A DNA stretch of 62,735 nt from Thermoproteota archaeon (GTDB taxonomy: Archaea; Korarchaeota; Korarchaeia; Korarchaeales; Korarchaeaceae), in the NCBI GenBank assembly GCA_027078475.1, contig JALWYH010000058.1, forward strand, positions 1-62,735, read 5' to 3'. The number at the start of each line of letters is the position of its first letter. Within the stretch, counting starts at the first letter, position 1. A model generated the notes under the pieces. The model saw nothing but the letters and a program-made list of their open reading frames with translations, had not been told where the DNA came from and ran no database searches. Positions 1 through 62,735 of this stretch are shown piece by piece. The position numbers and the translations under genes are program-made.

Positions 1-2
1 AG

Positions 3-191
3 GTGACCAACTCGGTGATCATGAGGGGATCCGAGGTACTCCGGTCGAGCATCAGTGACTCCTTGGTGGCCGATGAGGGGAGGATCGAGGGCAGCTCGCT
101 AGAGGGTTGCGTGACCGCGCCGTCCCGTAGGGTGGTGGGGTGCACCTTGACGGGGGAGAGGATCTGGGAGGGCCGGGAGTGCCTCACCTAG
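3..191 (+). CDS. C-terminal end of a sugar-phosphate nucleotidyltransferase-like protein (partial)
   Basis: Only the last 62 residues are in the window, and the frame is open to the left edge, so the true start lies outside. The visible part is a run of short hydrophobic hexapeptide-like turns (I..S.I.DS.V, I.GS.L.GC.) typical of a left-handed beta-helix. Such a tail closes archaeal glucose-1-phosphate thymidylyltransferase and GlmU-like enzymes. No catalytic region can be seen, so substrate cannot be judged, and another hexapeptide-repeat protein is possible. The stop codon overlaps the end of the convergent GTPase gene by 8 bases. Confidence 0.45.
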   Translation: MTNSVIMRGSEVLRSSISDSLVADEGRIEGSSLEGCVTAPSRRVVGCTLTGERIWEGRECLT

Positions 192-1377
192 CAGCCACTA
201 TCTTCACCACGTCCCTGTGCCTCAGCACGTAATCGAGGGAGATCCTTCTCCTCTCCCTAACATCTATCCCGTAGAGCGCCTTCCTCGCTATCTCGCTGTG
301 AATCTTCTCCGCCAGATCCCTGACCGTTCCCTCCCTCGGGAGCAGGATCGCATCGGGGAGGATGTTGCCGTCCTTGTCAGAGAGCTTGGTCTCGTTCTCC
401 ACCGGGAAGACGACCTTCATCCCCAGGACCTCGTAGACGGCAACCTCTAGGGTCCTCTGCACTCCCGTGCTCCCATACCTGGATAGCACCCTCTCCCTTA
501 TGGCCTCCAGCGCCCTCCTCTGGGCGGCCGTGAGCCTCGACTCGTCCAGCACTTCGAAGTCCTCGTCTCCAGGCTCGTATCTGATGAGACCGGCCTTGGC
601 TGCCTTCCTGAGGATGAGCTCGGCCTCTGCCGACACGGGTATGACCGGCTCCTTCAAGCTCTCCGCCATCCTCTTCACGTTCTCTTCAGCCCCCGGGACA
701 TCCACTTTGTTGGCCGCCACCACGAAAGGCTTCCCCCTCCTGAGCACCTCTCTGGAGAAGGACAGTAGATCCCCCTCGCTCCACTCCAGCGGAGACCTCT
801 CCAATGAGAGGTCTCTCAGGACATCCTTTATGAGCTCCCTCCCTATGTCAAGGCCGGACAGGACCTCGTGCAGCGCCTCATCCACGGAGGATCCGGCCAC
901 GAGCTTTCCCCTGATCTTGCTCTTCGATCTCTCTATTATCGAGGCCACCCACAGCGAGAACTCCTCCTTCACTATCATGACATCCTCCACGGGATCGTGG
1001 CTCAGCGGCGGGACCGGGTTGCCCTCCTCATCGGTGGATCCCGATGCATCCACGACTATTATGTTCACGCTGGCCCTCCTGAGATCATCTAGGAACTTGT
1101 TACCCAGTCCCCTCCCCCTGTGAGCACCCCTCACGAGCCCGGCCACATCTAACAGCTTTATGGGAACGTACCTATGTCTCCCATTGCACCATCCGTATTT
1201 GGGGTTGCACCTCACCCCGAACTCCGTGCAGACGGACTCCACCCTGATGTACCCGACACCCTCATTGGGATTTATGGTTACGAACGGTCTGTTCTCCCTC
1301 TCAGCCTCCACAAGAGTTGCTGCCGAGAAGAAGGTGGTCTTCCCCACATTTGTCTTTCCCACCAGGCCTACAAGCAT
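184..1377 (-). CDS. OLA1/YchF-like translation-associated GTPase
   Basis: A cytoplasmic P-loop GTPase of the Obg/OLA1 group, which associates with ribosomes. Visible motifs are Walker A GKTNVGKT at residues 7-14, G3 DVAG at about 77-80 and G4 NKVD near 228, followed by a C-terminal TGS-like region after about residue 310. NKVD predicts GTP rather than the ATP preference of bacterial YchF, which lacks it. The ATG at 1377 is preferred over an upstream in-frame TTG at 1398. A perfect ATTTTAAAAT lies at 1399-1408, 26 bp upstream of that ATG, so the mRNA is probably leaderless and the TTG would sit inside the promoter. Divergent to the L15e gene. Confidence 0.9.
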   Translation of the reverse strand: MLVGLVGKTNVGKTTFFSAATLVEAERENRPFVTINPNEGVGYIRVESVCTEFGVRCNPKYGWCNGRHRYVPIKLLDVAGLVRGAHRGRGLGNKFLDDLRRASVNIIVVDASGSTDEEGNPVPPLSHDPVEDVMIVKEEFSLWVASIIERSKSKIRGKLVAGSSVDEALHEVLSGLDIGRELIKDVLRDLSLERSPLEWSEGDLLSFSREVLRRGKPFVVAANKVDVPGAEENVKRMAESLKEPVIPVSAEAELILRKAAKAGLIRYEPGDEDFEVLDESRLTAAQRRALEAIRERVLSRYGSTGVQRTLEVAVYEVLGMKVVFPVENETKLSDKDGNILPDAILLPREGTVRDLAEKIHSEIARKALYGIDVRERRRISLDYVLRHRDVVKIVAAR

Positions 1378-1396
1378 CCCGCTCCCCCGAACTATC

Positions 1397-1408
1397 AAAT
1401 TTTAAAAT
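1397..1408. promoter_or_regulatory. Shared palindromic TATA region between OLA1-like GTPase and L15e
   Basis: The AT-rich palindrome AAATTTTAAAAT sits in the only AT-rich stretch between the two divergent genes. Its centre is 26 bp from the GTPase ATG on the minus strand and about 40 bp from the L15e TTG on the plus strand. It can therefore serve both directions as a bidirectional archaeal TATA element. Confidence 0.6.
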
Positions 1409-1442
1409 CCACCAGTGGTGGGCCTGACTGCAGGGTGTAAAC

Positions 1443-2045
1443 TTGGTAGTCGCGGGAAGGTACATGGAGAAGCTGACTTGGAGGAGGCGCAAGGAGGATC
1501 CGGATCTGGTCAAACTCTGGAAGGACAGGCTGATACGGTGGAGGAGGGAGCCTGCGGTCGTCAGGGTTGACAGACCAACTAGGATTGACAGGGCCAGATC
1601 TCTCGGCTACAGGGCCAAGCAGGGTTTCGTCGTGGTCAGGGTGAGGTTGAGGAAGGGGGGCAGGAGGAAGGGGAGGCCCCGATCCGGCAGGAAGCCCGCG
1701 GGGCTCGGTATACTAAAGCTGACCCCTGGCAAGAGCATAAGGTGGATAGCCGAGGAGAGAGCCGCTAGGAAGTTCCCCAACCTAGAAGTCCTCAACTCCT
1801 ATTACGTGGCGGAGGATGGGAAGTACTTCTGGTACGAGGTGATAATGGTTGACCCGCACCACCCGGTTATAAAGTCCGATCCGAGGGTCAACTGGATACT
1901 CGACCCGGCCAACAAGAGGAGGGTCTTCAGGGGGCTCACCAGCGCCGGCAAGAAATCTAGGGGACTCAGATCCTCCAGGGGAATACCTGATATCGTGAGG
2001 AGGTTCAAGCGGAAGAGGAGGCTGGCCCGGGGGCTGGGGGCCTGA
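1443..2045 (+). CDS. rpl15e: 50S ribosomal protein L15e
   Basis: Archaeal/eukaryotic large-subunit protein L15e, which binds 23S rRNA. The family core is easy to read: [15 protein letters not shown], then [19 protein letters not shown], a very basic middle and a C-terminal basic tail with RGLRSSRGI. Length is 200 aa, the family's usual size. The TTG at 1443 is chosen because the family has an N-terminal segment before the tryptophan-rich core; the ATG at 1464 would shorten it. First gene of the long plus-strand informational superoperon. Confidence 0.95.
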
Positions 2046-2050
2046 CCCGA

Positions 2051-2500
2051 TTGAGCCCCCTCAAACTATCCTCGGCCGAGATAACCACGATGGTTTACCC
2101 AACCGAGCTGGAGGACAGGGTAAGATCCATCCTCATTTTCCTCTCAGGAGAGAACGGTGATATAGCCGAGGAGAGGTTCTCCAGCCATTACGGGTACTCA
2201 TTCAAGGTCCTAACTGTCAGAGTAGATTGGGAGGCCGCTGAAAACCTGTTCAGGGTTCTCATATGCTCCCTTCCAGATTACGACTTGGAGCTCCTCCTAA
2301 GAACTCTCCAGAGCAGGATGGAGGGGAGGCATCTCTACCTGAGGCTCGACAAGCAGGAGCTGGTGGATGGCAGGCACACCCTCTACTCAGGAGGCCCCGG
2401 TGGCTACGTCAGGATAAAGTTCACCTTTAGCAAGAAGATCTCCGATCTGGAATCCATGATAAGGGAGACGAGGAAAACTTGCCGGTCTACATCGACGTGA
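2051..2500 (+). CDS. COG1325-type RNA-binding protein (exosome/RNase P neighbourhood)
   Basis: A 149-residue protein of the archaeal COG1325 family, predicted RNA-binding and historically called an exosome-associated subunit. The N-terminus carries a YPTE segment and the C-terminus has a basic RIKFTFSKK stretch. The assignment leans on context: in many archaea this family sits between L15e and the RNase P p30 gene, exactly as here. Start is a TTG five bases after the L15e stop; the 3' end overlaps rnp3 by 22 bases, indicating translational coupling. Its biochemical role is not established. Confidence 0.7.
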   Translation: MSPLKLSSAEITTMVYPTELEDRVRSILIFLSGENGDIAEERFSSHYGYSFKVLTVRVDWEAAENLFRVLICSLPDYDLELLLRTLQSRMEGRHLYLRLDKQELVDGRHTLYSGGPGGYVRIKFTFSKKISDLESMIRETRKTCRSTST

Positions 2501-3132
2501 TAGCCCCGGAGAACCGGAGCCTATTGGAGGAGATGGTAGAGAAGGCCCTCTCCCTTGGCTTCGGCGCTGTGGGGGTGGTGGGAAGCCCGGGCGACTTGCC
2601 CGAGGGGGCGTTCAGGGTGTCCGTGGTGAAGTCCTCTGAGATACCTCACGGTGCCAGAAAGCTCAGAGGAGCATCGAGGCTGCTTATAGCAGTCCCTCGG
2701 AGCCTCGAGGAGGCAAGGAGATCCACCTTCAGCAAGCTGGTGGATGGTGTGATGGCCAGCTATGACACCGCGAGGCCGAACTTCGACTACGTGTGCGCCA
2801 GGCAATTGAAGAGGAACGAGGGAACCCTGTTCATCCCGGTGGTACCCATGGTTAGCAGGATGCTCGGAGAACCTAGGGTGATCAGGAACGTGAGGTTGGA
2901 GGTCAGAATAGCCCTCCACGCGGGTCTCTACCCCATGATAGCCTCCATGGCCCGCAGACCGGAGGAGGTAGTGCCGCCCCGTCTGCTTGTCTCCTTCGGT
3001 GAATTCATGCTGGACCTCAGGAGGGAGCAGGCCAAGGCGATGGTGAAGGATTTCCCCTCCTACATGATCAGCGGGGGCAGGAGGCTGAGGGTCAGGGGGG
3101 TTGTCACGGATGAAATTCAGGATACCGATTGA
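2479..3132 (+). CDS. rnp3: RNase P protein component 3 (p30)
   Basis: Archaeal homologue of eukaryotic Rpp30, a TIM-barrel-like protein of the RNase P holoenzyme that matures tRNA 5' ends. Supporting features are the N-terminal YIDV strand, the DGVMASYDTARPNFDYVCARQLKRN core and the C-terminal segment with RREQAKAMVKDFPSYM. Length 217 aa is normal. The TTG start overlaps the COG1325 gene and places the conserved first strand at the N-terminus. Rnp2 follows with an overlap, and the Rnp2-Rnp3 pair forms a subcomplex in the enzyme. Confidence 0.9.
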   Translation: MPVYIDVIAPENRSLLEEMVEKALSLGFGAVGVVGSPGDLPEGAFRVSVVKSSEIPHGARKLRGASRLLIAVPRSLEEARRSTFSKLVDGVMASYDTARPNFDYVCARQLKRNEGTLFIPVVPMVSRMLGEPRVIRNVRLEVRIALHAGLYPMIASMARRPEEVVPPRLLVSFGEFMLDLRREQAKAMVKDFPSYMISGGRRLRVRGVVTDEIQDTD

Positions 3133-3454
3133 TCTTAAGGAGAGAAGGAGGTACGTGTGCCTGATCGCCCGGGTACCAAGGAATGAGATAATGGGAATGA
3201 TCAGAAGGAGACTGAAGGAGATCTCCGGTATAAAGGGGTGTGGAATACATAGGTTCGCTCTCATACCCATTGGTGATGATGCGTTCGTGCTGAGAACCAG
3301 TGAGGGATCCATCGCCGCCCTGCTGACGGCTCTTCTGGTGAGCAAGTACTTGGATATGCCCTCACTTGAGGTGAGGGGGGTGTCGGGAACCATCAGTAAG
3401 GCGAAGGAGCTTTGCACCGTTTCCAGCCCTGACGAGCGACGTATCCAATCGTGA
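3110..3454 (+). CDS. rnp2: RNase P protein component 2 (Pop5)
   Basis: Small RRM-like RNase P subunit that pairs with Rnp3 to support the catalytic domain of RNase P RNA. The family's opening pattern, basic residues then RRRYVCLI, is seen directly, followed by helix-strand alternation and a GIKGCGIHRFALIPI segment. The ATG at 3110 is chosen; an upstream TTG at 3101 would only add three residues. The gene overlaps the end of rnp3 by 23 bases. The last residues (SSPDERRIQS) look like a disordered tail. Confidence 0.88.
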   Translation: MKFRIPIDLKERRRYVCLIARVPRNEIMGMIRRRLKEISGIKGCGIHRFALIPIGDDAFVLRTSEGSIAALLTALLVSKYLDMPSLEVRGVSGTISKAKELCTVSSPDERRIQS

Positions 3455-3468
3455 TCGTGAGGGAAAAC

Positions 3469-3477
3469 TCTTTATGT
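3469..3477 (+). promoter_or_regulatory. Probable TATA box for psmA
   Basis: TCTTTATGT is preceded by a purine-rich, BRE-like GGGAAAAC at 3461-3468. It would place a transcript start near 3500, leaving a short leader with a GGGGTGG ribosome-binding site at 3511-3517 before the ATG at 3522. It splits the superoperon into an RNase P part and a proteasome/exosome part. Confidence 0.5.
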
Positions 3478-3521
3478 CCTAGGACTTTTCAATGACTGAA
3501 CATCCTTAGCGGGGTGGACAA

Positions 3522-4232
3522 ATGTTTCCACAGGTCACAGGTTATGATAGGGCGATCACCGTCTTCAGCCCAGATGGCAGGCTCCTCCAGGTGGAGTATG
3601 CCCTTTCCGCGACCAAGAGAACCCCTCTGGCACTTGGTATAAAGTGCAAGGATGGGGTCGTCCTCTTGGCCGTGAGGAAGTACGTTTCCCCTTTGGCTAC
3701 ACCTCCCGAGAAGATATACAAGATAGATAACCACATAGGGGCTATAGCAGCTGGCCTGGTCGGAGATGGCCTAGTCCTTATAGAGAAGGGCAGGCTGGAG
3801 GCCCAGTACAACAGGCTCATATACGGCGAGCCCATAACCGTGAAGAACTTGGCCAAGAGGATAGCCGTGCACAAGCAGCAGTTCACTCAGTACGCCGGTC
3901 TTAGGCCATTCGGCGTCATGATGATAATAGGCGGAATAGATGAGGGTCCCGAGCTCTACGTTACCCATCCTGGAGGGGCCTTCTACGACTATGCTGCCTT
4001 CGCGGTGGGCAAGAACTCAGACAAGGTGAATGAAGCCCTGAAGCAGACCTACAAGCGGGACATGTCCCTGGACGAGTGCCTGGCGTACGCCATCAAGCTG
4101 ATAATGGATGCGGAGGAGGGAGAGATAACCGCCGGTTCCTTGGAGGTGGCGGTCATAGACACCGAGACCAAGAAGTTCAGGAAGCTCTCCTTGAAGGAGC
4201 TTGAGAAGTACGTCAAGAGGGCTAAGGGGTGA
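3522..4232 (+). CDS. psmA: Proteasome alpha subunit
   Basis: Forms the outer rings and gate of the 20S proteasome. The signature GYDRAITVFSPDGRLLQVEYA is at residues 7-27, and the ring-packing core has GVVLLAVRKYVS. Length 236 aa is standard. It sits directly upstream of SBDS and the exosome genes, the usual archaeal arrangement. A beta subunit is encoded 29 kb away at 33298-33894 on the other strand. Start is fixed by GGGGTGG five bases before the ATG. Confidence 0.97.
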   Translation: MFPQVTGYDRAITVFSPDGRLLQVEYALSATKRTPLALGIKCKDGVVLLAVRKYVSPLATPPEKIYKIDNHIGAIAAGLVGDGLVLIEKGRLEAQYNRLIYGEPITVKNLAKRIAVHKQQFTQYAGLRPFGVMMIIGGIDEGPELYVTHPGGAFYDYAAFAVGKNSDKVNEALKQTYKRDMSLDECLAYAIKLIMDAEEGEITAGSLEVAVIDTETKKFRKLSLKELEKYVKRAKG

Positions 4233-4233
4233 T

Positions 4234-4917
4234 TTGAGGGTGCCCGAGCCCGTCATAGCCAGAATAACTCGGGCCGGAAAGAGGTTCGAGATCTACGTTT
4301 ACCCGGACAAGGCCTACCAGTTCAGGGAAGGCAAATCAGTTGATGTGAGGGACATCCTGGCCGTGGAGAATGTGTTCACTGACGCTAGGAAGGCCCTCAA
4401 GGCCTCATCCTCTGACCTGAAGAAGGCCTTCGGGACCACCGATCCCTACAGGATAGCGGAGGTGATCCTTAGGGAGGGCGAGGTTCAGCTGACCGCCGAG
4501 TACAGGAAGAAGCTCCAGGAGGAGAGGACGCGCTGGATAGTGAACTACATCCACAAGAACTTCGTCGATCCCCAGACGAATCTACCGCATCCCATATCTA
4601 GGATACAGAAGGCCCTGAAGGAGGCCAAAGTTAAGATAGATCCCATGAAGGAGCCGGAGCAACAGGTTAAGGACGTGGTCGATCAACTGAGGAAGATCCT
4701 CCCACTGAAGAGCGGTCAGGTGAGGATTGTGGTGACAGTCCCTTCATCGGCCTGGGCCAAGGCTAGATCGCTCTTGGCAGGTCAGGGCAGCATACTGTCG
4801 GAGAAGTGGTCTGATGACGGAGCCCAAGTAACCTTCATGGTTGAACTACCAATAGGGGCCCAGATGCTGGTCCTCGAGAGGATAGGAGAGATGGGAGGCC
4901 AGGCGAAAGTTGAGTGA
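4234..4917 (+). CDS. SBDS family ribosome maturation protein
   Basis: Archaeal orthologue of the Shwachman-Bodian-Diamond protein, which in eukaryotes works with the EFL1 GTPase to release eIF6 from new 60S subunits. The N-terminal FYSH domain has [23 protein letters not shown]; the middle has [20 protein letters not shown] and PHP; the C-terminal ferredoxin-like domain ends the protein. The TTG at 4234 follows the psmA stop by one base and gives the usual 227 residues. A longer form from 4201 would overlap psmA with no similarity. Confidence 0.95.
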
Positions 4918-5602
4918 TAGTGTGGTGCTCGTCAAGAATAGGGAGGTAGTGATCCCAGGTCAGCCCTTGGCTAGGGGGCGATTCAAGCTCGGGAGAGACG
5001 TCTATCGAGATGAGTCCGGCATCATACGAGCCAAGAAGCTGGGTCTAGCGGACATAAAGGACGACACTATATCCGTGGTCCCGCTGTCCGGCGTCTACAT
5101 ACCGAGGGAGGGGGACATAGTGATAGGGATCGTCTCTAGGATAAGTGGATCCACCATTATGGTGGACATAAGATCTCCCTACCAAGGAGTGATCCCGATT
5201 CCGAGGGGAAGGGCCACTGAAAGGGTGGACATGAGGAAGTACAACCTGAAGATGGGGGATGTGATACTGGCCAAGGTCAAGGCGTTTGACGGTTCATCCT
5301 CCCTGCTGCTCACCATAGACATGGAGGGTCTAGGCAAGCTGGAGGGGGGCTACCTGCTCGAGGTGGAGCCGGCAAAGGTTCCCAGGGTGATCGGCAAGAG
5401 GCAGTCGATGCTCACCATCCTAAAGGAGAAAACCCACAGCGACATAATAGTAGGAAATAACGGGAGGATCTGGGTTCGCTCCCCTTCGCTCAAGGAGCTT
5501 CTGGCCCTGGAAAAGGCCCTTAAGAAGATAGAGACAGAATCCCACGTTTCGGGACTCAGCGATAGGGTGTCATCCCTCCTCTCGGAGGAGCTCTCTCGCT
5601 GA
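4910..5602 (+). CDS. rrp4: Exosome RNA-binding cap subunit Rrp4
   Basis: Cap protein of the archaeal exosome, which degrades and tails RNA from the 3' end. The order is an N-terminal beta domain with [13 protein letters not shown], an S1 domain at about 65-140 ([26 protein letters not shown]) and a KH domain at about 150-205 ([18 protein letters not shown]). It recruits poly(A)-rich RNA to the Rrp41/Rrp42 hexamer encoded just downstream. The TTG start overlaps the SBDS stop by 8 bases. Confidence 0.95.
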
Positions 5603-5679
5603 GCTTGCGTATCTTATGCCGGGATTATGTGAGTTGGATTGGATTGTGAGGATGGGGAATAAGAGAGGAGGTATGGGAT

Positions 5680-6435
5680 ATGCCCCTATATGTGGAGAAG
5701 AAGCCCGAGGTTCTGATAACCGAGGAGGGGGTCAGGACCGATGGGAGGAAGCCCTACGAGATGAGACCCGTCAGGATGACCGTAGGAATCCTTGACAAGG
5801 CTGACGGGTCGGCCTTCGTCGAATGGGGTGGTAACAAGATACTCGCGGCCGTCTTCGGGCCGAGAGAGGTGCATCCAAAGCACCTGACCCTGCCCGACAG
5901 GGCGCTAGTCAGAGCCAGGTACAACATGGCACCATTCTCGACCCCCGAGAGGAAGAGGCCCGGGCCGGATAGGAGGAGCGTCGAACTATCAAAGGTCATA
6001 AGGGAGGCTCTCAAGCCGGCCATATTCGTGGAAAACTATCCCGGTTCAGTTATAGACGTGTTCATAGAGGTCCTCAGATCTGACGCGGGCACGAGGGTTG
6101 CGGGAGTGAACGCGGCATCTCTGGCGCTGGCCAACGCCGGCATAGCCATGAGGGGACTCGTGGCCGCCTGCGCCGTCGGCAGGGTCGGAGATTTCGTGAT
6201 ATGCGATCCCAACCATGATGAGGACATGTGGGGAGATGCCGACATGCCCATGGCCATGCTCATGGAATCTGAGAAGATAACGCTCCTCCAGACGGATGGG
6301 CCCATGACGGAGGATCAGTTCAGGGAAGCCCTTAAACTGGGAAGGAACGCGATTCGCTTCCTCTACGAGATGCAGAAGGAGGCGTTGAAGAGGCCTTACC
6401 AAGTTATCGAGAGATCGGTTAGGGGTGCGGTGTGA
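5680..6435 (+). CDS. rrp41: Exosome catalytic subunit Rrp41
   Basis: RNase PH-fold subunit carrying the phosphorolytic active site of the exosome. Visible are GVRTDGRKPYEMRPVRM at the start, the RSDAGTRVAGVNAA core near 133-146 and the catalytic acidic cluster EDMWGDADMP around residues 181-190. GGAGGT at about 5661-5666 precedes the ATG. A 77-base gap separates it from rrp4; no gene or clear TATA box is seen there. The stop overlaps the start of rrp42 by one base (TGATG). Confidence 0.97.
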   Translation: MPLYVEKKPEVLITEEGVRTDGRKPYEMRPVRMTVGILDKADGSAFVEWGGNKILAAVFGPREVHPKHLTLPDRALVRARYNMAPFSTPERKRPGPDRRSVELSKVIREALKPAIFVENYPGSVIDVFIEVLRSDAGTRVAGVNAASLALANAGIAMRGLVAACAVGRVGDFVICDPNHDEDMWGDADMPMAMLMESEKITLLQTDGPMTEDQFREALKLGRNAIRFLYEMQKEALKRPYQVIERSVRGAV

Positions 6436-7241
6436 TGTTCGAGTCAGGTATGCTGACCCACAACCTACTCAAGGAGTACGTCAGGGACCTGATAACCAAG
6501 GGTCAGAGGATAGACGGGAGGGGGTTCCAGGAGTACAGGCCAATTGAAGTCAAGGAGGGCACGTTCACCAAGGCGGAGGGGGAGGCCTGGCTGAAGCTAG
6601 GGAACACCCAGGTGCTCGTCGGCATCAAGGCTGATGTGGGTGAACCCTTCCCTGACACGCCAGACAAGGGCGTACTCGTATCCAACACGGAGCTCCTCCC
6701 CTTGGCATCACCCACGTTCGAACCGGGTCCACCCAACGAGAATGCCATAGAGGTGGCTAGGGTTGTTGACAGGGCCATAAGGAGCGCGGATGCGGTGGAC
6801 ATGTCCTCCTTGGTCATAGTGGAGGGGAAACTCGTATACATGCTCTTCCTCGACATGTACGTGCTGGACTACGACGGCAATCTGGAAGACTCCCTGACGA
6901 TGGCCAGCCTCATAGCCCTGGGGAGGGCTGAGATTCCTAAGGTGGAGGTTAAGGAGGACGGGGAGATAGAGATCAAGGAGGAGAAGTGGAAGATTAATAT
7001 GAAGGATCTGCCCATCAACTTCACCTTCGTCAAGATAGGGGGACAGCTCCTGCTTGACCCACTCCTCGAGGAGGAGCAGGTTTCCGATGCCGCCATAACC
7101 CTCGCGATAGACAAGGAGGGAAGAGTCTGCTCGATACAGAAGAAACACGGCGAGTTCACCATGGAAGAGATTTTAAATGCCGCCAGCATAGCTCGTAGCA
7201 AGTGGCCTGAGATTGCGGAGAAGGTGAGGGAGGCGATCTGA
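6435..7241 (+). CDS. rrp42: Exosome non-catalytic subunit Rrp42
   Basis: RNase PH-like partner that alternates with Rrp41 in the hexameric ring and supplies RNA-binding surface but lacks the catalytic aspartates. The family start (LLKEYVRDLITKGQRIDGR) and the core LGNTQVLVGIKADVGEPFPDTPDKG are present. The ATG at 6435 overlaps the rrp41 stop by one base; a GTG three bases earlier is possible. Length 268 aa is normal. Confidence 0.96.
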   Translation: MFESGMLTHNLLKEYVRDLITKGQRIDGRGFQEYRPIEVKEGTFTKAEGEAWLKLGNTQVLVGIKADVGEPFPDTPDKGVLVSNTELLPLASPTFEPGPPNENAIEVARVVDRAIRSADAVDMSSLVIVEGKLVYMLFLDMYVLDYDGNLEDSLTMASLIALGRAEIPKVEVKEDGEIEIKEEKWKINMKDLPINFTFVKIGGQLLLDPLLEEEQVSDAAITLAIDKEGRVCSIQKKHGEFTMEEILNAASIARSKWPEIAEKVREAI

Positions 7242-7242
7242 G

Positions 7243-7491
7243 ATGCCAGGAGCACCGAGGGCCAAGCTGAGGACGCCCAGATACGGCCTCAAGATCAGGA
7301 GGAGGGTAGAGTACATCCTCCAGAAGTCCAAGAGGACATATAAGTGCCCCTTCTGCGGGGCCAACGCGGTTAGGAGGATCAGACTGGGCGTGTGGGCTTG
7401 CAAGAAGTGCGGGAAGGTGTTCACGGGCGGGGCATGGGAGCCATTCACCGCCGTCGCCAGGAGCGCTGAGCTAGCAAGGGAGAGGGCTTGA
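7243..7491 (+). CDS. rpl37ae: 50S ribosomal protein L37Ae
   Basis: Small zinc-binding large-subunit protein. A C4 zinc ribbon is read directly (C35-P-F-C38 and C53-K-K-C56), embedded in the family pattern RYGLKIRRRV, YKCPFCG, RRIRLGVWACKKCG and FTGGAWEP. 82 aa, start ATG one base after the rrp42 stop. It is the usual neighbour of the exosome and Brix genes. Confidence 0.96.
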   Translation: MPGAPRAKLRTPRYGLKIRRRVEYILQKSKRTYKCPFCGANAVRRIRLGVWACKKCGKVFTGGAWEPFTAVARSAELARERA

Positions 7492-8060
7492 TCCTCATAA
7501 CCACGACTAGGAGGCCCTCTCGCCGCACCCGCTCTTTCGTTCGCGATCTTTATCACGTCATCCCAGGGGCCATCAGGAGGAACAGGGGGAAGATGTCCTT
7601 GGAGGACCTGAACGAGCTGGCCCTCCAGCTGGGGGCTGGCAGGGTCTTAGTCGTGGGCACCTCCAAGGGGAACCCCTCGTCCCTGACCTTCTATGAGCCG
7701 AGCCTGCCTGTCATAAGACCCCTCTCCATCATCTACTTGAAGGGGGTCTCGCTCCGCAGGGAGATAACCGACAGGAGGGCACCCAGCTTCAGGGAGATGT
7801 GCGTCACCTACTCATCTCCCGACCTAACACACTTGGCCCAGGTGCTGTCCCTCTCCCTCCAATCGGGAGGTCCAGTACTCTCATCCCTGGATCAGCTGCA
7901 CCTGGTAAGGGAATGCGATCTGGTCCTCCACCTGACGACAGAATCCGGAATCCTGGCATCGGCCTCTTTCTACACGACAGGAAAAACTGTGGAGATAGGC
8001 CCGAGGATGAGAATTGGGAGGTTCCGCGAACTTGAGGGTGAAGGTGAGCCTGAGGCTTGA
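7488..8060 (+). CDS. Brix/IMP4 domain rRNA-processing protein
   Basis: Archaeal Brix-domain protein, related to eukaryotic Imp4/Rpf proteins that bind nascent rRNA and assist ribosome assembly. Evidence is the opening ITTTRRPSRRTRSFVRDL, the GRVLVVGTSKGNPSSLTFYE segment and the position between L37Ae and Pcc1, a conserved arrangement. TTG start overlaps the L37Ae stop. 190 aa. Confidence 0.88.
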   Translation: MILITTTRRPSRRTRSFVRDLYHVIPGAIRRNRGKMSLEDLNELALQLGAGRVLVVGTSKGNPSSLTFYEPSLPVIRPLSIIYLKGVSLRREITDRRAPSFREMCVTYSSPDLTHLAQVLSLSLQSGGPVLSSLDQLHLVRECDLVLHLTTESGILASASFYTTGKTVEIGPRMRIGRFRELEGEGEPEA

Positions 8061-8262
8061 GGTGAGCTTCGAGGAAGGGGAAGATGCCTCCCACTTCTAC
8101 AGGGCCCTGAAGCCCGACTTCCCCGAGTTGGACATCAGCCTCGCCGGTGACAGGGTTTCCGTGGTCCTGAAGGATCTTCCTCCCTCCAGGGCCAGGGCCT
8201 TGGCCAACAGCATCCTGAGAACGGTCCAGCTTTTCCAGAGGATGGCCGAGGCATTCACGTGA
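8032..8262 (+). CDS. pcc1: KEOPS complex subunit Pcc1
   Basis: Small dimerisation subunit of KEOPS, the complex that makes t6A37 in ANN-decoding tRNAs. The alpha-beta pattern fits: a strand SLRLEVSFEEGEDA, then RALKPDFPELD, VVLKDLPPSRARALANSILRTV. The TTG at 8032 gives a typical 76-residue Pcc1; it overlaps the Brix gene by 29 bases. Last gene of the superoperon; its stop overlaps the convergent glycosyltransferase by 8 bases. The catalytic Kae1 gene is not in the window. Confidence 0.8.
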   Translation: MRVKVSLRLEVSFEEGEDASHFYRALKPDFPELDISLAGDRVSVVLKDLPPSRARALANSILRTVQLFQRMAEAFT

Positions 8263-8947
8263 TCCTCGGATAGACTCTAAAGGGGTTCTCCCTCAGTATG
8301 ACGGAGAGGCCATTGTAAACCAGATAAAATATGGACTCCCCTAGGCCCCTACTCCTCACCCGCCTGGTGGAGGTGTAGACGACCATCCCGGGCAAGAACC
8401 TGACCTCACCGATCCTCGACACAGCTAGGGAGAGGAGAGCGTCCTCGGATACGGGGACATCCTCCCTGAACCCGCCGACCTTCAGCAGGGCATCCCTCCT
8501 GTAGGCGGAGTTGAACCCCATCAGGTGGGGTCTCCCCAAGGCGATGGTGGCCCTGACTAGGAAATCGTAGGAGAGCACGTAAGCAGCTAGGAGCCTCCCA
8601 TCATCTAGGGGATAGGCCGGCCCCCCAACCGCCACGACCCTCTCATCTCCGAATCCCTCGGCTAGGGCCTTCATCCATCCCTCAGCCACGACGGTATCCG
8701 CGTCCACGAAGGCCACCACATCACCGGATGAGATCCTTATGCCCTCGTTCCTGGCCTTGGCGGGGGAGTCAAATATACGGGAACTCACGACGACGTCAGC
8801 GTACTCCCGAGCTATCTCCACTGTGCCATCATCGCTCCCGCCGTCCACCACCACTATCTCGTCAACCCCCTCTCTCCTCAGCGCCCTCAGCGACCTGCCT
8901 ATATATCGGGCCTCCCTGTAGGAGGGCATCACAACAGAGGTCCTCAT
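8255..8947 (-). CDS. Family 2 glycosyltransferase
   Basis: A GT-A fold transferase, predicted to add a sugar from a nucleotide or lipid-linked donor at the inner face of the membrane. Seen directly: VVMPSYREARYIGRSLRAL at the start, VVDGGSDDGT near 32-41, KARNEGI and the metal-binding VAFVDADT around 78-85, then VSEDALLSLAV. No transmembrane segments, 230 aa. Start overlaps the upstream DUF92 gene stop as ATGA, so the two are translationally coupled. The acceptor is unknown. Confidence 0.88.
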   Translation of the reverse strand: MRTSVVMPSYREARYIGRSLRALRREGVDEIVVVDGGSDDGTVEIAREYADVVVSSRIFDSPAKARNEGIRISSGDVVAFVDADTVVAEGWMKALAEGFGDERVVAVGGPAYPLDDGRLLAAYVLSYDFLVRATIALGRPHLMGFNSAYRRDALLKVGGFREDVPVSEDALLSLAVSRIGEVRFLPGMVVYTSTRRVRSRGLGESIFYLVYNGLSVILRENPFRVYPRIT

Positions 8948-9741
8948 AGCACCACCCCCAAGGTCGCGGAGAGGAGGGCTATGGTCCCGGTGGATAGGAG
9001 GTTGACCGCGTGATTATCCAGCCACCTCACCCCCCGTACCGGATGGGCCTCGCCACCGCACGCGGATGGATCCTCGACTATCCTGCCATCCTGAGGGCAC
9101 CTGTACCTGGCTTGGAGCAGGGCACCCAGAGCGCTGTCGACCAGGCTGCAGGCGAATCCGAGGGCTATCACCACGGGCAGCTGGCTCAGCCCTATCATAG
9201 AGAAGAAGAAGGCCTCGATTGGTATAAGAAGAGCACCAAGAAAACTGGCCACGGTCCCGAGAGGGGAGATGGCGCCTGATGTGCCAGGGGGGACCCTCTT
9301 CAGGTTGTGTATCATCACAGGGGGACTGGGGCTGAGAACGCCTATCTCACTCCCTAGCGTGTCGGAGAGCGCTCCTGCGAGGGATGATACGAAGGCCAGG
9401 AGCGCCGGTTCCCACGAGGTAGCTGAGTACAACAGTAGCATGGCCGTGGGAAAGAGGAGGTTAGCGACCACGTTTCTCCATGTCCTAGCGCCACCCTTCA
9501 TCTCCGCTGCCCCCAGCTCCTCCTTGAGACCGTACTTGTACTTGGTGAAGGCGGATCCCACGAGAAAGAAGGTTATCAGCATGAAGGTGGCCGGTAACCC
9601 CCCAGCCAGCACGAACACGAGCCCAACTAGGAGGCCCGCCAGGAAACCCGATCCGTCTATCGACCCATTAAGGTACCCAGCCAGCCCGACCGTCAGCACC
9701 ACCGCAATTCCGGCTAGGATGCTCGCTGGATCTGAGGCCAT
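8944..9741 (-). CDS. DUF92 (TIGR00297) integral membrane protein
   Basis: Polytopic membrane protein with about six hydrophobic segments. DUF92 family pattern is visible: GYLNGSIDGSGFLAGLLVG, GSAFTKYKYGLKEELGAAE, GGARTWRNVVANL, SSLAGALSDTLGSEIGVLS and PPGTSGAISPLGTVAS. Plant members (VTE6) act as phytyl-phosphate kinases, so a prenyl-phosphate kinase role in isoprenoid lipid salvage is possible but unproven here. It shares a TATA region with tRNA-Pro and is followed by a coupled glycosyltransferase. Confidence 0.85.
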   Translation of the reverse strand: MASDPASILAGIAVVLTVGLAGYLNGSIDGSGFLAGLLVGLVFVLAGGLPATFMLITFFLVGSAFTKYKYGLKEELGAAEMKGGARTWRNVVANLLFPTAMLLLYSATSWEPALLAFVSSLAGALSDTLGSEIGVLSPSPPVMIHNLKRVPPGTSGAISPLGTVASFLGALLIPIEAFFFSMIGLSQLPVVIALGFACSLVDSALGALLQARYRCPQDGRIVEDPSACGGEAHPVRGVRWLDNHAVNLLSTGTIALLSATLGVVL

Positions 9742-9772
9742 CTCCCCGTCCAGCCAAGGAATCGGGTAATCG

Positions 9773-9780
9773 TTTAAAAA
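9773..9780. promoter_or_regulatory. Bidirectional TATA box for DUF92 gene and tRNA-Pro
   Basis: TTTAAAAA is centred 26 bp from the tRNA-Pro 5' end at 9803 on the plus strand. In the other direction it predicts a transcript start about 9 nt before the DUF92 ATG at 9741. Both distances fit the archaeal promoter rule. Confidence 0.65.
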
Positions 9781-9802
9781 TGAAGGCCGTTACACAGCGA
9801 TG

Positions 9803-9879
9803 GGGGCCGTGGTCTAGCTAGGTAGGATGCCAGCCTGGGGCGCTGGTGGTCCCGGGTTCAAATCCCGGCGGCCCCACCA
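9803..9879 (+). tRNA. tRNA-Pro (anticodon GGG), CCA encoded
   Basis: Cloverleaf read by hand: acceptor GGGGCCG/CGGCCCC, anticodon stem CCAGC/GCTGG around loop CTGGGGC (anticodon GGG), T arm CCGGG-TTCAAAT-CCCGG, discriminator A and encoded CCA at 9877-9879. No intron. It decodes CCC and CCU. Of the four complete tRNAs in the window it is the only one with a genomic CCA. The convergent radical-SAM gene ends one base beyond it. Confidence 0.95.
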
Positions 9880-9880
9880 G

Positions 9881-11434
9881 CTAAGAACTCCTTCTTTCGA
9901 TGGGCGCGCCCTCCACCAGCCTGTCAGAGATCACCTTGGTCACCCTGACCTCCAGCACCATGCCCGGCCTGAAGCGCCTTCCGACCCTCAGCTTCACCAC
10001 GGGCCCACCGGCCAAGGGATATGCGTAGATGCCCCTGCCCGCGGAGGGAGCCACTATAACCCTGATGGTGCTCCCCACCAGCTCCTCCTTCCTCCTCCTG
10101 TTGAGCTCGATGGCCTTCCTCGAGATGATCTTGGATCCCTTGTCCGGCGACACCTTGTAGCCCTGAAAAGCCGTTCCGGGGAGCGGCCTGAACCTGTAAA
10201 CAGTGATCTTCTCGGCCCCATATTCAAAGGCCCGCTCCATGGCCCTCAGGGTTCGCTTGACCACTCTGTCAGTCTGCCCGGGCAGGCTGTGTATGAAGTA
10301 GGCATAGGGTCTCAATCCGACCTCTCTGAGTAGTTTAATGGCTCTAAGGGCCTCCTCCGGACCACAGGGCCTCCCTATCAGGTCAGCATGCCCCGGATCC
10401 CCCGTCTCCACTCCCACGTGTATCGGTGTTCCTTTCAGATACTTCCCCAATATCATGGCTATCTCCTCGTTAACCAGGCAGGGCTTGACGTTCTCCACCT
10501 CGAAGAAAAGCAGGTGATCCTCAGAGATCGACTTAATACCCTCGAGAAGGTCTTCTATAGCTCTCGCATTGGGTCCCGGCTCGGATGGGTGGGTGAGGGG
10601 ACCCGATGCCAGCTCCTCCCTTCCGTATTCTAGGAAGTCGGCCCCGCTGAGTACAACCCTCCTCACCCCGATCTCCACAAGCCCCCTTATCTCCTCCAGA
10701 ATGGAGCCCCTATCCCTGGACTTCGGGGGTCCGTAGAGGGAAGGTATCGAGCAGTAGCCACATCCCGGGGGGATGCCCTGCGGGCACACCAACCTCTTCC
10801 TCAGGTCGACCCCATAGCAGGCGCCGCACAACCCACACATCTCCTCGGAAGCTTCTATCTTCGGTCTGTTGAAGTTGGAACAGCTCCTGACGACCTCCAC
10901 ATAGACCCTACCGCTGGAATAATGGGGAATGCTGCTATAGAATCTGATGGCCTCAACTGACGGTCTGAACCTCCTGTACTCGTCCGGGCTCAGGTTGGCC
11001 CTCCCTATTATCGTTCCATCCGACCTGATCACGTTGGGCAGATCTTTCAGATCGAGGGGAACCTTTCCCTCGGCCAATCCCCTCCTAAGGAGCTCCTCCA
11101 GAGCCCTCTCTCCCTCACCCCAGATCCCGAGGTTAAAGCCCAGCCTGCTCACCACCCTGGGATCGGATGTTATCGGACCACCGATCACCTTTATGCCCCT
11201 GAACCTCTTGGCGGCCCTCAGAACGGCGGGCTCGTCCATGCTCATGGCGCTTACCAGCAAGATGTCGAATCCCTTCGCCCCTCCCCTCAGGAAGTCCTCG
11301 ACCCTCATCACCCCGTAATCCAAGTCAAACATTTCCAAGACGCCAGCAACGGCACGGGGTCCGGCCCCGATGACATCTAGGGACGATAGCCTCCTTCCCT
11401 CACCCGCCGCCAGCGCATCCAATATTAGGAACAT
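9881..11434 (-). CDS. B12-binding-like radical SAM protein with TRAM domain (COG1031 type)
   Basis: Radical SAM enzyme of unknown substrate. An N-terminal Rossmann-like region (VRSDGTI, KVIGGPITSDP) resembles the cobalamin-binding part of this superfamily. The cluster motif is the expanded CPQGIPPGCGYC (C-X7-C-X2-C), which I associate with archaeal COG1031 proteins, preceded by an extra CGLCGAC. The C-terminus is a TRAM RNA-binding domain (VGSTIRVIVAP, PGMVLEVRVTKV), suggesting an RNA substrate. The ATG at 11434 is chosen because TAAATTG at 11459-11465 lies 26 bp upstream; a longer ORF from 11617 would run through the divergent kinase gene. 517 aa. Confidence 0.8.
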   Translation of the reverse strand: MFLILDALAAGEGRRLSSLDVIGAGPRAVAGVLEMFDLDYGVMRVEDFLRGGAKGFDILLVSAMSMDEPAVLRAAKRFRGIKVIGGPITSDPRVVSRLGFNLGIWGEGERALEELLRRGLAEGKVPLDLKDLPNVIRSDGTIIGRANLSPDEYRRFRPSVEAIRFYSSIPHYSSGRVYVEVVRSCSNFNRPKIEASEEMCGLCGACYGVDLRKRLVCPQGIPPGCGYCSIPSLYGPPKSRDRGSILEEIRGLVEIGVRRVVLSGADFLEYGREELASGPLTHPSEPGPNARAIEDLLEGIKSISEDHLLFFEVENVKPCLVNEEIAMILGKYLKGTPIHVGVETGDPGHADLIGRPCGPEEALRAIKLLREVGLRPYAYFIHSLPGQTDRVVKRTLRAMERAFEYGAEKITVYRFRPLPGTAFQGYKVSPDKGSKIISRKAIELNRRRKEELVGSTIRVIVAPSAGRGIYAYPLAGGPVVKLRVGRRFRPGMVLEVRVTKVISDRLVEGAPIERRSS

Positions 11435-11465
11435 CCTTGGTTGAAATTGGATGACAAGTAAATTG
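11421..11465. promoter_or_regulatory. Interlocked divergent leaderless promoters
   Basis: AATATTA at 11421-11427 lies 26 bp before the plus-strand ATG at 11451, inside the first codons of the minus-strand radical SAM gene. TAAATTG at 11459-11465 lies 26 bp before the minus-strand ATG at 11434, inside the first codons of the plus-strand kinase gene. The start codons are only 16 bp apart. Confidence 0.5.
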
Positions 11466-11993
11466 TTTCTCTCCTCGGACGGAAGAAACCTGCTCGTCGA
11501 TCTGGCCCTGAGGGAGGATGCCAGGGAGTTGATAGCGGAAGTAAAGGGGAACGTGGTTGCCTCGATCGATGAGCTGCCGAGCGCTCCGGCCATAGCGGTC
11601 GGTGATAGGGTAACCATCTCCCTTGTGGAGGCTGGCCTCAGGCCATCGGTGGCCGTAGTGGATCTCAGGGAGAGAAGGAGAGCCGATCCCTCAGCGATCC
11701 ATAGACTCGATGGTTACCTGCTGCTCACCACACGCAACCCCCCCGGGACCATCCTAAGGGAGGCGTGGAGCGCCGTTAGGCTCGCCATAGAGGTCGCCCT
11801 CCATGGCCCGAGCGTGGCACTGGTTGTCGACGGGGAGGAAGACCTTCTGGGCTTCCCAGCTGTCATGATGGCTCCCGATGGATGGGTCGTGCTCTACGGC
11901 CAGCCTGGGGTTGGGTTGGTTGCAGTGAAGGTGAACGAGGAGGTGAGGGAAGAGGCGAGGCTGCTACTGGAGAGGGCCTTCAGGCCCGCCTAG
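11451..11993 (+). CDS. GTP-dependent dephospho-CoA kinase (DUF359)
   Basis: Catalyses the last step of archaeal coenzyme A synthesis using GTP. DUF359 features are clear: IAVGDRVTISLVEAGLRPSVAVVD near residues 48-71, then NPPGTI, and the C-terminal VVDGEEDLLGFPAVMMAPDG with YGQPGVGLV. 180 aa is normal for the family. The ATG at 11451 coincides with the predicted transcript start, so the mRNA appears leaderless. Its 3' end overlaps tgtA by 14 bases on the other strand. Confidence 0.9.
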   Translation: MTSKLFLSSDGRNLLVDLALREDARELIAEVKGNVVASIDELPSAPAIAVGDRVTISLVEAGLRPSVAVVDLRERRRADPSAIHRLDGYLLLTTRNPPGTILREAWSAVRLAIEVALHGPSVALVVDGEEDLLGFPAVMMAPDGWVVLYGQPGVGLVAVKVNEEVREEARLLLERAFRPA

Positions 11994-13734
11994 GAAGTTT
12001 ATGTCTCCTGATCAACACGAATGGATGATTCTCATCGAATTCCCTGTATTCCTCTCCCGAGAGAATGGCCCTCCCAGTGGCTAGGAGTTCATCGTCCCCG
12101 CTGACGACTATAACCTCGCTTCTTGGCCTTATTAGGGGGTCGGCCCACTCAACGAACTTCACGAATACAGTGGTTCCCCTAGCGACGGTCTCCTCGAATT
12201 CTCTCCTCACTGCCACCCTAGACTTGGGCAGAGGGATGCGGCTCCTGATAATGTCGGCTCCCTCCATCGTCGGCACGAGCATCCCATCGCTCGGCCTGAT
12301 GAACCCGAGGGAGTTTCCATCGAGGATGGCCTCCCTGGGCATTCCCGTCTTTCCCGATCTCCTTATCCTGGCTCCCATCCCGAGATCAGCCAACGAGGGA
12401 TGGAACTGGTACGACAGGATGGAGGACACAATCTCCTCATCGGTCGGCTCCTCTTCGACATCCTCCTCATCGGGATGGACTGTCTGCCCGAAGGGGTAGG
12501 TGTACTTCAGGCCAAGGGGGACCCTGCCGTAGAGGACCCTCCTGAAATGCCTGCGAGACCTCACCCTCCTGACCCTTTCCCTGGCCCTCACCACTTCGGG
12601 CCTGAAGAATGTCTCAGGACCGGAGTATAGGAGGCCAGATGGCTTGGAGAAGGGCTCTCTGATCTCCAGGAGATCTCCCCAATTCTTTAACGCGTAGTTG
12701 AGAGCTGCATAGAGTCGAGGATGGAATCTAGCCCTCTCCTGAACGAGTTCCCAGAGCCAATTACCCCTTATGGCCTCTCTGACCTTTCTGATCTCGGCAA
12801 GGGACACGTATAGATTGTGCTTTGCTATGAGATGGTTTCTCTCATCCTTGGGGAGCTCTCTCACCTCTTCGGGGGTGTACTTAGAGCAGACAGGACATGT
12901 GCAAGGGAACTCCTTCATCTCGTCCAACATCAGGGTCCCGTGTGGGGTCATGTACCTCCCCTGCTCGGCGTAGAGCGCGTAGGCAGCTGAATCAAAGGAA
13001 TCGGCACCAAGAGCGGCGAAGAAGGCGAATGTGGAGGGGTGGCCTATGCCCCAGAAGTGAAAAGGTTTCCCTGCCTTCAGTATGGACCTCACCAGCAGGA
13101 AGTGCTTGGCTTGAAGGGCGAAGTCGTACCTCTCAAGCGCCACCTTGAGGGAGCCCACCCCGTTGTAGTCGAAATCCAGCTCCCTGATGCGCCTCGAGCT
13201 GTACTCCACGAGGTCGGAGTATATAGATCCCTGGGGGGTCCCCACCCATAAAGTTCCCTTGAGCTGATCTCTGAGCTGGGCCCACTCCTCGGCGTTCCTT
13301 ATCGTCCTCTCAACTCCCCTTTCGGCATCCCTCCTGCTTATCTGAGATGACATGGGGACATCAAGTATCGATCCGATATCGGAGCCTATATCCCGCTGGA
13401 ATCCTAGTATCTCCCTATTGGTTATCTCGACATCCCCGTACCTGTATATCTGGTAGGCGCCCGAATCCGTCATAACGACCCCGTCGAAGTCAAGCAGGGA
13501 GTGTATTCCTCTCTCCAGAGCTTCCTCTCTCAACTCCTTGGACTTGTAGATTATGTAGGAGTTCGTGATGAGTGCCCTTATTCCCATCTCCCTCATTTCT
13601 CTGGGAGTGACGACCGGTTTATTCGGATTATAGACCGGAAAGAACTCGGGCAGGGTCAGGGTGCCGCTTTTCGTCCTCAGGTCCGAGAGCCTAGCCGAGG
13701 CATCGCTCCTCCTGATTCTAAAGATCAGGTCCAT
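11980..13734 (-). CDS. tgtA: tRNA-guanine(15) transglycosylase (archaeosine synthesis)
   Basis: Exchanges G15 of archaeal tRNA for preQ0 in the first tRNA-bound step to archaeosine. TGT catalytic core residues are present: VMTDSGAYQ near 88-96 and GADSFDSAAY, with a zinc site containing CTCPVC. The C-terminal part carries the archaeal extension and a PUA domain (IRPRSEVIVVSGDDELLATGRAILSG). 584 aa, full length. The ATG at 13734 is preferred to a TTG at 13761: the AT-rich TATA at 13761-13772 lies 27 bp upstream and GGAG precedes the ATG. Confidence 0.95.
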   Translation of the reverse strand: MDLIFRIRRSDASARLSDLRTKSGTLTLPEFFPVYNPNKPVVTPREMREMGIRALITNSYIIYKSKELREEALERGIHSLLDFDGVVMTDSGAYQIYRYGDVEITNREILGFQRDIGSDIGSILDVPMSSQISRRDAERGVERTIRNAEEWAQLRDQLKGTLWVGTPQGSIYSDLVEYSSRRIRELDFDYNGVGSLKVALERYDFALQAKHFLLVRSILKAGKPFHFWGIGHPSTFAFFAALGADSFDSAAYALYAEQGRYMTPHGTLMLDEMKEFPCTCPVCSKYTPEEVRELPKDERNHLIAKHNLYVSLAEIRKVREAIRGNWLWELVQERARFHPRLYAALNYALKNWGDLLEIREPFSKPSGLLYSGPETFFRPEVVRARERVRRVRSRRHFRRVLYGRVPLGLKYTYPFGQTVHPDEEDVEEEPTDEEIVSSILSYQFHPSLADLGMGARIRRSGKTGMPREAILDGNSLGFIRPSDGMLVPTMEGADIIRSRIPLPKSRVAVRREFEETVARGTTVFVKFVEWADPLIRPRSEVIVVSGDDELLATGRAILSGEEYREFDENHPFVLIRRHKLPRRA

Positions 13735-13760
13735 GATCTCCAACCCGCTGGAGCATGTCA

Positions 13761-13772
13761 AAATAATAAAAA
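13761..13772 (-). promoter_or_regulatory. TATA box for tgtA
   Basis: On the minus strand this reads TTTTTATTATTT, 27 bp before the tgtA ATG at 13734. It lies in the short gap after the winged-helix gene. tgtA can therefore be transcribed on its own, although the two genes are also close enough for read-through. Confidence 0.6.
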
Positions 13773-13785
13773 GGAAGGCCGATGG

Positions 13786-14028
13786 TCAGGAGATCCCGTT
13801 ACCCTCACTCCTCAGGAGGTTCAACCCCTTGGGAGTTATGAAAACGCGTTCCCCCCTGAACCTCCTCCTCCTCGTAATTAGACCCTTGTTAGCGAGGTAC
13901 TTGAGGACGAACTCCCTAGCCACCCTGTCCGGGATGAGCTCGGAGGCCACTATACCATCGTTTCCCGCTTTCTCGAGTTTCCGTAGGATCCTTAAATGCG
14001 CATCCATTAGAACCCTCAATTTATTCAC
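13786..14028 (-). CDS. Small winged-helix DNA-binding protein
   Basis: An 80-residue single-domain protein with a wHTH pattern: helix-rich N-terminus (HLRILRKLEKAG), DGIVASELIPDRVAREFVLKYLANKGLITRRRRF as the recognition region and a beta-wing ending in VFITPKGLNLL. No effector domain or cysteine ligand is seen. It is probably a local transcription regulator. An inverted repeat 8-37 bases upstream of its ATG may be its own operator. It precedes tgtA on the same strand, but no specific target can be named. Confidence 0.7.
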   Translation of the reverse strand: MNKLRVLMDAHLRILRKLEKAGNDGIVASELIPDRVAREFVLKYLANKGLITRRRRFRGERVFITPKGLNLLRSEGNGIS

Positions 14029-14035
14029 CTTTCGC

Positions 14036-14065
14036 CGTCATCCGGCATCGGCCGGAGGGATGACG
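14036..14065. promoter_or_regulatory. Inverted repeat in the leader of the winged-helix gene
   Basis: The outer arms CGTCATCC (14036-14043) and GGATGACG (14058-14065) match perfectly. An inner CCGGC/GCCGG pair (14042-14046, 14051-14055) flanks ATCG. The element starts 8 bases before the ATG and lies inside the predicted 66-nt leader, so it could be an operator for the encoded regulator or an RNA hairpin near its ribosome-binding site. Confidence 0.5.
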
Positions 14066-14115
14066 ACGTGGGAGGGCCCGAGCACCCCCCGACTTACGGA
14101 TAGGTAACATTTCCG

Positions 14116-14127
14116 TCTATAAAACTT
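14116..14127. promoter_or_regulatory. TATA-like element between winged-helix gene and geranylgeranyl reductase
   Basis: TCTATAAAACTT is the best TATA match in the 205-bp divergent intergenic region. On the minus strand it predicts a leader of about 66 nt before the winged-helix gene. On the plus strand it gives about 86 nt before the reductase, longer than usual, so the reductase may use another promoter that I could not identify. Confidence 0.4.
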
Positions 14128-14233
14128 TACCTCTCTGCCTTGCCATTCCATTCATTTTTTCGTCGATCAACTAAAGCGAGGACTCGCGTGAAAACGCTGA
14201 AATAGGGTCGGCGTTAGTGGGGCTGGTGCCACT

Positions 14234-15373
14234 ATGGAATGGGATATCATAATAGTGGGAGGTGGGCCCGCTGGGCTTTCAGCAGCGAGATACTCCTCCG
14301 AGCTTGGGCTTAAAACCCTGCTATTCGAGGCCTACTCCGATATAAAGGCCTGGAAGCCCTGCGGTGAGGGGGTGAGCAAGGAGACCTTCGAGACCGCCGG
14401 AATAGAGCCCAAGCCGGGCATAGTAGCTAATGAGCTCAGCATGAGGGTGTACTCTCCCTCCGGAAAATACGTGGAGATCCCCCTGCACGGTTACGCCATA
14501 AACAAGGACCTCTTCCTGCAGGAGATGGCAAAGGAGGCCTTGAAGGCAGGGGCTGAATTCAGGATAGCTGAGAGAGTAGAGGGGGTTGTCAAGGAGGGAG
14601 GGAAGGTCGTCGGCGTGAGGACGTCCAAGGGAGAGACCTTCAGAGGCAAGGTGGTCGTGGGAGCCGACGGGTACAACTCCGTGGTGGCGAAAACGGCTGG
14701 ACTGGACAATACAACGGAGCTCATCCCGGTTTACCAGTACAAGATGGTCGGCGTCGAGCTCGACTCCCACACGACAGGTCACATCTACGTCGGTTCCATG
14801 GCCCCGGGTGGGTACGCGTGGATATTCCCAAAGGATGAGGAGATCTCCAACGTGGGAATCGGGGTGAGGCCTGGGGCCCCAAAGCCGTACTTGGACAAGT
14901 TCATAAAGGATAGGCCGGAACTATTCAAGAACGCTAAGATTATGGGGTTAGGCGGAGCGGCAGTCCCAATAGGGGGTATGGCCAAGGAGTACATAGCGGA
15001 CAACCTGATCCTCCTGGGCGACGCCGCTGGCATGGTGATTCCCTTCACGGGAGCCGGTATTCACTCATCAATAGCGGCCGGGAAGGCGGCGAGCAAGGTG
15101 ATAAAGGAGGCAATAGAGAAGGGGGACACTTCAGCCAAGTCCCTCAGGGCCTTCGAGAGGGAATACGAGCACTGGATAAAGAGGATAAATGACAGCTTGA
15201 GGGCCATGAGGGTCTTCGAGAGGCTGAGCGACGAGGATCTGGACCAGCTGGCCGATGTGCTGGACTACGAGGATGTGATAAACCTGGCCAACGGGATGAA
15301 CCTGAGTAGGGTGGCCATGAAGCTGATGAGGCATCCCATCCTAGCCACCAAGGTGGCCAAGGCGCTCTTGTGA
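14234..15373 (+). CDS. Geranylgeranyl reductase family protein (digeranylgeranylglycerophospholipid reductase type)
   Basis: Flavoprotein that saturates the isoprenoid chains of archaeal membrane lipids. N-terminal FAD site IIIVGGGPAGLSAA at residues 5-18, CGEGV after the second strand, a VVGADGYNSVVA motif, the family's substrate motif PGGYAWIFP near 194-202 and the second FAD motif LLGDAAGMVIPFTGAGI. 379 aa. ATG directly follows a small AGTGG/CCACT repeat. Sequence does not distinguish the digeranylgeranyl-lipid enzyme from paralogues acting on other prenyl substrates. Confidence 0.9.
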   Translation: MEWDIIIVGGGPAGLSAARYSSELGLKTLLFEAYSDIKAWKPCGEGVSKETFETAGIEPKPGIVANELSMRVYSPSGKYVEIPLHGYAINKDLFLQEMAKEALKAGAEFRIAERVEGVVKEGGKVVGVRTSKGETFRGKVVVGADGYNSVVAKTAGLDNTTELIPVYQYKMVGVELDSHTTGHIYVGSMAPGGYAWIFPKDEEISNVGIGVRPGAPKPYLDKFIKDRPELFKNAKIMGLGGAAVPIGGMAKEYIADNLILLGDAAGMVIPFTGAGIHSSIAAGKAASKVIKEAIEKGDTSAKSLRAFEREYEHWIKRINDSLRAMRVFERLSDEDLDQLADVLDYEDVINLANGMNLSRVAMKLMRHPILATKVAKALL

Positions 15374-15377
15374 GGTG

Positions 15378-16172
15378 ATGCCTTTGCCAATTGAGGAGGG
15401 CGACACCGCCCTCCTGGTGGTTTACAGCAAGAAGGGCAGGCCCAAGAAGTTCCTAGTGAGGGTTAAACGTGGGAAGAGAGTCCACACCCACAAGGGATAC
15501 GTGGACCTGTCCGATATAATAGGCCTAGAATGGGGAAGCGAGATCAGGACCAACAAGGGATCCCCCGTGGAGATCCACAAACCCACCCTTGCGGACATAG
15601 TTGAGAAACTTGGAAGAGCCACGCAGATAATCTACCCCAAGGATTCCGGTTTTATCCTAGTGAAGTCAGGGATAAAACCGGGCGATAGGGTCGTGGAGAT
15701 AGGGACGGGCTCGGGAGCCCTCACGATAGTTCTGGCAACGTTTCTGGGACCTGAGGGAAGGGTTTACAGCTACGATCTGAAGGAATCATCGCTGAAGACC
15801 GCTGAGAGAAACCTGAAGGCCCTTCAACTATCCAACGTGGTCCTCAAACTGAAGGATGCGAAGCAGGGCATAGATGAGAGCGATGTGGACGCCATCCTGA
15901 TGGATGTCCCTGATCCGTGGGAGATCCTCCCCATGGCCCACGAAAGGCTGAAGCCGAACGGGATATTCGTTGCCTTCGTCCCATCATGCGAGCAAATAGG
16001 AAGGACGGTTGTTCGGGCGAGGGAGGTCGGTTTCAGCATGGTGGAAGTCCATGAGATCTTGGACAGGGAGTACGAGAGCGACGAGAGGAGGACCAGACCT
16101 CATCCCCGGATGATAGCTCACACGGGCTTCATTATCGTGGGAAGGAAGGTCGCGCGGCCCTCCTCATCTTGA
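15378..16172 (+). CDS. trmI: tRNA (adenine-58-N1)-methyltransferase
   Basis: Makes m1A58 (in some archaea also m1A57) in the T-loop, stabilising tRNA in thermophiles. An N-terminal beta domain (EGDTALLVVY, RVHTHKGYVDL) precedes a Rossmann methyltransferase domain with EIGTGSGALT near residue 111 and the catalytic-region DVPDPW. ATG at 15378 is chosen over GTG at 15375; the reductase stop lies just upstream. The last 41 bases overlap the convergent zinc-ribbon gene, the longest antisense overlap in the window. Confidence 0.92.
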   Translation: MPLPIEEGDTALLVVYSKKGRPKKFLVRVKRGKRVHTHKGYVDLSDIIGLEWGSEIRTNKGSPVEIHKPTLADIVEKLGRATQIIYPKDSGFILVKSGIKPGDRVVEIGTGSGALTIVLATFLGPEGRVYSYDLKESSLKTAERNLKALQLSNVVLKLKDAKQGIDESDVDAILMDVPDPWEILPMAHERLKPNGIFVAFVPSCEQIGRTVVRAREVGFSMVEVHEILDREYESDERRTRPHPRMIAHTGFIIVGRKVARPSSS

Positions 16173-16473
16173 ACACTATCTCGTACTCTCCCGGTTCCAG
16201 CTCGGCGACGGCGACCTCCTCATCGATGGTCTTCGACAGGTCGATCTCCCACTCTCCCTCACCTACCTGTCTCAAGAAGGCCTCCTCCACCATGGCGAGG
16301 GGAGATCCCTGCCCAGCCTCACTCGGCTCCGGATTATCAGTCGGTACCTCCTCAATTACCCTGTAAACGACGAATTCAAGATCCTTGGAGCCGCACTGCG
16401 GGCACGTCTCCGGCAAGGTTCTGTCAGATCCCTCTAGGTCCTCGCTGAAGCCGCAAGATCTGCAGACAAGCAT
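16132..16473 (-). CDS. Zinc-ribbon protein of the OapC/ArvC type
   Basis: A 113-residue protein with an N-terminal C4 ribbon (LVCRSCGFSEDL, then ETCPQCGSKDLEFV) and a small C-terminal beta domain with GEWEIDLSKTI and LEPGEYEIVF. This layout matches my memory of the haloarchaeal OapC/ArvC family. Position as third gene behind the DUF2073 and Era-like GTPase genes supports it. ATG at 16473 is chosen because it begins just before the ribbon; a TTG at 16485 would overlap the DUF2073 gene by 7 bases. Function is inferred from the cluster. Confidence 0.7.
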   Translation of the reverse strand: MLVCRSCGFSEDLEGSDRTLPETCPQCGSKDLEFVVYRVIEEVPTDNPEPSEAGQGSPLAMVEEAFLRQVGEGEWEIDLSKTIDEEVAVAELEPGEYEIVFKMRRAARPSFPR

Positions 16474-16478
16474 CACCT

Positions 16479-16751
16479 TCAGCAAGGCCTCACACCCAGC
16501 ACGAGCACGGAGCCCTTTCTCTTGGAGATTTTGACCCCGCCAGGGTGAATGAGGAAGGGCCCTCCTTCGAAGAGCTTCTCTATCTCCATACCTGAGGAGT
16601 CACCCTCATGCTGAGATAGGAGAGATTCCAGCGTGGACACTACCGCTTTAGGATCCACCGACCCGGCTACGACGATCCCTCCTTCCTTGAGGGTGGACAC
16701 GGCATCGTCCACTAGCTCCTCAGACAGTTCCTCTAGGAACAGAAGGTTCAT
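16479..16751 (-). CDS. DUF2073 (OapB/ArvB-like) protein
   Basis: A 90-residue soluble protein. The pattern ELVDDAVSTLKEGGIVVA followed by GMEIEKLFEGG resembles the DUF2073 family always found next to the archaeal Era-like GTPase. It is shorter than the 110-130 residues I recall for haloarchaeal members. Start ATG overlaps the GTPase stop by 4 bases. In Haloferax the products of this operon were linked to growth near an origin and to extracellular-vesicle formation; whether that holds here is unknown. Confidence 0.65.
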   Translation of the reverse strand: MNLLFLEELSEELVDDAVSTLKEGGIVVAGSVDPKAVVSTLESLLSQHEGDSSGMEIEKLFEGGPFLIHPGGVKISKRKGSVLVLGVRPC

Positions 16752-17404
16752 CCGCTGGCTACCTCCGCTATCGCCTCATAAAGCTCTTCCACGTTGTCTC
16801 CCCTCAGGGCCGATATCTTGACGACGGTGTCCTCGTTGAAGGCCTTCTCGACCCTGTGAGGCCTCGCGTAGGGCAGATCGATCTTGTTGGCGACCACGAT
16901 GTAAGGTATGCCCCTGGCCTTGAGGTTCCCGGCAATCACCCAATTGACTTGGGAGGTAGGGTCCTTCGTGGAGTCCAAGACTATGAGCGCGACATCAACC
17001 CTCTCCATGGATTTTATGGCCTCAACCACGCCCCTGGCCGCCTCAGCAGCCCTCTCGAGGGCCTCGTCCTTCTTGAACCCGTACCTCAGGAAACTCCTGT
17101 AGGTGACCCTAGTCGCTATTCCAGGTGTGTCGACCACATCCATTATGAGAGAGGACCCGTTCTTCAGCCTGAGGGAGACATTCTCCATCACGCTCACCGT
17201 CCTAGTCTCATGTGGAACCCTGCTGACAGTCCCCAACTTCTCACCAACGAAATCCATGCAGATTTTGTTAGCCAGAGTTGTCTTCCCCGAGTTGACGGGC
17301 CCGTAGATGCCCAAGATGATCCTTCTCTTCCTCCTGAACAGCCTGGAGAAGATCCAAGAGAGGAAGCCTCGACTCTGCCTGGGTTCTACCAGTCTTGCCA
17401 GCAT
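16748..17404 (-). CDS. Era-like small GTPase (OapA/ArvA-like)
   Basis: Small Ras-like GTPase with a basic, amphipathic N-terminus (RGFLSWIFSRLFRRKRR) that could touch the membrane. Motifs are Walker A GPVNSGKT near 35-42, G3 DVVDTPG, G4 NKID and G5 SALRG. Length 218 aa. It leads the three-gene operon with DUF2073 and zinc-ribbon proteins, known in Euryarchaeota as oapABC/arvABC. TATA GTTATAAAT at 17433-17441 lies 33 bp before the ATG, giving a leader of only a few bases. Confidence 0.82.
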   Translation of the reverse strand: MLARLVEPRQSRGFLSWIFSRLFRRKRRIILGIYGPVNSGKTTLANKICMDFVGEKLGTVSRVPHETRTVSVMENVSLRLKNGSSLIMDVVDTPGIATRVTYRSFLRYGFKKDEALERAAEAARGVVEAIKSMERVDVALIVLDSTKDPTSQVNWVIAGNLKARGIPYIVVANKIDLPYARPHRVEKAFNEDTVVKISALRGDNVEELYEAIAEVASG

Positions 17405-17432
17405 TTTCCCAAGGGTCTAGGCAGCGCGTGAC

Positions 17433-17441
17433 GTTATAAAT
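17433..17441 (-). promoter_or_regulatory. TATA box for the Era-like GTPase operon
   Basis: On the minus strand ATTTATAAC sits 33 bp from the ATG at 17404, predicting a start about 6 nt upstream of the coding sequence. It lies in the 76-bp gap after the end of the aCPSF2 gene. Confidence 0.6.
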
Positions 17442-17480
17442 GAGGGGAGCCAGATGTAATGCGCTCCAATTACCTAGGCC

Positions 17481-18803
17481 TCACTCCAGCTGTATGGACT
17501 CACCTAACTTAGGGATATAAGTCCTTATTCCCCTCTTCTCAAGCTTCCTTCTCAACTGCCTCATCTTCTCCGGCTCGCCGTGAACCAGTATGACCTCCTT
17601 CAATCCATTCTCACTGAGCTTAGACACGAAGTTGATCAGGTTAGGCTGGTCTGCATGAGCCGAGAAGTCCGCGAACTTGACATCGGCCTCTATCCTTATC
17701 ACGCTCCCGTCGGGCATGGGCAGGTCCCTCACCCCATCCATCAGGAGCCTCCCTCTAGTCCCTCTCACCTGATAACCGGTCAGGTATATCAGATTACCCC
17801 TCTTGGTCCCGAAGTGCTTCAGGTATGTCAGGACGGGACCACCTTGTAGCATTCCCGAGGTCGTCACTACTATGAATGGCTCGCTTAGGTCTAGAAGCTC
17901 GTCCCTGCTCCAGACCTCCTCTATGACCCTGTGATCGAACAGCCCCCTCTTGCTCTCCCTGACCCTCCTCTGGAGCTCGGGTCTCAACCACGACCAATAG
18001 ATGGAATAGTACTTGGAGACCTCCCTTATCATACCATCTACGAATACGGGAACCTCCGGGAGGAACCCCGATTCCATGTAGTGGATGAGGGTGAGGAGAA
18101 CCTCCTGCGCCCTGCCCAACGCGAAGGCGGGTACTATGGTAACCCCTCCGGACTGGGTCACGTTCCTTATATCCTCCACGAATCTGCGCTCCACCTTCTT
18201 TCTGGAGGGATGTATGTCCTGATCCCCGCCGTAGGTGCTCTCTATAACTAGGTAATCCACCTTAGGAACGTTCACATCGGCTCCTCTCAGGGTCCTAGTA
18301 TTAGATGTGTTCAGGTCACCGGTGTAGAGGAGGGAAGTGCCCTCAGGAGATCTAACGTAGATCATAGCAGATCCAAGAACATGCCCGGCGTTGTATGGTA
18401 TGACCTCCCACCCGTCCACGTCAGAGGGTACCCCATACATTATGGATCTCTCCCTCTTCTTCAGGGCCCCTATATCCTGATTGGTGAAAGGTTTTGGCTC
18501 ATCCTCCGGGAAGAGGTTGAGGAAATCCCTCAGCAGGATCTCGGACACATCCACGGTTGGCGGGGTCGCGAGGAAGCTGCAGTCCCATCTGCTCACCACA
18601 GCCGGGGCATATCCCGAGTGGTCCAAGTGCGCGTGAGTAAGGATAAGCGCAGAGACATCCCCAGACGGATCTAATGGGAACTTATCCCTGCCCTTACCGC
18701 CGAAATCAACCCCTGAGTCCAGTATGATTGATCCTCTTCCTCTTGCCACCTCTATGCTGGATCTCCCAACTCTCTCGGCGGCTCCCAAGAACCTAATACT
18801 CAT
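17481..18803 (-). CDS. Metallo-beta-lactamase/beta-CASP ribonuclease, aCPSF2-like
   Basis: RNA-cleaving beta-CASP enzyme. Metal ligands HAHLDH are at residues 57-62, with LLYTGDLN, IESTYGG, PAFALGRAQEVL and the C-terminal ADFSAHADQPNL and LVHGEPEKM motifs. At 440 aa it lacks the N-terminal KH domains of aCPSF1, so it belongs with aCPSF2 or possibly aRNase J, which differ in endo- versus 5'-exonuclease activity. ATG overlaps the purB stop as ATGA. Confidence 0.88.
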   Translation of the reverse strand: MSIRFLGAAERVGRSSIEVARGRGSIILDSGVDFGGKGRDKFPLDPSGDVSALILTHAHLDHSGYAPAVVSRWDCSFLATPPTVDVSEILLRDFLNLFPEDEPKPFTNQDIGALKKRERSIMYGVPSDVDGWEVIPYNAGHVLGSAMIYVRSPEGTSLLYTGDLNTSNTRTLRGADVNVPKVDYLVIESTYGGDQDIHPSRKKVERRFVEDIRNVTQSGGVTIVPAFALGRAQEVLLTLIHYMESGFLPEVPVFVDGMIREVSKYYSIYWSWLRPELQRRVRESKRGLFDHRVIEEVWSRDELLDLSEPFIVVTTSGMLQGGPVLTYLKHFGTKRGNLIYLTGYQVRGTRGRLLMDGVRDLPMPDGSVIRIEADVKFADFSAHADQPNLINFVSKLSENGLKEVILVHGEPEKMRQLRRKLEKRGIRTYIPKLGESIQLE

Positions 18804-20179
18804 GCCCCTCGTTTTCCACGCACCCCCTCTATGAACCTCCTGGCCCTCTCGAATTCGGCGCTGGCTATATCCTCCCCCACTCCGATGTACGTGCGGGGAT
18901 CAGACAGTCCCTCAAGCTCCTCCCTGCTCAGATACCCGGTGACCACAGGGTCCTTGGAGGCTACCCTGAAGAGTCCCTCCCTCCTATCATAAGAGAGCAT
19001 AGCTATTCTCCTCACCAGCTCGTGGGCCTCCTGCCTATTCATTCCCTTCCTCACTAGAGCTATCATGAGCCTCTCGCTCAGGGCCAGATCGGAGTACTTC
19101 ATCAGGTTCTCCATCACCCTCTCCCTGTCCACCTTCAGGTTCCTCATCACATCGGTCAGCGATATTATCTGCTCCTCCAAGAGCATGAACGTCTCGGGCA
19201 GGAAGCACCTCTCAGCTGAGCTGTTGGTCAGATCCCTCTCGTGCTCCAGCACCACGTTCTCCAACGCCGCCACGGTCAGGGACCTGACGATCCTGGCGAG
19301 TCCGCACACCTTCTCACTCTTTATGGGATTCCTCTTGTGGGGCATTGTGCTGGATCCCACTTGGTTTTCGGCCTCAAAGAACTCTTGGATCTCACCTATC
19401 TCGGTCCTGTGAAGGTTCCTTATCTCGTTGGCTATCGCCTCTAGGGAAGATGACATGACCGAGATCGAGGATATGAGGCGAGCCAGCCTGTCCCTGGGCA
19501 CGACTTGGGTACTCACCTCGGCCGGCCTCAACCCCAGCCTTCCCAGTACATCCTCCTGCAGCCTCACAGGGTCCCGCACACCCAGCTCCACAAGTGCGGC
19601 CATTGTGCCCACGGCCCCGGCTATCTTGCCGACTGCGGCATCCTCCACGGCTTCGATAAGACCCTTCGTCCCCCTCCTCACGAAGTATGACCAGAGGGCG
19701 AACTTCATCGATAATGGGATGGGATCAGCCACCACACCATGCGTTCTTCCCAGAGAGATCACTCCCCTGACCTCCTCGCCCCTCCTTACTATCTCCTCCA
19801 GCAGGTCAACTGCCCTCCTGATCAGGAGGGATCCCGCTTCTCTGATCTGAAGGGCCATGGCGGTATCCAAGACGTCGTTCGACGTCAGGCCGAGGTGGAC
19901 GTAGGCTCCTCCCATGCCGGCCTTCCTCGCCAGCACCCTGACTAGGGCCATGGTCTCATGCTTGGTGATCCTCTCCTCCTCCCTGACCTCCTCCCAGGTA
20001 ACAGACTCGGCGGCCCTCCTGACCCCCTCCACCGCCTCGCGAGGCACGAGCCCCCTGTCCGCCAGCGCCTCCACTAGGGCCACCTCCACCTTGGCCATGA
20101 GCCTCACTCTATTCTCGGGCTCAAATATCCGCCTCATTTCCTCTGATCCATATCTATAATCAATTGGATGAACCGGCAT
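18800..20179 (-). CDS. purB: Adenylosuccinate lyase
   Basis: Acts twice in purine synthesis: cleaves SAICAR and adenylosuccinate, releasing fumarate. The fumarase/ASL signature SSTMPHKRNPIKSE is clear near residue 270, with LGRTHGVVADPI upstream and LGLTSNDVLDTA. 459 aa. The start overlaps the hel308 stop by 20 bases. A metabolic gene embedded in a replication/RNA operon; nothing in the sequence explains the link. Confidence 0.95.
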   Translation of the reverse strand: MPVHPIDYRYGSEEMRRIFEPENRVRLMAKVEVALVEALADRGLVPREAVEGVRRAAESVTWEEVREEERITKHETMALVRVLARKAGMGGAYVHLGLTSNDVLDTAMALQIREAGSLLIRRAVDLLEEIVRRGEEVRGVISLGRTHGVVADPIPLSMKFALWSYFVRRGTKGLIEAVEDAAVGKIAGAVGTMAALVELGVRDPVRLQEDVLGRLGLRPAEVSTQVVPRDRLARLISSISVMSSSLEAIANEIRNLHRTEIGEIQEFFEAENQVGSSTMPHKRNPIKSEKVCGLARIVRSLTVAALENVVLEHERDLTNSSAERCFLPETFMLLEEQIISLTDVMRNLKVDRERVMENLMKYSDLALSERLMIALVRKGMNRQEAHELVRRIAMLSYDRREGLFRVASKDPVVTGYLSREELEGLSDPRTYIGVGEDIASAEFERARRFIEGVRGKRGA

Positions 20180-22271
20180 CGCTCATTGACCTCGCCCGCT
20201 CTACTATCTCCCTAGATAGATGCCTACCTATCCCCGGTAGCCTCTCCAACTCCTCCGGACTGGCTTCAGCTATATCCTTAACGGTCCTATATCCCGCCTC
20301 GAAGAGTATCCTCGCCCTCACCCTGCCGATCCCCCTTATGGAGACCAGCTGGAGCATCTCCTCGGGTATACCGTGCCTGAGCCTCATTGATAGGATCCCA
20401 AGCCAGTCCGCCAACGCGATCTTCCCCATGAGCCTGGTGATCTCTGAGAAAGCGTAGCACAGCCAGGCTCCCGTCTCAGCCAGCCCCCTCAGGTCCCCGG
20501 GTTCGATGCCAACCCTCCTCTCTATATCTCCCTCCGGAACCCCAGATATCCAGAGCTCCAAGGAGAGGGCGGCCTTGGTGATCTGAAGCAGCTCGTTGAC
20601 GGAGGATACAGGTAACTCCTCCAGAGGCAGCAGCGGCTCCATCTCCTCGAGGATATCCTCCAGTTCAGACCTGTTCCCCCTCTGGAGGGACACCCTGGGC
20701 ATGTCGGGCAGGGTGGAGAGAAGGTGAAGCACCGGGAGCTCCGGACGGCTCCCCTCCGAGAACATCCTGTCCAGCTCGTCCATCGCCTGTATCAGGAGAT
20801 GGGCGGAGGAGGGATCGATATAGAGCTCCGAGACCCTCTTTCCCACGGGAGTGGCCTCGTAACCTCCCGAATCACTAGTCAGGAAGCCCTCGCGCTCCAA
20901 GGAGGACAGGACGTATGGTAGGGACCTATCCAAGAGTGATCTGCCCCCCTGCACGTACAGGAGCGTTCTCCTGAAGACCTCATCCAGATCAGATCTCTCC
21001 ATGTACCCCCAAGAGGCCACCAGTGCCAGAACGTGGTTCCTTAACTGAGAGATGTCATAGAGCGAGGAGGTTATGGGCTCCGGATCGGAGGACAAATACC
21101 TCCTGAAAACCCTGTCAGCGTCCCTATCCCCCCTAACCACCACGAAGGCCTCACCATAGGGGTCGTACCTAGGCCTGCCCGCCCTGCCGACCATCTGCCA
21201 GAACTCCATTATCGAGATGGGGGCCATCCGTCCAAGTCTCCTGTCGAACCTCATGTAGGAGCTGATGATGACGGTCCTGGCTGGGAGGTTCACCCCAGCC
21301 GCCAGAGTCGGCGTTGCCGTTATGACCTTTATCCTCCCCGATCTGAAGGCCTGCTCCACGGCCTTCCTGAGCTCGAAGGGAAGTCCAGCGTGATGGAACG
21401 CTACCCCACCCCTCATCGACTTGGAGAGCCTCTCGACGAGTTTCGAGGACCCGTAACTCCTCAAGGAATCGCCCGCGATCTCCTCCAAATCCACTCCATC
21501 GAGATTCAACCGAGAAGACAGCTTTTCCGCCCAGGAAACAGCATCCATCCTCCTGTTGTAGAATATTATTGCCTGGCCACCGCTTTCAAGACTCTTGGTG
21601 ACGAGGGGAATCACTCCCTCACCGGGGAGGGGCTCTATCCTCCCGTCCTGATATATCAGGTGTCCAGCGTGGTACATGGCGACCCTCAGGGGAACGGGCC
21701 TCCAGTTCACCCTGATGGGGGTGGCTCCCAGCCAGGACGCCACCTCATCGAGGTTGGTGATGGTCGCGCTGAGGGCCACCCTCCTAGCATCGTCGTTGTC
21801 ATGCATGAACTTGGACACGGCCATCTCGAGGGTCGGTCCCCTGTACGGATCCCCGACGTAGTGAACCTCGTCCAGCACCAACAGGGTCAGCTGACCGAGC
21901 CATCCAGCCCCGTGCCTCTGGACTGAATCGAACTTCTCATAGGTCATAACTATGAGATCGTACTGGCCCAGGGGTTCCTCCGATGAATCGTAATCTCCTA
22001 TTGAGATCCTGACCCTGTGACGCGGGAAGACCCTCGAGAACTCCTCATACTTCTCATAGGCAAGGGACCGGAGGGGGACCAGGTAGAGGACCTTCCCTCC
22101 CCCCTCCAATTCCACGTCCATCACCATCTCGGCGGAGAGGGTCTTACCAGCCGCTGTGGGGGCGGCCAGTACGAAATTACCTCCCTCAAGCAGGCCACGA
22201 TCTAGGATCTCGCGCTGGGTCGGGTAGAGCTCTTTAACTCCCAGGCGATCGAGCAGGTCCTTCAGCCCCAT
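20160..22271 (-). CDS. hel308: Hel308-type Ski2-like DNA helicase
   Basis: Superfamily 2 helicase that unwinds forked DNA and restarts stalled replication. Q motif LYPTQ at 15-19, Walker A APTAAGKT at 37-44, DEVH at 134-137, SATITN motif III, QMVGRAGRPRYD motif VI. The C-terminal domain ends in paired helix-hairpin-helix segments (VSIRGIGRVRARILFEAGY and ERLPGIGRHLSREIVE). 703 aa, full length. It starts four bases after the MCM stop, so it is co-transcribed with the replicative helicase. Confidence 0.93.
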   Translation of the reverse strand: MGLKDLLDRLGVKELYPTQREILDRGLLEGGNFVLAAPTAAGKTLSAEMVMDVELEGGGKVLYLVPLRSLAYEKYEEFSRVFPRHRVRISIGDYDSSEEPLGQYDLIVMTYEKFDSVQRHGAGWLGQLTLLVLDEVHYVGDPYRGPTLEMAVSKFMHDNDDARRVALSATITNLDEVASWLGATPIRVNWRPVPLRVAMYHAGHLIYQDGRIEPLPGEGVIPLVTKSLESGGQAIIFYNRRMDAVSWAEKLSSRLNLDGVDLEEIAGDSLRSYGSSKLVERLSKSMRGGVAFHHAGLPFELRKAVEQAFRSGRIKVITATPTLAAGVNLPARTVIISSYMRFDRRLGRMAPISIMEFWQMVGRAGRPRYDPYGEAFVVVRGDRDADRVFRRYLSSDPEPITSSLYDISQLRNHVLALVASWGYMERSDLDEVFRRTLLYVQGGRSLLDRSLPYVLSSLEREGFLTSDSGGYEATPVGKRVSELYIDPSSAHLLIQAMDELDRMFSEGSRPELPVLHLLSTLPDMPRVSLQRGNRSELEDILEEMEPLLPLEELPVSSVNELLQITKAALSLELWISGVPEGDIERRVGIEPGDLRGLAETGAWLCYAFSEITRLMGKIALADWLGILSMRLRHGIPEEMLQLVSIRGIGRVRARILFEAGYRTVKDIAEASPEELERLPGIGRHLSREIVERARSMSDAGSSN

Positions 22272-22275
22272 CCTT

Positions 22276-24417
22276 TCATCCTTCTAGAAGGCTTATCTTG
22301 TCAATTTTAGGGAACAGTATGAGGCCATCCTCGTTCAACTTCCTTAGTATCTCCTCGATCACGTACTCCTTTCCCCTTAGGTTGAGTTTCTCGGCTGCCA
22401 TCTTCACCACCAAATCTCTATCGACCATCCTGTCATCTGATTCCTCAACCAGCTGCTTGATCAGCGAGTAGACGACCTCCCTTCTCTTAGCAGCCGTGTA
22501 GGACACTCCTGTCATGAATCCCGTTATATCCATTATGCCCGAGACGACGTCGTAGGCTGCCCCCTGGAGCATTATGTTCACCAACTTGATGGCCATCTCC
22601 GCATCCTCTACCGTCACCTCCTTCCTGAGGTGCATCCTAGCCCTGGCCTCGCTGAGCCTTATCAGCGCCTCCAGCTGCCTCGGGGTGATTGCTATGGTCT
22701 CGAATATCACATCTCCCCCCTCCTCGTCCCTGGCGATACCTTTCTTCCTCATCTCGACGTAGAACTCCTTTATCCTGCCAGCGGCCTCGTCGGTCAGCAT
22801 GGGATCTATGTTCTGCTTAGCGTAGGCTATGTACTTCTTCAGGAGAGAGGGATCTATGGGAGGCTTAGCTTCTGGATTCCTCCCCATCCTCGTAATGAGT
22901 ATGTGCTCGGCCACCATGCTGTCCGCCTCCGGCCTGGGTCTGTCCTTCATTATGAACACTAGATCGAACCTGGAGAGGATGGTCGGTGGGAGGTTTATGT
23001 TCTCGGTTATGGAAACGTAATCATCGTACCTTCCCTTCTTAGGATTCGCGGCGGCTATTATGGTCGTCCTGGCGTTCAGCGTGGCGACTATTCCGGCCTT
23101 GGCTATCGATATGGTCTGCTGCTCCATCGCCTCGTGTATGGATCTCCTGTCATCCTCGTTCATCTTGTCGAACTCGTCTATGCACGCCACTCCCCTGTCA
23201 GCTAGCACGAGGGCCCCGGCCTCTAGGGTCCATCCCCCGGTCGCCGAGTCCCTCACCACGGCTGCCGTCAATCCCGCGGCAGTTGACCCCTTGCCGGTGG
23301 TGTAGAGGCCTCTCGGCGCCAGCTGCGCGGCGTACTTCAGGAGCTGGCTCTTGGCGACCCCCGGATCCCCGACCATCAGGACGTTTATCTCACCCCTCAC
23401 CTTGGATCCATCGGCGAGGATCTTGGTGCTCCCCCCGAAGAGGGCGTAGGCTATGGCCCTTTTGACCTCTATCCAGCCGAATACCGAAGGGGCTATTGAC
23501 TTGACTATCAGATCCTCCAGATCCTGTCTGCCAGCCAGCCTCCAGATCTCCTCCTCATCCTCTGGAGTTATCTCCAGCTTCTCGTATATCCTATTCGGTA
23601 CCTCCACGTGCATGACTTCTAGGTACCTCTTGAAGATGGGTCCCTGGCCCCTCCCCTCATCCCTCCTTGCTGGCTTTATCCTTATTATCCCGGTTATCCT
23701 CACCCTGTCACCAGGCTTGACCTCATCCACTATATCGTCGGTCAGGACCCCGTCGACGTGCTCGGGCATCATCCCCGGTGGCAGATCCTCCGGTCTCTCC
23801 TGTATCCTGATGGCCCTCCACCTCACGAACTCGCTTTGCTCGTGATCAAACCTCATAGGAGCACCATCTTCAGGGCACCTCTCTGGGGGCTTGAACCTGC
23901 CACCCACCAACTCAACCTCCTCGATCCTACCGCAGGAAGTGCACACGTACACCGCCTTAACGAGCTTGTCATAGATGTCCGAAACCCTAGTAACTATCCC
24001 CTCTACCTCTATCAGCCTCCCTATCGAGAACTTCGTGATCTCCCTCAGGGATGCCTTGGTAGGAATGTTGTAGAACCTTACGTGGAAATCCCCCTCGCTA
24101 TAAATCCTGAACTTCTCCTCCCTAACTAGGTCACCCAAGAGCTCGCCCACGAGCTCCTTCAGGGCTTTAGAGGCCGCGCTCATGTGAACGGACGGACGAA
24201 CTATAATATCCTCGGCTATTTCTCTGAAGTCCGGGTTGAAGTTGTACAGGTGTGTCCAATCAACACTGAGGGATCTCTCTTGCTCTTCTATCATGTGAGC
24301 TAGGGCGTTACTGTAAATGGGCTCACCGCTCTCGTCCTCGAAGAACCTGATGAATTCCTTGTACTTCTCAACCAGCTCGTCATCATCCAGCTTCGATTGA
24401 GGGGATCCATCTGCCAT
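22276..24417 (-). CDS. mcm: Replicative DNA helicase MCM
   Basis: Hexameric helicase of archaeal replication. N-terminal A/B/C domains to about residue 280, then the AAA+ core with Walker A GDPGVAKSQL at 350-359, Walker B ACIDEFDKM at 411-419, sensor 1 AAANPKKG, arginine finger SRFDL near 482, and a C-terminal winged helix. The zinc loop shows C159-x2-C162 and C181, but the usual fourth cysteine is replaced (CPED), so metal binding may use a different ligand. Start ATG overlaps the gins stop (TAATG). Confidence 0.97.
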   Translation of the reverse strand: MADGSPQSKLDDDELVEKYKEFIRFFEDESGEPIYSNALAHMIEEQERSLSVDWTHLYNFNPDFREIAEDIIVRPSVHMSAASKALKELVGELLGDLVREEKFRIYSEGDFHVRFYNIPTKASLREITKFSIGRLIEVEGIVTRVSDIYDKLVKAVYVCTSCGRIEEVELVGGRFKPPERCPEDGAPMRFDHEQSEFVRWRAIRIQERPEDLPPGMMPEHVDGVLTDDIVDEVKPGDRVRITGIIRIKPARRDEGRGQGPIFKRYLEVMHVEVPNRIYEKLEITPEDEEEIWRLAGRQDLEDLIVKSIAPSVFGWIEVKRAIAYALFGGSTKILADGSKVRGEINVLMVGDPGVAKSQLLKYAAQLAPRGLYTTGKGSTAAGLTAAVVRDSATGGWTLEAGALVLADRGVACIDEFDKMNEDDRRSIHEAMEQQTISIAKAGIVATLNARTTIIAAANPKKGRYDDYVSITENINLPPTILSRFDLVFIMKDRPRPEADSMVAEHILITRMGRNPEAKPPIDPSLLKKYIAYAKQNIDPMLTDEAAGRIKEFYVEMRKKGIARDEEGGDVIFETIAITPRQLEALIRLSEARARMHLRKEVTVEDAEMAIKLVNIMLQGAAYDVVSGIMDITGFMTGVSYTAAKRREVVYSLIKQLVEESDDRMVDRDLVVKMAAEKLNLRGKEYVIEEILRKLNEDGLILFPKIDKISLLEG

Positions 24418-24899
24418 TACTCATCCTCCCTCATCCCTAGAAATGCGCTCATCCACCCATCGACGATCATCCTCAGAGCGTTATAAAGGATTAGCTCTTC
24501 TGGAAGGAGGTTTTTCGGGACCCTTTTGCTGGTCAGGGCGATGGAGGCCCTGAGGTGGTTTAGCATCTTGGATAATCTTCTGTTCACAAGGGATATGGCA
24601 TCTCTCCTCACTAGAGAATCCTCTGGGGACTCCTCCAATATCTCCCTTATGACCGAGTAGGTGTAGGAGGGAAGATCCAGCGGCATTAGAGAAACCTTCT
24701 CCTTATAGAGCTTCTCGCTCACCATTTTCCAGTCAAATTCCTCCACATCCGCCAGCCCCTCATCGGCAAGTATGTCGGCCAGCCATTTTGGGACCTCCGT
24801 CTCCACCCCCTTAAAGAGCCGCAATCCCAACCTCTCCAAGTTTAGATCCTGCCTCGGAGTCACCTTAACCTGATGTATCATCTCCAAGGTCCGCGCCAT
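24417..24899 (-). CDS. gins23: GINS complex subunit, Gins23-like
   Basis: Part of the archaeal CMG-like helicase assembly that joins MCM and GAN/Cdc45. A small beta B-domain comes first (GLRLFKGVETEVPKWLADILADEGLADVEE), followed by a helical A-domain. That order is Gins23 rather than Gins51. The mcm-gins23 pairing is also known in Sulfolobus. The ATG at 24899 is used; a GTG at 24929 or the ATG at 24881 are alternatives. Promoter TATA at 24946-24953 is shared with the divergent NAD kinase. Confidence 0.82.
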   Translation of the reverse strand: MARTLEMIHQVKVTPRQDLNLERLGLRLFKGVETEVPKWLADILADEGLADVEEFDWKMVSEKLYKEKVSLMPLDLPSYTYSVIREILEESPEDSLVRRDAISLVNRRLSKMLNHLRASIALTSKRVPKNLLPEELILYNALRMIVDGWMSAFLGMREDE

Positions 24900-24945
24900 T
24901 CTCTTCGATATCAACAGGGAGCACCGCACCTATCGGGAAAGTATG

Positions 24946-24953
24946 TTAAATAA
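24946..24953. promoter_or_regulatory. Bidirectional TATA box for gins23-mcm operon and NAD kinase
   Basis: TTAAATAA is centred 26 bp from the NAD kinase ATG at 24976, giving a leaderless transcript. On the other strand it predicts a start near 24923, 24 nt before the gins ATG. Confidence 0.65.
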
Positions 24954-24975
24954 GCACGACTCCCCTTCTCTCACG

Positions 24976-25830
24976 ATGCTAGCTAGGGGTCCTCCGGTGA
25001 AAAGAGTCGCTCTGATATACAATGACGGGAAGAGGAAAACTCTGAGGTTAGCTAGAAGGCTCGAAAACCTGCTGAGGCAGTCCAATATTAATATCGTGGA
25101 TCCTAGAGAGGGGCCTCAGGTCATAATCGTGGTCGGGGGAGATGGGACCCTGCTGAGGGCATTCCACCAAACAATGGGGAGTGCGCCAATCCTAGGAGTC
25201 AAGGATGGCACATTCGGCACACTGCTCGAGGTGGATCCCGATCAGGTGGAGTATTTACCTGACCTGCTTTCCAAGGGGATGTACTGGATAGAAGAAGCCA
25301 CCACCATCGAGACTAGGGGCAAGACAAGGATGGTGGCCCTGAATGAGTTCCTTATAAGGAGTGGGAAGCTGGGGAAGTCCTCCAGACTGGGCGTAGCAGT
25401 GGACAGGGTACCCACAGGAGAGTGCATCTGTGATGGTGTGATAGTGTCCACGCCGACCGGTTCCCTAGCCTACTCCTTAGCAGCGGGAGGGCCCCTGCTT
25501 GATCCCAGATCAGGGGACATGGTTGTGTCGTACGTGGCGCCTTGGCCTCCGAGTCTGAGCCTAGCTGTGAGATCATTCGTCCTTCCCCTGACCTCCGAGG
25601 TGGAGATATGGTCACCGGATCCACAAGCTTACGTGGTTGCCGATGGTCTGACTCCTCTCAAGGTAGAGCCCCCCATAAAGGTTTCCGGATCTGATGTGAA
25701 GGCGCTCTTCGCAAGATTATCCCCCGATCCTGCAGATTTCTACAGGAGAGTGGTGAAGAGAATGGTTCCCAGAAGGCTAACGGGGATAATGGACTATTTG
25801 GAGACAGGTATACTGCCCCAAAACCTTTAA
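24976..25830 (+). CDS. nadK: NAD kinase
   Basis: Phosphorylates NAD to NADP. The GGDGT motif is at about residues 54-58, followed by the family's VKDGTFGTLLEV segment, the active-site region LNEF, and DGVIVSTPTGSLAYSLAAGGPLLDP. 284 aa. The ATG at 24976 matches the predicted transcript start exactly; upstream in-frame codons from 24943 fall inside the TATA box. The final residues lie just before the tRNA-Leu promoter. Confidence 0.93.
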   Translation: MLARGPPVKRVALIYNDGKRKTLRLARRLENLLRQSNINIVDPREGPQVIIVVGGDGTLLRAFHQTMGSAPILGVKDGTFGTLLEVDPDQVEYLPDLLSKGMYWIEEATTIETRGKTRMVALNEFLIRSGKLGKSSRLGVAVDRVPTGECICDGVIVSTPTGSLAYSLAAGGPLLDPRSGDMVVSYVAPWPPSLSLAVRSFVLPLTSEVEIWSPDPQAYVVADGLTPLKVEPPIKVSGSDVKALFARLSPDPADFYRRVVKRMVPRRLTGIMDYLETGILPQNL

Positions 25831-25860
25831 ATCCGCCTAGATGCGAAATCTAATTGCGGG

Positions 25861-25947
25861 GCGGGGGTGGCCGAGCCAGGCCCAAGGCGACGGACTCAAG
25901 ATCCGTTGGGCGTCAGGCCCGCGTGGGTTCGAATCCCACCCCCCGCA
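25861..25947 (+). tRNA. tRNA-Leu (anticodon CAA)
   Basis: Class II tRNA with a long variable arm. Acceptor GCGGGGG/CCCCCGC with discriminator A, anticodon stem ACGGA/TCCGT around CTCAAGA (anticodon CAA), variable arm TGGGCGTCAGGCCCGC, T arm GTGGG-TTCGAAT-CCCAC. It decodes UUG. No intron and no encoded CCA. A TATA-like CTTTAAAT at about 25825-25832 sits at the expected distance. The convergent regulator gene stops 8 bases downstream. Confidence 0.95.
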
Positions 25948-25955
25948 TTCATGAT

Positions 25956-27098
25956 CTATGAGCTTTCCCTCTCACTGAATATCTCCCTTATTACCGGGTT
26001 AAGCTCAACGACCTTGGTCTTGCCGACGGAGGTCCTCTTAACCACCCCAATGGAGTCCAGCCTCTTCAGGATCCTCGAGACCTTACTCTTGGAGAACCCG
26101 GTGAGCTCGGGTAAATCCTTCTGCTCTATCCTACCATTCCTCTCCAGCAATATTTCAACTATGCCGCGCTCGTCCTTGTCCAGCTTCTCCACTATATCCC
26201 TGTACTGCTCTATCATCTCATCGTCCAGCTCTACCTCCTCTTCTTGTGAGTCGGACCATCCGCCGATTTTCGGTCTCCGGGATGCCCTTCTGTAGAGGAG
26301 TAATGCAGTGCCCCCGGTAATTAGGTTCGAAAGCACGACTATAAGTAGGATATCCATCAGGGGAGGACCTCCTTCTCCCTTAGGCGGGGCCACACTGGTG
26401 TAGGCCGTAGTCTCCTTGCTACCCTGAGGAGGCGCCTCGCCCATGACCCTGAATACTATGCTGAAATCCCACCCATTCCCTCTGGGCGGTGGGAAGGGCT
26501 TCCACAGGGCTGTCAGCCTCTCCGATAGGGGATCCATCTCGACCGCGCCGTAGGCCCCTATCTTGGTTACGGCTGCACCGTATGGTAGCAATATTCTCAT
26601 GGTAGATCTGTTGTACTCCACAGTGGCATTTGGCATGTAGAATCGATATACGAGTCTGTACGTGTTATCCCTGAACCTCACTAGGATGGTATTCGGCTTG
26701 AAAGTGAAGGAGAATGTTATGTTTATTATATCTCCCGGCTTCAAACCCTCATTAAATTTAACAAGCACCACATCAGCGTAGGACTCAGTCTTTATCTTAC
26801 TGACAGATATACCCTCGGAGAGAGACCTGAGGTCCACTATCCCCTTGTAAGGACTTTCCATCACTATGCCCACAGGCAATATGGGGAACAAGAGGGAGTA
26901 AACGCTACTATTTAATCCATCATTCACAACGATCTCAGCGGTTATAGTGACCTTCGCGGAGGTGTTCTCATATAATTCAGTGTATACATTCATTCTGTTG
27001 ATGATAACACTTGGAGGGGGTCCCGCGGCGGAGTTGAAAACCAGCTGGGCTCCTAGAAGCACTAGTAATCCTGCCAAGATCGTTGCATTTCGTTTCAT
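25956..27098 (-). CDS. Membrane-tethered winged-helix transcription regulator
   Basis: A one-protein signalling device by architecture. Residues 1-25 form a signal peptide or N-terminal anchor; about 26-245 is an extracellular beta-rich region with many N-glycosylation-type NxS/T sites; 248-271 is a transmembrane helix followed by basic RRASRRPK. Residues about 305-375 form a cytoplasmic MarR-like winged helix (ERGIVEILLERNG, LTGFSKSKVSRILKRLDSIGVV). The family resembles COG2512. The external signal and targets are unknown. Ribosome-binding GGTGAGG precedes the ATG. Confidence 0.8.
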   Translation of the reverse strand: MKRNATILAGLLVLLGAQLVFNSAAGPPPSVIINRMNVYTELYENTSAKVTITAEIVVNDGLNSSVYSLLFPILPVGIVMESPYKGIVDLRSLSEGISVSKIKTESYADVVLVKFNEGLKPGDIINITFSFTFKPNTILVRFRDNTYRLVYRFYMPNATVEYNRSTMRILLPYGAAVTKIGAYGAVEMDPLSERLTALWKPFPPPRGNGWDFSIVFRVMGEAPPQGSKETTAYTSVAPPKGEGGPPLMDILLIVVLSNLITGGTALLLYRRASRRPKIGGWSDSQEEEVELDDEMIEQYRDIVEKLDKDERGIVEILLERNGRIEQKDLPELTGFSKSKVSRILKRLDSIGVVKRTSVGKTKVVELNPVIREIFSERESS

Positions 27099-27147
27099 GG
27101 GCTCCTCACCTTTTCGTAATCACTCGAGGAGGAACCTGTGAAAACAT

Positions 27148-27155
27148 TATTAAAC
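27148..27155. promoter_or_regulatory. TATA region between membrane regulator and Toprim gene
   Basis: TATTAAAC is positioned for a minus-strand start near 27125, 27 nt before the regulator ATG. On the plus strand it gives a start near 27178. A weaker ATAAAT at 27193-27198 could instead drive a leaderless Toprim mRNA from 27220. Confidence 0.5.
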
Positions 27156-27219
27156 TATCACGGCTCTAGTCGATGGGCGGCTTGACTTGAGGATAAATCC
27201 TCCCTTTTTACGGGGATTG

Positions 27220-27606
27220 ATGAGATGGGTAGAAGAGGTTAACTCTAGAGCCTCTTTTTCAGACGTGGAGCTCGTAGTAGAGGGGGTGAACGACGAGAGG
27301 GCCCTCAGAGAGCTGGGAGTAGTGGCCAACTTCACTTATGTATCTTACTTGCTGAGAGATATCAGGGAGTTGGGGGAGATCAGGATCAGGGGTAGAACCT
27401 TCATAGTGATGACTGACTTCGACAGGGAGGGCCGTCTCCTACACGATAGATTGAAGAGGATGGTGACGGAACTAGGTGGAAAGATCGATGAGGCCCCAAG
27501 GAAGGCCTATAAATCGCTTGGAATGCCACCTCTAATCGAGGAGCTATCAGGGTTCTTGAGAAGGAGGGTTAAGGATTGGAGTCTACTGAGAAGGAGCTCT
27601 CCATAA
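27220..27606 (+). CDS. Toprim domain protein
   Basis: A 128-residue single Toprim-domain protein. The catalytic-type glutamate lies in VELVVEGVNDERAL and the metal-binding DxD in VMTDFDREGRLL. Such small Toprim proteins resemble the cores of RNase M5 and DnaG-type primase and act on nucleic acid. No extra DNA-binding domain is present. ATG at 27220 is chosen (TTG at 27187 would add 11 residues). The gene overlaps the UPF0201 gene by 31 bases, so the two are coupled. Confidence 0.78.
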   Translation: MRWVEEVNSRASFSDVELVVEGVNDERALRELGVVANFTYVSYLLRDIRELGEIRIRGRTFIVMTDFDREGRLLHDRLKRMVTELGGKIDEAPRKAYKSLGMPPLIEELSGFLRRRVKDWSLLRRSSP

Positions 27607-28076
27607 GCTTGGTCTTGGAGGCCATGGTTTACCCCACTGAGGATACGGGGAGGGTCATGCGGGCAATGAAGACGATCATTCCTTTCAACGAGGAGGCCGA
27701 CGACGTCGAATTAGAGAGCACGGAATCCAGTAAGTTGATCAGGGTCCGAAAGGAAGGACACGAGGCCCTGATAAAACTGAGAGCATCATTCAGGAATAAC
27801 AGAGTCCTAGACACAGCTCGAAGCCTGCTACTGGGTAGAAGGGGGGAGTTAAGGACCCTAAGGTTCCACAAACAGGCCGCGTACGTGGGGAAAGTAAGGC
27901 TGTGCGATGAGGACGAGATATCTCCCTTGGGAGCGATCTCCCTTTCAATCGAGTATGGGGGAGACGCGATCATACTGGCGGACTGGCTCACCCCAAGAAC
28001 CGAGAAGGGGAGGCCTATCGGAGAAGTCAGCACCCAAATGCTCCTCCACGGGCGGAGGTCATATATCGACGACTAG
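27576..28076 (+). CDS. UPF0201 (COG1931) protein
   Basis: A 166-residue archaeal protein of unknown function with an RNA-binding-like fold. The family hallmark LRFHKQAAYVGKVRLCDEDEISPLG is seen as FHKQAAYVGKV followed by SPLGAISLSIEY, with VYPTEDTGRV at the N-terminus. It resembles the COG1325 protein at 2051 in its N-terminal YPTE segment. Start TTG inside the Toprim gene; its stop overlaps the convergent rnz gene by 18 bases. Confidence 0.82.
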   Translation: MESTEKELSISLVLEAMVYPTEDTGRVMRAMKTIIPFNEEADDVELESTESSKLIRVRKEGHEALIKLRASFRNNRVLDTARSLLLGRRGELRTLRFHKQAAYVGKVRLCDEDEISPLGAISLSIEYGGDAIILADWLTPRTEKGRPIGEVSTQMLLHGRRSYIDD

Positions 28077-28967
28077 GAAATCCCGGGCAGCAATCACCTC
28101 ACCCCCATAGGCTTGTGATGCCTCCTCTTCGAATTTCACTAGGTCCTCCTCCCTATACCTGGCGCTGAAGTGAGTCAGGATCAGCCTCCTCACACCAGCG
28201 GCCTCGGCCACTTGACCGGCCTCAAAGGCGGTGCTGTGTCCGGTGGAAACTGCCCTGTCTCTAAGTTCGTGCAAATAGGTGGCCTCATGGATCAGGACAT
28301 CTGCCTCCCTGGCAGCCCTTATGACAGATTCCGTTGGTCTGGTGTCAGAGGAGTAAACCAAAATGGAGCCTCTTCTTGGGGGCCCCATCACATCCTGAGG
28401 CCTCACAACTCTACCATCAGGCAACTTAACCGAGAATCCCCTCTGAAGTATCCCCCTAAGCACCGGGGGGATGCCTAGCTCATCCGCCCTAACCGGATCA
28501 AATCGGCCCGGGCGATCGGGTTCCCTGATCTTCACCCCATAGGTTTCGAAACCGGCATGATCAACAGGGAAGAACTCTAAGATGAACCTTCCCAGTCTGA
28601 ACGATCTGTATACCTCGATCTCCCTAAACTCCACCCTGAACTGAGGTTTAGATCCGGTTTTCTCCTCGATCCCTCTGATAATGTCCATCAGGGCTCTGGG
28701 GCCGATCACCATGAGATCCGATCCCTTTCTCAGTATGCCCAGCGACTGGATCATCGGCATGAGGCCGAAGAAGTGGTCCCCATGCAGATGGGTCACCACG
28801 ACCTTGTCGACCTTCATCAAGCTCTCTCTTGCCCTTATCATCTGCCTCTGAGTTCCCTCACCGCAATCTAGTAGAATGGAATCCCCTACAGTCTTCACTA
28901 GTATGGCGGGGAGTCCCCTGCTATCAGTCGGGACCGCCGAGCTCGTGCCGAGGAACCTGACTCTCAT
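28059..28967 (-). CDS. rnz: Ribonuclease Z
   Basis: Endonuclease that trims tRNA 3' trailers. Begins with MRVRFLGTSSAVPT; metal ligands HLHGDH are at residues 60-65; YSSDTRPTESV, HEATY and GHSTAFEAGQVAEAAGV follow. 302 aa. ATG overlaps the upstream methyltransferase stop as ATGA. It is the last gene of a transcription unit that begins with tRNA-Thr, whose own 3' end RNase Z would process. Confidence 0.95.
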   Translation of the reverse strand: MRVRFLGTSSAVPTDSRGLPAILVKTVGDSILLDCGEGTQRQMIRARESLMKVDKVVVTHLHGDHFFGLMPMIQSLGILRKGSDLMVIGPRALMDIIRGIEEKTGSKPQFRVEFREIEVYRSFRLGRFILEFFPVDHAGFETYGVKIREPDRPGRFDPVRADELGIPPVLRGILQRGFSVKLPDGRVVRPQDVMGPPRRGSILVYSSDTRPTESVIRAAREADVLIHEATYLHELRDRAVSTGHSTAFEAGQVAEAAGVRRLILTHFSARYREEDLVKFEEEASQAYGGEVIAARDFLVVDI

Positions 28968-30013
28968 TTCAGCCTCGCCACCCATACTCTTCGCGTGAGA
29001 GATCTGTGCTCCCTGACATCGAAGCGCTCCACGACCTCGAACCCGGCCTCGGTGAAGTCAGAAGCTACTAGATGATCCTTAGGAACAGAGATGGCAATCC
29101 ATCCCTCCTTCTTTAAGTAGTCAGGAGCCTTAGCCACGAATTTTCGAGAGAGATCCTCCGGAGTATTCCCAACGGCCACGCTCATCCTCCCATAAGGGGG
29201 ATCAGTGACTATCCTATCTACCTTCTCCTTGAGCTCAAGATTCAGCGCATTTCCGACTAAAAGCTCAAAACCCTCAAGGAATCCATAAGCAATTAGGTTG
29301 TTCTTTGCATCTATAACGAGATTCTCGTTTATATCGGATCCTATGAATCGGGCCCCCACGGACAGCACCTCCAACGCTATGCCTCCAACCCCTAGGAAGG
29401 GGTCCAGCACAATATCACCCTCCCTCGTCCTGGCAAGGTTCACCATGGCCCTGGCTAGAGTCGGCCTCATGGAAGCCGGATGCACGAACGGACGAGCCGC
29501 CACTTCCTTTATCTTGAAGAGAGTCCTATCAACCTCCCTCTCCCTTAGGAAGATCACGAAATAACCAGAGGTCATAATAATCACAACCTCTGACGAGAAG
29601 TCAGATAGATCCACCCTGGACTGGGGATTACCTCTGAGGATCCATGATCCGACCAGCCGCTCTACCTCCATCCTCCTGAAGTTCCTGCAACAGCCTCTAA
29701 CCCTTACCGCTGTAGCCCTGAACCTGCCCCTGAGCCTAGGGGGCTCTCTATCGAAGAGGGCCTTCGGGAATTCTCGAGCATCTAGTACAGCCAATACCCT
29801 ACCTATACTTCTAGTGTAGGCCAGCCTTGAGGCCAGATAATCCATCAAACGATTCGGTAACTCATCTATCTCCAAAATGAGTAGAGAATCGAGATCCAAT
29901 TTGGTCTTGAATCCTGTACCGGAGGCTTCAAGGACGGCCCTCACCTCGGCCTTGGGGAGGAGCGGGTGCTCTCCCGAGAGGTGAAATGCCACCTCCAAGT
30001 GGTGTCTCTTCAT
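28964..30013 (-). CDS. tRNA (guanine-10-N2)-methyltransferase, Trm-G10/Trm11 type
   Basis: Makes m2G or m2,2G at position 10 of tRNA. N-terminal ferredoxin-like/THUMP region (up to about residue 165) is followed by a Rossmann methyltransferase with DPFLGVGGIALE near 205 and the catalytic TDPPYG near 270. 349 aa. ATG at 30013 overlaps the NOG1-like stop by 4 bases. Context with RNase Z and a tRNA gene supports a tRNA substrate. Confidence 0.9.
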   Translation of the reverse strand: MKRHHLEVAFHLSGEHPLLPKAEVRAVLEASGTGFKTKLDLDSLLILEIDELPNRLMDYLASRLAYTRSIGRVLAVLDAREFPKALFDREPPRLRGRFRATAVRVRGCCRNFRRMEVERLVGSWILRGNPQSRVDLSDFSSEVVIIMTSGYFVIFLREREVDRTLFKIKEVAARPFVHPASMRPTLARAMVNLARTREGDIVLDPFLGVGGIALEVLSVGARFIGSDINENLVIDAKNNLIAYGFLEGFELLVGNALNLELKEKVDRIVTDPPYGRMSVAVGNTPEDLSRKFVAKAPDYLKKEGWIAISVPKDHLVASDFTEAGFEVVERFDVREHRSLTRRVWVARLK

Positions 30014-31035
30014 TCCCGCCCCAGCTCCCTCCTTATCACCTCAATGAGATCCCCGATTCCATAACCCCTCTCCGCTGAGACCTCAATGAAGTTGAGCTTC
30101 TCTTTCCTCAGGAAAGAACGAGTCTCTGAGAAGCGGTCGCCGTAGTCCCTTGCGAGATCTGTCTTGTTAACCACTACCACGATCCTCTCCCCGAACCTTT
30201 CCCTGATCTCCCTTAGCAGGGATATCTGCTCCCCGAGAGTGTAGCCGCACGTCTCGCTGGGATCCATCACGAACAGTATGAGGCCACCGAGGTGTCTCAG
30301 GGCGACCACAGCTTGCATTTCTATCCTGTTCCTCTCCGACAGGGGCCTGTCCAAGAGACCGGGGGTATCGACGAACTGAACCCTCCCCAGCCCCTTTAGC
30401 TCCCTGTGGCCCATCACTAACCCTCTGGTAGTGAAGGGATAGGGGGCAATCTCAGGCTCCTTCGTGGTGAGTCTGGAGAGCAGCGTGCTCTTCCCGGTAT
30501 TGGGCATCCCTGCTATTATCACCGTGGGCATGGTTAGATCGATGTCGGGAAGTTCCTTCAAGGCAGGTACAGCGTTCCTCAGGAAGTCCAACTCCGGCCC
30601 CACCCTCTTGAGCACGGAGGAGATCCTTCCCAACACTTCCCTTCTCAGGGCCAATATCCTGTTAGGATCTTCAGCCCTCCTCATCCTAGCTATGTATAGC
30701 CTAGAGATCCTAAATATGGTCCGGGAAGCCCATTTCACCGCCCCAAGGGAATGTCTCATCCTGTCTGAATCGATCAGCACTTCTAGGAGCTCCCTGTAGA
30801 AAGGATCCAGCCTTTCAATGCTGGGAAAGGACTTCACAATCTTGTCCAGCCTACTAATTATCGTGTCCGATACCGTTTGAATTCTGGATATTTCTCGAGA
30901 TCTGTAGATAGAAGTCTTATCTCCTCGCCTAGGGACAGGTCTGGGCTTCTTAAAAGCCCTCCTGAAAGCGATATCTAGGAGCTCATCAACGCCAATAGGA
31001 GTCGACGCCCTCTTGAAGGGATTGGGCAATTCCAT
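30010..31035 (-). CDS. NOG1-like GTPase (Obg family)
   Basis: Archaeal relative of the nucleolar GTPase NOG1, which takes part in 60S assembly. The N-terminal helical NOG1 region (PNPFKRASTPIGVDELLDIAF) covers about 165 residues and precedes the G domain with Walker A GMPNTGKST at 176-184, DTPGLLDRP and VVNKTDLA. 341 aa, without the long C-terminal tail of eukaryotic NOG1. ATG at 31035 overlaps the S2P stop as TGATG; the longer ORF from 31101 would lie inside that gene. Confidence 0.9.
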   Translation of the reverse strand: MELPNPFKRASTPIGVDELLDIAFRRAFKKPRPVPRRGDKTSIYRSREISRIQTVSDTIISRLDKIVKSFPSIERLDPFYRELLEVLIDSDRMRHSLGAVKWASRTIFRISRLYIARMRRAEDPNRILALRREVLGRISSVLKRVGPELDFLRNAVPALKELPDIDLTMPTVIIAGMPNTGKSTLLSRLTTKEPEIAPYPFTTRGLVMGHRELKGLGRVQFVDTPGLLDRPLSERNRIEMQAVVALRHLGGLILFVMDPSETCGYTLGEQISLLREIRERFGERIVVVVNKTDLARDYGDRFSETRSFLRKEKLNFIEVSAERGYGIGDLIEVIRRELGRE

Positions 31036-32171
31036 CAACTCAGGAAAAAGAGCAGGACGTTGTATATCAGCATTAACGCCACCGGCGCCGATATTGCCCA
31101 TGCCAGCTTCCTAGCAACACCTTCATCTCCGAGGTATATGGTCAGCAACTCCGACAGAACAAGACCGCCATCCAAGGGCAGCATAGGCAGAGCATTGAGC
31201 CCAGCCAATCCGAGGTTGAACATGGTGAGGAATCCGAAGAGCTCGATGAGCTGCACCGCCAGATCAGCGGGCATAGGAATCGCGGGATCGAAGTACGGCA
31301 CTCGGGACAGCATGACCCCTAGGAAGGGTTTGCTTGGGTCATCCGGTCTGGAGCCCAGCCTGATCCTGTAGGTCCCTCTATTTGTAATCACATCAACCTC
31401 CTGTCCCGGTCTCAGCCTGTTCAATGCCTCGATCAGGGAACCAAAATCCCTCACCCTGTAACCATCTATCTGCTTTATTACAACTCCCTGAGGCAGAATC
31501 CCGTATGAGGGACCACTCTTTATCACGCTCTGCACATACACCCCTGATGGCCTAGCGGCGCCTGGTATGACCGAGAACCCAGGGAAAATAGCCATAGCTA
31601 TTAGGAGAAATATAAGGAAGGTGACCAAGTTCATGAATATGCCGGCGGAGTAGACCCCCATCCTCTTGATGGGTTCCAGACTCTTCAGCGCATCCTCATC
31701 AGGTTCCACGAACGCTCCCAGTAGGACGAAGAGGATGAAGAAAGCGATCTTCTTTATGGGGATTCCGAAGTACCAGCTAGCGGCGGCATGGCCGAACTCA
31801 TGAACAGCGAGGATGACAAATATTGAGATGAGGAGGGGAGCGGTAACCTCGAAGGTGACCCCAGGGATGACAGGTGCTATCTGGGCTACCTTGGGTCCAA
31901 AGACGGCATCCAGCGTGATCTTGATCAGGAAGACCAGGAACACCACCGAGGAGGATAGCAGAGTTGCAACCCCCACCCTGTAGAGTGGACCGACCAGCCT
32001 GGCCAGAGGGCTTATCACTCCCCTAAAGCTCTCAGGATTGAAGGAAATCTCGAGGTAGAAAATCCCTATTCTAGTCCTATCCTTACCCAAATACCTTCCT
32101 GTAATCAGCCCTACAGCGTAGGCTACTATCCAAAACAATATAAAATTAGTTAAGAATCCTTGGGAAAGCAA
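31035..32171 (-). CDS. Site-2 protease family (M50) membrane metalloprotease
   Basis: Intramembrane zinc protease. HEFGH is at residues 124-128 within a transmembrane helix, and the third ligand motif LPMLPLDGG is near 330-338. A PDZ domain sits between them at about 205-275 (GVVIKQIDGYRVRDFGSLIEALNRLRPG). About six hydrophobic segments. Such enzymes release membrane-bound regulators; the tethered transcription factor at 25956-27098 is a conceivable client, though nothing shows it directly. TTG start six bases after the M20 stop. Confidence 0.9.
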   Translation of the reverse strand: MLSQGFLTNFILFWIVAYAVGLITGRYLGKDRTRIGIFYLEISFNPESFRGVISPLARLVGPLYRVGVATLLSSSVVFLVFLIKITLDAVFGPKVAQIAPVIPGVTFEVTAPLLISIFVILAVHEFGHAAASWYFGIPIKKIAFFILFVLLGAFVEPDEDALKSLEPIKRMGVYSAGIFMNLVTFLIFLLIAMAIFPGFSVIPGAARPSGVYVQSVIKSGPSYGILPQGVVIKQIDGYRVRDFGSLIEALNRLRPGQEVDVITNRGTYRIRLGSRPDDPSKPFLGVMLSRVPYFDPAIPMPADLAVQLIELFGFLTMFNLGLAGLNALPMLPLDGGLVLSELLTIYLGDEGVARKLAWAISAPVALMLIYNVLLFFLS

Positions 32172-32177
32172 GGGAGA

Positions 32178-33287
32178 TCAACCCTTCAGGAGGTGAGCCA
32201 GTAGCTCGGCCATCCCGTACACGGAAGGAAGGTTAACGTACTCGTCCGCCGAGTGGTGGTTTCCTCCCTCGGGTCCCAGTATCACGGGCTTGATCCCAGC
32301 CATCTTGTACAGATAATTCGCGTCCGAGACCGTCCTATAGACGGCGGTCTCCAGTTCATGACCCAAGACCTCAGCAGCCTTCTCCTGAATTCTCTTGATG
32401 AAGTCATCATCCTCAGGCAGCTCATAGGGCTCCATGAATGGAGTTGGTCTCTTCATGAGGGATATCTTGATCTTAGCCCTGAGCTCAGGGGTCTTCCTCA
32501 GATGATCCATGAACTTCTTCCTTATGACCCCAGGATCGTTCCCCGGCGGATAGTGTCTGTCCAAGCGGACGAGACACCTGTCTGGATGAGCCATTACCAG
32601 TTCAGGGGACTTTATGCTCAGGGGAGCCACGCTACCTCCTATTCCATCAACCTTAGGCAGGTCCACGGCCCACAATATCACCTTGGCCGCCTCTATCACA
32701 GCGTTTATCCCAGCCTCCTCCGTCCCGGGAGCCGCTAGGCCCCTGACATCGACATCGAACACAAACCTCCCGAAGGCCCCCCTGAACAGTCTCATGTTGG
32801 TGGGTCCGGCCACCACGGCTTCACTCACCTTGGGCAGTATGCCGCTCTTCAACAACTCATAAGTTCCCCTGCTAAATCCCTCGGCATCGCATACAGCAGC
32901 CAGGACGACCCCCCTACTGTCCTGCCACTTGGATGCCGTTATGAAGGCCTCCATCATCGCGGCGAGCATGCTCTTATCGTCGAAAGCCCCAAGACCGTAC
33001 AGCTTATCACCCTCAAGCTCCCCCCATGGGTTCTTGGTCCAATTGGAGTATATCTCGAAGGTATCGGTGTGGGCAAGGAGCAGCAGATTGTCCCTCTCCT
33101 TCAGGTGGAGTGTGGCCACCACATTACCGGCGCACTCCCTGACTGGCTGATGGACGACCTTGTCCGCGTACCTTGATAGGGCATCTGTTATGTAGTAGAC
33201 AGCTTCGCCCTCCCTGCCCCTTAGGCTCCTTATGCCCACTAGGTCTATCAGTAGGTCGCGTACTCTATCTTGGTCAATTAGCCCCAT
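32178..33287 (-). CDS. M20 family metallopeptidase (ArgE/DapE/carboxypeptidase type)
   Basis: Di-zinc peptidase or deacylase. Metal-binding LLAHTDTFEIY (first ligand His), a GLGAFDDKSMLA motif with the bridging Asp, and a C-terminal EGGNHHSADEYVNL ligand motif are present. The usual catalytic Glu pair is less canonical (CDAEGF). The substrate cannot be read from sequence. 369 aa; starts 10 bases after psmB, consistent with coupling of peptide breakdown to proteasome output. Confidence 0.85.
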   Translation of the reverse strand: MGLIDQDRVRDLLIDLVGIRSLRGREGEAVYYITDALSRYADKVVHQPVRECAGNVVATLHLKERDNLLLLAHTDTFEIYSNWTKNPWGELEGDKLYGLGAFDDKSMLAAMMEAFITASKWQDSRGVVLAAVCDAEGFSRGTYELLKSGILPKVSEAVVAGPTNMRLFRGAFGRFVFDVDVRGLAAPGTEEAGINAVIEAAKVILWAVDLPKVDGIGGSVAPLSIKSPELVMAHPDRCLVRLDRHYPPGNDPGVIRKKFMDHLRKTPELRAKIKISLMKRPTPFMEPYELPEDDDFIKRIQEKAAEVLGHELETAVYRTVSDANYLYKMAGIKPVILGPEGGNHHSADEYVNLPSVYGMAELLAHLLKG

Positions 33288-33297
33288 TCGACCCCCC

Positions 33298-33894
33298 TCA
33301 CGCCGACTTCAGGGGGATGTAGAGCTGCCTGGTGCCTGCCTCTGAGATGACAACGAGGTCTATGCCATCACCGGACAAGGCATCCCTGGATATCGCCTCT
33401 CTCATAGCCTTCTCCGCCAGTGACAGGGCTGCCTCCTCATTCAGATCATCTCTGTACTCCCTCTCGAGAATTCCGGTGGCTACTTGGGCTCCCGTCCCCA
33501 CTGCAGCGAATTTCTCCTCCATAAGCCCTCCGGCCGGATCCAGCACGAGAATCTTGGGCTCCTCACCCTCCAAACCCCCTACTATCAGCTCAGCGTAGTA
33601 TATCCCCCTGAATCTCCCTTGGTAGAGCAGCAGGGAGAGCAACTTGGCCACGTTGGTAGGAGTGGCTTTCTTGTTCAGATCCAACTCATACAGAGTCATG
33701 TTGAACTTTACAACGTCGACCAACTCTTGGAAATCTCCTGGGAGTCCCGCCGTGGATATACCCACCTTCTCGTTGATCAAAAACACCTTCTTGGCGGACT
33801 TGCTTAGGACAAACGTGCCGTAAGATACTCTCCTGTCCGCCGCGAGGACGACGCCGCCCTTGAACCTCAGGCCCAGAGCTGTAGCCAGAACCAC
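33298..33894 (-). CDS. psmB: Proteasome beta subunit, short N-terminus type
   Basis: Inner-ring 20S proteasome subunit: GGVVLAADRRVSYGTFVLSK, KVGISTAGLPGDFQELV, GTGAQVATGILEREY and SGDGIDLVVI. Active beta subunits carry TTTVG at the mature N-terminus; here the equivalent residues read ATALG, so the position aligned with catalytic Thr1 is Ala with Thr next to it. The layout resembles one Sulfolobus paralogue. The GTG at 33894 follows a GAGGGGTG ribosome-binding site; upstream codons run into tRNA-Thr. A second, canonical beta subunit is expected elsewhere. Confidence 0.85.
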   Translation of the reverse strand: MVLATALGLRFKGGVVLAADRRVSYGTFVLSKSAKKVFLINEKVGISTAGLPGDFQELVDVVKFNMTLYELDLNKKATPTNVAKLLSLLLYQGRFRGIYYAELIVGGLEGEEPKILVLDPAGGLMEEKFAAVGTGAQVATGILEREYRDDLNEEAALSLAEKAMREAISRDALSGDGIDLVVISEAGTRQLYIPLKSA

Positions 33895-33918
33895 CGTAAC
33901 ACCCCTCAAATCAAGTGA

Positions 33919-33993
33919 AGCCCCGGGCGGGATTCGAACCCGCGACCTCCGCCTTACCAAGGCGGCGCTCTAACCGAGCTGAGCTACCGGGGC
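33919..33993 (-). tRNA. tRNA-Thr (anticodon GGT)
   Basis: On the minus strand: acceptor GCCCCGG/CCGGGGC with discriminator T, D stem GCTC/GAGC, anticodon stem CCGCC/GGCGG around TTGGTAA (anticodon GGT), T arm GCGGG-TTCGAAT-CCCGC. It decodes ACC and ACU. No intron, no encoded CCA. The psmB GTG lies 24 bases beyond its 3' end with no TATA box between, so tRNA and psmB are probably on one transcript. Confidence 0.95.
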
Positions 33994-34018
33994 CCACCTC
34001 AAACTGTATCCAGATCTC

Positions 34019-34027
34019 TTTATAAAT
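34019..34027 (-). promoter_or_regulatory. TATA box for tRNA-Thr and the psmB operon
   Basis: ATTTATAAA on the minus strand lies about 29 bp from the tRNA-Thr 5' end. It is the only convincing TATA element found upstream of psmB and of the downstream M20, S2P, NOG1-like, Trm-G10 and rnz genes. Confidence 0.6.
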
Positions 34028-34028
34028 G

Positions 34029-35696
34029 CTATCCGGGGGCCCTCCCACCCTTCAGCAGGAGGACTAGAGAGAGGACGATGAGCAGAAGGATCGCCACGTA
34101 GGGGAGGTAGACCAATATGTCAGACCACCTTCTTAACTCTATCTCGATCTTCATTCCCCTCTTGAAATAACCACTGAAGCTAGAGGAGAGGGTGGATACG
34201 TATAGGAAGAGGCCGTCATCTTCAGGGTACCACTTGGAGTACACGGATGGGAGATCTACCTTTATGCGGGGTTTCAGGCCCTCAATAGGTAATCTTAGGT
34301 AGATTACGGGAGTAGTCCTAGTGACGATCACCTCATAAGAATCGCCACTGACTTCTATCAGGTCATAAGGAACTCTCCCAGAGCGCAAGCCCAAGGTAGG
34401 ATCACCCAAAAGCACCTCATAAACTGCATCCAAGGGATCCATACCATTCTCGAGGGCGTCCTTGATGTGGAGGTTATTCACGGCCATCACCGACTCTCCG
34501 AGGGTATTACCAGTCAGAGCCATCATTAGCACGAGATCAGGATAGGAGGTACCGGCTTCAGATCCAATGCTGAACTCGACCTTCGTGGCCCCAATGTAGG
34601 CGAAGGATCCCGCATCCAAGAAGGAGTAGGCCACGGATTCCTCGGGATCCCTTAGATCTTGGAACCTGAGTGTATCACATGACAGGGTCATCACCACCGT
34701 CCCGAGCGGTTTGGAGGACTTGACGATTGAGGGAGTCAGCACCACGTTTCCATCCGTCCTGAGAGCCATTAGATATGGGTTCCCGTGGAGGTTGAGGTAG
34801 AGCACCCCGCCCTTAGAATTACTTAAAATTTTGGAGACCTCTTTATAAGTTAAATTAGAGTATTTGACATCTGGATGGAATATTTTGGAGTCCAGTCCGT
34901 AGAGAGAGCCCACGAACTCTACTTTCCTAGCAAGCGGCAGATCCTCCAGCAGCGAGATACCCCTGAGGTTCTTCATCATACCGGCCGATACTGCATCCTT
35001 AGATAGCAGCATAATGAACGGCGATGCTATGCTATCTCCAGTCAGGATGCCCAGCGATGAATCAAGGTACGGGTCCTCGTCCAGTCTAGTTAGCATCGTC
35101 ACCGAATCCGAGTACCTACGATAATTCTCGGATGTCAGAGGCTGGGTGACTAGCATAACGAACCTGACTCCCCTCAAGTATGGCTTGAGAGGGGGGGTGA
35201 TTGAATCCACGTCTAGCAGCTTGGCTTTCCTCAGGAACGCGGTGTAAGCTGCTAAGAGAGAGTAAACTGGTCCATCTGAGCTGTAGAAGAGCACGGCTGC
35301 ATCACTTCTCTTGGAAGAGAGCTCCTTTATTACAGATTCAATATTCTCGGATATCTTCTCCGCGTTATTAATACCCATGGAATGCTCCTTCAAGTAGAGT
35401 AGAATGTAAGCGAGCTCTTGAGGTTCGATGCTAGACGGTAGGGCCCTGTCTACCGACTCCACCTTAGTGGGGAATCCGATCTCATTCAGCAAGCTGGCCG
35501 TGAGCGAGGCATTCCTGGTTAAAACGATCCTCTCATCCGGCCCCATATCCAAAAAGAAGATTGCAGCAGCGCCATAGCTCTGAAAGACGTGTACCGTCGG
35601 TAGGGAGTGCGATGTCGCCGTGGAGATGGTGGACTGAGTGGTCAAGAGCGCGAGCAGGATCGGGAGAAGAGCGGATCTGACCTTAATCACCGCCAC
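34029..35696 (-). CDS. Membrane-anchored extracellular C25-like (gingipain/caspase-fold) protein
   Basis: Architecture: signal peptide at residues 1-27, a long extracellular region and a C-terminal transmembrane helix at about 527-548 with a short basic cytoplasmic tail. The middle shows the peptidase C25 layout: DPYLDSSLGIL near 208-218, YLNLHGNP with candidate catalytic His304, MTLSCDT with candidate Cys340, then DAGSFAYIGAT, NTLGESVM and LLGDPTLGL. The His-Cys spacing of 36 is close to gingipains. GTG start overlaps the 112-aa gene by 14 bases. It could be an active protease or a C25-like protein with another role. Confidence 0.7.
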   Translation of the reverse strand: MAVIKVRSALLPILLALLTTQSTISTATSHSLPTVHVFQSYGAAAIFFLDMGPDERIVLTRNASLTASLLNEIGFPTKVESVDRALPSSIEPQELAYILLYLKEHSMGINNAEKISENIESVIKELSSKRSDAAVLFYSSDGPVYSLLAAYTAFLRKAKLLDVDSITPPLKPYLRGVRFVMLVTQPLTSENYRRYSDSVTMLTRLDEDPYLDSSLGILTGDSIASPFIMLLSKDAVSAGMMKNLRGISLLEDLPLARKVEFVGSLYGLDSKIFHPDVKYSNLTYKEVSKILSNSKGGVLYLNLHGNPYLMALRTDGNVVLTPSIVKSSKPLGTVVMTLSCDTLRFQDLRDPEESVAYSFLDAGSFAYIGATKVEFSIGSEAGTSYPDLVLMMALTGNTLGESVMAVNNLHIKDALENGMDPLDAVYEVLLGDPTLGLRSGRVPYDLIEVSGDSYEVIVTRTTPVIYLRLPIEGLKPRIKVDLPSVYSKWYPEDDGLFLYVSTLSSSFSGYFKRGMKIEIELRRWSDILVYLPYVAILLLIVLSLVLLLKGGRAPG

Positions 35697-36021
35697 CGCA
35701 CTCCTTTTTGAACAACACCTGATACTGGAGGTTAGTGAACCCGTATCTCTGGAGAACCCTCTCCAGATCTGAAGAGATCCTACACGGAACCGAGCAGACG
35801 GGCGTCCTCTTCACATAATACGCGATGTACTTCCACTCCTGATCCTCATCATCGAGAAGAGTCGCCAGAGGCCTGAGCTTCCTCTTGGATGATAGTATGG
35901 ACTTCACGAATGTGAGCGTCAGATCAACCGCTAGGTCAAGCGATTTATCCGATGTGAACCCTTCCCTCCTAGCCATCTCCCTCACAGCAGCAGAGATCCT
36001 CTTCTCCAGCTCATCGTCCAA
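35683..36021 (-). CDS. Unknown 112-aa protein coupled to the C25-like gene
   Basis: Not recognised. Predicted soluble, with an acidic/basic helical N-terminal half (MDDELEKRISAAVREMARREG) and a C-terminal half containing two close cysteines (VCSVPC) and a third near the end (KKECGGGD). No signal peptide or membrane segment. TTG start preceded by GGGTG, 24 bases downstream of tRNA-Gly. Its stop lies inside the start region of the C25-like gene, so translation of the two is linked. It may be a cytoplasmic partner of that protein, but this rests on gene position only. Confidence 0.6.
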   Translation of the reverse strand: MDDELEKRISAAVREMARREGFTSDKSLDLAVDLTLTFVKSILSSKRKLRPLATLLDDEDQEWKYIAYYVKRTPVCSVPCRISSDLERVLQRYGFTNLQYQVLFKKECGGGD

Positions 36022-36045
36022 GATGCGACACCCGCTTGAGAATGG

Positions 36046-36119
36046 TGCGGCCGCCGGGATTTGAACCCGGGTCTCCGGCTTGGAGGGCCGGCATCCTGTC
36101 CAGGCTAGACTACGGCCGC
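36046..36119 (-). tRNA. tRNA-Gly (anticodon TCC)
   Basis: On the minus strand: acceptor GCGGCCG/CGGCCGC with discriminator A, anticodon stem CCGGC/GCCGG around CCTCCAA (anticodon TCC), T loop TTCAAAT. It decodes GGA and GGG. No intron, no CCA. The 112-aa gene begins 24 bases after its 3' end, the same spacer length as between tRNA-Thr and psmB. Confidence 0.95.
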
Positions 36120-36143
36120 TAGTGATCTACATGGTAAATGGGA

Positions 36144-36152
36144 TCTAAAAAC
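36144..36152 (-). promoter_or_regulatory. TATA box for tRNA-Gly and the C25-like unit
   Basis: GTTTTTAGA on the minus strand is centred about 29 bp upstream of the tRNA-Gly 5' end. No second TATA element is seen between the tRNA and the downstream genes. Confidence 0.5.
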
Positions 36153-36188
36153 TTTAAGCCCGGAAAGAACCCTCCTTGAATTACGATC

Positions 36189-36221
36189 AATATTTATGTA
36201 ATCATGTGAGATCCTCACATG
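36189..36221. promoter_or_regulatory. AT-rich element followed by a 19-bp near-palindrome upstream of tfb
   Basis: A TATA-like AATATTTATG at 36189-36198 is followed by CATGTGAG-ATC-CTCACATG at 36203-36221, with perfect 8-base arms. The predicted start from this TATA falls at the end of the palindrome, an operator-like geometry. No ORF starts here, so it may control a small RNA or act as a distal site for tfb. Confidence 0.4.
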
Positions 36222-36300
36222 GGTAACGGAATGAACCGATCAACCGGGTGCGGAGTAGTAATTCTGGGTTATTAGGAGGAGGACCGAGAAGTTGGCTTGA

Positions 36301-36325
36301 AAAGTTTAGCGAAACTTTTATATAC
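36301..36325 (+). promoter_or_regulatory. tfb promoter (BRE/TATA) overlapping a 20-bp inverted repeat
   Basis: AAAAGTTT-AGCG-AAACTTTT (36301-36320) has perfect 8-base arms. Its right arm contains the BRE-like CGAAAC and runs into TTTATATA at 36318-36325. The TATA centre is about 42 bp before the GTG at 36364, giving a leader of about 16 nt. A protein bound to the repeat would block TFB and TBP access. Confidence 0.6.
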
Positions 36326-36363
36326 GCATATGGAGGACTACACTTCGGCAATTTACTAAAGGG

Positions 36364-37383
36364 GTGGTGGGTTTCCTGTCAAAGGAGGGAAGGGAGCATT
36401 TTAAGGGCTCTTCCCCTTCCTCGGATGAGGAAGAGGAGCTAAAATGTCCCAGATGTGGGAGCACTAACATAGTCGAGGATCCCGAGACCGGAGATCTCGT
36501 CTGTCAGGACTGCGGACTTATCATAGATTCAAGTGTTCTCAACTTCTCCAAGGACTGGAGGGCATTCGATTCAGACGAGTACATGGAGAGGGCGCATGCC
36601 GGCGCGCCGGTTACCCCTCTCAGGCCAGGTTTCGGCCTCGACACCGAAATAACCCTTACTAGAGGGTTGAGCAAGAAATCCGTAAATCAACTGAAGAGGA
36701 CACAGAAACATGTGGCCGATTCAAAGGAAAAAACCGTTGAACCGGCCCTGAGGAAGATTAGAGATGCAGCCGAATCATTGAATCTGCCTCAAGAGACAGT
36801 TGAGGACGCAGCCACACTATACAGAATGGCAGCGCGTGCCGGTCTAGTCAAGGGGAGAAGCATGGACGCCATGGTGGCAGCCGTGATATACGCAGCATGC
36901 AGGAGGACGGACGTCCCGAGAACCCTAGAGGAGGTATCCCGATACTTCTCCTTGGAGGAAAAGGAGGTGGGGAGGAGCTTTCGCTTCCTCTTCAGGAAAC
37001 TGGGAATTCAGATACCTCCGCCTAAGCCAGAGAACTTTGTATACCTCATTTGCTCCAAGCTTAATCTGCCCGAGGAGATAGCTACCCAGGCCATCAGGAT
37101 AATCAAGATAGCCAAGAGGAATGGAGCGACCATGGGAAGGGAACCGGTGGGAGTCGCAGCAGCAGCCGTATACATGGCCTGCCAGGAGCTCGGAATACAC
37201 AGGACTCAGAGGGAGCTGGCCCAAGCGGCTAACGTTACCGAGGTCACCGTCAGGAACAGATACAAAGAACTCATACAGAAGGCGCGCAAGGAGTGGCTGG
37301 AAGAGGTAGGTGAGGAGCGCCTTAACGAGATAAAGAGGAGGATCGCCGAGAAGGTCAAGGCGGCCTCGCAGATGAAAGAATAA
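36364..37383 (+). CDS. tfb: Transcription initiation factor B (TFB)
   Basis: Recruits RNA polymerase to TBP-bound promoters and reads the BRE. Zinc ribbon ligands C28, C31, C47, C50; B-reader/finger SKDWRAFDSDEYMERAHAGAPVTPLRPG; then two cyclin-like repeats at about 125-205 and 220-305, with VAAAAVYMACQELGI and a recognition helix VTEVTVRNRYKEL. 339 aa. GTG at 36364 follows AAAGGG; a second GTG at 36367 is equally possible. rpoP and tbp lie downstream on the same strand. Confidence 0.96.
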   Translation: MVGFLSKEGREHFKGSSPSSDEEEELKCPRCGSTNIVEDPETGDLVCQDCGLIIDSSVLNFSKDWRAFDSDEYMERAHAGAPVTPLRPGFGLDTEITLTRGLSKKSVNQLKRTQKHVADSKEKTVEPALRKIRDAAESLNLPQETVEDAATLYRMAARAGLVKGRSMDAMVAAVIYAACRRTDVPRTLEEVSRYFSLEEKEVGRSFRFLFRKLGIQIPPPKPENFVYLICSKLNLPEEIATQAIRIIKIAKRNGATMGREPVGVAAAAVYMACQELGIHRTQRELAQAANVTEVTVRNRYKELIQKARKEWLEEVGEERLNEIKRRIAEKVKAASQMKE

Positions 37384-37384
37384 T

Positions 37385-37394
37385 CTTTTTATTC
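37385..37394 (+). promoter_or_regulatory. TATA box for rpoP / T-rich end of tfb
   Basis: CTTTTTATTC begins two bases after the tfb stop. As a TATA box it predicts a start near 37416, 7 nt before the rpoP ATG. Its T-run could also end the tfb transcript, so both roles are possible. Confidence 0.5.
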
Positions 37395-37422
37395 CCCTGA
37401 ACCGGCTTCATGGTGATCTGGA

Positions 37423-37566
37423 ATGTATCAGTGCCTCAGGTGCGGCTACGTGTTCACAAAGGAGGAGATGGAGGAGTACTTCAAAGACTTCAAGTGTCCT
37501 AGGTGCGGCTACAGGATCCTGAGGAAGGTGAGGAAGGAGGAACCGAAGGTAGTGAAGGCGATCTGA
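37423..37566 (+). CDS. rpoP: RNA polymerase subunit P (Rpb12-like)
   Basis: A 47-residue protein. Zinc ligands C4, C7, C25 and C28 occur in YQCLRCGYVFT and FKCPRCGYRIL, the standard RpoP pattern, with a basic C-terminal tail. RpoP bridges the Rpo3/Rpo10 platform of archaeal RNA polymerase. ATG is preceded by GGTGAT. The signal peptidase gene starts one base after its stop. Confidence 0.93.
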   Translation: MYQCLRCGYVFTKEEMEEYFKDFKCPRCGYRILRKVRKEEPKVVKAI

Positions 37567-37567
37567 A

Positions 37568-38200
37568 TTGCCCGGTGATCAGGCGAATAAATGGCTCGCT
37601 AAGGAAGTACTTATATTGATCATCCTCTTCGTGGTCTTCTTGGGCTTCTTCAAGGTAGTCTTGCCCTTGGTAACGGGTGTGGAATCACCCTTCACAGTGG
37701 TCACCTCCGGATCCATGAGGCCGACACTGGAGGTCGGGGATCTGCTCATAGTCGTGGGAGCGGACCCGTACAGCCTGAAGGTCGGTGACATAATTGTCTT
37801 CAGGACCCCTTGGTCGGGCTCCTTGATAGTTCACAGGATAATAAGGATAGATAGGACTCCCGCTGGCCCCATCTTCTACACCAAGGGCGATAACAATGCC
37901 CTCCCCGATCCAGGCTTCAGGACCATCAGGGACATCTATGGAAAGGTGGTGCTCCGCATTCCTTACGTAGGGACTGTGCTTGAACTTCTCCAGACCTTGC
38001 CAGCTAAGCTGGCAATCGTCGGAATAATTGCGGCATACCTCCTCTACCAGTATGCAAAGATGATGGGAGAGGGAGATGGGGCTATGGATGCCTTAAGGTT
38101 CGATCAAACCGAATACGATGAGGAGAATAGAGTAAACACGACAGACATAAAGGAGGGCCGCCATCCAGGATCGGGAGAGGTCTCTACGGCAGGGGACTAG
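37568..38200 (+). CDS. Signal peptidase I (archaeal/ER type, S26B)
   Basis: Removes signal peptides from secreted and membrane proteins. An N-terminal membrane helix at about 12-36 is followed by the nucleophile motif TSGSMRPT (Ser49), the SLIVHRI motif (His89, replacing the bacterial Lys) and TKGDNN (Asp108), then a second hydrophobic segment at about 145-165 and an acidic tail. 210 aa; TTG start immediately after rpoP, so probably co-transcribed with it. Confidence 0.92.
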   Translation: MPGDQANKWLAKEVLILIILFVVFLGFFKVVLPLVTGVESPFTVVTSGSMRPTLEVGDLLIVVGADPYSLKVGDIIVFRTPWSGSLIVHRIIRIDRTPAGPIFYTKGDNNALPDPGFRTIRDIYGKVVLRIPYVGTVLELLQTLPAKLAIVGIIAAYLLYQYAKMMGEGDGAMDALRFDQTEYDEENRVNTTDIKEGRHPGSGEVSTAGD

Positions 38201-38209
38201 CTGCCTCTC

Positions 38210-38222
38210 CTTTATATATAAT
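38210..38222 (+). promoter_or_regulatory. TATA box for tbp
   Basis: CTTTATATATAAT is one of the strongest TATA matches in the window. It predicts a start near 38242, about 14 nt before the tbp ATG. TBP would bind its own promoter here. Confidence 0.65.
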
Positions 38223-38255
38223 GGGTCCTCGGATAGTAGTGAAACGGGGAAAACT

Positions 38256-38891
38256 ATGTCATTCGACGATGGAGATAGCGAAATAATGGAAGAGAGACGC
38301 GCGGAAAAGGAAGATGTAGAGAAGATTTTAAGCAAGCTCAGGGAGCCCGAGATAACCATTCAGAACGTGGTGTCCTCGGCGGACATAAGACAGAAGCTCG
38401 ACTTGCATGAGATATCCAAAAAGATAAAGAAATCTAGGTACGACCCTGAAAAATTTCCCGGACTCGTCCTCAAGCTGGACGAACCCAAAGCGGCATTATT
38501 ACTCTTCAGCAGTGGAAAATTCGTCTGCACGGGTACCAAATCAGTTGAGGAGTCAGCTAGGGCAATAAATGCGGCGATAGAGGTTCTGAAGAAGCACGGA
38601 ATAGAGGTAAAGAGGAGACCTCTGATAAAGGCGGAAAACATAGTGGCCTCTGCCAAACTCTTCGTCAAGGTTGATATTGAGAAACTCGCGTTGGAGCTCC
38701 CCAATACCCTGTATGAGCCGGAGCAGTTTCCCGGGCTGATATTCAGGATGAAGGATCCGGACGTGGTCTTCTTGATATTCGCCTCCGGAAGCCTCGTGTG
38801 CACCGGTGCGAAGAAGGAATCGGACGTCAAGAGAGCCGTCTACAAGCTTAGAAGGATCTTGGCCGAGGGAGGATATCTGGTTTTCGATTGA
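38256..38891 (+). CDS. tbp: TATA-binding protein (TBP)
   Basis: Saddle-shaped general transcription factor. Two direct repeats are visible: ITIQNVVSSADI to LLLFSSGKFVCTGTKS (about 33-92) and ENIVASAKLFVKVDIEKLA to LIFASGSLVCTGAKKE (about 124-187), each with YDPEKFPGLVLK or YEPEQFPGLIFR. It carries an unusually long charged N-terminal extension of about 32 residues (acidic then mixed) before repeat 1; most archaeal TBPs start almost at the first repeat. 211 aa. Confidence 0.96.
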   Translation: MSFDDGDSEIMEERRAEKEDVEKILSKLREPEITIQNVVSSADIRQKLDLHEISKKIKKSRYDPEKFPGLVLKLDEPKAALLLFSSGKFVCTGTKSVEESARAINAAIEVLKKHGIEVKRRPLIKAENIVASAKLFVKVDIEKLALELPNTLYEPEQFPGLIFRMKDPDVVFLIFASGSLVCTGAKKESDVKRAVYKLRRILAEGGYLVFD

Positions 38892-38915
38892 AGGTTCCTC
38901 CGCTCGACTCCAGTC

Positions 38916-38928
38916 CTTTTTATTTTAG
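38916..38928 (+). promoter_or_regulatory. TATA box for the FBP aldolase/phosphatase gene
   Basis: CTTTTTATTTTAG lies in the 64-bp gap after tbp. Its centre is 34 bp before the ATG at 38956, giving a leader of about 8 nt. Confidence 0.55.
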
Positions 38929-38955
38929 CTTAGGGTCTACAGCGCGGGTGAGCTC

Positions 38956-40053
38956 ATGGTAAAGACGACGGTATCGGTCATCAAGGCTGATATTGGTGGG
39001 CTTGCTGGCCACCACGTTGTTCATCCCAAGCTCAAGGAAGTGGCCTCTCAGGAGCTGGCAGAAGCCAAGAGCGAGAGGGTGATAGAGGATTTCTACGTGA
39101 CCGCGGTTGGGGACGACTTACAGCTGATCATGACCCACAGGAAAGGGGTGGAGAATCCCGAGATACATGAGTTAGCCTGGAATGTGTTCAAAAAGGGAAC
39201 GGAAGTGGCTAAGGAGCTTGGGCTTTATGGCGCCGGGCAGGACCTGCTTAAGGATGCTTTCTCCGGCAATCTTAAGGGAATGGGTCCCGGAGTGGCTGAG
39301 ATGGAGTTCGAGGAGAGACCTTCAGATCCGATAGTAGTGTTCATGGCTGATAAGACTGAACCTGGGGCATTCAACCTTCCGATTTTCAGGACGTTCGCAG
39401 ATCCCTTCAACACGGCGGGACTCGTGATAGACCCCAGACTTCACGACGGTTTCATCTTCGAGATAATGGATGTGATGGAGAGCAAGGTGGTCGAGATGTC
39501 CTCCCCTGAGGAGATGTACGACATACTCTCCCTGATAGGCACGCCCAGCAGGTACGTAGTGCGCAGGATCTTCAGGAAGTCGGACAGAGAGATAGCCGCG
39601 GTGGTCAGCACCACCAGGCTCAACCTGATCGCGGGCAAGTACGTGGGCAAGGATGATCCCGTGGCCATAGTCAGGGCTCAGAGCGGCTTTCCCGCACTGG
39701 GCGAGGTCCTCGAGCCCTACTCCTTCCCCTTTCTCGTGGCCGGGTGGATGAGGGGATCGCATCACGGCCCTCTCATGCCGGTGTCGGAGGCCGATGCTCG
39801 GCCCAGCAGGTTCGACGGACCGCCGAGGATAGTCGCCCTTGGTTTCCAGATCCAGAATTCCAAGCTGATAGGTCCCAGTGACCTGTTCTCGGACGTGGCC
39901 TTCGATGAGACTAGGAGAATGGCCAACCTAATCACAGACTACATGAGGAGACACGGTCCATTCATGCCCCACAGGCTGGGGCCGGAGGAGATGGAGTACA
40001 CCACCCTGCCGAAGGTGCTGGAGAAATTGAGGGATAGGTTCAGGCCCGAGTGA
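38956..40053 (+). CDS. fbp: Fructose-1,6-bisphosphate aldolase/phosphatase (bifunctional, type V)
   Basis: Archaeal gluconeogenic enzyme that condenses triose phosphates and dephosphorylates the product to fructose 6-phosphate. Family features: TVSVIKADIGGLAGHHVVHP at the N-terminus (metal ligands), GVENPEIHELAW, YGAGQDLLKDAFSGN, and GWMRGSHHGPLMPV. 365 aa, usual length. Its stop overlaps the convergent tpiA stop by 14 bases, so two consecutive gluconeogenic enzymes sit tail to tail. Confidence 0.96.
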   Translation: MVKTTVSVIKADIGGLAGHHVVHPKLKEVASQELAEAKSERVIEDFYVTAVGDDLQLIMTHRKGVENPEIHELAWNVFKKGTEVAKELGLYGAGQDLLKDAFSGNLKGMGPGVAEMEFEERPSDPIVVFMADKTEPGAFNLPIFRTFADPFNTAGLVIDPRLHDGFIFEIMDVMESKVVEMSSPEEMYDILSLIGTPSRYVVRRIFRKSDREIAAVVSTTRLNLIAGKYVGKDDPVAIVRAQSGFPALGEVLEPYSFPFLVAGWMRGSHHGPLMPVSEADARPSRFDGPPRIVALGFQIQNSKLIGPSDLFSDVAFDETRRMANLITDYMRRHGPFMPHRLGPEEMEYTTLPKVLEKLRDRFRPE

Positions 40054-40726
40054 GATCCACGAAGGGGGCCGTCAACTCCCTTATTTTTTCATACGGTCTG
40101 GGGCTCTTTGCCACCGCCGATGCCACTAACACTCCGTAGCTGCCGAGCCTGATCGCCGCGGCCACGTCCTCCCCGCTGGTTATGCCAGCCCCGCACAGGA
40201 GGTCCACATCAGGGTTAACATCGACAACGGCCTTCAGGGAATCCTGCACTATCCCCGGCTTCGCCTTGGAGACGGGAATTCCCGTGCCTATCAGCTCAGG
40301 CGGTTCTATTGCGACGGCATCGGGGGACAGGGCGGCAACGGCGGCCGACTCCCCCGGCGTGGGGGCGCACACTATCGAGGAGAGGCCCAACTTCCTCAAC
40401 TTGGATATCGCCTCCCCTATGTGGTGCAGGCCCACCTGCCTCTCCGAGTGGTTTATCAGGGAGCCAGTGGCCCCTGCCTCCTTTACCAGCTCCGCTGGTA
40501 CATGTCCCGTATGAGCTCCCGGATCCAGCGGATCGACGTGCTGGGAGTACACCGGAATCTCGACACCCAACGCCACTGTCCTCAGGTCCACCAAGCTAGG
40601 CGCCACCGCTATGAGAACGCCTGTTTCCTTCCATGCCCTCTCTGCCTGCCTGGCTATCTCCACAGCCCTCTCCCCGCTTGACTGGGCGTAAGTCTTCAAA
40701 TTGATCAGGAGTCTTGGGGTCTCCAT
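40040..40726 (-). CDS. tpiA: Triosephosphate isomerase
   Basis: Short archaeal-type TIM interconverting glyceraldehyde 3-phosphate and DHAP. LINLKTYAQSSG at the start (active-site Lys), SLINHSERQ (catalytic His) and VAIEPPELIGTG (catalytic Glu) with GAGITSGEDVAAA at the phosphate site. 228 aa. ATG at 40726 is chosen over a TTG at 40744: the TGATTAAG at 40747-40754 is centred 25 bp upstream, so the mRNA is essentially leaderless. Confidence 0.95.
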   Translation of the reverse strand: METPRLLINLKTYAQSSGERAVEIARQAERAWKETGVLIAVAPSLVDLRTVALGVEIPVYSQHVDPLDPGAHTGHVPAELVKEAGATGSLINHSERQVGLHHIGEAISKLRKLGLSSIVCAPTPGESAAVAALSPDAVAIEPPELIGTGIPVSKAKPGIVQDSLKAVVDVNPDVDLLCGAGITSGEDVAAAIRLGSYGVLVASAVAKSPRPYEKIRELTAPFVDLTRA

Positions 40727-40746
40727 CACCGGTAGATCCACCAAAT

Positions 40747-40754
40747 CTTAATCA
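40747..40754. promoter_or_regulatory. Bidirectional TATA box for tpiA and the DUF89 gene
   Basis: CTTAATCA (TGATTAAG on the other strand) is centred 25 bp from the tpiA ATG at 40726 and 33 bp from the DUF89 ATG at 40784. One element can serve both genes. Confidence 0.55.
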
Positions 40755-40783
40755 GCTTTTTGGAGGCATCACCTCCGATAGGG

Positions 40784-41644
40784 ATGAAGCTCGACTACAG
40801 GTGCCCGGCCTGCATTCTCAAGGTGGCGACTAGGGAGGCCTCGCTCCTGAGTAGAGGGAGGAGACTTTCCTTCATAGGAGACATAGTCGGGATACTTCAC
40901 TCCCAGATTGAAAGCGCACCGACCCCGGCTCACCTGGCAGCGGAGAGGGAGAGGATCCTCAAATCCTACACTGGCCTGGAGGATCCCTTCGCCGAGAGGA
41001 AGAGGGATCTGATCGAGCTGATGCGCAGGGAGCTGCTTCCCCTAATAAGGGGTGAGCTACCCAACCTGCCAGAGGGATACCAGAGGTTCAGGTGGTTAGC
41101 CCTCAACTCCTCCTCGGTCAATGGATACGAGGTTTCCCTGTCAAGGGCGAATCCCATAGAGAGGTTCACAGAGGTAGTCAGCAGGGGTTTCGATATAGAC
41201 GACACTGAGGAGGCCTTCGACCTGATATCCAAGGCTGACAAGGGGGACATAATATCCTTCATCTTCGACAACGCTCATGAGGCTCCAGTGGACCTCCTCC
41301 TGGTCCAGTACTTGGAACAGATCGGCAAGACGGTCTATCTATTCGCGAAGAGTACCCCGACCGCGGACGACCTCACCGTGGACGAGTTGAGGCTCCTCTA
41401 CAAGTCCCCCTACATGTTCGGACTTCGCTCTCCCCTGGGCTTGATGCCCGACAGGGAGACGGAGGTTAACATGAACATCCTCAGGTCGTCGAGGCTCATA
41501 ATAGCCAAGGGCATGGCCAACTACGAGACCATAACTGAGCTGAACCTTAAGACTAGGGTGCTGCACCTACTCACACTAAAATGCGAGGCAGTGGCGGAAC
41601 ACGCCGGTGGGAGGTTGGGCTACCCGGTGGCGATCCTGAGGTGA
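40784..41644 (+). CDS. DUF89/ARMT1-like metal-dependent phosphatase
   Basis: Member of the DUF89 family, whose studied members are metal-dependent damage-control phosphatases acting on sugar or cofactor phosphates. Archaeal type: N-terminal YRCPACILKVA with two cysteines, a helical domain, then SFIFDNAHEAPVDLLL, the family's metal-site DNAxE motif, and LKCEAVAEHAG at the C-terminus. 286 aa. ATG at 40784 gives the family N-terminus MKLDYRCPAC; a TTG at 40760 lies too close to the promoter. Natural substrate unknown. Confidence 0.85.
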   Translation: MKLDYRCPACILKVATREASLLSRGRRLSFIGDIVGILHSQIESAPTPAHLAAERERILKSYTGLEDPFAERKRDLIELMRRELLPLIRGELPNLPEGYQRFRWLALNSSSVNGYEVSLSRANPIERFTEVVSRGFDIDDTEEAFDLISKADKGDIISFIFDNAHEAPVDLLLVQYLEQIGKTVYLFAKSTPTADDLTVDELRLLYKSPYMFGLRSPLGLMPDRETEVNMNILRSSRLIIAKGMANYETITELNLKTRVLHLLTLKCEAVAEHAGGRLGYPVAILR

Positions 41645-41648
41645 TACC

Positions 41649-42269
41649 ATGGGAGAGCTCACGATGGAGGAGGGTGTATATCTGGTCAGACTTGCTAGGA
41701 GGTCCATAGAGCATTATATCGGGAGCGGGAATCTGCTGGAAGAAGAACCGCCCTTTCCTAGGCTGAAAAACCGTTATGGTGCATTTGTTACCCTGAATAC
41801 ATACCCGGAGGGAGAGCTCAGGGGATGCATAGGCTATCCTGAGCCTGTTCTCCCGCTTTACAGGGCCGTCATTAGGGCGGCTGTGGCAGCGGCCTTCGAT
41901 GATCCCCGTTTTCCCCCCCTTTCAGAGGACGAACTAGGGCGCATCACGGTGGAGGTGTCCGTGCTCACCCCTCCTGAGAGGATAGATAACAGGGTGGAAA
42001 GCAGACTGGATCTCCCCAAAATCGTGAAGATCGGTAAACACGGCCTGATAGTTCGTCGTGGAGCCTATTCTGGACTCTTGCTCCCGCAGGTTGCCGTCGA
42101 GTATTCTTGGAATTCGGAGGAGTTCCTGAGCCAGACGTGCATCAAGGCCGGGATGTGGGTGGACTGCTGGCTCAAGGAGGGAACGGAAGTATACAGGTTC
42201 TCCGCGGAGATCTTCGAGGAGGAAGAACCAGGTGGTAGAATCGTAAGGAAGGAGCTAGGACAGGTCTGA
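41649..42269 (+). CDS. AMMECR1 domain protein
   Basis: Conserved protein found from archaea to humans, function unresolved. The invariant motif LRGCIGYPEPVLPLY is present near residues 57-71, with AAFDDPRFPPLSEDEL and a C-terminal IKAGMWVDCWLKEGTEVYRF. 206 aa. Many archaea fuse or pair it with a MEMO-like dioxygenase; none is seen here. Starts five bases after the DUF89 gene, so likely one operon. Confidence 0.93.
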   Translation: MGELTMEEGVYLVRLARRSIEHYIGSGNLLEEEPPFPRLKNRYGAFVTLNTYPEGELRGCIGYPEPVLPLYRAVIRAAVAAAFDDPRFPPLSEDELGRITVEVSVLTPPERIDNRVESRLDLPKIVKIGKHGLIVRRGAYSGLLLPQVAVEYSWNSEEFLSQTCIKAGMWVDCWLKEGTEVYRFSAEIFEEEEPGGRIVRKELGQV

Positions 42270-42272
42270 GAG

Positions 42273-43454
42273 ATGCTCAAGGCCTATTTCTCTCCACTCG
42301 GGATCGGCTACGGGCATGCCTCTAGATCCATGAACCTAGCCATGAGGCTCAGGAGCGAGGGGTTCTCCATTTTCTTCTCCGTATACGGAGACGCATCCTC
42401 CTACCTGAGAGGAGCCAGCGGGGTGAAGGTCATCCACTGCGGTGAGGAGATGACCTGGAAACAGAAGCCTGATGGGAGCCCGGATCTCTGGGGGACCTTA
42501 AAGAGTCTATCAGAGCTGCGGAAATTCTTCCGCCACATCAAGGTGGAGAAGGAGAACATGGAATCCATCTCACCGGACATAGTGATATCAGACTCGAGGA
42601 TCTCCACCCTCATAGCTGCCCAGTACCTAGGCATACCAAGCGTTGTCCTGCTCAATCAACCTAAACTCCTCCTCTCTCCCTTAATCAGGAGGAATGGACC
42701 TCTGGATGAACTGAACGATGTCGAAGGATACAGCGTCTTCTCATCGGTGGTGGAGAGACTCCTGAACACAGCCATGACTAGGTTCTGGGGACTATCACAA
42801 GCATCCATAATCGCCGATTTCCCGCCCCCCTACAGCATCTCTAAGTACCATACATCCGGACTCCCCAAGCCGCTCATGGACAGGATAGTATTCTCAGGTC
42901 CACTGATAGAGCCGAAATGCGATCCCAATGCCGGAGGGAACGTGATCCTGATCATGATCTCTGGTCCCGGTGCCGAGAGGAGGTCCCTGGCTGCTGTTAT
43001 GGAGGAGATTCTCAGGAGAGTCCCCTCAGACCTCAAGAACTACGAGTTCGTCGTTTCTCTTGGTGAGCCGAATAGCTCGGTGAAGTGGGAGGTGGACGAT
43101 AACGTGAGGGTTTATGGATGGCTCCCAGACAAGTGGAGAGCCCTCTCTGAAGCGAGGGTGGTGGTCTCAAGGGCGGGGCACACTACCATAGCCGAGGCCC
43201 TTATGTGCGGAAGGCCGCTCATGCTGATACCCGTTCCGGGTCAGACCGAGAAAATGGAGAACGCACGCTCAATAGAGGAGATGGGACTGGGTCTGGTCGT
43301 CAGACAATCTGAGGTCAGAAGCAAGTTCTTCGACGCTGTGAGATCCCTCCTTCAACCAGATTACGAGAGGAGGGCTAGGGACTTCAGGAAGAGATTTGAG
43401 GGATGGGACTTCCTGGGCAGGGCGGCCGGAATAGTGGAGTCGGTCCTCTACTGA
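42273..43454 (+). CDS. Glycosyltransferase, GT28/MurG-like GT-B fold
   Basis: Two-domain GT-B transferase. N-terminal SPLGIGYGHASRSMNLAMRL resembles the acceptor-side glycine motif of this group. The donor-binding half has VVVSRAGHTTIAEALMCGRPLMLIPVPGQTEK and NARSIEEMGLGLVV, typical for UDP-sugar enzymes. No transmembrane helix. 393 aa, immediately downstream of AMMECR1. Donor and acceptor are not predictable. Confidence 0.85.
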   Translation: MLKAYFSPLGIGYGHASRSMNLAMRLRSEGFSIFFSVYGDASSYLRGASGVKVIHCGEEMTWKQKPDGSPDLWGTLKSLSELRKFFRHIKVEKENMESISPDIVISDSRISTLIAAQYLGIPSVVLLNQPKLLLSPLIRRNGPLDELNDVEGYSVFSSVVERLLNTAMTRFWGLSQASIIADFPPPYSISKYHTSGLPKPLMDRIVFSGPLIEPKCDPNAGGNVILIMISGPGAERRSLAAVMEEILRRVPSDLKNYEFVVSLGEPNSSVKWEVDDNVRVYGWLPDKWRALSEARVVVSRAGHTTIAEALMCGRPLMLIPVPGQTEKMENARSIEEMGLGLVVRQSEVRSKFFDAVRSLLQPDYERRARDFRKRFEGWDFLGRAAGIVESVLY

Positions 43455-43933
43455 ACCAGCGACTTTGACACGGCCCATCTCAGCGCCCTGAAGATCCTCT
43501 CCATACTCCTAGGTTCCCGGACCTCGATCCTAATTGACCTAACCCTTCCGTCAGAGGTCTCCTCGACGAGGCATCTGCCGCCATACTCCTCCACCTTCCT
43601 GACGAGGAAGGAGCTAATCGGTCTCTCCCTCGCGCTCACCACCACGTTCTCGGTAGGTACGAACACCATGCTACCAGATTCCCTGTTTATCCTAACTATT
43701 CCTATAAGCTCACCTTCCTCAGATAGTATCTTCCTCTCCTCTATCTCAACTGCCTTCTGGGGTTCTGGCTTCAGCTGATCTGCCGTCACGAGGGTCTGCT
43801 CAAGCAACGTCTGATCGAGGGCCTCGACCATCTCTCTAAGCTGAATGATCTCCCTTTCCAGCTTATCTATCCTCCTCTTCAGAAGCTCCCTCAATTTGAG
43901 CAAATTCTTTATCCTTTCACTCCTTTCTGACAA
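43448..43933 (-). CDS. Unknown coiled-coil protein downstream of lysS
   Basis: Not recognised. Residues 1-45 form a strong coiled coil (LLKLRELLKRRIDKLEREII, then QLREMVEALDQTLLEQ). Residues about 65-160 form a compact alpha/beta domain with RKILSEEGELIGIVRIN, MVFVPTENVVVSARERPISSFLVRKV and a C-terminal helix. Soluble, 161 aa. TTG start overlaps the lysS stop by 17 bases, so it is translated with LysRS. The pattern suggests an oligomeric adaptor, but no function is claimed. Confidence 0.65.
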   Translation of the reverse strand: MSERSERIKNLLKLRELLKRRIDKLEREIIQLREMVEALDQTLLEQTLVTADQLKPEPQKAVEIEERKILSEEGELIGIVRINRESGSMVFVPTENVVVSARERPISSFLVRKVEEYGGRCLVEETSDGRVRSIRIEVREPRSMERIFRALRWAVSKSLVQ

Positions 43934-45539
43934 TCCTACCTTCCTCCATGGATCTCCTGAAGAGGTCCTTAAATCTGTTCACGCCAACCCTAGAGATGAG
44001 CGGTCCCATCTTCGGCCCGCGAGGCTGACCTAACAAGATCATGTAGAGAGCCCTGAAGAAGTCTCCCACGGGCACGCCCTTCTCTCTGGCTGTGTCGAAG
44101 GCCAAATCTTGTATTTCGTTCGCTTCCATGCCCTCCCTCAATCTCTCAACGAAGGAAATCACGGCGTTTAGGATGTTGCCCTCGATCTCGACGGTACCGA
44201 GCTCCTTACTGCCGAAATTATCGACGTAGTTCTTGGCATAACGGACGTACCTCCTGAACATACCATCTTCCAAAAGGGACTCGGGATCCATATCGTAGTA
44301 CTTGGATATCAGGTCAGCAGTGACCCTGACGAGCTCCTCGAAATCCATCTCTCTGGGCAACATGGATACCACGTTAAGGACCGCCGAGTACCTGTAGGGC
44401 CAGGGCTCGGGAACCCCCTCCATGAGGTAAGTGTACTCCATCAGCCTCTTCAGGGTGGTCCTATCCCTCTCGCTCTTTATTCTCTCTAGGTTGTGATATT
44501 TTCTCACATTGTTCTCCAGCTCATTTATGTACAACGGGGAGCTCTGGAGGGAGATGCTCCTAGTTCCGTGGTATCTCTTGAACATGAGCATCCTAAGGGC
44601 CTCGGGAGGGGAGAATTCCATCCACATTTGGGGTGTGATGACGTTTCCCGCGCTCTTGCTTATCTTCCTCTTGGTTGAATCGAGGAACATCTCATACATG
44701 ACGGTCATGGGCGGCTCGTATCCCAGTATCTCTCTAGCTATCCTCTCGTTCACCCTGAAGGAGTCCGTTATGTCCTTACCGTGAGGTTCAAAGACTATGC
44801 CCAAGGCGGCCCACCTTGCCGCGAACTCTCCCTTCCACGATAGCTTCCCATCCCCCCTGCGGTACGAGGCCTCCCCCACATAACCGCACCCCCTTATCCC
44901 CTTGAACTCCTGATCGCAAGCGTCGATCCCCTTTCCCTCCTCAGGTATCACCTTAATGACCCTAGTGGTGTATATCCTGCCGCACCTCTCACATCTAGGC
45001 CAGTAATGCACCCACCCCTCCGGCTTACTCGACCCAACCTCCTCTCTGATTATCCTGTCTACCTTATCGCTGTTCTCGAGCAGCTTGGATACTTGATCGT
45101 CCAAGAGCCCGGACTTGTAGGCCTCGGTGGCCGAGATGAAGGTGAACTCGATCCCCAGCATCTCAAGGGCTTCAATAAGCATGGAGCTCATGTGTTCCCC
45201 GTAGCTGGAGTGGCAGCCCCAGGGATCCGGTATCTCACTCACGGGCATGCCTAGGTACTTGGAGTACTCCTCGGGAACTCCAGCCGGGACCTTCCTCAAC
45301 CCGTCCCTGTCATCGCTGTAGGCTATAAGCTCGCTCCTCTGACCAAGCTCCTCGAGGGCCATCTTCACTCCATAGGCCCTCAGCGAATCTCCCACTGATC
45401 CTATGTGGGGAAAACCGCTAGCTCCTATCCCAGATTCGACCCTCAGTACATCTATCTTCCTTCCCAGCCTCTTCTCTCTCTCGACCAAGTCCTCCGCTAT
45501 TTTATCCAGCCAGAAGTAGGGCCGCTTCTCCTTATCCAT
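43917..45539 (-). CDS. lysS: Lysyl-tRNA synthetase, class I
   Basis: Charges tRNA-Lys using the archaeal class I (Rossmann) enzyme. The HIGH motif appears as SGFPHIG and KMSKS as KISKSAGN; a zinc-binding insertion has CERCGRIYTT and CDQEFKGIRGCGY. 540 aa from the ATG at 45539, which lies about 29 bp from GAAATAAG (45565-45572) and suggests a nearly leaderless mRNA; the longer form from 45584 begins upstream of that promoter. Downstream gene is the coiled-coil unknown. Confidence 0.94.
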   Translation of the reverse strand: MDKEKRPYFWLDKIAEDLVEREKRLGRKIDVLRVESGIGASGFPHIGSVGDSLRAYGVKMALEELGQRSELIAYSDDRDGLRKVPAGVPEEYSKYLGMPVSEIPDPWGCHSSYGEHMSSMLIEALEMLGIEFTFISATEAYKSGLLDDQVSKLLENSDKVDRIIREEVGSSKPEGWVHYWPRCERCGRIYTTRVIKVIPEEGKGIDACDQEFKGIRGCGYVGEASYRRGDGKLSWKGEFAARWAALGIVFEPHGKDITDSFRVNERIAREILGYEPPMTVMYEMFLDSTKRKISKSAGNVITPQMWMEFSPPEALRMLMFKRYHGTRSISLQSSPLYINELENNVRKYHNLERIKSERDRTTLKRLMEYTYLMEGVPEPWPYRYSAVLNVVSMLPREMDFEELVRVTADLISKYYDMDPESLLEDGMFRRYVRYAKNYVDNFGSKELGTVEIEGNILNAVISFVERLREGMEANEIQDLAFDTAREKGVPVGDFFRALYMILLGQPRGPKMGPLISRVGVNRFKDLFRRSMEEGRIVRKE

Positions 45540-45612
45540 GATGATCGGTCCTACCGCCTCGGGTGAAATAAGAAATTTACCCAAAAATTAGAGGGGGTTT
45601 CTCCCCCCGGGC

Positions 45613-45894
45613 TCACACTTGGGTGAGCTCGATCTCTATTACGCTTATGTCCCTCCTGCTACCGTTCTCGTCGATGATTTCCTCGGTGCCGGTCCTGAGA
45701 TCGGTTATCTTGATCTTACCGGGGAAGTACTTGAGCCTAGTTATCTCGGCCACGTCCACGGCCCTAGAGATGGACCTACCTCTAGCCTTCAGCACGATCT
45801 TCTTCACACCCCTGTTTATCTGGAGGGTGGTAGCCATAACGTAGTTGATAGCAGGCTTCTTACCAACATAGACGATTCCCTCTTCAGCCACCAT
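45613..45894 (-). CDS. albA: DNA/RNA-binding chromatin protein Alba
   Basis: Abundant dimeric nucleoid protein. Features: IVYVGKKPAINYVMATTLQINRG with the DNA-contacting lysine pair, VVLKARGRSISRAVDVAEI-like helix, then ITDLRTGTEEI. 93 aa from the ATG at 45894, six bases after GAGGTG; ATG at 45900 and GTG at 45903 are too close to that site. The 63-nt predicted leader is long for this genome. Confidence 0.95.
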   Translation of the reverse strand: MVAEEGIVYVGKKPAINYVMATTLQINRGVKKIVLKARGRSISRAVDVAEITRLKYFPGKIKITDLRTGTEEIIDENGSRRDISVIEIELTQV

Positions 45895-45978
45895 GCGCAT
45901 CACCTCTCTATCCTCTGTAGGCCCGCCTCTTTCACTGGGGAGCCTGGAGGGCGAGCTGTGTTTGACTCACCACTCAGC

Positions 45979-45989
45979 AATTAAAAAAG
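45979..45989 (-). promoter_or_regulatory. TATA box for alba / terminator region of rpoK
   Basis: On the minus strand CTTTTTTAATT lies just after the rpoK stop. The T-run can end the thermosome-rpoK transcript, and the same sequence acts as a TATA box predicting an alba start near 45957. Confidence 0.5.
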
Positions 45990-45995
45990 TTACTC

Positions 45996-46262
45996 TCACT
46001 TCAGGAGCTTCCTAACATCCAAGAGGGAGACCTTGTCACCCTCCTTCCTCTCCAAGATAAGTGGGAGCTTTCCCTTCTTCAGTTCTAACTTCGCAAGTTC
46101 AACGGGATCGGTCAGGCCTTCCGGTATCTCGTTCTCATCTAAAAAGAGGGGAGAACCGGCAGCGATCTGCTGGGCTCGGATCGATATTATCCTGATGCGC
46201 TCGAACTTGGTGAGCCTCATTGGACCCAGCAGATCGCCTTCTGAGGCCACTTCACTCCTCAC
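45996..46262 (-). CDS. rpoK: RNA polymerase subunit K (Rpb6-like)
   Basis: Archaeal RNA polymerase subunit that clamps the assembled core. Core pattern GPMRLTKFERIRIISIRAQQIAAGSP followed by DPVELAKLELKKGKLPLILER matches the Rpb6/omega fold. The start is uncertain: the GTG at 46262 overlaps the thermosome stop, while GTG at 46250 would begin just after it; both keep the family motif. 88 aa in the longer version. Located directly behind the thermosome gene, so co-transcribed. Confidence 0.9.
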   Translation of the reverse strand: MRSEVASEGDLLGPMRLTKFERIRIISIRAQQIAAGSPLFLDENEIPEGLTDPVELAKLELKKGKLPLILERKEGDKVSLLDVRKLLK

Positions 46263-47892
46263 CCTTTCCCTTTCCGCCCTCGAACTTCTTCCCAGAGGCC
46301 GCTATTATGTCGTCTATCTTTAGCACGGTGGTGGCGAACTCGGAGGCTGACTCTATGGCCCTCCTTATAACTCTCTCCGGCTCTATCACGTCCTTCTCAT
46401 ACATGTTCTCTATCTCTCCAGTGTATATGTTGAAGCCAAACTCCTTCTTACCCTCAGCGTGAACCTTCCTCAGCTCAGCCAGCTTCACTATCGGGTCATG
46501 GCCTGCGTTCTCTATCAGCGTCTTAGGAATGCTCTCCAGGGCCTCCGCGAACTTCTCCACAACGTTCTGCTCCTTTCCACCAAGCTGAACTGCATAGTCC
46601 CTGAGCTTGAGCACCAGATCGATCCACGCCGCTCCAGCACCCACTACAATCTTCTCATCCTCTATCACATTCCTGACCACGCTAAGGGCGTCGTGCAGGT
46701 TCCTCTCAGCCTCATCAATGACCTGCTTCTCTCCTCCCCTTATCAGTATGCTGACGGCCCTGGGATCCTTGCATCCCTCAACGAAGACCATCTTGTCCTC
46801 TCCAACCCTTCTCTCCTCCACCAGCTCGGCGTAGCCGAGGTCCTTCTCGGAGATTTCCTTCACGTTAACCACTATCTTGGCGCCCGTGGCCTTAGCCAGC
46901 TTCTCCATGTCAGACTTTCTCACTCTCCTGACGGCCAGTATACCGTGCTTAGCCAAGAAGTGTTGAGCCACGTCATCTATTCCCTTCTGGCAGAACACCA
47001 CGTTGGCACCGGTGGCGGCTATCTTCTCTACCAGCTCTGCCAGCATCTGCTTCTCCTGATCGAGGAACTCCTTCACCTGAGTGGGGGAGGTTACTCTGAT
47101 CTTGGAGGATAGCTCTGGCTTCTTTATCTCAAGAGCACTCTCTATCAAGGCTATCTTTGCGTTTTCAACCCTCCTGGGCATCCTAGGATGCACGACCTCC
47201 TTGTCTATAACGACCCCCTTGATCAACTTGGTATCGAACAGGGATCCTCCTTCTTTCTTTTCCAACTTTATGTTGTCTAGGTCAACTATCTTCTTGCCGT
47301 CTCTCTCCTCAACCACCTGAAGAGCCGCATCGACGACTAGGTCGGCCAGATAGTCCAAGGCCACCTTGGCAGACTTGCTGCTCATAGCTATCTTTGCGAC
47401 CTTCTTCAGCAGCTCTCTGTCGTTCCATGGCACTCTTATGGCAATCTCGTTCAGGTACTCCACCGCCTTCTCTGCCGCCTTTCTGTAACCGGATATTATC
47501 ACCGTTGGATGGATGCCCAGATCTAGGAGGTCCTCGGCCTTGGCCAGAAACTCACCCGCTAAAAGAACAACAGTGGTGGTACCATCCCCGGCCTCCTGTT
47601 CCTGTGACTTAGCGAGATCCACCATCATCTTGGCTGTCGGATGCTCAACCTCGATCTCCTTCATTATCGTGGCACCATCGTGCGTTATTATCACATCACC
47701 GAAGGGATCCACGAGCATCTTCTGCATGCCCTTGGGGCTCAGGGACGTCCTTATGGTGTCAGCTATAGCCTTGGCCACCGTTATGTTGAGCCTGAGGGCC
47801 TCCTTACCCTTCGTCCTGGAAGTGCCCTCCTTGAGTATGAGCACGGGGATCGCTCCAGCTCCCTCGCCACCCACGCCACCTGCGACGGCCAT
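46252..47892 (-). CDS. Thermosome subunit (group II chaperonin)
   Basis: Builds the double-ring ATP-dependent protein-folding chamber. Visible motifs: LSPKGMQKMLVDPFGDVIITHDGATI, the ATP-site EAGDGTTTVVLLAGE, GGGE-type region replaced by VVGAGAAWIDL, and a glycine/lysine-rich C-terminal tail (GGKGKGEE). 546 aa. ATG at 47892 follows GAGGTGAT. Only one thermosome gene is in the window; other paralogues may exist elsewhere. Confidence 0.97.
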   Translation of the reverse strand: MAVAGGVGGEGAGAIPVLILKEGTSRTKGKEALRLNITVAKAIADTIRTSLSPKGMQKMLVDPFGDVIITHDGATIMKEIEVEHPTAKMMVDLAKSQEQEAGDGTTTVVLLAGEFLAKAEDLLDLGIHPTVIISGYRKAAEKAVEYLNEIAIRVPWNDRELLKKVAKIAMSSKSAKVALDYLADLVVDAALQVVEERDGKKIVDLDNIKLEKKEGGSLFDTKLIKGVVIDKEVVHPRMPRRVENAKIALIESALEIKKPELSSKIRVTSPTQVKEFLDQEKQMLAELVEKIAATGANVVFCQKGIDDVAQHFLAKHGILAVRRVRKSDMEKLAKATGAKIVVNVKEISEKDLGYAELVEERRVGEDKMVFVEGCKDPRAVSILIRGGEKQVIDEAERNLHDALSVVRNVIEDEKIVVGAGAAWIDLVLKLRDYAVQLGGKEQNVVEKFAEALESIPKTLIENAGHDPIVKLAELRKVHAEGKKEFGFNIYTGEIENMYEKDVIEPERVIRRAIESASEFATTVLKIDDIIAASGKKFEGGKGKGEE

Positions 47893-47964
47893 ACATATCA
47901 CCTCTTTACACTGGGTACTTCAGAACTCGTCTTAGGGATTGCCCATGATAGGGTCGATAACCGA

Positions 47965-47974
47965 GTTAAAAAAG
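47965..47974 (-). promoter_or_regulatory. TATA box for the thermosome-rpoK operon
   Basis: GTTAAAAAAG (CTTTTTTAAC on the coding strand) predicts a start near 47943 and a leader of about 51 nt containing GAGGTGAT before the ATG. The divergent lhr gene begins at 48046 and could share this AT-rich stretch. Confidence 0.55.
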
Positions 47975-48045
47975 CTTATCAATCCTGCCGACCACCTCGT
48001 TAACGCAGAGGTCTTCTAGAGAGTATAGAATGGTGAAAAATTTAA

Positions 48046-50937
48046 ATGAATGCACGAAATATATTCGATCTATTTCCGGATTGCCTGAAGAAGGCTATAA
48101 AGGATAGAGGGATAGACGAGCCAACGGAGATTCAAGAGAAGGCCATTCCAGTGATCCTCTCTGGGATGAACTCCCTCTTGGTTGCGCCTACTGGTTCGGG
48201 CAAGACGGAGGCTGCGCTATGGCCCGTCCTCACCATGATGGCAAAGGATAGGGACCAAGGGGGATTCATTCTCCTCTACATAACCCCTCTAAGAGCTCTC
48301 AACAGGGATCTCGAGGAGAGGGTCACCTACTGGTCCTCCAGCTGTGGCTTTACCGTGGGAGTCAGGCATGGTGACACACCTAAAGCTGAGAGGGCCAGGC
48401 AGGCGAGATCCCCGCCTCGCATTCTGATAACAACCCCGGAAACACTGTTGATCATAATGTCCGGTCCCAAGATATCCCAGTGGTTGAGGAACGTGAGGTA
48501 CGTGATAGTCGACGAGGTTCACGAGCTCTTAGATGACAAGAGGGGTACTCAGCTCTCCCTCACATTGGAAAGGCTCGAGAGGATCGTTGGCAGGCCTTTC
48601 CAGAGGCTCATGCTCTCGGCATCTCTGGGAAACCCGGAGCTGGCCTTGAGGTACTTCTCCCACGGTAGGGAGGGGAGGATCATCCACTCTAGGGAGAGCA
48701 GGGAGATGGAGATACTCGTCACCTTTCCCGAACCATCGGAGAGAGATGCCCGACTATCCAAGAGGATGCTGCTGGAACCGGATGTGGTGGCTAGGGTTAG
48801 ACTGCTGGCAGATCTCATCAAGGAAGCTAGATCGGCCATAGTGTTCACAAACACAAGGTCCATGGCGGAGGCCCTAGGCTACCGAATGAGGAAAGCCTTC
48901 GAGGAGCTCAGGATACACGTGCATCACAGTTCCCTCTCCAAGGATGCTAGGATGGAGAGCGAATCCATGCTCAAGAGGGGTGAACTGTCGGCGGTGATAA
49001 GTACCAGTTCCCTAGAACTGGGAATAGATGTTGGTCATGTGGACTTGGTGGTCCAGTACGGCTCCCCGAGGCAGGCAATGAAGCTGCTCCAGAGGGTGGG
49101 GCGGTCCGGTCACGGGCCCGGGCGGAGGGCTCGTGGAGTCATCGTGGCCCAGGATTCTGATGACTACTTGGAGTCGATAGTCCTGGCCAGGAGGGCTCTA
49201 CATGGGGATCTCGAGGAACTAAGACCTCTAGAACGCTCTTACGATGTGCTCTACCATAGCACCATAGGTCTACTCCTAGTGGAGAGATCGATCCGGCTGG
49301 AGGACTTGGTGGAAATAGTCCGCAGGTCCTGGCCCTATAGGGAGATTACCGTGGAGGAGGTCAGGGAGCTATTCTCCTTCATGTCTAGGGCCTGGCCTAG
49401 GATCATCTGGTACGATGAGGTGGAGGACTCCGTGAAACGATACGGGGGTGGACTGGCCCACGAGTACTTCTTCTCCAACGTCTCCACCATACCCGACACG
49501 ATAACCTATCCGGTGATAGATGATACGACTGGCTTCTACATAGGGCAGCTGGATGAGACCTTCGTGCTGGAGTACCTGCTTCCCGGGGTGAAGTTCGTCT
49601 TCAGGGGTTCCGTCTGGAGGGTTAAGAGGATAGAAGGAGGCAGGATATTCGTCGAGCAGGTCTTCGACCCGGTGGGAGCAGTTCCGAGCTGGATAGGGGA
49701 GCAGCTTCCGGTAGCAAGGGAGACGGCCCTGGAAGTAGGGACAATAAGGAGGCTTACCGAGGAGTCGCTGCGTGGTGGAAGCTTGGGTCGCCTGATCGAG
49801 GAGTTGAGGAGTAGGTATCCCTCGATCCAGGAGGAAGACCTGAAAAGGGCGCTGGGGACCGTGATAGATCATATCTCCCAGGGATACCCCCTTCCCACTG
49901 ATAAGAGGATGGTGATAGAGGAGATCCCGGGTTCAGGAGTCGTGATACACTCAACCAATGGCAGCTTGGTGAACAGAACCTTGGGGAGGGCCATCTCCCT
50001 TCTGATATCTAGGGAGTTCAAGGTGGCTGTGAGGGTCTCCGAGGACCCATACAGGATAGTGATAATGGGGGTGAGCGGGGCCGCTGTTTCGGAAGCCCTC
50101 CGTCGCTTGGCAAGGGGAGGAAGGGACTTCTTGAAGGAGTCCGTGGAGAGGAGCTCCTTCTTCAGGATAAGGCTTCTCCATGTGGCGAAGAGGATGGGGT
50201 TGATCAGGGACACCGCCAGTTCCAGAATCATAAGCCTGAGCAAGCTGGCGAGCGCGTACGAGGGAACTCCGGTGTACAGGGAAGCGCTCAGGGAGGTTAT
50301 GACGAAGGATTTCGACGTTGAGGGGACCTTGGACCTGCTGGAATCCATAGCCTCGGGGAAGGTGGAGATCGTCACATCCGCCAAGAGAGGCCCCAGCCCC
50401 CTGTCCCTGCTGGGTCTGGAGAGGTCTGGCCTTCCCATGGAGATAATACCCCCGGCGGAGCTCAGCAGGAGGCTGCTTGAGAGCTTCAAGTATAGGATAC
50501 TCTCCCAGCAGGTGACCTTGGTTTGCTCCAATTGTTGGAGGTGGAGCATGGACACGACCGTATCGAGCCTCCTCGACATGGCGAGGGTTCCCAGATGCCC
50601 CATCTGCGGCAGTGGGAGGATAGCAGCCTTGTCCGGTTACTGGGCCTCAGAGGCCAAGGAGTACGTTGAGGAGTCCAAGAAGAGGGGGAAGCCCTCGGTC
50701 CCCAACTGGGAGCTGGCTAACAGGGTGTACGAACTTGGGAGCCTGACTGAGAGATACGGATTGCCAGCCGTGGTGGCGATGGCCGCCAGGGGGGTGGATC
50801 CCATCGATATAGAATGGCTCCTGTCAAGGCACGGGGAGCTGAGTGAGGACTTCATGGCCGAACTCGCCAAGGTGGAGACGGAGGCAATAAAGAGGAGGCT
50901 GACTGGGAAAAGGAGGAGAAGGAGAAGATCAAGGTAG
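48046..50937 (+). CDS. Lhr-type superfamily 2 helicase
   Basis: Large archaeal helicase acting on DNA or RNA-DNA hybrids. Walker A APTGSGKT at 47-54, DEVHELL near 155, SAS motif III, TSSLELGIDVG and QRVGRSGHGPG motif VI. The Lhr core with winged helix and a beta-sheet domain follows, and the C-terminal region has CSNCWRW and CPICGSGRI, a four-cysteine zinc finger seen in one archaeal subgroup. 963 aa. ATG just after an AT-rich TTTAAATG. The stop overlaps the convergent HPS gene. Confidence 0.93.
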   Translation: MNARNIFDLFPDCLKKAIKDRGIDEPTEIQEKAIPVILSGMNSLLVAPTGSGKTEAALWPVLTMMAKDRDQGGFILLYITPLRALNRDLEERVTYWSSSCGFTVGVRHGDTPKAERARQARSPPRILITTPETLLIIMSGPKISQWLRNVRYVIVDEVHELLDDKRGTQLSLTLERLERIVGRPFQRLMLSASLGNPELALRYFSHGREGRIIHSRESREMEILVTFPEPSERDARLSKRMLLEPDVVARVRLLADLIKEARSAIVFTNTRSMAEALGYRMRKAFEELRIHVHHSSLSKDARMESESMLKRGELSAVISTSSLELGIDVGHVDLVVQYGSPRQAMKLLQRVGRSGHGPGRRARGVIVAQDSDDYLESIVLARRALHGDLEELRPLERSYDVLYHSTIGLLLVERSIRLEDLVEIVRRSWPYREITVEEVRELFSFMSRAWPRIIWYDEVEDSVKRYGGGLAHEYFFSNVSTIPDTITYPVIDDTTGFYIGQLDETFVLEYLLPGVKFVFRGSVWRVKRIEGGRIFVEQVFDPVGAVPSWIGEQLPVARETALEVGTIRRLTEESLRGGSLGRLIEELRSRYPSIQEEDLKRALGTVIDHISQGYPLPTDKRMVIEEIPGSGVVIHSTNGSLVNRTLGRAISLLISREFKVAVRVSEDPYRIVIMGVSGAAVSEALRRLARGGRDFLKESVERSSFFRIRLLHVAKRMGLIRDTASSRIISLSKLASAYEGTPVYREALREVMTKDFDVEGTLDLLESIASGKVEIVTSAKRGPSPLSLLGLERSGLPMEIIPPAELSRRLLESFKYRILSQQVTLVCSNCWRWSMDTTVSSLLDMARVPRCPICGSGRIAALSGYWASEAKEYVEESKKRGKPSVPNWELANRVYELGSLTERYGLPAVVAMAARGVDPIDIEWLLSRHGELSEDFMAELAKVETEAIKRRLTGKRRRRRRSR

Positions 50938-51555
50938 AAGACCCGCCTCCCTCAGAATCTTGGCGGCGGCCTCCTTTGGGTCATCGGACTTAGTTATGGC
51001 TCTTCCCACCATGACGAAATCCGCCTTTCTCGCTACCTCGCCTATCGTGCCCTCGTTTATACCCCCGGCCACCCCTATCCTCACCCCGAGTTCCCTGACC
51101 GAGTCCAAGAGATCGTAGTCCGAGAAGACCCCCTCGTCGACCCCCTTGTGCAGGCAGATCCTATGAACTCCGAATTCAATAACCTCCCTCAACCTTGGGA
51201 TCGCATTCTCTAGGCCTAGGGTGTCGACCAGCACCTCTCCACCCGATTCCTCGGCCCTCCTGACCGCTTCCTTTATGGTCTCGTTCGGAGACACGGCCAT
51301 GACGCTCATGATGTCGGCCCCCGAGGAGAAAGCCAGATCGGCCTCTAGATAGCCGGTATCCATGGTCTTGGTATCCGCGAACAGCTTAAGATCGGGGAAG
51401 CGCTCCCTCATCCCCCTAACGGACCTCATTCCCTCCGACTTTATCAAGGGAGTCCCAATCTCTATCTCCCTGAAGCCAGCCTCGACGGCCTGTCCGGCTA
51501 TCCTCAGGGCCTCCTCTAGGGATACCAAGTCTAGGGAAAGGAACACCTCTACCAT
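50929..51555 (-). CDS. 3-hexulose-6-phosphate synthase (HPS/KGPDC family)
   Basis: TIM-barrel enzyme that joins formaldehyde and ribulose 5-phosphate or runs in reverse to make ribulose 5-phosphate, the usual pentose source in archaea lacking the oxidative pathway. Signature FADTKTMDTGYLEADLAFSSGADIMSVM and LVDTLGLEN, with HRICLHKGVDEG and GVAGGINEGTI. 208 aa from the ATG at 51555. No isomerase partner (PHI) is fused or adjacent. KGPDC activity cannot be excluded. Confidence 0.88.
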   Translation of the reverse strand: MVEVFLSLDLVSLEEALRIAGQAVEAGFREIEIGTPLIKSEGMRSVRGMRERFPDLKLFADTKTMDTGYLEADLAFSSGADIMSVMAVSPNETIKEAVRRAEESGGEVLVDTLGLENAIPRLREVIEFGVHRICLHKGVDEGVFSDYDLLDSVRELGVRIGVAGGINEGTIGEVARKADFVMVGRAITKSDDPKEAAAKILREAGLLP

Positions 51556-51821
51556 CGCGAGCCCCCCACCCATCGTCTAACCACGTAGATGAGGGCCAGA
51601 ATTAAAGCTAGTGAGATCAGGACCAGAGCCACGGTAACCTCCGGAGGCACATTCTCACCGGCCGCGAATATGAATGGGCCTATAACCACGACGAAGCCCC
51701 CTCCGGATCCGAGACCTCTGGAGTGAGACACCATCAGGGCCATGAACCCCATCATCATCAGGGATATCCCCATGAAGACGAGGAAGACCCTGACGAAGAT
51801 CCCTTCATCCACTTCGCTCAT
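51549..51821 (-). CDS. DUF131/TIGR00304 small membrane protein
   Basis: A 90-residue protein with two transmembrane helices (about 10-32 and 62-82) joined by a glycine-rich loop containing GGGFVVVIGPFIFAAGENV. This GP.pi.fG loop marks the TIGR00304 family of archaeal membrane proteins of unknown function. It overlaps the HPS start by 7 bases. A paralogue lies directly upstream. Confidence 0.75.
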   Translation of the reverse strand: MSEVDEGIFVRVFLVFMGISLMMMGFMALMVSHSRGLGSGGGFVVVIGPFIFAAGENVPPEVTVALVLISLALILALIYVVRRWVGGSRW

Positions 51822-52057
51822 GACCAGACCCCCATGAGCGCTATCATCGCCAGCATCAGCAGCAGGGACACGGCCACTAGGACGATGAGCAAGGAGGTCC
51901 TCACGTTCTTCCCGAAGACTATGGGTATGGGGCCGATGAGTATTATCCCCCCGACGCTGTAATCACCGAACTTTCTCGATGGTAAGATCAGAGCCAGGAC
52001 CACCAAGATGAGGCCCATCACTATCAGGAGAACTCCCATGAGATCGAGAGGGTTCAA
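51818..52057 (-). CDS. DUF131/TIGR00304 small membrane protein (paralogue)
   Basis: A 79-residue paralogue of its downstream neighbour: two membrane helices around VGGIILIGPIPIVFGKNV. The TTG at 52057 is used because GGAGGTG lies upstream and the codon follows the epimerase stop at 52062; ATG at 52039 would cut into the first helix. The two tandem copies share the loop motif but little else, so the duplication is old, or they form a hetero-oligomer. Confidence 0.72.
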   Translation of the reverse strand: MNPLDLMGVLLIVMGLILVVLALILPSRKFGDYSVGGIILIGPIPIVFGKNVRTSLLIVLVAVSLLLMLAMIALMGVWS

Positions 52058-52061
52058 ACCT

Positions 52062-53426
52062 TCACCTCCCCAACAGCTTCGAGAGCCTAGGCGAATCGAA
52101 GGGATCACCCCTCGCCCTCACTATCTCCCCCTCCATCAAGGGGGTGCTGGGTCCGAAGGGGAGAGGGCTGCCCGCTGGATCATACACGGACACGACCTCA
52201 TAACCCGTCATTTCGGCGAACTGGGAGATTGTGATTCCCCTCGCCCTTCCCCCAACGACGAATGCGACGTAGTGTGGGGATCCACCCCTGTAGTGAGGGG
52301 ACTCTGGTTTGAGTGACTTCAGGTCCCAGACCCTCCACAGGACATCGGCTATCCTCTTTGATGCTGTGCCATCCCCGAACGGGTTGGGAAGGCTCTCTAT
52401 AGTTCTCCTCACCTCCTCTTGGTACAGGTACTTTCTCACGGCCGAGACAATAGAGGAAGGGTTGGTCCCCACCACCTCACCGAAACCCAGCTCCACGATC
52501 TCCGGCCTCTCGGTATTATCCCTGAGAATCACGCATGGCTTCTTGAGGGTGGCCGATTCTTCTTGAACCCCACCCGAGTCGGTAGCCACCACGTCGGAGG
52601 CGGACAAAAGTCGGAGAAAGTCTAAGTAGCCGAGAGGATCCACCAGCATCACATGCTCCATCGATTTCAGCTCATCTAGGAGGCCGTAGGACCTGAGTCT
52701 CTTCTTGGTCCGGGGATGGAGTGGCCAGACCACGGTAACCTCATCCAGCTCTCTCAGCGCCTTGACTATGCCCAGCATCCTGTACTCCCTGTCGGCGTTC
52801 TCCTTCCTATGGACCGTGACTGTCATCAGGGGCTCACCCTCACTGACACCCAGATCCCTCAGAATGGTTGACTTCTCTATAGCTCCCAGCATCCTCTCCA
52901 CAACATCTACTATCGTGTTCCCACTGAGGATCACCCTTTTGGGTGGGTAGCCCTCCTCGCTGAGGTTGGACAGGGCCCTAGGTGTCGGGGCGAAATTCAA
53001 CGCGGCCAGATGATCTGCCGCTCTTCTGTTAACCTCCTCCGGCATGGTGAAGTCATAGCTCCGGAGCCCAGACTCTATATGGATAAAGGGGGTCTCGAGC
53101 TTGGAGGAAGCCAGTGCAGTCCCAAGGACGGAGTTCGTATCTCCCACAGAGAGGACCGCGTCTGGCTCGTAATTGACTATGACCTTGCCCATCTCCCTCA
53201 TCACCCCTGCTGTCTGCGCCATCTGATCGCCAGAGCCTATGCCCAAGTTCAGATCCGGTTCCTCGAGTCCGAGCTCTGAGAAGAAAATCTCGCTCATCTC
53301 CCAATCGTAGTGCTGTCCTGTGTGGACGAGGAAGAGTTCGGTCTCCCTAATCTTGGACAAGGCCTCATATACTGGCGCCATCTTGATTATCTCGGGCCTC
53401 GTGCCGACCGACAGGAGTAGCCTCAT
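52062..53426 (-). CDS. wecB: UDP-N-acetylglucosamine 2-epimerase with C-terminal TrkA_C-like extension
   Basis: Converts UDP-GlcNAc to UDP-ManNAc for surface polysaccharides or glycoproteins. Core features: VGTRPEIIKMAPVYEAL, VHTGQHYDWEMSE, HIESGLRSYDFTMPEEVNR, VTVHRKEN, TDSGGVQEESATLKKPCVILRDNTERPE. The usual enzyme ends near residue 375; here about 75 extra residues follow (VAFVVGGRARGITISQF to the end) whose pattern resembles an RCK/TrkA C-terminal domain. 454 aa. Confidence 0.92.
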   Translation of the reverse strand: MRLLLSVGTRPEIIKMAPVYEALSKIRETELFLVHTGQHYDWEMSEIFFSELGLEEPDLNLGIGSGDQMAQTAGVMREMGKVIVNYEPDAVLSVGDTNSVLGTALASSKLETPFIHIESGLRSYDFTMPEEVNRRAADHLAALNFAPTPRALSNLSEEGYPPKRVILSGNTIVDVVERMLGAIEKSTILRDLGVSEGEPLMTVTVHRKENADREYRMLGIVKALRELDEVTVVWPLHPRTKKRLRSYGLLDELKSMEHVMLVDPLGYLDFLRLLSASDVVATDSGGVQEESATLKKPCVILRDNTERPEIVELGFGEVVGTNPSSIVSAVRKYLYQEEVRRTIESLPNPFGDGTASKRIADVLWRVWDLKSLKPESPHYRGGSPHYVAFVVGGRARGITISQFAEMTGYEVVSVYDPAGSPLPFGPSTPLMEGEIVRARGDPFDSPRLSKLLGR

Positions 53427-53457
53427 GTCCCTTCGCTTCTCATTGACCTGTAATCAT

Positions 53458-53467
53458 TTTTAATAAA
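53458..53467 (+). promoter_or_regulatory. TATA box for the atpI gene
   Basis: TTTTAATAAA is centred 43 bp before the ATG at 53506, predicting a start near 53489 and a 17-nt leader that holds the GGTGAT ribosome-binding site. It lies in the divergent gap to wecB. Confidence 0.55.
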
Positions 53468-53505
53468 CGGAGGTGGACCTACCGGACACCTGAAAGGTGA
53501 TCTGC

Positions 53506-55908
53506 ATGCTCAAGCCGGAAAAGGTGGTCAGATTCTACGCTTACACGACCAAATTGCACGTGGACAGCATGGCCGAGGCCCTGATGGAGTTCGATGATGT
53601 CCACGTTGAACCCCCTGAGGGACTTCCAGGTGTTAAACCTCCAGAGAACATAGAAACTCCAGATCTCGACGCATATGAGGAGATAATCAGAGCTCTGGAG
53701 AGAACTAGTGCCCTGACAGGAATATCACTGGAAGATGTTTTAGAACATGCCAGATCTAATCCTTCTCAGGTCACTGATTACAGGAAGATGATCTCAGAAC
53801 TGGATGACCTAGTGGGAAAATATCTCTCTGTTAGGAGAGAGATAGAACTGGCCAAAAAGGCGAAATCGCTGCTGAGAGAGAGGATTCAGAGATTGAAAGA
53901 GCTGGAGGATAAGCTAGTTGAGCTAGAGTTGAAGATAAGGGAGTACTACGCGGCTGCACTTGAGATAACTGAGGAGGACCCTTCTAAGTTACGTCTGGGT
54001 AGGATGCTGCTGGAGACAGACAGGAGCCTCATGAGGGTCTCGTCGCTAATAAACGCGGCCCTGGATCCCTCCATGTCCATTGATGATATAAATGAGGTCC
54101 TGAAGAATGCACTCGAATCTCTGTCCGAAATAGAAACTAAATTATCAACCCTCCAGGATGAATTGACGGACAAGGAGGAGGTAGAGGAGATAAAAATCGG
54201 TATCCAAGATCTCATAGAAACACTTGAGGAGATAAAGAAGGAAATAGAAGTCTACATGATGAAGAGAGATAAACTATCTGAGCTCAGAGCGGTGGAGAGC
54301 CTCTGGAATAAAATGAGAGACACCATGAAGAGAGTACCCGAGCTGAGCCCCCTGTTAGCTGAGAGAGAACCGGCGATAGCCAAGGTGTCTCAACAGATAG
54401 CTGAGCTAGAAGAGGAAATCGGCAAGAGAGACAAACTCATAAGGGAAAAGCTACAGACGGCTAAGAAACTAATTGCTCAGGTGAGAGAGGACTTCGTGAA
54501 ACTCAGGGATAAGATGCTCTCCATCAAAGCTGTAGCTGCGGGAGAGGCCGAGCAGAGGGTATCTGAGCTTATAGAGAGTGCTAAACCAATAATTTCAGAG
54601 AGGGGTAAGTTAGAGGAGGAAATTGAGAAGTTAAAGAGACTAACCCGAAAGGAAGAGGTAGACAGGTTGAAGAACAGAGCAGAGGAACTATTATCTCATG
54701 TCAGAGAAATTGCGGCAATACTAGCTTCTGTAGCGCTCTCCCTAAAACCGAGAGCAACTCTTCAGAAACTGAAGAAGATGACTTACGAGGGAGAGGAAAT
54801 AGCGGTCGCGTCGGGATGGGTCCCCTCATCCAAGAGAGGAGATTTCGAGAGGACCATCAGGGATAAGCTGGGTAACTACGCGGCCTTAGAGTTCGAAGAG
54901 CCGAGAAAAGATGAGGGAGTCCCCTCCAAGGTCAAGTTACCCGCCATACTGAGACCTGTTCGGCTGCTAACCCATAGGCTTTACGGGTTACCCACCATAA
55001 GGGAACTGGATCCGACCCCAATAACGGCGATATTCTTCCCCCTAATGTTCGGTATGATGTACGGAGATGTGGGTCACGGACTCACATTGGCCCTCTTCGG
55101 CGCCCTGCTGTGGGGTAGATCCAGAGGGGCAATGAAGGAACTGGCTGGCTTGCTGATCTACTCGGGAATAGCCGCGGCATTCTTCGGATATCTATACGGC
55201 ATGGTATACTTCATTGAATTCACCGATCACCCCATACTCAGCCCCCTCCATGATACTATGAGACTGATGGCGGTCGCCCTCCTGTTCGGTGCTTTCGAGC
55301 TGATGGTCGGATTCGTGATCAATACCATCAACAAACTGCTTGAGGGAGACATCTTCGCCGCGCTGTTCGAGTACAAGGGAGTTGCTACGCTGATCATGTA
55401 TGCGGGCGCTGTCTACGCCGTTGTGAGGAACAATGCCGACATAGTGGGCACGATAACAGACCCGCTATTCATATCTATGGTAGTGCCCCTCCTCATAACG
55501 GCCATAGCTCCAGTGATAAGGTCTGTGAGAGAAGGGCACGGTGTAGGGGAGGGCATGTCCGAAATGATCGCGACCTTGCTAGAGAGCGTGCTGGCTCTCT
55601 TCAGCAATTCACTATCCTACATCAGGCTGGCCGCCTTCGCGGTGATTCACGAGGTCTTCGGTGTCCTGACGGCTCAACTCATACTAGGCAAGGAGATTGC
55701 AACCCTGGCCGATCTGGGATCCTTAATAGCCCCAGGGGCTTTGATTGGCTTCGTGTTCATGAATATAGCTGTCATGGGGCTCGAAGGAATGCTCTCATTC
55801 ATACAAGCCACTAGGTTGACATTCTACGAGTTCTTCTCAAAGTTCTACAAAGCGGCCGGGAGGGAGTTCAAGCGGGTCTCCGAACTTCTCGGACCCTCTC
55901 TCTCCTGA
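53506..55908 (+). CDS. atpI: A-type ATP synthase subunit I (a-subunit)
   Basis: Membrane stator that forms the ion half-channels. N-terminal soluble half (to about residue 470) is a long charged coiled coil interrupted by small alpha/beta lobes; the C-terminal half has about seven transmembrane helices, with SNSLSYIRLAAFAVIHEVFGVL holding the essential arginine. 800 aa. ATG at 53506 lies six bases beyond GGTGAT. Codon use in the coiled-coil half is visibly more A-rich (AGA, ATA, GAA) than in neighbouring genes. Confidence 0.93.
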   Translation: MLKPEKVVRFYAYTTKLHVDSMAEALMEFDDVHVEPPEGLPGVKPPENIETPDLDAYEEIIRALERTSALTGISLEDVLEHARSNPSQVTDYRKMISELDDLVGKYLSVRREIELAKKAKSLLRERIQRLKELEDKLVELELKIREYYAAALEITEEDPSKLRLGRMLLETDRSLMRVSSLINAALDPSMSIDDINEVLKNALESLSEIETKLSTLQDELTDKEEVEEIKIGIQDLIETLEEIKKEIEVYMMKRDKLSELRAVESLWNKMRDTMKRVPELSPLLAEREPAIAKVSQQIAELEEEIGKRDKLIREKLQTAKKLIAQVREDFVKLRDKMLSIKAVAAGEAEQRVSELIESAKPIISERGKLEEEIEKLKRLTRKEEVDRLKNRAEELLSHVREIAAILASVALSLKPRATLQKLKKMTYEGEEIAVASGWVPSSKRGDFERTIRDKLGNYAALEFEEPRKDEGVPSKVKLPAILRPVRLLTHRLYGLPTIRELDPTPITAIFFPLMFGMMYGDVGHGLTLALFGALLWGRSRGAMKELAGLLIYSGIAAAFFGYLYGMVYFIEFTDHPILSPLHDTMRLMAVALLFGAFELMVGFVINTINKLLEGDIFAALFEYKGVATLIMYAGAVYAVVRNNADIVGTITDPLFISMVVPLLITAIAPVIRSVREGHGVGEGMSEMIATLLESVLALFSNSLSYIRLAAFAVIHEVFGVLTAQLILGKEIATLADLGSLIAPGALIGFVFMNIAVMGLEGMLSFIQATRLTFYEFFSKFYKAAGREFKRVSELLGPSLS

Positions 55909-55915
55909 TAACAAA

Positions 55916-55928
55916 TTTTTTATTAATA
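55916..55928 (+). promoter_or_regulatory. T-run terminator of atpI and TATA box for atpK
   Basis: TTTTTATTAATAG follows the atpI stop by 7 bases. The T-run fits an archaeal terminator, and TTATTAAT predicts an atpK start near 55949. Separate promoters would help the excess of K subunits needed for the rotor ring. Confidence 0.5.
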
Positions 55929-55981
55929 GTAATCATGCACCCAGAGGTCTCCGCAGACGGAGATATGCCATGGGTGATCGT

Positions 55982-56311
55982 ATGGTCAGCGTGAGGAAGA
56001 AGAAACTACTGTCGTATGTGATATTGGGTCTTCCTCTACTACTCCTTCCCTTGTCGATTGTCAGTGCCGCTGCTGCATCACCTGAGGAGACTGCAGCCGG
56101 AGCTGGCGGTATGAAGTTCATAGGGGCCGCCGTCGCCATCCTCGGAAGCACAATCGCTGCGGGAATAGCTCTATATGGGGTGGCCATAGGTGGTAGTGCC
56201 CTTCTCGCTGAGAACCCTAATGCATTCACTCAGGTCCTTATATTGGGAGGTCTGGCAGAGGGAGTAGCAGTTTACGGCCTACTGGTGGCCTTCCTTATAC
56301 TGGGAGGCTGA
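55982..56311 (+). CDS. atpK: A-type ATP synthase subunit K (c-ring proteolipid)
   Basis: Rotor-ring proteolipid. A cleavable-type N-terminal signal peptide at residues 1-32 is followed by one hairpin of two helices. The ion-binding glutamate is in GGLAEGVAVYG of the second helix; GSALLAENPNAFTQ forms the loop. A single hairpin is the simple bacterial-like size, unlike the doubled subunits of many euryarchaea. ATG at 55982 is chosen for the GGTGAT three bases before; ATG at 55970 is possible. Confidence 0.93.
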   Translation: MVSVRKKKLLSYVILGLPLLLLPLSIVSAAAASPEETAAGAGGMKFIGAAVAILGSTIAAGIALYGVAIGGSALLAENPNAFTQVLILGGLAEGVAVYGLLVAFLILGG

Positions 56312-56436
56312 ACCCTCCCTATTTATTTACTCTAATCAGGAGTAGCCTTTCCTGCATTAACTTCCTGAGTTTCAATGATCCATGGGGCTTTGGGGAACTT
56401 ATGATGAGAAAATTTTAAGGAAAAATAAAAGATAAG

Positions 56437-57480
56437 TCACTCGGCGGGAGGAGCCAGTAGATTGTACAATACCTCGGGATTTACCCCACTCATCCTCCCG
56501 AGTAGGACCGTCTTTATGCTCTGAGATTCCCACTCTGAGCTTATCAGGTACATTAGGATGTACGCCTCGGTCATGGATCCCTTCAGAGCTATCCTGAGGG
56601 AGTCTATGTAGGTCTTCTTCGCCACGACGTGTTCTATAACCCATGGCTCTCCGACCTCCTTTATGGCCCCGCCTATCTCGATGGAAACAGGTCTGTATGG
56701 AGCTAGGTTCACTAGTTCATCTAAGAACTCATTCAAATCCTCTGTCTTCGTAGCGATCTCAAGCAGCTTCCTGAAGGGGAGCCTAGAGAATACCCTAGAG
56801 AGTACATCATTTCTGATCCCTAGGTACTTCGACTTCAACAAGTCCCTCAGTAGCATGTTCTCGATGTAAGAGTACAGCAGAACTGAAGTAGGGGACCTTC
56901 TCCCAACCTTCATGGCCCTGAGTTGAGCTGCAAGGCGGTCCATGTAGTACCTGTCCAAGGCCAGGTCTATCTCCGTGAGATCCCTATCGCTGGAGGAGAG
57001 CCATGAAGATAGTAGTTTAGCTAAACCTTTATCCTCCAACATCTCCAGCAATGTCTCGAATCGATCCGCCTTAGATAGCTTCTCCACATCTATCACGTAG
57101 TGTTCCACAGGTAAAAGTCTCAGTTCCTCCTTCCTGCCCCCAAATAACAGCGAGAAAACTATCCTCCTCAAGTTCTCTATGTCGTATTTGCTCATGAACG
57201 TCCTGACGAGGCCCTCGACGGGCGTTCCCCTAGAGAGAGATATCAGTCTCCTAGCCCTTATTGAATTGACTCTCAAACAGGCCTCCTCCACTTTAGATAC
57301 ATCGAGCAAATCCTCCGGTCCCTCAAAAAAGCTCCCGTAGGCGGTTGGTGCTAGTTTGTCGAACAACGCCCTCTCATCCTCCAAGAATACCCATGATCTC
57401 ACGTCCTCCGGATCAACCAAATGAGAAGCCAGACCATGGGTCCTTACAACAAGATACTTCCTCTTCGCTCCCTTCAACAT
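56437..57480 (-). CDS. atpC: A-type ATP synthase subunit C
   Basis: Funnel-shaped protein that sits on the rotor ring and carries the central stalk (V-type subunit d). All-helical, 347 aa, with the family pattern FMSKYDIENLRRIVFSLLFG and a repeated three-helix-bundle organisation. ATG at 57480 follows the atpD stop by one base (TGAGATG). Last gene of the reverse block. Downstream, 56312-56436 is an AT-rich convergent region with T-runs on both strands, fitting paired terminators. Confidence 0.9.
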   Translation of the reverse strand: MLKGAKRKYLVVRTHGLASHLVDPEDVRSWVFLEDERALFDKLAPTAYGSFFEGPEDLLDVSKVEEACLRVNSIRARRLISLSRGTPVEGLVRTFMSKYDIENLRRIVFSLLFGGRKEELRLLPVEHYVIDVEKLSKADRFETLLEMLEDKGLAKLLSSWLSSSDRDLTEIDLALDRYYMDRLAAQLRAMKVGRRSPTSVLLYSYIENMLLRDLLKSKYLGIRNDVLSRVFSRLPFRKLLEIATKTEDLNEFLDELVNLAPYRPVSIEIGGAIKEVGEPWVIEHVVAKKTYIDSLRIALKGSMTEAYILMYLISSEWESQSIKTVLLGRMSGVNPEVLYNLLAPPAE

Positions 57481-57481
57481 C

Positions 57482-58105
57482 TCAGGCACCCCTCTTCAAC
57501 TGCCTGTACTTCTTTACCCTCAGGAACTCCTCCAACGCGTCCTCCTCCAACGCGTCCTCTATGTACTTGATGGCGGCCTCATGATCCGGGATTATTATCT
57601 TCTCCAGCGCGTTAACCTTCCTCATCGTGTCGGCCAGGGCTGCCGCCAGTCTCTCGAACTTGGCCTCGGAATTGACTAGGGGCATGATCTCCTCTATGGC
57701 CTCGGAGAACTTCCTAGCCGCGGCGATGACCACGGCGTTAAGCGATGGGGAAGTGGCCAGTCCGAATTCCTTCATGCTTATCTCAGGTATCTCCACCCCT
57801 ATGACGCTCCTCACCTTCATCTCAGTGAGCAGGGGCATAGTGAGCAGGGCGGCTTTCCTCATCTCGTCAGGTCCGGCGGCGGCGTAGGCCAGTCTGAGGA
57901 GCTTGTAAGCCTCCTCCAGTTTCTTCTCCACCTCATCCCTCCTCCTCAGGTCGGGAAGGAGGTTCTGGCTCTCCTTGACCAGCTGATCCCTCTTCATCTT
58001 CAGGGCGTCAACCCCAGAACGGAGTAGTCTTGTCCTCTCCCTGAGCCTGATCAGAAAACCCTTGGTGGGGAGGACCCTCCCCACGGAGCGGAAGCTCAAT
58101 CTCAC
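57482..58105 (-). CDS. atpD: A-type ATP synthase subunit D
   Basis: Central-stalk shaft of the A1 motor, a long antiparallel coiled coil. Starts [37 protein letters not shown] and ends [21 protein letters not shown] perfect 15-bp tandem duplication near the 3' end writes the residues EDALE twice. GTG start overlaps the atpB stop as GTGA-like coupling. 207 aa. Confidence 0.92.
57528..57557. repeat. 15-bp tandem duplication inside atpD
   Basis: The unit TCCTCCAACGCGTCC occurs twice without mismatch at 57528-57542 and 57543-57557. It is in frame and repeats five residues (EDALE) in the C-terminal helix. This looks like a recent slippage event. Confidence 0.85.
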
Positions 58106-59508
58106 TCACCCTCTGCTTTGGCGGCTACTCTCCTCTTGGGATGGAACTTGTTGAGGGTCTTCTCACTTATCCTGGTGAGCTCGGCCTCTGGCAGTATGGA
58201 CAGTATGTCCCAGGCTATGTCCAAGGTCTCCTCTATGCTCCTCCTCTCCCTGAATCCTTGGGCCACGAACTCCCTCTCGAACCTCCTAGCAAACTCTAGG
58301 TACAGCTTCTCCCTAGGGCTGAGTCCGGCCTCACCCACTATCTGCACAAGCTCCCTTGCCTTAGTGCCCTGGCTGTAGGCTGCGTAGAGCTGATCCGACA
58401 CCTCCTTGTGATCCTCTCTGGTCTTCCCGGGACCTATCCCATCCTTCATAAGCCTGCTCAGACTCGGCAGAACGTTGATCGGCGGGTATATTCCCCTGTT
58501 GTGCAGGTCCAAGTCTAGGAATATCTGTCCCTCGGTTATGTACCCAGTGAGGTCGGGTATCGGGTGGGTAAGATCACCTCCGGGCATGGTGAGTATGGGC
58601 ATGAACGTGATGGACCCCGGTCTCCCTATTATCCTCCCGGCCCTCTCGTATATGCTCGCCAGATCGCTGTACATGTAACCGGGATAACCCTTCCTGCTGG
58701 GGACCTCTTCCCTAGCGGAGCTGAGCTCCCTCAGCGCCTCGCAGTAGTTGGTCATGTCTGTGATTATGACTAGGACGTCCATTCCTAGGTCGAAGGCTAG
58801 GTACTCGGCCGCCGTGAGGGCGACCCTCGGGGTGGTGATCCTCTCTATCACGGGGTCGTTGGCCAAGTTCAGGAAGAGGACCGACCTGCTGAGGGCGCCG
58901 AACTCCTCGAATTGTCTCCTGAAGAAGAGGACGTCATCGTACTTGAGGCCAACGGCAGCGAAGACTATCGAGAACCTCTCGGCCTTCCCGGGAACCACGG
59001 CCTGCCTCGCTACTTGGGCAGCTACCTCATTGTGCGGCAGCCCGGACTCCGAGAATATAGGCAGCTTCTGGCCCCTTATCAGGCTCAGCATGCCATCTAT
59101 GGCGGATATTCCCGTCTCTATGAACTCGTCGGGGTAGTCCCTCTTGGCGGGATTTATGGGAGCACCATTTATGTCCCTGAAGTCATCAGCCCTTATCTTG
59201 GGTCCACCATCTATCGGCTCTCCCGCCCCATTGAACACCCTTCCCAGCATCTCATCGGATACCGGTATCTTCAGGGTGGATCCGGTGAACTTCACCATCG
59301 CATTGGAATCGAGTCCCTCGGTGTCGCCCAGTACCTGAATGACCACCTTATCCCTGCCAGCCTCCAGCACCTGGCCGAACCACTCTCTTCCGTCCTCTGA
59401 GTATATCCTGACCACTTCCTCGTAGGCGGCTCCGGGGACGCCCCTCATTATGACGAGGGGTCCCTTGACCTGATCTATACCCTTGTAGGTCAGACCATAC
59501 ACGGACAT
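58102..59508 (-). CDS. atpB: A-type ATP synthase subunit B
   Basis: Non-catalytic nucleotide-binding subunit of the A3B3 headpiece. It shows [52 protein letters not shown] (no functional P-loop, as expected) and [22 protein letters not shown]. 468 aa. ATG lies one base after the atpA stop. Confidence 0.97.
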
Positions 59509-59509
59509 T

Positions 59510-61303
59510 TCATCTCACCTCCGCCAGCAGGGAAGAGATCTCGGCCTCGAGCTGGGACACCGCTTCTCTGACGGCGTTCTCGAACTCCTCTTCTGGCACG
59601 AACTTGAGCCTCCTCAGAAGTCCCAAGGACTTCATCTCGGCTATCCGGGAGATGGGCACCCCCGCATCTATCATGGGTCTCGCCCTATCGTAGAACTCCA
59701 GCAGAGTCTTCAGAAGCAGGGCCTGCTTCTTGGGGGAGCAGTAGGTGTCCACCTCGTGGAAAGCGTTCTGCACTAGGAATCCCTCCTTGATAAGCTCGGC
59801 CGACAGGAGAACCAGCCGGTTCTCATCCGAGAGGGCTGCCTCTCCCACCACCCTAGCCACCTCCTCCAAGCTTGATGCTCTCTGCAGCAGGGCCATGGCC
59901 TTGTCCCTGTAGGCCATCATGTCGTGCCCCGTGTTGTCTATCCACCAGTCTCTCAGACCACCGACATACTTGGAGAAGCTCCTGAGCCAGTTTATCGATG
60001 GGAAGTGCCTCTTGAAGGCCAAGTCCTTATCGAGCGCCCAGAACGCCCCCACGAATCTCATGGTGTGTTGTGTGACAGGCTCGTTCAGGTCCCCTCCAGA
60101 GGGGCTCACGGCCCCTATGACCGCCACAGAGCCTAGCTCCTCCCTCCTACCCTGAACCTTTATCCTTCCGGCCCTCTCATAGAATGAAGCTATGTAGTCC
60201 GGTAGGTAAGCAGGATATCCTCTCTCCGACGGGATCTCCTCCAGCCTAGAGCTGAGCTCCCTCAGGGCCTCAGCCCACCTGGAGGTGGAATCAGCTGTGA
60301 GGACCACGTGGAGCCCCATGTCCCTGTAGTACTCGGCGTAGGTAATTCCCATGAATATGCTCGCCTCCCTCGCCGGGACGGGCATGTTACTCGTGTTAGC
60401 GATCAGGACGCTCCTCTCCAGAAGCGGCCTCCCACTCTTCGGATCCACTAGCTTCGGGAAGGTGTGGAGCAGGTCGGTCATCTCGTTGCCTCTCTCACCG
60501 CAGCCCACGTAAACAACCACATCAGCGTCGGCCCACTTGGATATCTGGTGCAGGGTCACCGTCTTGCCAGTGCCGAACCCGCCAGGGACCGCGGAGGTAC
60601 CGCCCTTAACTATCGGGAAGAACGTGTCTATTACCCTCTGGCCAGTCACAAGCAGTTCCACTGGAGCCAACTTCTCCCTGAAAGGCCTGGGCGTCCTGAC
60701 AGGCCACTTGTGATACATCTTGATCTCTTCCTTCCCCCCTATATGCTCCACCACTACCACAGGATCCTCGATGGTGTAGTCTCCCTCCGGCAGGACCTCC
60801 ACGACCCTAGCCTTCTCGACTGTGGGCGGGAGCATCACCTTGTGCACGATTGATCCCTCGGGGACCGTACCAAGGACGTCGCCAGCAATCACGTCGTCAC
60901 CGGGCTTGACTTCAGGGGTCCACTGCCACTTCCTGTCCCTGGGCAGGGTCGGGGCCTTTATTCCCCTAGTTATGAAGGGACCGCCCGCCTTCTCGGCTAT
61001 GATCTCCAAGGGTCTGCCAAGACCGTCCAGCACCTGTCCAAGCAGACCAGGTCCTAGCTCGGCCGATAGTGGCTCTCCAGTCCTCTCCACAGGCTCTCCG
61101 GCCTTCACTCCCCCGGTGGGCTCGTATACTTGGATCACCGCCTTGTCTCCCTCTATCCTCACTATCTCTCCTATGAGCCTCTCTTCCCCTACGTAGACTA
61201 CCTCTCTGATTTTAGCCCCTCTCATTCCCTCGGCTTCCACCACTGGGCCCTTTATGTGGACGATAACCCCCTTACCCTTGTAAACAAGCTCGGACAAACT
61301 CAC
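59510..61303 (-). CDS. atpA: A-type ATP synthase subunit A (catalytic)
   Basis: Catalytic subunit of the A1 motor. P-loop GGFGTGKT near residues 241-248, [11 protein letters not shown] with the catalytic Glu, the archaeal non-homologous insertion ([12 protein letters not shown]) at about 124-190, and [23 protein letters not shown]. 597 aa, no intein. GTG start overlaps the atpE stop as GTGA. Confidence 0.97.
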
Positions 61304-61917
61304 ACCCCCTCAAACAATCTCTCTATGATATCTATCTCCTTGGCCTCTCTGTAAGCCCTGAGCCTCCCATCAAAGGTGTTGTAGTACCTCCTCTCATCAC
61401 CGGCATCCCTCACCACAACTCCTCCTATAATAGGGACAGCCCTGTCGTCAACGTGGGCTCTGACACCCTCCTTGCCCATCCTCCTGACCACCTTTTCTAG
61501 GAGTGACCTGTCCTTTTCCCTCCCCATGAGATAGACCTCCTTCTCACCTAGCACCCCCGCTCCTTCTAGGGAGTACCTCAGCAGTATCTCCTCGTAATTC
61601 CATTTGGGGTCCTGTCCCTCGGCAATGGCGGCCAGCCTCTCATGGACCATCCTAAAGAACTCCTTCAGTAACTCGGACTTTGTAGTCAGTATTATCTGAT
61701 TAGCCTCTACTTCGGCAGCACTCCTCTTCCTAGCAATCTCCTCCCTCATTTCCCTCTCGGCCCTTTCCCTTCTGGATCTCAGTATCTCCTCGGCCTCCCT
61801 CCGCGCTGCCTCTATGATCTCCTTGGCCCTCTTTTCAGCCTCCCTCCTTATAGCGCTAGCCCTGTCCTCGGCCATCTTCAGTATGGCCCTGACTATGGCT
61901 TCCGAATCCCTATTCAC
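61300..61917 (-). CDS. atpE: A-type ATP synthase subunit E
   Basis: Peripheral-stalk subunit that pairs with subunit H. N-terminal long charged coiled coil (RREAEKRAKEIIEAARREAE) and a C-terminal alpha/beta head with IIGGVVVRDAGDERRYYNTFDGRL. The GTG at 61917 is chosen because it follows the atpH stop by one base and GGAGG lies upstream; the longer form from 61968 would overlap atpH by 50 bases. 205 aa. Confidence 0.9.
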   Translation of the reverse strand: MNRDSEAIVRAILKMAEDRASAIRREAEKRAKEIIEAARREAEEILRSRRERAEREMREEIARKRSAAEVEANQIILTTKSELLKEFFRMVHERLAAIAEGQDPKWNYEEILLRYSLEGAGVLGEKEVYLMGREKDRSLLEKVVRRMGKEGVRAHVDDRAVPIIGGVVVRDAGDERRYYNTFDGRLRAYREAKEIDIIERLFEGV

Positions 61918-61918
61918 A

Positions 61919-62230
61919 CTAACTGCTTCCTCCCCACTCACCTTCCAGCACCTCCCTAACCACCTCATCGACGAGGTAACTCATCCTCTCAGAGGCTACC
62001 TTCCTGAGTTCTTCTGCCTTCGCCTTTGCCCTCTCGACGATCTCCCTCACCTCCTCATCGACGTCCTCCATGACAGATACCTCCACCGGTGTTTTCTTCG
62101 CCTCCTCTATTATCCTCTTGGCTTCCTCCTCAGCTTCCTCTATTATCCTCTTGGCTTCCTTCTCGGCCTCCTGAATGATCCTGGCGGCTTCCTTCTCGGC
62201 CTCCATAATTGCCTCAACCAACCTAGGCAT
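61919..62230 (-). CDS. atpH: A-type ATP synthase subunit H (peripheral stalk)
   Basis: Small coiled-coil partner of subunit E. The N-terminal 45 residues are near-perfect 11-residue repeats (EAEKEAKRIIE, EAEEEAKRIIE), the hendecad pattern of right-handed coiled coils in this stalk. Then VMEDVDEEVREIVERAKAKAEELR. ATG at 62230 lies six bases after GAGGTG; ATG at 62236 and GTG at 62239 are too close to it. 103 aa. Confidence 0.82.
   Translation of the reverse strand: MPRLVEAIMEAEKEAARIIQEAEKEAKRIIEEAEEEAKRIIEEAKKTPVEVSVMEDVDEEVREIVERAKAKAEELRKVASERMSYLVDEVVREVLEGEWGGSS
62104..62160. repeat. 33-bp tandem repeat encoding hendecads in atpH
   Basis: CCTCTATTATCCTCTTGGCT at 62104-62123 recurs at 62137-62156, a 33-bp period, with diverged copies on either side. 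Each unit encodes one 11-residue coiled-coil repeat. Copy-number change would lengthen or shorten the stalk by whole hendecads without breaking the frame. Confidence 0.75.
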
Positions 62231-62249
62231 CCCCATCACCTCGCGCGGA

Positions 62250-62594
62250 TCAGAACTTCAACTCCTCACTACCAAGCGCTCTAGCAAGCAAGGACGCCAG
62301 CTCCTTGAGCCTTACACCTCTACCTCCCTCCATGTCAGGCACCACTGCAAAGACTGGGCTGACCTTACCCCTCCTGAGCAAGTCCTCCCTGTAGTCCCTT
62401 ATCTCCTCAGCTACCCTTTCATTGATAAATACCACATGAGGTAGCTGGCTCTCATTATCCCTGAAGAACCTTATCAGGCTTCTCCTACCCCTTATCACCT
62501 TGGCAGGTACCCCTATCATCTCAAAGCCCAAGGCGAGCACTTCATCATCCGTTACCGCTATAGGGGAGCTGGCTATCCTCGTACGTTCGCTCAC
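62250..62594 (-). CDS. atpF: A-type ATP synthase subunit F
   Basis: Small regulatory central-stalk subunit that binds subunit D. Rossmann-like opening IAVTDDEVLALGFEMIGVPAKVI and INERVAEEIRDYREDLLRRGKVSPVFAVVPD. 114 aa, GTG start. First gene of the F-H-E-A-B-D-C operon; TATA at 62625-62632 gives a leader of about 8 nt. Confidence 0.9.
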   Translation of the reverse strand: MSERTRIASSPIAVTDDEVLALGFEMIGVPAKVIRGRRSLIRFFRDNESQLPHVVFINERVAEEIRDYREDLLRRGKVSPVFAVVPDMEGGRGVRLKELASLLARALGSEELKF

Positions 62595-62623
62595 CGAAGC
62601 ACCCCATGCCCGGATGTCCTAAA

Positions 62624-62634
62624 ATTATAAAAAG
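62624..62634. promoter_or_regulatory. Bidirectional TATA box for the ATP synthase operon and tRNA-Leu
   Basis: ATTATAAAAAG contains TTATAAAA centred 26 bp before the tRNA-Leu 5' end at 62655. On the other strand it predicts a start near 62602, about 8 nt before the atpF GTG. Confidence 0.65.
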
Positions 62635-62654
62635 CCATATAGCCGCTTTACCCG

Positions 62655-62735
62655 GCGGGGGTGGCCGAGCAAGGACCAAGGCGGCGGACTTAAGATCCGC
62701 TGGGCGTCAGGCCCGCGTGGGTTCGAATCCCACCC
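62655..62735 (+). tRNA. tRNA-Leu (anticodon TAA), cut by the window end
   Basis: Acceptor 5' strand GCGGGGG, anticodon stem GCGGA/TCCGC around CTTAAGA (anticodon TAA), variable arm and T arm GTGGG-TTCGAAT-CCCAC as in the tRNA-Leu at 25861. Sequence ends two bases into the 3' acceptor strand. It decodes UUA (and UUG by wobble). Confidence 0.92.

Follow-up and report, generated by a model that had tools for sequence, protein, structure and literature searches.

In Korarchaeum, a number of protein operons that carry no recognisable promoter of their own stand directly behind a tRNA gene. We propose that these operons are co-transcribed with the tRNA at their head and that their mRNA is freed by the cut at the tRNA 3' end, a reading that the genome sequences render probable. 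The gene order, the spacing, the absence of a recognisable promoter, the conservation and the exchange of tRNA identity are direct observations, from which we infer a single transcript, the enzyme that would cut it and the licensing of translation by the cut.

The two units described below lie in a window of 62,735 nucleotides (contig JALWYH010000058.1), in which the initial annotation had noticed two protein-coding units that appear to start with a tRNA. The window genome, a 1.71-Mb assembly of 136 contigs with a completeness of 98.7%, comes from a heat-loving archaeon and belongs to the same genus as Ca. Korarchaeum cryptofilum. tRNA genes were positioned with Rfam and ARAGORN, and protein domains were assigned by Pfam and NCBIfam profile searches. 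For the two tRNAs, the Rfam coordinates agree exactly with those of the initial annotation. The comparative survey drew on DNA stretches around tRNA genes. Promoters were scored with a TATA/BRE weight matrix derived by motif search from 86 tRNA upstream regions of the window genome and K. cryptofilum. The consensus of the motif is AAGGTTTATATA, and the motif starts 32-41 nt ahead of the tRNA; the matrix is trained on tRNA promoters, and weak or unusual promoters could escape detection by it.

Two tRNA-headed units

All features of both units are located on the reverse strand. The first unit opens with the TATA/BRE element AGCATTTATAAA (34019..34030), which scores 10.8 bits, has a TATA core that aligns genus-wide and is the putative promoter of the whole tRNA-Thr/psmB unit. 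It is followed by tRNA-Thr(GGT) (33919..33993), the single GGT copy found in the window genome, with its discriminator T at 33919. CCA is not encoded, and TCA stands after the discriminator. As the initial annotation had stated, 24 nt (33895..33918) separate the discriminator from the GTG start codon of psmB at 33894, and this spacer is the predicted tRNA-Thr trailer and psmB mRNA leader. The predicted cut by tRNase Z falls between 33919 and 33918, which would place the 5' end of the psmB mRNA at 33918. The Shine-Dalgarno site GAGGGGTG (33900..33907) is the sole conserved block in the spacer. When the tRNA-Thr with its leader and the leader alone were folded, nothing unusual emerged (z 0.06 and 0.69).

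The psmB gene (33298..33894) encodes a psmB-type proteasome beta subunit that lies far above the cut-off of the Pfam Proteasome family (PF00227, 169.8 bits) and, with a score of 206.7, below the cut-off of 224 for the archaeal beta subunit equivalog TIGR03634. In an alignment to PDB beta subunits, Ala4 of the product occupies position 1, the site of the catalytic Thr1. The product thus lacks an N-terminal catalytic threonine and does not qualify as a catalytic beta subunit; the second beta subunit of the window genome carries GTTTVG. Genes 2 to 6 of the operon encode an M20-family peptidase (32178..33287; PF01546), an M50 site-2-protease-like protein (31035..32171; PF02163), a NOG1-like GTPase (30010..31101; PF17835 and PF06858) whose true start is probably further downstream than annotated, a tRNA-methyltransferase-like protein of the TIGR01177 type (28964..30013; PF01170; 234.7 bits, below the TIGR01177 cut-off of 316.55) and, at the end, the tRNase Z gene rnz (28059..28985). 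The gaps between the six consecutive genes are +10, +6, -67, -4 and -22 nt. The gene order and the match to TIGR02651 confirm that the unit ends with rnz, whose product passes the curated RNase Z cut-offs (TIGR02651, 294.2 against 292.95 bits; PRK00055.1-3, 282.7 against 252).

The second unit has the TATA/BRE element AAAGTTTTTAGA (36144..36155; 11.0 bits) upstream of tRNA-Gly(TCC) (36046..36119), the single TCC copy found in the window genome, with its discriminator A at 36046. The CCA of this tRNA is genome-encoded (36043..36045), a feature shared by 10 of the 11 genus members with a tight linkage. The distance of 24 nt given by the initial annotation for this unit holds when it is counted from the discriminator to the TTG start codon (36022..36045); the predicted trailer itself measures 21 nt (36022..36042), because the CCA is encoded and archaeal RNase Z cuts behind it (PMC7479834). 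The predicted cut would fall between 36043 and 36042 and place the mRNA 5' end at 36042. Downstream of it lie the Shine-Dalgarno site GGGTG (36029..36033) and the gene for a 112-aa protein of unassigned function (35683..36021), a Korarchaeal family that has no match in Pfam or NCBIfam and in which Cys76 and Cys80 are invariant among 15 aligned orthologues. Its TTG start at 36021 is backed by a TTG at about the same position in the closest relatives. The 112-aa gene is overlapped by the second gene of the unit, which encodes a 555-aa C25-peptidase-like protein (34029..35696; PF01364, 28.4 bits).

In both units, the tRNA and the protein gene are on the same strand, and the spacer (24 nt; 21/24 nt) is too short for a promoter and contains a Shine-Dalgarno site and little besides. 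The claim that TATA boxes occur only upstream of the two tRNAs is upheld by the matrix. No position in the 3' half of tRNA-Thr or in the spacer behind it scores above -2.4 bits, and the T-arm of tRNA-Gly, TTCAAATC, reaches 5.0 bits, which is inside the range of shuffled sequences and common to every tRNA with that T-loop. Furthermore, in each of the 16 genus genomes, TATA-like elements in the T-arm and spacer ahead of psmB stay at or below 4.7 bits, and most of the scores are negative. The absence of a T-run was dropped as a proof of read-through; many unlinked tRNAs in the window genome also have none.

Linkage within and beyond the genus

psmB begins 23-28 nt after tRNA-Thr in 16/16 genus genomes, always with a G-rich, Shine-Dalgarno-like stretch in the spacer and with a TATA element of 7.1-10.8 bits upstream of the tRNA. 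Outside the tRNA, conservation in the aligned psmB region is limited to the TATA core and the Shine-Dalgarno site. The 112-aa gene starts 21-27 nt from the tRNA-Gly discriminator in 11/15 genus genomes, and the linkage is loose in the remaining 4/15, the K. cryptofilum clade, where the same distance is 81-212 nt. The initial annotation had regarded a loss of the adjacency in all close relatives as fatal to its proposal, and the adjacency is instead widely retained; the exactly equal spacing of 24 nt in the two units is a coincidence in view of the ranges found across the genus. In five genomes of sister genera, the tRNA-Thr/psmB spacer extends to 69-350 nt. Four of them, from two genera, have spacers of 74-350 nt with TATA-like elements of 12.8, 10.6, 10.6 and 6.4 bits, and the fifth (G018) has a spacer of 69 nt with a weak TATA-like element of 3.6 bits. 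The order tRNA-Gly, 112-aa gene, tRNA-Thr, psmB predates the genus, and the C25-like gene located between the 112-aa gene and tRNA-Thr is matched within the genus alone.

tRNA-headed genes are, as far as the surveyed sequences indicate, a genome-wide habit of Korarchaeum that extends beyond the two units. About 10 of the 42 complete tRNA genes of the window genome run into a protein gene: those for Phe, Ile, Lys(TTT), Pro(TGG), Val(TAC), Arg(CCG), Val(GAC), Thr and Gly are linked within 30 nt, and probably that for Gln(TTG) as well. In K. cryptofilum, the linked tRNA genes are those for Ile, Val(GAC), Val(TAC), Gln, Thr and Pro(CGG), and five linkages are common to both species. When fixed criteria are applied (an ORF of at least 60 aa, a Shine-Dalgarno match of at least 4 bases and a start within about 45 nt), 11/35, 7/35 and 8/33 tRNAs are linked in three Korarchaeum genomes, giving 26/103 compared with 4/103 in a divergent-strand control of the same genomes (Fisher p = 1.6e-5); these counts are approximate because the criteria let in doubtful cases, such as a loose tRNA-Asn linkage with a T-run. 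The same criteria yield 9/35 in a sister genus and 0/34 and 4/37 in two unrelated archaea, and single tRNA-headed cases probably exist in other archaea too. A pattern search for a T-arm, a gap, GGNG and a start codon, run on 150 genomes alongside a shifted control, gave too much noise to be of use and was discarded. The tRNAs stand solely at the heads of units and are preceded either by a TATA element of their own or by a tandem tRNA, and the linked genes include those with PIN_9, Mut7-C and PRC-barrel domains and one for a B12/radical-SAM protein.

Does the identity of the tRNA matter to the gene behind it? Three further linkages, those of the PIN_9, radical-SAM and PRC-barrel genes, are kept in every genus genome that possesses the gene; their spacers are too short for a promoter, and the promoter scores of their heads are mostly negative. 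tRNA-Ile(GAT) precedes the PIN_9 gene in 16/16 genus genomes. The spacer can be as short as 11 nt, the length found in K. cryptofilum, where it reads UAGGUGAUCCC-AUG and the Shine-Dalgarno site starts at nucleotide 2. In other genera, the PIN_9 gene is headed by tRNA-Leu(TAA), tRNA-Ser(GGA) or tRNA-Gln(TTG), and a genome of the same class has tRNA-Ile. A tRNA-Ala often lies before the PIN gene and a tRNA-Arg after it. By its sequence context, the PIN locus is thus conserved, with a different tRNA taking the place at the junction. Similarly, tRNA-Val(TAC) heads the radical-SAM gene and tRNA-Val heads the PRC-barrel gene in each of the 15 genus genomes in which the respective gene occurs, and G018 has tRNA-Leu and tRNA-Leu(CAA), respectively, in their place; sister genera often show another tRNA heading the same gene. 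Since the surroundings of the PIN gene are conserved under Leu, Ser and Gln heads, a tRNA head appears to matter and its identity does not. This is our strongest argument that the head is useful to the linked genes, given that one would not expect a chance neighbour to give way to another tRNA at a similar distance. Differential loss from an ancestral tRNA tandem could yield part of this picture.

Proposed mechanism and its alternatives

The view put forward in the initial annotation, that tRNA and protein genes are co-transcribed and the mRNA is released by a cut at the tRNA 3' end, is well supported by the tight spacing, the promoterless spacer and the genus-wide conservation. RNA polymerase would start at the tRNA promoter and carry on into the protein-coding part of the unit. 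RNase P would first mature the tRNA 5' end, and tRNase Z would next cut after the discriminator of tRNA-Thr or after the encoded CCA of tRNA-Gly. This order is expected because archaeal RNase Z works best on 5'-mature tRNA and is inhibited by 5' extensions of 5-10 nt or more, and the two cut sites conform to its cleavage right after the discriminator of CCA-less precursors and right after the CCA of CCA-containing ones (PMC7479834). The former trailer would then become a minimal mRNA leader that comprises hardly more than the Shine-Dalgarno site, with 24 and 21 nt in the two units and about 9-28 nt elsewhere. Because the Shine-Dalgarno site is only 1-20 nt from the acceptor stem, an uncut tRNA probably hampers binding of the 30S subunit, and cutting would license translation. 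Moreover, both tRNAs occur once in the genome, so that read-through transcripts would have to be cut for the tRNA supply. Transcription may also stop behind the tRNA in part of the cases, so that read-through would account for only a fraction of transcripts. tRNase Z products bear a 5'-monophosphate, which might shorten the life of the mRNA and counts against the mechanism.

The protein genes could alternatively be transcribed from a start within the spacer if the AT-rich T-loop GGTTCAAATC served as a TATA box. The T-arm of tRNA-Gly, roughly 25 nt upstream of the spacer, would suit such a role with its 5.0 bits, but this value is intrinsic to linked and unlinked tRNAs with that T-loop and does not exceed shuffled controls, the T-arm of tRNA-Thr scores -2.4, and the PIN, radical-SAM and PRC heads mostly score negative, which together make a hidden promoter improbable. 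Translation might also proceed on an uncut tRNA-mRNA chimera, in competition with a tRNA 3' maturation by another route that destroys the mRNA. The sequence as such leaves room for this scenario; however, the Shine-Dalgarno site comes as near as 1-2 nt to the discriminator in the tRNA-Ile/PIN case, and the archaeal RNase Z cuts endonucleolytically and keeps the RNA on either side of the cut intact (PMC7479834), and we therefore consider the scenario very unlikely.

The initial annotation had suggested a feedback loop from the position of rnz, with the level of tRNase Z governing its own mRNA by way of the tRNA-Thr cut. rnz closes the unit in the window and in most of those genus members whose contigs extend that far. 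The comparison lends the loop no support, and we give it scarcely any credence. rnz is already in the cluster in sister genera whose psmB spacer is 69-74 nt and has TATA-like elements, whereas in the K. cryptofilum clade a wider gap sets rnz apart while psmB stays tRNA-headed; TATA-like elements precede rnz with 10.4, 8.2 and 6.2 bits in G009, G012 and G011, and at least two genomes have a TATA element of rnz's own. The loop is thus not a conserved property of the arrangement, and every other tRNA-headed gene would respond to tRNase Z alike. Plain compaction deserves more weight, although it is still the less likely account: adjacency and co-transcription would be accidental, with no functional tie between processing and expression. 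The genome is compact, the 112-aa linkage differs among subclades, and tRNA neighbourhoods are often syntenic. Against an accident stand the PIN gene, which keeps a tRNA head through the exchange of Ile, Leu, Ser and Gln, the five linkages that span the window species and K. cryptofilum, and the scarcity or absence of such linkages in the two unrelated archaea. The compaction account accepts the same transcript and the same cut as the best explanation and differs on selection alone.

Relation to known tRNA-mRNA transcripts

In archaea, a tRNA gene is usually regarded as a unit by itself. We tentatively propose, as a wider reading that may well prove too broad, a chromosomal tRNA punctuation in Korarchaea, in which roughly one tRNA gene in four or five would serve as an exchangeable operon head, leaders would arise from tRNA 3' processing, the cut would admit ribosomes, and a proteasome subunit and several RNA-processing-like proteins would be tied to tRNA maturation. 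If true, many mRNAs begin as tRNA trailers, in an archaeal counterpart of mitochondrial tRNA punctuation that would explain promoterless genes and couple protein output to tRNA output. The units would also provide natural test pieces for the use of 9-28-nt monophosphorylated leaders by archaeal ribosomes, and tRNA-headed units are a case in which gene finders and promoter maps will put the start in the wrong place.

E. coli thrT-tufB is a bacterial tRNA-mRNA transcript. Another is secG leuU (reference 63 in PMC3985628). As in these bacterial cases, the tRNA and the protein gene of Korarchaeum would share one transcript and be separated by tRNA processing. Unlike E. coli, which has few cases and uses other enzymes, Korarchaeum has about a quarter of its tRNAs so linked, a spacer reduced to the ribosome site and genus-wide conservation. 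Plants also join a tRNA and an mRNA in dicistronic transcripts, which have been proposed as RNA mobility signals (PMC8166872), but neither a minimal leader nor a promoter of the shared archaeal kind is involved in the plant cases. For the enzyme and the cut sites expected at both tRNAs, the relevant precedent is archaeal tRNase Z on CCA-containing precursors; these tests used methanogen enzymes on tRNA precursors, whereas the Korarchaeum case concerns tRNA-headed mRNAs (PMC7479834). The part of the literature covered by our search contained no description of archaeal tRNA-headed operons.

The closest parallel is the tRNA punctuation of animal mitochondria, where tRNAs are the cut points that release mRNAs (Ojala et al. 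1981, as described in PMC6821173). In both systems, one transcript carries tRNAs ahead of or between protein genes, and excision by RNase P and RNase Z makes the mRNA ends, as PMC6821173 describes for mitochondria and as is predicted here for Korarchaeum. Many genes of the genome are involved in Korarchaeum (about 10/42 tRNA genes; 26/103 in three genomes). However, it does not show the mitochondrial pattern of long polycistronic transcripts in which most protein genes have tRNAs at their borders, and it also differs from mitochondria in its cellular chromosome, its many separate tRNA promoters, the position of tRNAs at unit heads alone and its leaders with a Shine-Dalgarno site. The principle of tRNAs as cut points that release mRNAs is thus already known, and Korarchaeum would apply it on an archaeal chromosome.

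Genes downstream of tRNA-Gly

The 555-aa C25-peptidase-like gene (34029-35696, minus strand) is located between both tRNA units and has matches in 15 of the 16 Korarchaeum genomes, the sole exception being a genome whose contig is too short, and no matches in the sister genera. Given this distribution, the gene looks like an insertion that separates the 112-aa gene (35683-36021, minus strand) from tRNA-Thr. The 112-aa gene encodes a member of a family of Korarchaeal proteins that has no match in Pfam or NCBIfam; in this family, Trp63 and the Cys76-x3-Cys80 pair are invariant.

Other tRNA genes and adjacent frames

Elsewhere in the genome, a 323-aa frame starts so near tRNA-Arg(GCG) (stretch L021, 581-656) that the beginning of the frame, which resembles a signal peptide, may lie partly within the tRNA or the tRNA trailer. 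On stretch L029 (1588-2121), a PUA-domain protein gene is found close downstream of tRNA-Asp. This gene displays no obvious start codon either here or in K. cryptofilum, and its true start may be non-standard or different. A fifth tRNA at 62655-62735 is incomplete, as the window ends within it.

Proteasome beta subunits

The second beta subunit of the genome (stretch L348, 179-856) retains an intact GTTTVG processing site and active site. The tRNA-linked beta subunit (33298-33894, minus strand) contains alanine at the catalytic Thr1 position, with the sequence VVLATALG, and is probably a catalytically dead member of the beta ring.
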